Position numbers and translations under genes: made by a program
Part shown: piece after piece, positions 1-19,916 of the stretch
Layout: each line of letters opens with the position of its first letter
How positions within the stretch are numbered: position 1 is the first letter of the stretch
Assembly (NCBI GenBank): GCA_021792615.1
Contig: JAJYUJ010000042.1
Coordinates: 1-19,916 of the forward strand
Length of the DNA: 19,916 nt
Reading direction: 5' to 3'
Source of the DNA: a bacterium
Lineage (GTDB): Bacteria > JAMCPX01
Notes under the pieces: model-generated
The model's database searches: none
What the model was told of the DNA's origin: nothing
Seen by the model: only the letters and a program-made list of their open reading frames with translations

Positions 1-146
1 TAATAAATTTTCAATCTATCGTCGTACAAATTATCATCTGCTGAGTTTCTAACGGGGTGAACATACAGAGTACTAAAAGCTCGTTCCTATAAGGAAACTT
101 ATAGATATCAGGTGGATCGCGGGATTGAGCGAATAAGTAAACTTCC

Positions 147-905
147 TTATTGCGTTTTCCGAATTAACAACGTCTTCAGCTCATAGAGTGCGATACCGGC
201 TGACACGGATGCGTTCAGAGAATCAGGATGACCGAGCATGGGTATGGAGACCACATAATCGCACACATCCAGTACCGGCTTTCGAATGCCGCTGCCCTCG
301 CTCCCGATAATAAGAACGATACCGTTATCTCCGCTCACATCCTTAAATCCAGCCTGCCCCTGCATATCGAGCCCGATCGCCATACATCCGTCCTGTTTGA
401 GCGATTCTATCTCTGTCCTCAGGTTTGAAGCCATTGCTATATCCATATATTCCGTCGCTCCACTCGATGCCTTTACAACAGCAGGCGTTACGCTTGCGGA
501 ACGCCTTTTGGTAAGGATGACACCATGCCATCCGAGGCACGACGCTGAGCGTATGATTGCACCGGTATTGTGGGGATCCTGCATTTCATCGAGCGCAACG
601 ATAAACGGAGGCTCGTTTTGCTTTTTTGCTTTGTCTTGCATGGCTTGTATATCCGAAAACGGATAAAGCCCGAATTTTCCGGCAATGCCCTGGTTCATGT
701 CCGTTGAGGTAAGTTTGAAAAGCTCCTGCCTTGAGACGATATCGAGAGGTATGGAGGCTTGTTTTGCGATCTGTTTCAGCATATCGGAATATTTGTCATG
801 CCGTGAATCCGAAAGGTAGAGCCGCAGCACCTTTCTCTTTCCGGCCCGTAATGCCTCGACCACCGGGTTGACGCCGTACAGTGTATCAAAGGGCCTGTCT
901 GTCAT
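147..905 (-). CDS. rlmB: 23S rRNA 2'-O-methyltransferase RlmB (TrmH/SpoU family)
   Basis: A SpoU-family enzyme expected to methylate the 2'-O of a conserved guanosine (G2251 in E. coli numbering) of 23S rRNA in the cytoplasm, using SAM. The 252 residues match the usual length of RlmB. The N-terminal substrate-binding domain opens with the family-like LYGVNPVVEAL. The three SPOUT motifs follow in order: DPHNTGAIIRSA (motif 1, with the conserved Asn and Arg), IIGSEGSGIRKPV (motif 2) and IPMLGHPDSLNASVSAGIALYE (motif 3, the trefoil-knot SAM site). The ATG at 905 overlaps the stop of the upstream amidohydrolase in an ATGA, so it is translationally coupled and last in the six-gene operon. The exact target nucleotide is inferred from family; a related TrmH-type specificity cannot be excluded. 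Confidence 0.93.
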   Translation of the reverse strand: MTDRPFDTLYGVNPVVEALRAGKRKVLRLYLSDSRHDKYSDMLKQIAKQASIPLDIVSRQELFKLTSTDMNQGIAGKFGLYPFSDIQAMQDKAKKQNEPPFIVALDEMQDPHNTGAIIRSASCLGWHGVILTKRRSASVTPAVVKASSGATEYMDIAMASNLRTEIESLKQDGCMAIGLDMQGQAGFKDVSGDNGIVLIIGSEGSGIRKPVLDVCDYVVSIPMLGHPDSLNASVSAGIALYELKTLLIRKTQ

Positions 906-2092
906 AAAAGTTCCTTTGACAGGTTTTGTATCTGCGATACCGGCGTATTGATGATGGAAAGGTATATATTTTTTGCTACATCGGTATCGAGGTAGATAAG
1001 CCCTGCACGCTTGCCCTTTTCTATGCTGCCCAGCTTATCCTCTATAAACAATGCCCGTGCCCCGCGAATCGTTGCGGCATCGAGAACAAACGCCTCGGCC
1101 CTTGATTTAAGAACCGGCCGGGCAATGAGGTACAGAAAACGGATTTCGTCCATCATATCGAGTGAATAGTTGCTGCTCAGGCCGTCCGTTCCCAGGCCGA
1201 GTCTCGGATATTGGTAAAGCAGTCCTATGTCCGGTAAGCCTACGCCGAGATAAGCATTACTCCGCGGACAAAGGACAATGCCCGCATCGTGGGATGACAG
1301 GACCTCAAGGTCCTGCCTGTCAATGTGAACACCGTGAACGAGTGTCGCCTTCTTCTTCAGGAAGCCGATCTTGTTCAAATAATCGACAGGCGATCTGCAG
1401 CCTTCCATCAGAGGCCTTCTCCGGATAAGCGGACTGAGCCTCTTGGTAAAGTTATTATCCTGTCCCGTTATAAAAAGGCTCTCGTCAATACTCTCTGCTA
1501 TATGTGTGCCATAAGCCTCGAATCTTTCCGCGGTCTCGCTGAACGTCTCTGAGGATGTTGAATACGGTGCATGGGGAAAGGGCCTTTCTTCCATGGAGGG
1601 GCTTTTTTGGTAGGTTTCTCCGGTAAGTTTGTGCACGGATGTTACCTCTTTGAAAAGGACCGTGTACAGGGGAGAATCAATCAGGGATTGTTTATCGATC
1701 CCGAGTGTCGATATCTCTCCTACCCCGGAAACGCCGGATCGCAAAAGCGCATTGATACCTTCTTTTACACCTGCAAAGGCTTTTTTCTTCGACAGTGTCA
1801 ACCGCTTTTTTATTATCTCCAGTATCCACGCCGGAAAATCATCTTTCGGTTCAAGCCTTGCCTGCATGGGACCAAGCTCGAGGTGGACGTGGCCGTTTAT
1901 AAACCCCGGCATAAGTATACCCTTCCCGAGCTCGGCAACATCCGCCTTGTATTTTTTTTCAAGCTTACCGGGTTTATCTATATCCTGAATCATGCGGTTC
2001 TTTACATAAACGGCACTGTCTTTGACCACGGGAGAGGTTACCGGGAATACATACTGAGCAGAAAAGATAATGTCGTCGTATTTATCATTCAT
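902..2092 (-). CDS. Amidohydrolase, probable aminodeoxyfutalosine deaminase
   Basis: A metal-dependent hydrolase of the cytosine deaminase/chlorohydrolase class, 396 aa from the ATG at 2092. Visible metal or active-site positions are H68-x-H70 in GFINGHVHLE, H197 with E200 in THIAES, H253/H256 in LVHGVHID, and D303 in LGTDGLSSN. The stretches GVGEIS, PHAPYSTS and LGTDGLSSNYSLDMMDE recall, from memory, the Campylobacter-type deaminase that converts aminodeoxyfutalosine to futalosine in menaquinone synthesis. That specific role is inference; another deaminase or chlorohydrolase specificity is possible. An in-frame GTG at 2152 would add 20 residues, but the family-like N-terminus begins at the ATG. 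Neither start has a clear Shine-Dalgarno. It lies between the acyltransferase and rlmB and overlaps rlmB by 4 nt. Confidence 0.75.
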   Translation of the reverse strand: MNDKYDDIIFSAQYVFPVTSPVVKDSAVYVKNRMIQDIDKPGKLEKKYKADVAELGKGILMPGFINGHVHLELGPMQARLEPKDDFPAWILEIIKKRLTLSKKKAFAGVKEGINALLRSGVSGVGEISTLGIDKQSLIDSPLYTVLFKEVTSVHKLTGETYQKSPSMEERPFPHAPYSTSSETFSETAERFEAYGTHIAESIDESLFITGQDNNFTKRLSPLIRRRPLMEGCRSPVDYLNKIGFLKKKATLVHGVHIDRQDLEVLSSHDAGIVLCPRSNAYLGVGLPDIGLLYQYPRLGLGTDGLSSNYSLDMMDEIRFLYLIARPVLKSRAEAFVLDAATIRGARALFIEDKLGSIEKGKRAGLIYLDTDVAKNIYLSIINTPVSQIQNLSKELL

Positions 2093-2163
2093 GCAGTCAA
2101 CGCTACCATAGGAGTCATACAAGTTCAACGGTAACCAGGCCGCTGTCTGCACCGGTTCAAAGA

Positions 2164-3054
2164 TTATTCCGGTTGTTTTTTACGATCGTCCCACATCGGC
2201 GTAAAGTGGTACCAATGTTCCGGGTATTGCCGTACGGTCTGCTCCAGCAACGACGCATACCGCTGTGCTGCATCCTGCATCGCCGCCTCGCGCTGGTCTC
2301 TGGACTGTGCTCTCACATACACCGGCGGATGGGCAACGACCCTGTACTCTGCCCTTCCGGTCCGCATGACAAAAATTACGAAGATAGGAACACCGCGGAC
2401 AAGGGCAAAGGCATACGGTGCCTGCGGCAGGAAAACATCATGACCGAGGAACTTTACCTTGATAGATTTTTGATCCTTGCTCCATAACAGGTCACCTGCA
2501 ATGGCCACAAACCCGTCATCCTTGAGGAAACGCAGGCCTTCCAGACCTTCGAACTGCGCACTCGAGCCTTTTGTCACGGCTACAATGGTGATCCCGTGGT
2601 CTGCAAGGTCTTTTTTTATCTGCGCTTCAATCTGTTCATACTGCCGCACTCCCATGTACAAAAGGATCCTGAAGTTAAGGGTCTGGAGCCCGCGCGCGGC
2701 TGCCTCCCAATTCCCGAAATGCGAGGTGAGCAGTATTCCATATTCGCCTTTTTGTGCTGCTCCGGAAAGGTACTCCAATCCTTCACCGGCCCACTTCAAC
2801 CCCTCTTGCTGCCCGAATCTCAACCGGTCGACAAAGACGGTAGAGAAATGATGGTACTGCCTCCACGCACACCGCAGATGGAATAGAATATTCTTTCCGG
2901 GATATAACGCACGGTAAAATTTCACGCTGTTTGCGGTCCGCCCCGGAAAGAGTATGAAATATGCCGTCACGATCACCCATGCGGATGCAGACACGATCCA
3001 GAGTCCGAGAATGCGGGACAAAAAAGATATCAACCTGTAGAACAGACCTTTCAT
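2164..3054 (-). CDS. LpxL/HtrB-like lysophospholipid acyltransferase
   Basis: A 296-aa inner-membrane acyltransferase of the lipid A lauroyl/myristoyl-transferase (LpxL/HtrB) superfamily. An N-terminal hydrophobic segment (about residues 8-38) would anchor it to the cytoplasmic membrane. The catalytic HX4E box is seen as HFGNWE, with H112 and E117. Further conserved blocks are DHGITIVAVTKGS, GFVAIAGDLLW and the late EHWYHFTPMW. Length is typical of the family. Its ATG overlaps the stop of the exporter-methyltransferase gene in an ATGA, so it belongs to the same operon. In aryl-polyene-type loci an LPLAT of this kind is thought to attach the product to a lipid carrier. Here, next to a GT2 and an MMPL exporter, it more likely acylates a secondary lipid or pigment than lipid A, but that is inference from context. 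Confidence 0.85.
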   Translation of the reverse strand: MKGLFYRLISFLSRILGLWIVSASAWVIVTAYFILFPGRTANSVKFYRALYPGKNILFHLRCAWRQYHHFSTVFVDRLRFGQQEGLKWAGEGLEYLSGAAQKGEYGILLTSHFGNWEAAARGLQTLNFRILLYMGVRQYEQIEAQIKKDLADHGITIVAVTKGSSAQFEGLEGLRFLKDDGFVAIAGDLLWSKDQKSIKVKFLGHDVFLPQAPYAFALVRGVPIFVIFVMRTGRAEYRVVAHPPVYVRAQSRDQREAAMQDAAQRYASLLEQTVRQYPEHWYHFTPMWDDRKKQPE

Positions 3055-6000
3055 TGTGGCTTCTGACCACGGTCCCCGGCCTTACAGACGAACCAGACCT
3101 CTTCCCTGCCGGGTGCGCTCGCTCCCGTAAATGTCACGGTAAATCCCGCGGCAGCGACAGCTTGCAGAATATCGGCGCTTGACCGGAAGTAACCTCTTTG
3201 ACCTTTGATTTTCAGTCTTGCCTGTTCAAGCCAGCGCTCCCATGGTATCTTCCTTGGTGAAGGGACAGTTGCCCTGATCACGACAAAACCGCCGGGTTTG
3301 AGACAGGAAAAGGCCGCTGCGAGTGTTCTTGCAAGCTCCTCATCGGAAAGATAATGCAGAATGTCCAGCATAAGAACGGTATTATATTCACCCCCGGGAA
3401 GTGGAAAATCCGGCACCTTACCCTGCATCACGGAACCGCGGGATCCCCACGCCCTCCGGGCGACTCTTACACGGTCAAGGCTTGGATCAATGCCGGAAAA
3501 GACCACACCTGGATAAAGATGCATCAGCCACGAACCCGGGACCCCGTACCCGCAGCCGATATCCATGACTTTATCCCGCGGTCCGATAAAACCGGCGAGA
3601 CGCGGAAACATCGGGTCGAACAGGACCTTGAACCGGGCAAACATTCTGACATAGGTTTCCATATACCTGTATGATGCTGTTACCCCTGCTTTATGTTCTC
3701 GAGAGCCTGGCACGCTCACCGGTAAGTATTTTTTCTCTTTGGAAGTGTAAATCACCCGCAGGAGAGGCGGCAGCAGAGTAACGGTCCCAAGCAGTGCATA
3801 GCCCAGTCCGAGGACCATACTCAGTCCTGCACTTCTCAGCATTGCCTGGCCAGCAAATGCCAGGACGCCCAGGCCCAGTATGGTGGACCCTGCATTGAGG
3901 AACACCGCTGCCCGTATAGGACGCATGGCAGGATCGTGTTCGTCAAAATATCGCTGGTATGCCCCGATGAAATAAATGGAATAATCGCTTCCCATGCCAA
4001 ACACGACAACCACGAGCAGCAGGCTCGGAATATCCAGGGGACGGTGGAGGAGATAATACGTTGCGAATGTGCACACCAGAGCGAATACAACCGGCAGCAA
4101 TGCCAGAACTACCAGAATAAAATCCATAAAATAAAAAGCGAGAACAATGACAAGCCCGACACCGCACAGTATACCCATTCTGACGAACATACTGAAAAGC
4201 ATGTCCGACAATCGCCGGGTGAACCAGCTGGCATCGAGCATCTTTCCGATGCGCGCTTGCGATATCTCGTCATAGAACGACTGAGGATTATAGTCCGTCC
4301 CCGGACGGACCGCGCTCATCATCATCCATTGGTTATTTTTCCAGCTTTGCGTTATACCGAGAATTCCGTAGAGCTGCGGAGGAATAACCGTATCCATAGA
4401 TGCCGGATTCTGCAGACTCTTAAAGAACGGTTCAAAAGCGTTCCGGGAAAATCCAATACGGGCAGATGCAGCGGAGATTTCCCGGTGAAGGGATTGTATC
4501 CTTTGCTTTGTCCAAAAACGCCTCCATGCGGATTCATTTTCCTGTGCCAATGATTTTCCGGGAAACAGAGACGACAAAGAAAAACCCGAGCGTACAGCAC
4601 CCGAGGCCTCGCTTGTCCTGATAAGGGTATCAAGCCGGTCTGCACGGTCTTGCAGTGCATGCAGAGAGTTTCCCTGAATAAGGATGTACGTGGTATCCGA
4701 CATGATGTCTCCCCATGTTTTCCGTACCGTGTTTTCCGCAGCACGCGTCTGTGGACTCTCAGTATTCATTGCCTCGACATCGGCTTTAACCGAAGGTCTT
4801 GCAAGAAACGCCATTCCCAGTCCAAAGATGCCGACAACGGCGAAGGCCGTCCATCCGCTTGAAAGTGCCAGACGTGTCGTTATCTTCTCCATGGGCATAA
4901 TGCCCTCTTTGTGTGCAGGCGATACCCTGCGGAAAACCAAAGGGAACACCGTATGAACGAATGCGAACGAAAAGAGCGTGCCCAGAGCGGTAAACTGTCC
5001 GACCTCGGCAAGGATCGGGAACCCGCTGAAGCTCAGTGCCAGAAATGAACCCACCGTAGTCAACGATGCCCCGAGCCCGACCCAGAACGATTGCCGGGAT
5101 GCATACGTGCCCGAGGTTGCCCGCGTCTGATCGAGAAACAAAAGATATGCAATACCATAATCGACATTGATAGAAACAATGGCCCCGCCGAAGCCGATCG
5201 CCAGAATTGACAGATTATGCCGGAGTAGCGACATAACAAACAGTGCCATCGCTGTTCCGGCAATAGCGGGGATAAGTGCCATGATGCCAATGTACCAGCG
5301 CGGGAAACTGATGAGGAGCAGGAGTGCAATCCCGATCGTGGACAGGAGGAGTGCGCGCATGGTATCCTTTTTTGCAATCGTTTCGTTATCAAGAGCTGCA
5401 CGGTAAGATCCTATGGGTGTAATCGATATTTGTCCCGAAAGGCTGCCGAACTTTTGATGTACTCCTTCTATGAGTCTCTGCATAAGGGCATTGACCCGCA
5501 CTGCGAAGGTGCTGTCCGTCGTGGATTTTTTTGGCCCGGCAATGATCAGAATATGTCTCCTGTCTTTACTCATAATAAAATTATCATATATGCTGGCATT
5601 ATGGACCGGCAAAAGAGATGCCATACGTGCAAGCACCAGGTTCCGCAATCCCAGGGGATCGCTGGCAATCAACCCGGTCTGGCCAAACCCCTCAAGCCCC
5701 TGCAGGCTGTCCATGGTCTGCTCCATCTGAGAACGCACAGCGGCAGTGCCCAGCAACGGCAGGACAGAGGTCTCCAGTTCTTTTTGAGAAAACAGGACCG
5801 GAAGGTTTGAAACGATGCGGGACAAAAGGAGAGGCATGGCATCCGCCGAGTTTCCGAGACCGACTTCTTTGAACATTCCGCTTTCCTCAAGACCTTGCTG
5901 CATATACGTAGCAGCGCTCACAAGGAGCCCGTCATCCGAATGTTCCTTTGTCACACCGATATCGATGACGACCCGGTCAAATACAGGGTAGTGGGTCACA

Positions 6001-6161
6001 ACATACCGTGCATCCGCAATGACCGGATCTTTTTGAGGCATGCTTGCGGTGATATCGGTTTCTATCTTGAGATTTCGCTCGCCGGCTATATAGAACCCCG
6101 TGAACACCAGTATGACTGCTGCAACAACCTTCCACCTGATGAGGGACGACCGTTCGCTCAC
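3051..6161 (-). CDS. MMPL/RND exporter fused to a C-terminal SAM methyltransferase
   Basis: A 1036-aa fusion. Residues 1 to about 810 form an RND/MMPL-type exporter. It has a first helix at about 10-27 followed by a periplasmic loop, a helix block at about 268-412, a second-half helix near 437-457, another periplasmic loop, and a helix block at about 655-800. Each half has an Asp-Tyr in a helix, D334 in NVDYGIAY and D726 in GSDYSIYF, as expected of a proton relay. After a short linker, about 822-1036 is a class I methyltransferase with SAM motif I VMDIGCGYG (D867) and a later LDILHYLSDEEL. Start is a GTG overlapping the glycosyltransferase stop in GTGA, with GGAGG about 11 nt upstream. The exporter likely moves a lipid-like product across the inner membrane; the methyltransferase would face the cytoplasm. 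The substrate is unknown. Confidence 0.88.
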   Translation of the reverse strand: MSERSSLIRWKVVAAVILVFTGFYIAGERNLKIETDITASMPQKDPVIADARYVVTHYPVFDRVVIDIGVTKEHSDDGLLVSAATYMQQGLEESGMFKEVGLGNSADAMPLLLSRIVSNLPVLFSQKELETSVLPLLGTAAVRSQMEQTMDSLQGLEGFGQTGLIASDPLGLRNLVLARMASLLPVHNASIYDNFIMSKDRRHILIIAGPKKSTTDSTFAVRVNALMQRLIEGVHQKFGSLSGQISITPIGSYRAALDNETIAKKDTMRALLLSTIGIALLLLISFPRWYIGIMALIPAIAGTAMALFVMSLLRHNLSILAIGFGGAIVSINVDYGIAYLLFLDQTRATSGTYASRQSFWVGLGASLTTVGSFLALSFSGFPILAEVGQFTALGTLFSFAFVHTVFPLVFRRVSPAHKEGIMPMEKITTRLALSSGWTAFAVVGIFGLGMAFLARPSVKADVEAMNTESPQTRAAENTVRKTWGDIMSDTTYILIQGNSLHALQDRADRLDTLIRTSEASGAVRSGFSLSSLFPGKSLAQENESAWRRFWTKQRIQSLHREISAASARIGFSRNAFEPFFKSLQNPASMDTVIPPQLYGILGITQSWKNNQWMMMSAVRPGTDYNPQSFYDEISQARIGKMLDASWFTRRLSDMLFSMFVRMGILCGVGLVIVLAFYFMDFILVVLALLPVVFALVCTFATYYLLHRPLDIPSLLLVVVVFGMGSDYSIYFIGAYQRYFDEHDPAMRPIRAAVFLNAGSTILGLGVLAFAGQAMLRSAGLSMVLGLGYALLGTVTLLPPLLRVIYTSKEKKYLPVSVPGSREHKAGVTASYRYMETYVRMFARFKVLFDPMFPRLAGFIGPRDKVMDIGCGYGVPGSWLMHLYPGVVFSGIDPSLDRVRVARRAWGSRGSVMQGKVPDFPLPGGEYNTVLMLDILHYLSDEELARTLAAAFSCLKPGGFVVIRATVPSPRKIPWERWLEQARLKIKGQRGYFRSSADILQAVAAAGFTVTFTGASAPGREEVWFVCKAGDRGQKPQ

Positions 6162-6898
6162 TTTTGTATCAGCCTCCGTCTCCAGCGTAAAGGTACAAGG
6201 ACCCTCAGCGTAATCAGCCGGGTAAACGTCGCTGCATTCCTCCAGAAATCAATAAAAGGATGGAAATGGGATATGCGTTCCCCTTTTGGGGGATACGATA
6301 CATTGACCGGTACTTCGATGATGCGTATGCCGTTCCAATTTGCAAGTACCACTATTTCTACCTCGAATTGGAACCTGCGAGCCCGTGACTTGATAGAGAG
6401 TATTTCATGGATCGGATATATGCGGAATCCACTCTGCGAGTCCGAGAGCAGCGGGCCGCCCGACAGCCTTACCCAGAAATTCGAGAATTTTCTTCCGAAG
6501 CGGCTGGTCCACTGTATCCTCGTATCATTGAGCATGTTTTCCCGCTTGCCGATAACAAGCGCGGAACCGCCGGATTCCAAAGGGGCCATGAGTGCCACGG
6601 CATCAGCCGGATCATGCTGGCCGTCCCCGTCTATGGTGATGGCAAAATCCGCCGTGCGCGCGGCTTCGGCAAAACCGGTCATGAGTGCCGCTCCTTTCCC
6701 GAGATTTACGGAATGGCGCAGGACTGTGATCCCCGGAATGGTTTTCAAGTGCACAGAAGTGGCATCCGTGGAACCGTCATCTATGACATAGACCGGTAAT
6801 CCAAGTCTCAGGGCTTTTTCAACGACAACCTTGATCCCGGACTCGTGGTTATAGACAGGTATGACGACTGCAAATTGAGGTTCGGCCTTGTTATGCAC
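6158..6898 (-). CDS. Family 2 glycosyltransferase (DPM1/DPG-synthase-like)
   Basis: A 246-aa GT-A fold glycosyltransferase of family GT2. The nucleotide-sugar fold begins with AVVIPVYNHE, followed by VIDDGSTDAT (D40/D41), and the metal-binding DxD is D90-G-D92 in ITIDGDGQHDPAD. There are no clear membrane helices, so it probably works on the cytoplasmic face of the inner membrane with a lipid acceptor, as polyprenyl-phosphate mannosyl- and glucosyltransferases do. The start is a GTG at 6898 that overlaps the upstream oxidoreductase stop by 8 nt (GTGCATAA). No good Shine-Dalgarno precedes it, so coupling is likely. The 3' end overlaps the exporter by 4 nt. GT2 enzymes are regular partners of LPLAT and MMPL genes in aryl-polyene clusters. 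Sugar donor and acceptor cannot be read from sequence. Confidence 0.87.
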   Translation of the reverse strand: MHNKAEPQFAVVIPVYNHESGIKVVVEKALRLGLPVYVIDDGSTDATSVHLKTIPGITVLRHSVNLGKGAALMTGFAEAARTADFAITIDGDGQHDPADAVALMAPLESGGSALVIGKRENMLNDTRIQWTSRFGRKFSNFWVRLSGGPLLSDSQSGFRIYPIHEILSIKSRARRFQFEVEIVVLANWNGIRIIEVPVNVSYPPKGERISHFHPFIDFWRNAATFTRLITLRVLVPLRWRRRLIQK

Positions 6899-8387
6899 GG
6901 GATTTTGTTACAAACTCCTTTTTATCGTCCGCGCAGACCTTCTTGATAACCCGCCTGCCCGAGGCAACTGCAATCGGTACGCCTCCGCCCGGCTCCACCC
7001 ACTGCCCGGTAAGATAGAAGTTTTTCAGCCCCTCCAGCGTCTTCGGTACGGGATTTTTCAGGCTCTCACCGGTCATAATCCAGCCTTCGAATGCTCCACG
7101 GTAGTTCCGGGTATACCTGAAAAACGTATACGGCGTTGCAACATCGATCATCTCGACTTTTGCCTTGATGCCTGGATAAAATTCCTCGAGCTTGTCCAGT
7201 ACCTTGTGCGCAACAGCGTCCTTTCCTTTATAATATGCCTCTTCATTTTTCCTCAGGTCCATCCAGTAATCATACTCCGTCTCCATCTCAACCTGGACGA
7301 CTGTCTTGTCACCGGGATTCATGACCTTGTCATAACCGTAATCCCGAACAAGCAGATGGTCAACCGGGGTGGTGCCGATCTGAAAAGGATCTTTGAGAAA
7401 GAAAACATTCACCGGCGGATATCTTTTTATCTCTCCCTTCACTCCGAAACTTACCAGCATAAGCGGAGTAAACATCTTCCAACTCTTGAACATGTGTTCA
7501 AACCGCTTATTCACGTACTTACCGTCGAGCATGTCATACAGGGTTGCATGGAGGTCTGCGGCAGATATCACGATATCTGCCTTGTGCTCGGAGCCGTCCG
7601 CAAGCCTGACCCCTCCGGCAGAGTCCCTGTCCACAAGTATTTTTCCGACGGTCGCGCCGTAGGTTATCCTGCCCCCGAGTTTTTTGAAGCGTTTTTCAAT
7701 GGGCAGCGCAAACCTCAGGGATCCCCCCTCTACCATGCCGAGTTGATCGTGAAACAGGTATCCAAGCATCAGCAGGGAAAACAGGGTCGTCATGTCCGGC
7801 AGGAACAGGTTTACTATGATATCCCGGATCCACGGGTTCTTGAACTTTTTGACATACTCTTTCAGCGACATATTGTACCGGAAGAAATACCGTAAGAGCT
7901 TCCCCTGCTGCCACAGCCCCGAGATTTTTTCAGTGATGCTTTTCTTTTGCGTCGAAGTGCCTGTCGGTATTTGCAGATCGGAAAGTACCATGCACGCATG
8001 CAGGAATTTCTCTATCGTACCCTTGTCTTCGGGCGCAATTGCAATCAACCGGTTTTTTACCGTTTCATAATCAGCGGTAAGCTCAAACGTGTTCCCTGTT
8101 TTCGCATCCATGAAATTAATGTAAGATTTTACCGGCAGGAATCTTGCAGCATCGACGATACCGAGTTCTTTGTAGGTCTCATATACGGACAGGCCCGGTT
8201 TTCTGCCGACAAGCCAGTGTATGCAGCCGTCGATCATGTAATTGCCGGTCTTCCATGATGTGCACACGCCGCCCGGGATCGCAGCATGCTCGAATATCTG
8301 CACATCGTACCCGTTCATGAGGGCATAACAACCTGCGGAAAGTCCGGCAAGCCCGCCGCCGATAATAATGATGGATTTTTTCTTCAT
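6891..8387 (-). CDS. CrtI/CrtISO-like FAD-dependent oxidoreductase
   Basis: A 498-aa flavoprotein of the phytoene desaturase/carotenoid isomerase superfamily. The N-terminal dinucleotide fold has IIIIGGGLAGLSA (GxGxxG at 10-15), followed by the acidic strand end IFEHA and PGGVCTSW. The C-terminal FAD signature is visible as FYLTGQWVEPGGGVPIAVASG, with the PGGG typical of CrtI/CrtISO proteins. I chose the ATG at 8387 because AGGAGAG lies about 8 nt upstream; the longer ATG start at 8414 would read through that site and lacks its own. It is the first gene of the six-gene operon. In such a setting it may desaturate or isomerise a polyene or lipid chain. No phytoene synthase is nearby, so true carotenoid desaturation is not supported. 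Confidence 0.85.
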   Translation of the reverse strand: MKKKSIIIIGGGLAGLSAGCYALMNGYDVQIFEHAAIPGGVCTSWKTGNYMIDGCIHWLVGRKPGLSVYETYKELGIVDAARFLPVKSYINFMDAKTGNTFELTADYETVKNRLIAIAPEDKGTIEKFLHACMVLSDLQIPTGTSTQKKSITEKISGLWQQGKLLRYFFRYNMSLKEYVKKFKNPWIRDIIVNLFLPDMTTLFSLLMLGYLFHDQLGMVEGGSLRFALPIEKRFKKLGGRITYGATVGKILVDRDSAGGVRLADGSEHKADIVISAADLHATLYDMLDGKYVNKRFEHMFKSWKMFTPLMLVSFGVKGEIKRYPPVNVFFLKDPFQIGTTPVDHLLVRDYGYDKVMNPGDKTVVQVEMETEYDYWMDLRKNEEAYYKGKDAVAHKVLDKLEEFYPGIKAKVEMIDVATPYTFFRYTRNYRGAFEGWIMTGESLKNPVPKTLEGLKNFYLTGQWVEPGGGVPIAVASGRRVIKKVCADDKKEFVTKSRA

Positions 8388-8442
8388 CTTGACTCTCTCC
8401 TGTAAGACCCACACTATTATCCGGGCACCGTTCAGTCAATAT

Positions 8443-8471
8443 ATTATATAACCCGGGGAATGCATTGGAAA
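8443..8471 (-). promoter_or_regulatory. Candidate promoter of the six-gene operon
   Basis: On the minus strand a perfect TATAAT (8448-8443) lies 17 nt downstream of TTTCCA (8471-8466). The -35 is poor and the -10 is consensus. It would give an untranslated leader of roughly 50 nt before the oxidoreductase ATG at 8387, which has a strong Shine-Dalgarno. Prediction by eye only. Confidence 0.4.
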
Positions 8472-8512
8472 ACCCTGTCTGAATTTCCTGTTTTATATGC
8501 TATTTCAGGGTT
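8469..8512 (-). terminator. Candidate terminator after the pirin gene
   Basis: Read on the minus strand, AACCCTG directly at the pirin stop (8512-8506) pairs with CAGGGTT (8477-8471), and the right arm runs into TTTT. The loop is long (28 nt) and AT-rich, so the hairpin is only moderately convincing. It overlaps the candidate operon promoter by a few bases. Confidence 0.35.
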
Positions 8513-9428
8513 AACGATTGTCTTGTTTCTTGTCCCGGATAAATGTTCCCCTGTCATAATCCTCGAATGCGGTTTTGAGCTCCTCCTGCGTATTCATGAC
8601 AATGGGGCCATACCATGCCACGGGCTCGTGCAACGGCCTCCCCGAAACCAAAAGGAACCTTACGGGTTTGTCTTTTGCAGTGACCTCAATCCCGTCTCCG
8701 TCTTCATACAGGACAACACTCTCCTGTGCTATAAGGCACTCCCTTTTAAAATCGAAGTAATTTGCGCCCTCTACTTCGTAAGCAAACGAGTCCTGCCCTT
8801 TATCAAAATAAGCTTCTCCTTCTATGACATACGCAAAGACCGTGTGACCGGGCTTGACCGTATGGGTAAATATTGCCCCTGCAGGGACCGACACATCGAG
8901 GTATTCGGGATCAATCACGATATCCTTTACCGGTCCCTGAGTCCCCTCTATGTTTCCACAGATAATTTTGATTGTCGTGCCGTCTTTGTGTTTTATTTCG
9001 GGGATCGTATTTTTTTTCACGTCCCGGTAGCGAGGATCCATCATCTTGTCCCTGGCAGGAAGGTTCGCCCACAGCTGGAATCCCCCCATGTATCCTTTCT
9101 TATTGCCTTTGGGCATCTCCTGATGGATGATGCCGCTGCCGGCCGTCATCCACTGCACACCGCCGGGCAGGATAACGCCTTTGTTCCCCATGCTGTCGCC
9201 ATGCTCAACACTGCCGTCGAGCATATAGGTAATGGTTTCTATTCCGCGATGGGGGTGCCAGGGGAAGCCCTGAAGGTATCGAGCGGGATCGTCCGCACGG
9301 AAATCATCCAGCAGCAGGAACGGATCCAGCTGCGGTACATGATAAAACCCGAACGCCCTCTTCAAATACACCCCTGCACCTTCGATGGTGGGCTTGCTTT
9401 TCAGTATTTTTTTTATTCTTCTTATCAT
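8511..9428 (-). CDS. Pirin family protein
   Basis: A 305-aa bicupin pirin. The metal site is intact: H58 and H60 in WHPHRGIETI, then H102 and E104 in GSGIIHQEMP, the expected two-histidine plus His/Glu set that binds Fe(II) in characterised pirins. The N-terminal YLKRAFG...LDPFLLLDDF and the C-terminal cupin half (EGEAYFD, FLLVSGRPLHEPVAWYGPIV) are both present, so the protein is complete. Start is ATG at 9428 with GGGAGG just upstream. Bacterial pirins have been reported as quercetinase-like dioxygenases or redox-responsive binding partners; the role here is unknown. It is divergent from a short-chain dehydrogenase and is preceded by a possible 33-codon upstream ORF. Confidence 0.92.
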   Translation of the reverse strand: MIRRIKKILKSKPTIEGAGVYLKRAFGFYHVPQLDPFLLLDDFRADDPARYLQGFPWHPHRGIETITYMLDGSVEHGDSMGNKGVILPGGVQWMTAGSGIIHQEMPKGNKKGYMGGFQLWANLPARDKMMDPRYRDVKKNTIPEIKHKDGTTIKIICGNIEGTQGPVKDIVIDPEYLDVSVPAGAIFTHTVKPGHTVFAYVIEGEAYFDKGQDSFAYEVEGANYFDFKRECLIAQESVVLYEDGDGIEVTAKDKPVRFLLVSGRPLHEPVAWYGPIVMNTQEELKTAFEDYDRGTFIRDKKQDNR

Positions 9429-9441
9429 AAGCGCCTCCCTG

Positions 9442-9543
9442 TCACAGTTTCTCCTTTCTTACCGCATCCTGCAGCGCACAACAAGTCTTATCACCTCTTG
9501 CAGAAGAAAAGGATGTTGCGTTTGACGTGGACTTATCGCTCAT
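9442..9543 (-). CDS. Possible short upstream ORF (33 aa) before the pirin gene
   Basis: An ATG at 9543 opens 33 codons beginning MSDKSTSNAT and ending 13 nt before the pirin start. No Shine-Dalgarno is visible, but TATATAAT immediately precedes the ATG, so if expressed it might be leaderless, or the match may simply be a promoter. Its first 10 codons align with the short ORF upstream of the epimerase (MSDKTASKNA). In that alignment one change is synonymous, two are amino-acid changes among Ser/Thr/Ala, and there is one whole-codon indel. That pattern hints at coding descent but is short. It contains a Cys-Cys pair. A shared DNA-binding site is the main alternative. Confidence 0.3.
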   Translation of the reverse strand: MSDKSTSNATSFSSARGDKTCCALQDAVRKEKL

Positions 9544-9545
9544 TA
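9521..9545. repeat. 25-bp shared intergenic motif, copy A
   Basis: Plus-strand copy beginning TTTGACG and ending CTCATTA, 22/25 identical to 13574-13598. Both copies lie between divergently transcribed genes, here pirin and the dehydrogenase. It could be a common operator, a promoter element (it contains a TTGACG), or the start of short homologous ORFs on the minus strand. Confidence 0.6.
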
Positions 9546-9551
9546 TATATA
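9522..9551 (+). promoter_or_regulatory. Candidate sigma-70-type promoter for the short-chain dehydrogenase
   Basis: TTGACG (9522-9527), an 18-nt spacer, then TATATA (9546-9551), about 68 nt ahead of the dehydrogenase ATG. The -35 lies inside the 25-bp motif shared with 13574-13598. The second copy has no matching -10, so the motif is not simply a conserved promoter. Confidence 0.45.
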
Positions 9552-9619
9552 GTTTTTGGAAACATAGTTTCTGAAGAAAATAACGCGGACGGGATTTCTG
9601 GAAGTATAGGGAGGGAATT

Positions 9620-10477
9620 ATGGAGATAACAAAAGGTACCAGGGTATTTATCACCGGTGCCGGCAGCGGTATAGGCAGATCGACAGCCATAGCAGCAGCC
9701 GATCTCGGCGCAAGGCTTTTCTTAACCGATATAAATCAGATCGGCCTTGAGCAGACCGTTGCTTTGATTTCGGATAAAAAGGGCGAGGTCTGCATGGCAC
9801 GGGACATGGATATATCGCAGAAGGATAAGGTCGCGCTGTTTGCGCAAGAGATCCAAAAAAACTTCGGCCCTATGGACGTCGTTATGAATATAGCAGGGAT
9901 TGCCCTTTTTGCACGCATTGAAGATATGACCCATGAACACTGGAAAAAAATCATTGACGTAAACCTTTGGGGGCCAATCCATGTCCTTGAAAGCTTTGTG
10001 CCGGAGATGATACGTGCGAAAAAAGGCCATATCGTCAATGTATCTTCCGTAGCGGGGCTTATGGGTGCGCCGTGGCACGCAGCATACAGCGCCTCAAAAG
10101 CAGGCTTGATAGGACTGTCCGAAGCCCTGAGGTTTGACCTCAAACTCCATCGGATCGGCATTACCGTGATATGTCCTGGGGGCGTTGATACATCCCTGAA
10201 GAATACCGTGGAAATTCCCGGTATAGACAAGGACAGTCCGCGGTTTCAAAAACTAAAAAAGATGTTCAGCAGACACGCTATCTCCCCGGACAAAGTGGCA
10301 AAGCAGATACTGAAAGCCATAAGAAAAAACAAGTTTATGATTATAACCTCCGCTGACGTGAAATTCATCTATTTCTGCAAACATTATCTGCCGCCCCTGT
10401 ACCGGATTGTCATGTTCAGGATCTCCGGAATTATGAACTCTATGGGCCCGAAAAAAGACGAAAACCATGGAGTTTAA
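9620..10477 (+). CDS. Short-chain dehydrogenase/reductase (SDR)
   Basis: A classical NAD(P)-dependent SDR of 285 aa. The cofactor motif TGAGSGIG is at 12-19, NIAG (a variant of NNAG) at 90-93, and the catalytic set is N115, S143 in NVSSVAG, Y156 and K160 in YSASK. CPGGVDT follows, as usual after the active site. Beyond about residue 230 is a basic, partly hydrophobic tail (KFIYFCKHYLPPLYRIVMF) that could attach it to the membrane, as in some lipid- or steroid-type SDRs. Start is ATG with GGGAGG 7 nt upstream. It is divergent from the pirin gene and monocistronic here. The substrate is unknown; an oxidoreduction of a hydroxy/keto lipid is a guess from the tail only. Confidence 0.92.
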   Translation: MEITKGTRVFITGAGSGIGRSTAIAAADLGARLFLTDINQIGLEQTVALISDKKGEVCMARDMDISQKDKVALFAQEIQKNFGPMDVVMNIAGIALFARIEDMTHEHWKKIIDVNLWGPIHVLESFVPEMIRAKKGHIVNVSSVAGLMGAPWHAAYSASKAGLIGLSEALRFDLKLHRIGITVICPGGVDTSLKNTVEIPGIDKDSPRFQKLKKMFSRHAISPDKVAKQILKAIRKNKFMIITSADVKFIYFCKHYLPPLYRIVMFRISGIMNSMGPKKDENHGV

Positions 10478-10735
10478 CCTATGCGGTAAAAACAAGTAAC
10501 GTACTGCATCACGGGATCGAACAAGCATGCACTTATCGCTACCGGGGCTTCCGGGGCATCATTGTACTGCCTGTCTGCACCGGAAGCCTGCTTGCGTCTC
10601 ACCCAATTTGCATTTTTCAAGCCCGAGGAAACGCCGAAGAGCAGGCAGTTACACCTGTACCGGAAATCCACACTATAGCCGGTGGAACCTTTTTCCGTGG
10701 TCCTTCGTTTAATATTATAAGACAAGGAGGACGTT
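10478..10735. other. 258-bp intergenic region with interleaved inverted repeats
   Basis: No convincing gene. Three exact inverted repeats are visible: GGCTTCCGG (10546-10554) with CCGGAAGCC (10580-10588), ACTGCCTG (10566-10573) with CAGGCAGT (10642-10649), and GCCTGCT (10586-10592) with AGCAGGC (10640-10646). The first two interleave like a pseudoknot, and the third competes with both. It matches no riboswitch I recognise. A minus-strand ORF crosses the region but overlaps the next gene's start, so I do not call it. Confidence 0.4.
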
Positions 10736-12466
10736 ATGAAACAGCTATTAACAATACTTATTGTCATGACATTTTTGGTAATACCTCTGCGCGCACGTGC
10801 AGATTCAGAGGGCAATGCAAGGACAAGCCTTATCGAGGGGAATGTCTATCTCAAGGCAGCGGACACGAACAATGAATGGCAGTCTGTTACCATAAACACA
10901 CCGGTTATGCAGGACGACGCGTACTGGGTTGCTGAAGGCGGAAAAGCGGAAATCCAGTTCTTCGGAAGTTCATACCTGCGTGCAGACCAGAACACCGAAT
11001 TTCATGTAACAAGTCTTGACGGTTCTTCAAATACGGTCATCATAAGCCTCCAGAGCGGCAGGGTTTACATAGACCGGCAGGACAGCCCGCAGGGCACGTT
11101 CTTCGAGATTGATGCACCGCTTGTCTCTGTTGATGCGGACAGGAGCGCACGGTTCGATGTAAATATAAGCAATGACGGTGATACGGAAATCTCTGTAATC
11201 TCTGGCAGTGTGAACATTGACTCGGAATCGGAGAGCACCACGATTTATGCCGGAGACATGGTCGCTGTCAGCAATAGCGGGGCTGCCGAGGTGTCGTCGT
11301 ACCTGCCCGATGACGAATGGATAAGCTGGAACGCTTCACAGGATGACATGCTTGCAGAAAACTCCCGGAGCGCAGCATACCTTCCTCCATCCCTTGCTGA
11401 CTACAGCTACGAATTCGATAACAATGGGAACTGGACATACATCACGGATTACGGCTATGTATGGACACCCGTTATCGTTACACCGGACTGGGCACCGTAC
11501 AGCATCGGCAGATGGGCATGGATAGGCGGAAATTATGTTTGGATATCATATGAGACATGGGGATGGGTCCCGTATCACTACGGCAGATGGGCATACAGGA
11601 CAGGAATAGGATGGTTCTGGGTTCCGCCTTCTGCACAGCAGGTCTACTGGTGCCCGGGAGCGGTTGCATGGGACTACACGTCAAACTATGTTTTCTGGGT
11701 ACCGCTTGCACCGGGCGAAGTGTACTATGGATATGGATATTATGGACCCAACAGTGTCAATCTGAGAAATGTCAATAGAAGAGCCATCAGGACTGCGCCG
11801 TATTATGAGAACGCAAGGATTTCCAATGCAGTTACGGTTGTCAGCAGACAAACATTTGTTTCAGGACGTGTATACACCAGGCTGAGAATCCCTGAAAACC
11901 CATTTACGCAGGGCAAGGCTATTGCTATGGTAAGACCCCCTGAAAGAGGCACTTTACAGTCAGGAAGACAGTTCAGGCAGGTTACCCCGCCCCAGGTGCC
12001 AAACAGGCAGATAGGCGTAGTTGCACACCGGCAGCCGCAGCGACAGTTCAGGCAGGTTACACCGCCCCAAATTCCACAGATGCCAAACAGGCAGATAGGC
12101 GTAGTTACTCACCGGCAGCCGCAGAGACAGTTCAGGCAGATTACACCGCCCCAAATTCCACAGATGCCAAACAGGCAGATAGGCGTAGTTACTCACCGGC
12201 AGCCACAGCGACAGTTCAGGCAGATTACACCGCCCCAAATTCCACAGATGCCAAACAGGCAGATAGGCGTGGTTGTACAACGGCAGCCGCAGCGACAGTT
12301 CAGGCAGGTTACACCGCCCCAAATTCCACAGATGCCAAACAGGCAGATAGGCGTGGTTGCGTGGCCACAACAGCGTGCAGCAGGCGCTCAAAACCAACAG
12401 TACAGATACAGGGAATCTTCACAGCCGATGAACAGAAGGATGGAAAACATCCAGACATTCAGATAA
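10736..12466 (+). CDS. Exported FecR-domain/DUF6600 protein with C-terminal tandem repeats
   Basis: A 576-aa secreted protein. A signal peptide (1-22) ends in an A-x-A motif (ARA before D23). About 30-180 is a FecR-like beta domain (SLIEGNVYLK, GGKAEIQFFG, LQSGRVYI, FFEIDAPLVSVDAD). About 220-340 is rich in Trp, Tyr and Gly, with recurring GYVWTPVIV, GRWAWIGGNYVWI, GWVPYHYGRW and YVFWVPLAPGEVYYG, the pattern of DUF6600. The tail (411-547) is five copies of a Gln/Pro/Arg-rich repeat, then a short disordered end. A strong AAGGAGG precedes the ATG. There is no adjacent sigma factor or TonB receptor, so this is not a FecR anti-sigma system. It most likely acts in the periplasm or at the envelope surface; function unknown. 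Confidence 0.82.
   Translation: MKQLLTILIVMTFLVIPLRARADSEGNARTSLIEGNVYLKAADTNNEWQSVTINTPVMQDDAYWVAEGGKAEIQFFGSSYLRADQNTEFHVTSLDGSSNTVIISLQSGRVYIDRQDSPQGTFFEIDAPLVSVDADRSARFDVNISNDGDTEISVISGSVNIDSESESTTIYAGDMVAVSNSGAAEVSSYLPDDEWISWNASQDDMLAENSRSAAYLPPSLADYSYEFDNNGNWTYITDYGYVWTPVIVTPDWAPYSIGRWAWIGGNYVWISYETWGWVPYHYGRWAYRTGIGWFWVPPSAQQVYWCPGAVAWDYTSNYVFWVPLAPGEVYYGYGYYGPNSVNLRNVNRRAIRTAPYYENARISNAVTVVSRQTFVSGRVYTRLRIPENPFTQGKAIAMVRPPERGTLQSGRQFRQVTPPQVPNRQIGVVAHRQPQRQFRQVTPPQIPQMPNRQIGVVTHRQPQRQFRQITPPQIPQMPNRQIGVVTHRQPQRQFRQITPPQIPQMPNRQIGVVVQRQPQRQFRQVTPPQIPQMPNRQIGVVAWPQQRAAGAQNQQYRYRESSQPMNRRMENIQTFR
11966..12376 (+). repeat. Five tandem 75/84-bp coding repeats
   Basis: In-frame direct repeats inside the FecR/DUF6600 gene. 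Unit 1 (11966-12040) is 75 bp; units 2-5 (12041-12124, 12125-12208, 12209-12292, 12293-12376) are 84 bp. Each encodes RQFRQ[V/I]TPPQ, then IPQM in units 2-5 (V in unit 1), then PNRQIGVV and a variable end. Units 2-4 are nearly identical in DNA, which suggests recent expansion and likely copy-number variation among strains. Confidence 0.95.
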
Positions 12467-12483
12467 ATTTACATCAACATTAA

Positions 12484-12526
12484 CCCGAAAAATGCAATAA
12501 CGGGGTTTACTATTGCAGTTTCCGGG
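12484..12526. terminator. Bidirectional hairpin between convergent genes
   Basis: A 16-bp stem (12484-12499 with 12511-12526) has 14 Watson-Crick matches around an 11-nt loop. It sits just downstream of the FecR/DUF6600 gene and includes the stop of the epimerase gene. On the minus strand the inner TGCAATA/TATTGCA arm is followed by TTTTT, so it could end epimerase transcription. On the plus strand no T-run follows. Confidence 0.5.
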
Positions 12527-13508
12527 TCAGCAATTCAGCCCTTATCCACTCTTCGATAGTCATCATTGCCTGTTCATACGTAACATGGGTCTTCCATCCA
12601 AGCTCGTTTCTTGCCCTTGCAGTGTCGACATCCAGGTCCCTGCCCATGATAGCTACAGCAGCCCTTGTCACCGGAGGACGCGCATGAAAAGGTGCATACA
12701 GCATTTCAGAGACAGCGGCAGCTATCCATGCGAGTCTGTACGGAACGCTGAATGCAGTCCTTTTGCCGGCAATGCTGCCAAGGTCCGAAAGATACCTTTT
12801 CCAGGTAACATCCCAGTCGTCCCTGAAAAAATAGGTATTGTTTTTTGCTTCATCCTTTGTTCCCGCAAGGACAAGCCCGTCAACCAGGTTTTCCACATAG
12901 ATAAGACTTGCACTATAGTGTCCGTGATCGATCAAAGGTACAGCGGATTTCTGCAGCCTCGCGAACACATCCTTTACCCAGATGCTCCCGGGACCCACGA
13001 CATTTGCAGGTCTCACGATCGTATAGAGCATGCCCTTTTTCCGGTTATACTCTTTTACCAGTTCCTCTGCATCAAGCTTTGCATCACCGTACGGTATACC
13101 TGTTTTATATACGGGGTCATCTTCCTTCATACCTTTGAAGTGCCTGCCCATGCCGCACGCACAAAAAGAGCTCACATAGACAAACCTGGAGATCTTGCAC
13201 GCCGATTCTGCGAGCAGGTTTTTTGTCGCTTCGACGATTGCATCATAGAACACCTTTTTCGGCCCCCAGTCAGTGACTCTGCCTGCAAGGTGATAGATGA
13301 TATCCACGCCGTCGGCTATGCCCTGAATGGTCTCGGGTTTTGTCAGATCACCAACGCGGATCTCGGCTCCAAGGGCCTGCAGTTGCCGGACATTTTCTCC
13401 GGGGAATGCAAGCGCCCGTATCCGGTATCCGTTCGCAGACAGCCTCCTGCACAAAAATGATCCGATAAACCCTCCCGCACCGGTGACTAAAACCGTTCGT
13501 TCAAACAT
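12510..13508 (-). CDS. NAD-dependent epimerase/dehydratase (extended SDR)
   Basis: A 332-aa extended SDR. The cofactor motif TGAGGFIG is at 9-16, DLTKPE and YHLAGRV follow in the Rossmann fold, VYVSSFCACG contains the catalytic Ser region, and Y140-x3-K144 (YGDAK) is the active site. PANVVGPGS is the usual post-active-site segment. The family spans sugar epimerases, dihydroflavonol-4-reductase-like and 3-beta-hydroxysteroid-type reductases; the sequence does not settle which. I chose the ATG at 13508, preceded by GGGGGG at about 8 nt; an in-frame TTG two codons upstream is less likely. A possible 31-codon ORF overlaps its start by 8 nt. It is convergent with the FecR/DUF6600 gene and divergent from a small membrane protein. 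Confidence 0.88.
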   Translation of the reverse strand: MFERTVLVTGAGGFIGSFLCRRLSANGYRIRALAFPGENVRQLQALGAEIRVGDLTKPETIQGIADGVDIIYHLAGRVTDWGPKKVFYDAIVEATKNLLAESACKISRFVYVSSFCACGMGRHFKGMKEDDPVYKTGIPYGDAKLDAEELVKEYNRKKGMLYTIVRPANVVGPGSIWVKDVFARLQKSAVPLIDHGHYSASLIYVENLVDGLVLAGTKDEAKNNTYFFRDDWDVTWKRYLSDLGSIAGKRTAFSVPYRLAWIAAAVSEMLYAPFHARPPVTRAAVAIMGRDLDVDTARARNELGWKTHVTYEQAMMTIEEWIRAELLTRKLQ

Positions 13509-13596
13509 AACCAATCCCCCCTTTCTGCAAGAAAAGATATTCCATAAGTTTACGTATTACAAGCAAAGCGTTTTTTGACGCGGTCTTATCACTCAT
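13501..13596 (-). CDS. Possible short upstream ORF (31 aa) overlapping the epimerase start
   Basis: An ATG at 13596 with a GAGG about 8 nt upstream opens 31 codons starting MSDKTASKNA. The TGA lies inside the epimerase start region (ATGTTTGA), which would couple the two. The first codons match the short ORF before the pirin gene (MSDKSTSNAT). The remainder is hydrophobic and basic (ALLVIRKLMEYLFL) and not similar to the other. It could be a leader peptide, a tiny protein or a chance reading of a regulatory site. Confidence 0.35.
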   Translation of the reverse strand: MSDKTASKNALLVIRKLMEYLFLQKGGIGYV

Positions 13597-13598
13597 TA
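13574..13598. repeat. 25-bp shared intergenic motif, copy B
   Basis: Second copy of the motif at 9521-9545, 22/25 identical in the same orientation, again between divergent genes (epimerase and the small membrane protein). It lies 66 nt upstream of the epimerase start and about 100 nt upstream of the membrane-protein start. Confidence 0.6.
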
Positions 13599-13700
13599 CG
13601 CAAACCTCGCTATTTTGCAAATGCATTCTTAGGGTTAAATGTTTTCTTGTCAGTATGCAGCATTCGTGATAGTTGAATATAAAACTTTGAAGGAGGTTCT

Positions 13701-14132
13701 ATGCATATACCCAGTTTTCTGCTTATGGCCGATGCGTCGACGTTATTTATCGTGCTTGAGGTACTTGCCGGTGTGTTTACAATAATCTTCTGGATATTGT
13801 TTTTCTTTGTTCCCAACAGCGTCCAGTCGTCCAATGAACGGTGTTATATGGTGTTTCAGAGAAGCTTCGTTGCCGCAGACCTCTGGATGAGCATTGCATT
13901 CTTCTTGTCGGCTTATTATTTGTACCATCACGTGACGGCAGGCATACTGTGGGGCATTGTGGCAGGAGGCACCTTTGTTTTCCTCGGATTGATGGATGTA
14001 CTGTACAATATCGAGAACGGTATGTACAAACACATCAATAGCGGCATGTTCTTCGAAATCCTCATCAATCTGGTAAGCCTCATTTTCGGTGGCTATACGA
14101 TTCATTATACGTGGAAGCTCCTGATTCGATAA
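13701..14132 (+). CDS. Small four-helix membrane protein, function unknown
   Basis: A 143-aa protein that I do not recognise. Four hydrophobic stretches are visible at about residues 15-38 (LFIVLEVLAGVFTIIFWILF), 54-73, 80-100 and 117-138. Between them are short polar loops, including VPNSVQSSNERCY and YNIENGMYKHINSG. Such a compact helix bundle without charged catalytic motifs suggests an inner-membrane subunit or accessory protein. The start is well supported by AAGGAGG 5 nt before the ATG. It is divergent from the epimerase and lies 42 nt upstream of aspA on the same strand, so it may be co-transcribed with aspA-livHMG; no clear terminator separates them. Confidence 0.75.
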   Translation: MHIPSFLLMADASTLFIVLEVLAGVFTIIFWILFFFVPNSVQSSNERCYMVFQRSFVAADLWMSIAFFLSAYYLYHHVTAGILWGIVAGGTFVFLGLMDVLYNIENGMYKHINSGMFFEILINLVSLIFGGYTIHYTWKLLIR

Positions 14133-14174
14133 GCTCTGCGGGTTCCTGTTTCCGCCTCGAACAATTTTTTACCG

Positions 14175-15581
14175 ATGATAAAATACCGCATTGAAAAAGA
14201 TTCGATCGGCAGCCTCGGCGTTCCTTCGAAAGCATACTACGGTGTTCAGACCATGCGTGCGCTGTCCAACTTTCCGGTCAGCGGTGAGAAGAACCATCCT
14301 TCTCTGATCAGGTCGTACGTGCTCGTCAAAAAGGCCTGTGCCATGACCAACCATAAGCTCGGGGTGCTCGATAAAAGAAGGGCGAACGCGATCGTCCATG
14401 CGTGCGACAGCGTCCTTGCGGGCATGTATGCAGACCAGTTCGTGATCGACAAGTATCAGGCGGGTGCCGGCACATCCCTGAATATGAATGTGAACGAGGT
14501 CATCGCGAACATTGCACTCGAAAGCCTCGGCCATATAAAGGGTGAGTATCGCTTTATAAGCCCGAATGACCATGTAAACATGTCGCAGTCCACCAACGAT
14601 ACCTTCCCGACAACTGCACATATCGCACTGCTGCTCAATATAAAACCGCTTATCGACTCATTGCAGCTGCTCCAGACCGCCTTTTTAAAAAAGGCGAAGA
14701 CATTTCGGACACTGCTGAAATCCGGCAGGACACATTTACAGGATGCAGTGCCCGTAACCCTGGGACAGGAGTTCCGTGCGTACGCCGAAACCGTACACAA
14801 AACGATATCTCTGCTGCATGACATTGTCAGCCCGGCACACACCCCTACCCTGCTCGAAATTCCTATCGGTGGCACAGCCACAGGTACGGGAATAAACACA
14901 CCACCGGGATACGGAAGGATGGTCATAAAGAATCTTCGGCAGCTCACGGGTCTCGGCGTATTCCCGTCGCATGATACAAGAGAAGGCCTGCAGTCGCGCC
15001 TTGCCATAAGTCATACTTCCGGCATACTCAGCGCCATTGCTCTTGAGCTTATCAGGATTGCAAACGACCTCAGACTGCTCTCTTCGGGACCGGTTACTGG
15101 TCTTGCAGAAATAACGTTTCCGGCAGTACAGCCGGGGTCATCCATCATGCCGGGCAAGGCAAACCCTGTCATGGCAGAGGCGCTCGATATGATCTGCTTC
15201 AGGGTCATGGGCAACGGGCTGACCGTCTCCATGGCAGAGCAGGCGGGACAACTTGAGCTGAACGTGATGATGCCGGTCATGGCAAATACCCTGCTCGAAT
15301 CTATCGATCTCCTGAAGAACTTTTTGCCGGTATTCACGCACAGGGGCGTTGACGGGATAACCGCAAACAAAGAACGGCTGCGCTACTATTTCAGCCATAC
15401 GCCTGCACTCGCGACCCTCTTGAACACCCACATTGGGTACCTCAATGCTGCTGAGGTCGTAAAACAGGCTTTGAAAGAAAAAAGGCCTGTCACCGAAGTC
15501 ATCGTAGAAAAGGGGCTACTGACAAAGGAACAGCTCAAAAAACTACTCTCGGTAAACCAAATCGTGAACAGTAAGAAATAG
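14175..15581 (+). CDS. aspA: Aspartate ammonia-lyase (aspartase)
   Basis: Converts L-aspartate to fumarate and ammonia in the cytoplasm. The 468 residues match the family length. The N-terminal YRIEKDSIGSLGVPSKAYYG continues VQTMRA, which fits aspartases rather than class II fumarases. The active-site segments are GAGTSLNMNVNEV, SQSTNDTFPTTAH and GRTHLQDAVPV. The SS-loop signature GSSIMPGKANP holds the catalytic serine (S322/S323). The C-terminal KGLLTKEQLKKLL closes the fold. The ATG at 14175 aligns with other aspartase N-termini although no Shine-Dalgarno is obvious. livH follows after 58 nt, suggesting that uptake of an amino acid feeds this enzyme or that fumarate for anaerobic respiration is made here. 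A related aspartase/fumarase family member is the only real alternative. Confidence 0.93.
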   Translation: MIKYRIEKDSIGSLGVPSKAYYGVQTMRALSNFPVSGEKNHPSLIRSYVLVKKACAMTNHKLGVLDKRRANAIVHACDSVLAGMYADQFVIDKYQAGAGTSLNMNVNEVIANIALESLGHIKGEYRFISPNDHVNMSQSTNDTFPTTAHIALLLNIKPLIDSLQLLQTAFLKKAKTFRTLLKSGRTHLQDAVPVTLGQEFRAYAETVHKTISLLHDIVSPAHTPTLLEIPIGGTATGTGINTPPGYGRMVIKNLRQLTGLGVFPSHDTREGLQSRLAISHTSGILSAIALELIRIANDLRLLSSGPVTGLAEITFPAVQPGSSIMPGKANPVMAEALDMICFRVMGNGLTVSMAEQAGQLELNVMMPVMANTLLESIDLLKNFLPVFTHRGVDGITANKERLRYYFSHTPALATLLNTHIGYLNAAEVVKQALKEKRPVTEVIVEKGLLTKEQLKKLLSVNQIVNSKK

Positions 15582-15639
15582 CCCTCTATACCCTCTTTCG
15601 TGTTGTCTGGATCAGAGGAACTGTGCTATACGGCACTGT

Positions 15640-16533
15640 ATGCGAATCTTTATCCAGCAGATAATCAACGGCCTGACCACGGGCAGTGTCTATGCCCTGA
15701 TTGCACTCGGCTATACCATGGTATACGGCATCATCGAGCTTATCAACTTTGCACACGGCGAGATCTATATGATAGGTGCGTACGGCGGTTTGATCGTGCT
15801 GACGCTTATCGGTGCAAGCCACACGTCGAACATCGGAATCGTTTTTTTAGCCATGGGCGGCGGCATGCTTCTGTCGATGGCGTACGGTTTTACCGTGGAG
15901 AAATTCGCGTATAAACCCATCAGAAACTCTTCCCGTTTGTCCCTTCTGATAACCGCATTGGGCGCATCCATATTCCTCCAGAATTTCGTCATGATCGGAC
16001 AGGGTGCTTCGGACAAAAACTACATCTCTTTATCCGTATTGAACTCAACATTCACTCTCTACGGCATCGCGATAACCTTAAACCAGATCCTCATATTTGC
16101 AGTTGCCCTTTTAATTATGCTGTCCCTGGACCTGTTTGTGAATAAAACCATGACCGGCTGGGCAATGAAAGCGACCTCGCAGGATCCGATCACTGCCCAG
16201 CTTGTCGGCATCAACGTCGATACCATTGTCTCTCTCACCTTTATTATAGGATCAGGGCTCGCGGGCATAGCAGGGGTACTGGTGGGGTTTTATTACGGTA
16301 TTGTCAATTTCTCTATCGGCTACCTCGTCGGCATCAAAGCATTTACAGCGGCGGTCCTCGGCGGTATCGGAGACCTACGGGGTGCCATGGTCGGGGGGCT
16401 GCTGCTCGGACTGATGGAAAGCCTGGGCGCGGCGTACCTGTCATCGGACTATAAAGACGCCTTTGCCTTTATTATCCTGATCGCGATCCTTCTCATAAAG
16501 CCTTCGGGCCTATTCGGAAAGAGACAGGCATGA
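15640..16533 (+). CDS. livH: Branched-chain amino-acid ABC transporter permease LivH
   Basis: A 297-aa inner-membrane permease of the high-affinity branched-chain/polar amino-acid (HAAT) importer family. It starts FIQQIINGLTTGSVYALIAL, continues GYTMVYGIIELINFAHGEIYMIGAY, which is the LivH hallmark, and has eight or so hydrophobic helices. The cytoplasmic coupling segment is visible near NKTMTGWAMKATSQDPITAQLVGI. The C-terminal FIILIAILLIKPSGLFG is standard. The ATG at 15640 lies 58 nt after aspA; a GAGGA is present but far upstream. The stop overlaps livM in ATGA, so the two permeases are coupled. Substrate specificity is set by the binding protein, which is not encoded in the window. Confidence 0.93.
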   Translation: MRIFIQQIINGLTTGSVYALIALGYTMVYGIIELINFAHGEIYMIGAYGGLIVLTLIGASHTSNIGIVFLAMGGGMLLSMAYGFTVEKFAYKPIRNSSRLSLLITALGASIFLQNFVMIGQGASDKNYISLSVLNSTFTLYGIAITLNQILIFAVALLIMLSLDLFVNKTMTGWAMKATSQDPITAQLVGINVDTIVSLTFIIGSGLAGIAGVLVGFYYGIVNFSIGYLVGIKAFTAAVLGGIGDLRGAMVGGLLLGLMESLGAAYLSSDYKDAFAFIILIAILLIKPSGLFGKRQA

Positions 16534-17648
16534 ACCTCCGAACCTTGATCAGAACAATATTCAAGGCATATATCCTTCCTGTGGCATGGATAGTTGCGAT
16601 TTCAGTCCCTATCATGGGACCGGCACGATCGATCGTTGCGGCCGGATTTGTTTTCGCAGGCCTCCTCGTATTCAATTTCTTCATAAGAAGAAAGCCACGG
16701 ATGCAGAAATCCAGGTTCCACCGGGTTCACACCGGATTATCCTCTGCCGGAAAGTCTGCATGGATCTTTGCACTTGCAGCCGCAATCATTGCACCGTTGT
16801 TTCTGAATGGCTACAGCCTGGACGTGTTCACCTCTGTCCTGTTTTACACGATGCTCGCGCTCGGACTCAACCTGCTCGTCGGTGACCTCGGGCTGCTCAA
16901 CCTCGGGTATATCGCATTCTACGGCATCGGAGCATACACCTATGCAATCCTCTTTGCGAAATTCGGTATGGGATTCTGGGGTTCCCTGATGCTCGGCGGC
17001 ATTGCCGCCTCTGTTTTCAGCCTCATCATAGCGATTCCCACCCTGCGGCTCAAAGGAGACTACTTCGCCATTGCCACGCTCGGTTTCGGCGAGATAGTGC
17101 GGATCGTATTGAACAACTGGGACAGCATGACGAACGGTCCAAACGGCATCATGAATATACCAAGGCCGTCCCTGCCGTGGATACAGGTATCAACCGGCAA
17201 GGGTTTTTTTTATCTTGTCTTATGCTTCGTCATACTCCAGGTTTACCTGCTCTACCGTATCAAAAGGTCCAGGTTCGGGAGGTATGCTGTTGCAATACGG
17301 GAAAATGAGCAGGCAGCAGAAATGGTTGGCATAAATGCCTACAAGGTAAAAACACTCTATTTCATGCTGAGTGCGTTCTTCGGCGGCATTGCAGGTGTAC
17401 TGTTCGCCTCAAAACAGATGTTCGTGTCCCCGGACAGTTTTACGTTCATCGAATCCGTCTATGTCCTGGCGATGGTAATACTCGGGGGGATGGGCAACAT
17501 AGCAGGTGTCATGGCCGGTGCTTTTACCCTGGTCGTATTGCCCGAGTTGCTGCGGGAATTCGTACTCTACAGAATGCTCATATTTGCGCTTCTGCTCATC
17601 ACTATGATGCTGTTCAAGCCCGAGGGGTTGCTCGGAAAGAAAACGTAG
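16530..17648 (+). CDS. livM: Branched-chain amino-acid ABC transporter permease LivM
   Basis: A 372-aa permease, the partner of LivH. It begins with an extra N-terminal hydrophobic region (two helices and a basic loop, about 1-70) before the conserved core. The core has MLALGLNLLVGDLGLLNLGY, IGAYTYAIL, LRLKGDYFAIATLGFGEI, the cytoplasmic coupling segment AIRENEQAAEMVGINAYKVK, and FVSPDSFTFIESVYVLAMV. The end MLFKPEGLLGKKT is typical. It overlaps livH by 4 nt and is followed by livG after 1 nt, so all three form one transcription unit. The N-terminal extension is within the range seen in LivM proteins. Confidence 0.93.
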   Translation: MNLRTLIRTIFKAYILPVAWIVAISVPIMGPARSIVAAGFVFAGLLVFNFFIRRKPRMQKSRFHRVHTGLSSAGKSAWIFALAAAIIAPLFLNGYSLDVFTSVLFYTMLALGLNLLVGDLGLLNLGYIAFYGIGAYTYAILFAKFGMGFWGSLMLGGIAASVFSLIIAIPTLRLKGDYFAIATLGFGEIVRIVLNNWDSMTNGPNGIMNIPRPSLPWIQVSTGKGFFYLVLCFVILQVYLLYRIKRSRFGRYAVAIRENEQAAEMVGINAYKVKTLYFMLSAFFGGIAGVLFASKQMFVSPDSFTFIESVYVLAMVILGGMGNIAGVMAGAFTLVVLPELLREFVLYRMLIFALLLITMMLFKPEGLLGKKT

Positions 17649-17649
17649 C

Positions 17650-18426
17650 ATGGAAAATAACGCAATTCTATCCATCGACAATGTGAGTATCATGTTCGGA
17701 GGTCTGAAGGCCCTGGACAGTGTAACCATCGATATCAAAAAAGGAGAAGTGCTGTGCATTATAGGACCAAACGGCGCGGGCAAGACTACCCTGTTCAACT
17801 GTATCACAGGCTTTCTGAGACCCTCTTCGGGCAGTATCGTGTACGATGGTTCCGTCTCACTGGCGGGTTTGAAACCGCATAAGATTGCATCGTACGGCAT
17901 CTACCGGAGTTTTCAGAACCTTGCACTGTTTACCAACATCAGTGCTGTGGACAATGTGATGATCGGCGCCTTGCAAAGGACGCAATTTTCTTACGGTATT
18001 GCGGACATGTTTTTCCGTACAAAAAAGTTTTTGACCAGAGAATCCGCACTCCGGCAGGAGGCGGAAAACCTGCTCGAATTCATGGGCATAGCCGGGAAAA
18101 AAGACCACAAAGCAGGCGAGCTTTCCTATGGTGAACGCAAATTACTCGAACTCGCACGGGGTCTTATCACGAAGCCGCAGCTGCTCTTGCTCGACGAACC
18201 TGCAGCAGGGTTAAATCCGACAGAGAAAACCGAGCTTGTCCGGGCAATCAAAAAGATCCGCGAACAGAAAATAAACGTGGTCATTATCGAGCATGACATG
18301 CGCTTTGTCTCGGACATAGCGAACTGGATCGTGGTGCTCGATTACGGGAAAAAACTTGCCGAGGGCCTGCCGGACGACGTCAAAAAGAACACAGCGGTCA
18401 TCGAGGCATATCTCGGGACACACTGA
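17650..18426 (+). CDS. livG: Branched-chain amino-acid ABC transporter ATPase LivG
   Basis: A complete 258-aa ATPase subunit of the HAAT importer. Walker A GPNGAGKTT is at 39-47, the Q-loop glutamine at about 89, the ABC signature LSYGERK at 158-164, Walker B LLLLDEPAAGLNP with D182/E183, and the switch histidine H215 in IIEHDM. The LivG-type spacing is clear, with FQNLALFTNISAVDNVMIG after the Q-loop. HAAT importers normally use a LivG/LivF pair. No livF follows, and the strand changes after a 68-nt gap into AT-rich accessory DNA. Either LivF lies elsewhere, LivG acts as a homodimer, or the operon was cut. Confidence 0.93.
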   Translation: MENNAILSIDNVSIMFGGLKALDSVTIDIKKGEVLCIIGPNGAGKTTLFNCITGFLRPSSGSIVYDGSVSLAGLKPHKIASYGIYRSFQNLALFTNISAVDNVMIGALQRTQFSYGIADMFFRTKKFLTRESALRQEAENLLEFMGIAGKKDHKAGELSYGERKLLELARGLITKPQLLLLDEPAAGLNPTEKTELVRAIKKIREQKINVVIIEHDMRFVSDIANWIVVLDYGKKLAEGLPDDVKKNTAVIEAYLGTH

Positions 18427-18494
18427 ACAACAACCGTCTCAATCCCTCGCATCTCACGGAACACGAGGACATTACCGTAACAACAAGAAGATGG

Positions 18495-18992
18495 TTAAGC
18501 TTTCTCAACTGTTTTAATCTCATCCTCGGTGAGATCATATAATCTGTACACTATCTGGTCTATCAGCTTATCTGTGGCGTTTATCTTATTTTTTAAGGGG
18601 CTGATTACTTCGACACTTTTTTTAAATTGCGCATTTAATGCCTCTTGGAATTGTCGATTTGAAGGATCTTTTGACAACTTTTGTTTGTTTTTTTTCAGGA
18701 CGTTCAGAAAAGAATCGAAATCATTATCATAATATTCTTTTAGTGCAGTCTTATTTGTCAGTGTCTCTATATCTGCTCCGATTTCCCGCTCAAGCCATTT
18801 CAGGAAGCCCTTAATCTCTTCATACTTTGTCTTGTTCATTTCAATCATCTGTTCTGCAAGGAACGCGAGGATGTCATGGACGACGTCAGAGCGATTGGCT
18901 GAGATCTCTGCCTCAACAAATGAGATCATTTCCTGTAGAGGCAATTCATGAATTGCTCTGTCTTGGTGTAGTTTGTCAGAAGATTTTTTCAT
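18495..18992 (-). pseudogene. C-terminal remnant of a type IIG restriction-modification enzyme
   Basis: About 165 codons from an ATG at 18992 (the frame is open to 19064). The segment ILAFLAEQMIEMNKTKYEEI, then KGFLKWLEREIGADIETLTN and the end LIDQIVYRLYDLTEDEIKTVE resemble, from memory, the extreme C-terminus of Eco57I/type IIG fused endonuclease-methyltransferases. No catalytic methyltransferase (NPPY) or nuclease motif is present, so it cannot be an active enzyme by itself. The first residues include AIHELPLQ, encoded by a mobile palindrome at 18941-18956, so the N-terminus is probably not native. Its start overlaps the end of the transposase gene by 17 nt. Expression as a small helical protein remains possible. 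Confidence 0.6.
18935..18960. repeat. Palindromic REP-like element inside the type IIG remnant
   Basis: A perfect 16-bp palindrome GCAATTCATGAATTGC (18941-18956), preceded by TGTAGAG and followed by CTGTCTTGG. It matches the palindromes in the neighbouring transposase gene and encodes AIHELPLQ on the minus strand. Confidence 0.75.
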
Positions 18993-19641
18993 AATAATCC
19001 TTCGCCCTCCCCTCCTGCAGGGGTAATTCACGAATCGCACTATTTTCAGGATTTTCAATGTCATCTTCCCATTTCAATGGATTGTTCACAATGTATTCAC
19101 GGATCTTGCCTAAAGATGCTTCATTACGAATAACGTGTTCGTAATAATTGCGCTGCCAGACAGAAATACCGGCTGTATTTCGCAGTCCATTAATGTGCTT
19201 TGCAGAATTCATTTTAAAGAATCCCATAATTCTTGGGATTACCATATTCCGCCGTTCGATCTTATTCTTCTGTAGGGGTAATTCATGAATTACCCGTTTT
19301 GATGACAATTCACAAATTGCCTTGTCTTTGGGCGGTTCGTGAACCGCCCCTACATTGCCGGTGGTCAATACAATTATTCCATGTACATGGTTCGGCATGA
19401 CGACAAATGCATCCAATGCAATATCTTTATATTTATGATTTAATTCCACCCACCATTTCTCAACCAATTTTCCTGCACTATTTAATCTCATCTCTCCATT
19501 CGAAATATCCCCGAACATACATTCCCTGTTTTGCGAACACACTGTCACAAAATACGCCCCTGCCTGCGAATAATCATAGTATTTTAACCTTGTAGAGTAT
19601 CGGCAATGAAGTGGAAGATTGTAAAGGGATAATTCCTTCAT
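18976..19641 (-). CDS. REP-associated tyrosine transposase (Y1/HUH, RAYT-like)
   Basis: A 221-aa single-strand transposase related to IS200/IS605 TnpA. N-terminal STRLKYYDYSQAGAYFVTVC and NRECMFG are RAYT hallmarks. The HUH motif is H85-V-H87 in MPNHVHGIIVL, and the nucleophile is Y166 or Y167 in VWQRNYYEHVIRN. The end IREYIVNNPLKWEDD is conserved. Residues 97-124 are encoded by an 84-bp palindromic element inserted in frame between the HUH block and the catalytic Tyr helix. A second palindrome encodes AIRELPLQ near the C-terminus (residues 202-209), after the normal family end. All catalytic residues remain, so the gene may be active and could mobilise the palindromes. No IS200-like terminal structures were seen bounding the gene. 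Confidence 0.88.
   Translation of the reverse strand: MKELSLYNLPLHCRYSTRLKYYDYSQAGAYFVTVCSQNRECMFGDISNGEMRLNSAGKLVEKWWVELNHKYKDIALDAFVVMPNHVHGIIVLTTGNVGAVHEPPKDKAICELSSKRVIHELPLQKNKIERRNMVIPRIMGFFKMNSAKHINGLRNTAGISVWQRNYYEHVIRNEASLGKIREYIVNNPLKWEDDIENPENSAIRELPLQEGRAKDYYEKIF
19013..19040. repeat. Degenerate palindromic REP-like element at the 3' end of the transposase gene
   Basis: CCTGCAGGGG followed by GTAATTCACGAATCGC (19023-19038), a degenerate version of the palindrome at 18941-18956 (3 differences). It encodes IRELPLQEG on the minus strand within the transposase C-terminus. Confidence 0.6.
19271..19354. mobile_element. 84-bp palindromic MITE/REPIN-like element inside the transposase gene
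   Basis: Bounded by inverted ends TGTAGGGG (19271-19278) and CCCCTACA (19347-19354). Inside are a perfect 20-bp palindrome (19276-19295), a degenerate one (19305-19320), and a hairpin with a 9-bp stem and GT loop (19330-19349). Its length is 28 codons and the minus-strand frame is open, so the host gene stays intact. No target-site duplication is obvious. It looks like a non-autonomous element mobilised by the RAYT that contains it. Confidence 0.7.
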
Positions 19642-19651
19642 AATATTGCCA

Positions 19652-19915
19652 TTACTTTATCGAATTAATGATTTCTTCTAATAGGTGTTTCTCTGTTTCA
19701 TTAACAATCTGCTGTGCGTTTTGGAGAAATTTATTATTGTTGTCAATGTTCCGTAATTTCATATATTTGTTAGAAGCAATTTGGTCTCCAGAAGAACAGT
19801 TTGTTAATAAAATATGCAAATAAGCAATAATGCTACTAAATACTTTTTTGATACCTTCTACTTTAGTGTCATGACTTATGTTGCTGTGTTTTTCAATTTC
19901 TTGGAAAATAGATCG
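19652..19915 (-). CDS. 3' end of an unidentified ORF (partial)
   Basis: An 87-codon open frame read on the minus strand, entering from beyond the right edge and ending at TAA 10 nt before the transposase start. The predicted peptide is helical, rich in Asn, Lys, Ile and Glu, and ends with HLLEEIINSIK. No motif is recognisable. It contains a hydrophobic patch (SSIIAYLHILL) that could be a buried helix. Base composition is AT-rich like the rest of the accessory end. The true start lies outside the window. Confidence 0.55.
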   Translation of the reverse strand, partial: RSIFQEIEKHSNISHDTKVEGIKKVFSSIIAYLHILLTNCSSGDQIASNKYMKLRNIDNNNKFLQNAQQIVNETEKHLLEEIINSIK

Positions 19916-19916
19916 G

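What the first reader, a model, noticed from the sequence alone, without database searches (positions are those of the whole stretch)
19271..19354. 84-bp palindromic element inserted in frame in its likely own transposase
The element has TGTAGGGG/CCCCTACA inverted ends and three internal palindromes, is exactly 28 codons long, has no stop in the coding frame, and lies between the HUH motif and the catalytic Tyr. RAYT proteins are known to be linked to REP palindromes near their genes; a copy inside the coding sequence that leaves the protein readable is unusual and could affect or regulate the enzyme.
Basis: partly seen in the sequence, partly recalled or inferred. Interest (0 to 1): 0.65.

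Follow-up and report, generated by a model that had tools for sequence, protein, structure and literature searches.

The report
REP repeat inside its own transposase
A REP transposase gene carries, in frame in a floppy loop, a copy of the kind of small palindromic DNA repeat it is thought to move; this arrangement is already described for this transposase subclass, but comparison of 103 related genes suggests that the DNA sequence of the loop repeat, not the peptide it encodes, is what is conserved.

Summary
Window 19271-19354 (84 bp) is an in-frame, stop-free composite of two inverted GTAG-footed REP palindromes plus a decayed third. It lies inside a REP-associated tyrosine transposase (RAYT/TnpAREP) gene (18976-19641, minus strand), between the HUH motif and Tyr183. 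Two more copies follow: one in frame near the RAYT C-terminus (19016-19040), one in the next ORF (18934-18958). Of 103 homologues, 77 have a REP hairpin in the same linker. Cores differ between genes, track the RAYT tree (31 changes vs 53 shuffled) and recur in the gene's flanks (31/77 vs 4.9 expected). In one seven-gene clade from five phyla the 28-bp REP is identical base for base: codons invariant at 8/8 shared residues inside, 6/47 outside. In several genomes the linker REP is the only double-foot copy found. That fits a DNA element maintained or renewed in the gene better than a merely tolerated scar, but no function is shown.

The parts
18976..19641 (-). RAYT / TnpAREP gene, 221 aa, HUH-tyrosine (Y1) nuclease
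   Evidence: PF01797 25.2 bits over the 23-bit cut-off; NCBIfam REP_Tyr_transpos E 3e-19 but under its cut-off, 69.2 of 80 bits; fold match 4er8
19381..19392 (-). HUH motif NHVH (residues 84-87)
   Evidence: N84, H85, H87 invariant in a 16-sequence alignment
19271..19354 (-). 84-bp in-frame REP composite (about residues 96-124) in the linker between HUH and Tyr
   Evidence: linker pLDDT <50
19330..19353 (-). first REP unit in gene orientation, GTAGGGGCGGTTCACGAACCGCCC
   Evidence: exact match to GGGYRRTTCRYGAAYYRCCC
19306..19322 (-). degenerate middle REP-like palindrome
   Evidence: I2, 88% complementary to the copy at 18939-18955
19272..19295 (-). second REP unit, inverted, GGGTAATTCATGAATTACCCCTAC
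   Evidence: exact match
19016..19040 (-). further REP copy, in frame in the RAYT C-terminal tail (peptide SAIRELPLQEG); no matching residues in homologue L048
   Evidence: alignment
18934..18958 (-). further REP copy inside the next ORF (peptide DRAIHELPLQE)
19078..19095 (-). YIVNNP motif with the inferred catalytic Tyr183
   Evidence: Y183 and N187 invariant; matches the subclass 2.4 signature YIxNNP
19153..19158 (-). WQ motif (residues 162-163)
   Evidence: invariant; subclass 2.4 signature
18495..19064 (-). downstream ORF; its C-terminal part resembles the C-terminus of proteins of about 550-1020 aa in other genomes, so probably a gene remnant

Best explanation
The 84-bp element is a doublet of GTAG-footed REP sequences in inverted orientation, with a decayed third unit between them, sitting in the disordered linker of a subclass 2.4 TnpAREP (RAYT). 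Shown: it is in frame, of REP type, shares its core with two more copies in the same locus and a few in the genome, and homologues carry REPs of their own type at the same place. Inferred: RAYT activity put a copy of its own substrate into its own gene; only insertions without a stop and at this loop survive, because the loop lies outside the HUH-Tyr core. Inferred with less certainty: the REP is then kept or renewed at DNA level rather than left to decay, so the gene carries its cognate substrate with it when it moves between species; it may also bind the RAYT at its own gene or mRNA.
For: Linker hairpins (score >=9) in 63 of 103 homologues, against 4 in the N-terminal and 6 in the C-terminal part, with the linker only 17% of codons; GTRGGG/CCCYAC feet in 86. 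Strict REP hairpin in 77; linker core recurs within 300 bp of the gene in 31/77 (shuffled mean 4.9, max 10). Core type follows the RAYT tree built without linker columns: 31 changes vs 53.1, 0 of 200 shuffles as low. Left feet use frames 0 and 1 (52, 25) and never the stop frame. In a seven-gene clade the 28-bp REP is identical: codons invariant at 8/8 shared residues inside vs 6/47 outside, Fisher p 2.5e-6. The same REP DNA is read in two frames in L099 and L115, giving different peptides. G036, G075, G082, G083 and G084 each have exactly one double-foot REP in the assembly and each holds a RAYT with one in its linker; in G009 both are in RAYT linkers. G055 has 132 exact copies of the core pattern, the listed ones identical to its linker core. 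Motifs NHVH, WQ and YIVNNP match subclass 2.4.
Against: The window's own genome has only 5 exact copies of the core, 2 of them in this element, so recent amplification by this RAYT is not evident. The middle unit is decayed, which fits drift as well as maintenance. 26 of 103 homologues lack a strict linker REP, so it is not essential to the enzyme. Identity of the REP between species could come from renewal by dispersed copies rather than selection on the gene copy. No RAYT of this subclass was tested biochemically here.
Confidence: 0.78

Rival explanations
1. Neutral tolerance: REPs land all over the genome and the disordered linker is simply the one place in the RAYT gene where an in-frame copy does no harm. 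The copy has no role and decays or is replaced at random.
For: Linker predicted disordered; the stop-causing frame is absent; the middle unit in the window is decayed; another ORF is also hit in frame (18934-18958) and GTAG REPs inside other genes are published (PMC3733652); Quentin 2018 favours little impact on activity.
Against: Invariant REP DNA in a clade whose other shared codons have diverged; linker REP present where no other double-foot copy exists in the assembly; 77 of 103 genes carry one.
Confidence: 0.42
2. Cis-regulatory or cis-acting element: RAYT binds the REP hairpin in its own gene or mRNA and limits its own expression or marks its own locus.
For: DNA-level conservation; same DNA in two frames; RNA fold z -4.4; RAYT binds REP hairpins (4er8).
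Against: Many homologues do without it; no expression data; position in the gene body is unusual for an operator.
Confidence: 0.3
3. Original part of the protein: the peptide is functional and the palindromes are a coincidence of its coding sequence.
For: A segment is found in many homologues at the same position.
Against: Peptides differ from gene to gene while the palindromic DNA plan stays; the same DNA is read in different frames; homologues with 7-14 residue linkers exist; linker pLDDT <50.
Confidence: 0.03
4. A Rickettsia-RPE-like selfish palindrome unrelated to the RAYT, which happened to hit it.
For: In-frame palindromic inserts in unrelated genes are known (RPE, cited in PMC3733652).
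Against: GTAG feet, match between linker and flanking REPs, and core type following the RAYT tree.
Confidence: 0.04

Closest known systems
TnpAREP subclass 2.4 with intragenic REPs (Quentin et al. 2018, PMC6006769)
   Same: HUH-Y1 enzyme with NH[IFV]H, WQ and YIxNNP motifs; GTAG-foot REPs inserted in frame between HuH and Y; variable region peripheral; scattered over phyla
   Different: Here the insert is a doublet with a decayed third unit, plus a further in-frame copy in the C-terminal tail and one in the next ORF. The codon-level and sole-copy analyses made here were not seen in the parts of that paper I read.
GTAG-tagged REPs inside genes (Di Nocera et al. 2013, PMC3733652)
   Same: GTAG-footed short palindromes lying in open reading frames
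   Different: That paper stresses replication and repair genes; here the host gene is the RAYT itself
Rickettsia palindromic elements (RPE)
   Same: Palindromic repeat inserted in frame and translated
   Different: RPEs carry CGTC ends (PMC3733652), hit many unrelated genes and are not tied to a transposase of their own
REPIN / BIME (Bertels and Rainey 2011, PMC3116915)
   Same: Two REPs in inverted orientation with a spacer
   Different: Normally extragenic and numerous; here intragenic and low in copy number

Membership tests
RAYT / TnpAREP | IS200-like Y1 transposase fold with HUH and Tyr | tested here: met
   PF01797 over cut-off; best fold match 4er8; invariant H85, H87, Y183. NCBIfam REP_Tyr_transpos is below its cut-off, 69.2 of 80 bits.
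RAYT / TnpAREP | gene flanked by or associated with REP sequences | tested here: met
   REP copies at 19016-19040 and 18934-18958; the upstream flank is cut at 275 bp by the contig end
RAYT / TnpAREP | binds and cuts its cognate REP | not testable with these tools
   needs biochemistry
TnpAREP subclass 2.4 | motifs NH[IFV]H, WQ, YIxNNP | tested here: met
   NHVH, WQ, YIVNNP in the window protein; signature from the table in PMC6006769
TnpAREP subclass 2.4 | in-frame REP insertion between HuH and Y | tested here: met
TnpAREP subclass 2.4 | placement in the published subclass tree | not tested
   reference sequences of that tree were not at hand
GTAG-type REP | hairpin with a GT[AG]G foot | tested here: met
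   GTAGGGG...; both outer units carry it
GTAG-type REP | high copy number in the genome | tested here: not met
   5 exact copies in 2.54 Mb, 2 in this element
Rickettsia RPE | CGTC end | tested here: not met
   ends are GTAG

The most novel reading that the evidence does not exclude
In subclass 2.4 RAYT genes the linker REP is not a tolerated scar but a built-in cis element held at DNA level: each gene carries its own cognate substrate inside its coding sequence, so that enzyme specificity and substrate travel together, and specificity could be read off the gene itself.
Probability: 0.42. Interest if true: 0.72.

Novelty: new member of a known kind. Interest (0 to 1): 0.45.

Why it matters
RAYTs and REPs are long-lived partners whose means of spread is still unclear. 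If each subclass 2.4 gene carries a copy of its own substrate, many enzyme-substrate pairs can be listed from sequence alone and the recognition code tested directly. It also gives a rare case of a coding sequence in which a DNA (or RNA) structure seems to be conserved over the peptide.

Tried and rejected
Rfam search of the locus gave nothing. A first codon test grouped genes by the REP sequence itself, which biases it towards identity; it was replaced by a clade defined without the linker. Idea that orphan single REPs elsewhere mark dead RAYT genes: of 20 stretches fetched around REP copies, only the two chosen as RAYT loci (G009, G036) matched a RAYT; the other 18 did not. Search for a relative of the neighbouring ORF with an empty site gave only C-terminal matches. 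The window protein was not placed in the published subclass tree.

Full report
What is there. The window ends in a minus-strand gene, 18976-19641, of 221 codons. Pfam calls it Y1_Tnp (PF01797, 25.2 bits, cut-off 23); NCBIfam's REP-associated tyrosine transposase model matches at E 3e-19 but stays below its cut-off. An AlphaFold2 model from 16 sequences has a confident core (blocks within residues 21-90 and 131-200 at pLDDT 76-98) and its best PDB match is 4er8, the RAYT bound to a REP hairpin. The conserved motifs are NHVH (84-87), WQ (162-163) and YIVNNP (183-188).

The element. Between NHVH and Tyr183 lie 84 bp, 19271-19354, without a stop. In gene orientation they read as a GTAG-footed palindrome (GTAGGGGCGGTTCACGAACCGCCC), a decayed palindrome, and an inverted second one (GGGTAATTCATGAATTACCCCTAC). 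Both outer ones fit GGGYRRTTCRYGAAYYRCCC exactly. Shuffling shows this is not chance. Residues 97-127 have pLDDT under 50. Two more copies of the core follow in the same locus: 19016-19040, in frame in the RAYT tail where homologue L048 has no matching residues, and 18934-18958, in the next ORF, whose C-terminal part matches the ends of larger proteins. The genome of 2.54 Mb has five exact copies in all, two of them in this element; the backwards control has none at zero mismatches.

Homologues. I aligned 103 distinct relatives from whole genomes and from 80 named contigs of many phyla. Most have extra DNA at the same place, and it is REP-like: hairpins scoring 9 or more occur in the linker of 63 genes, against 4 and 6 for the rest of the gene, although the linker is only 17% of codons. 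A stricter test finds a REP hairpin in 77. The cores differ: RRTTC as here, GTAT, ACG, GACG, GAAWA and others. Retrieval ranked loci by similarity to the whole window protein, so the fraction may be somewhat biased; the trait is not universal, and a few relatives have linkers of 7-14 residues.

Cognate pairing. For 31 of the 77, the linker core is found again within 300 bp outside the gene, against 4.9 when genes and flanks are shuffled. On a tree built without linker columns the core types need 31 changes, against 53.1 for shuffled labels, none of 200 as low (most inner branches are weak). So the REP in the linker is of the kind that belongs to the enzyme's clade and locus.

DNA rather than peptide. 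Left feet are read in two frames and never in the frame that gives TAG, as expected if only readable insertions survive. Identical REP DNA is read in different frames in L099 and L115 and gives unrelated peptides. A clade of seven genes (97% SH-aLRT, from Nitrospirota, Chloroflexota, Planctomycetota, Cyanobacteriota and Thermodesulfobacteriota; 54-68% identity) carries the same 28 bp without a difference. Among columns where all seven share a residue with a choice of codons, the codon is the same in all seven at 8 of 8 positions inside the REP and 6 of 47 outside (Fisher p 2.5e-6). An earlier version of this test grouped genes by the REP itself and is not relied on.

Copy number. In G055 the core pattern occurs 132 times. 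At the other end, G036, G075, G082, G083 and G084 have one double-foot REP each; each of these genomes holds a gene whose linker contains such a REP, and for G036 the position was confirmed. G009 has two, both in RAYT linkers. The pattern counts only double-foot copies with exact feet, and most of these are draft genomes. Still, renewal of the linker REP from dispersed copies is hard to see there.

Prior work. Quentin et al. 2018 (PMC6006769) describe in-frame REP insertions between HuH and Y as a feature of TnpAREP subclass 2.4, with motifs NH[IFV]H, WQ, YIxNNP, and judge them likely of little impact. Di Nocera et al. 2013 (PMC3733652) describe GTAG REPs inside genes and mention Rickettsia RPEs. 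The window is therefore a new member of a known kind.

Judgement. Identity as a REP doublet in a subclass 2.4 RAYT is well supported. How it got there (the enzyme acting on its own gene) is inferred. Whether it is kept for a purpose is open: the codon result and the sole-copy genomes favour maintenance; the decayed middle unit here, the homologues without REP and the lack of any functional data favour tolerance.

Noticed in passing
window 11906-12409: Five tandem 84-bp repeats in the ORF 10736-12466, coding a 28-residue unit (RQPQRQFRQVTPPQ...). The period equals the length of the REP element, apparently by coincidence.
   Followed up: no
window 18495-19064: Short ORF whose C-terminal part resembles the C-terminus of larger proteins (about 550-1020 aa) elsewhere; probably a remnant next to the RAYT.
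   Followed up: partly
G000:C21:45848 and G000:C74:3116 (L166, L167): Two double-foot REPs with other cores (GAGGT, TTGAT), one copy each, with no RAYT match in the surrounding 4 kb.
   Followed up: partly
G005 (L172-L177): A same-family genome in which no RAYT was found at E<=0.001 has six double-foot REPs, each with a different core, one copy each.
   Followed up: partly
L124, L126, L129, L105 linkers: Linker peptides with tandem expansions (for example ERAGLERAGLERAGLE, NCAPTNCAPTNCAPT), suggesting repeated duplication of REP-derived units.
   Followed up: no
G024 and G017: Genomes with many RAYT-like matching stretches each (15 and 10).
   Followed up: no
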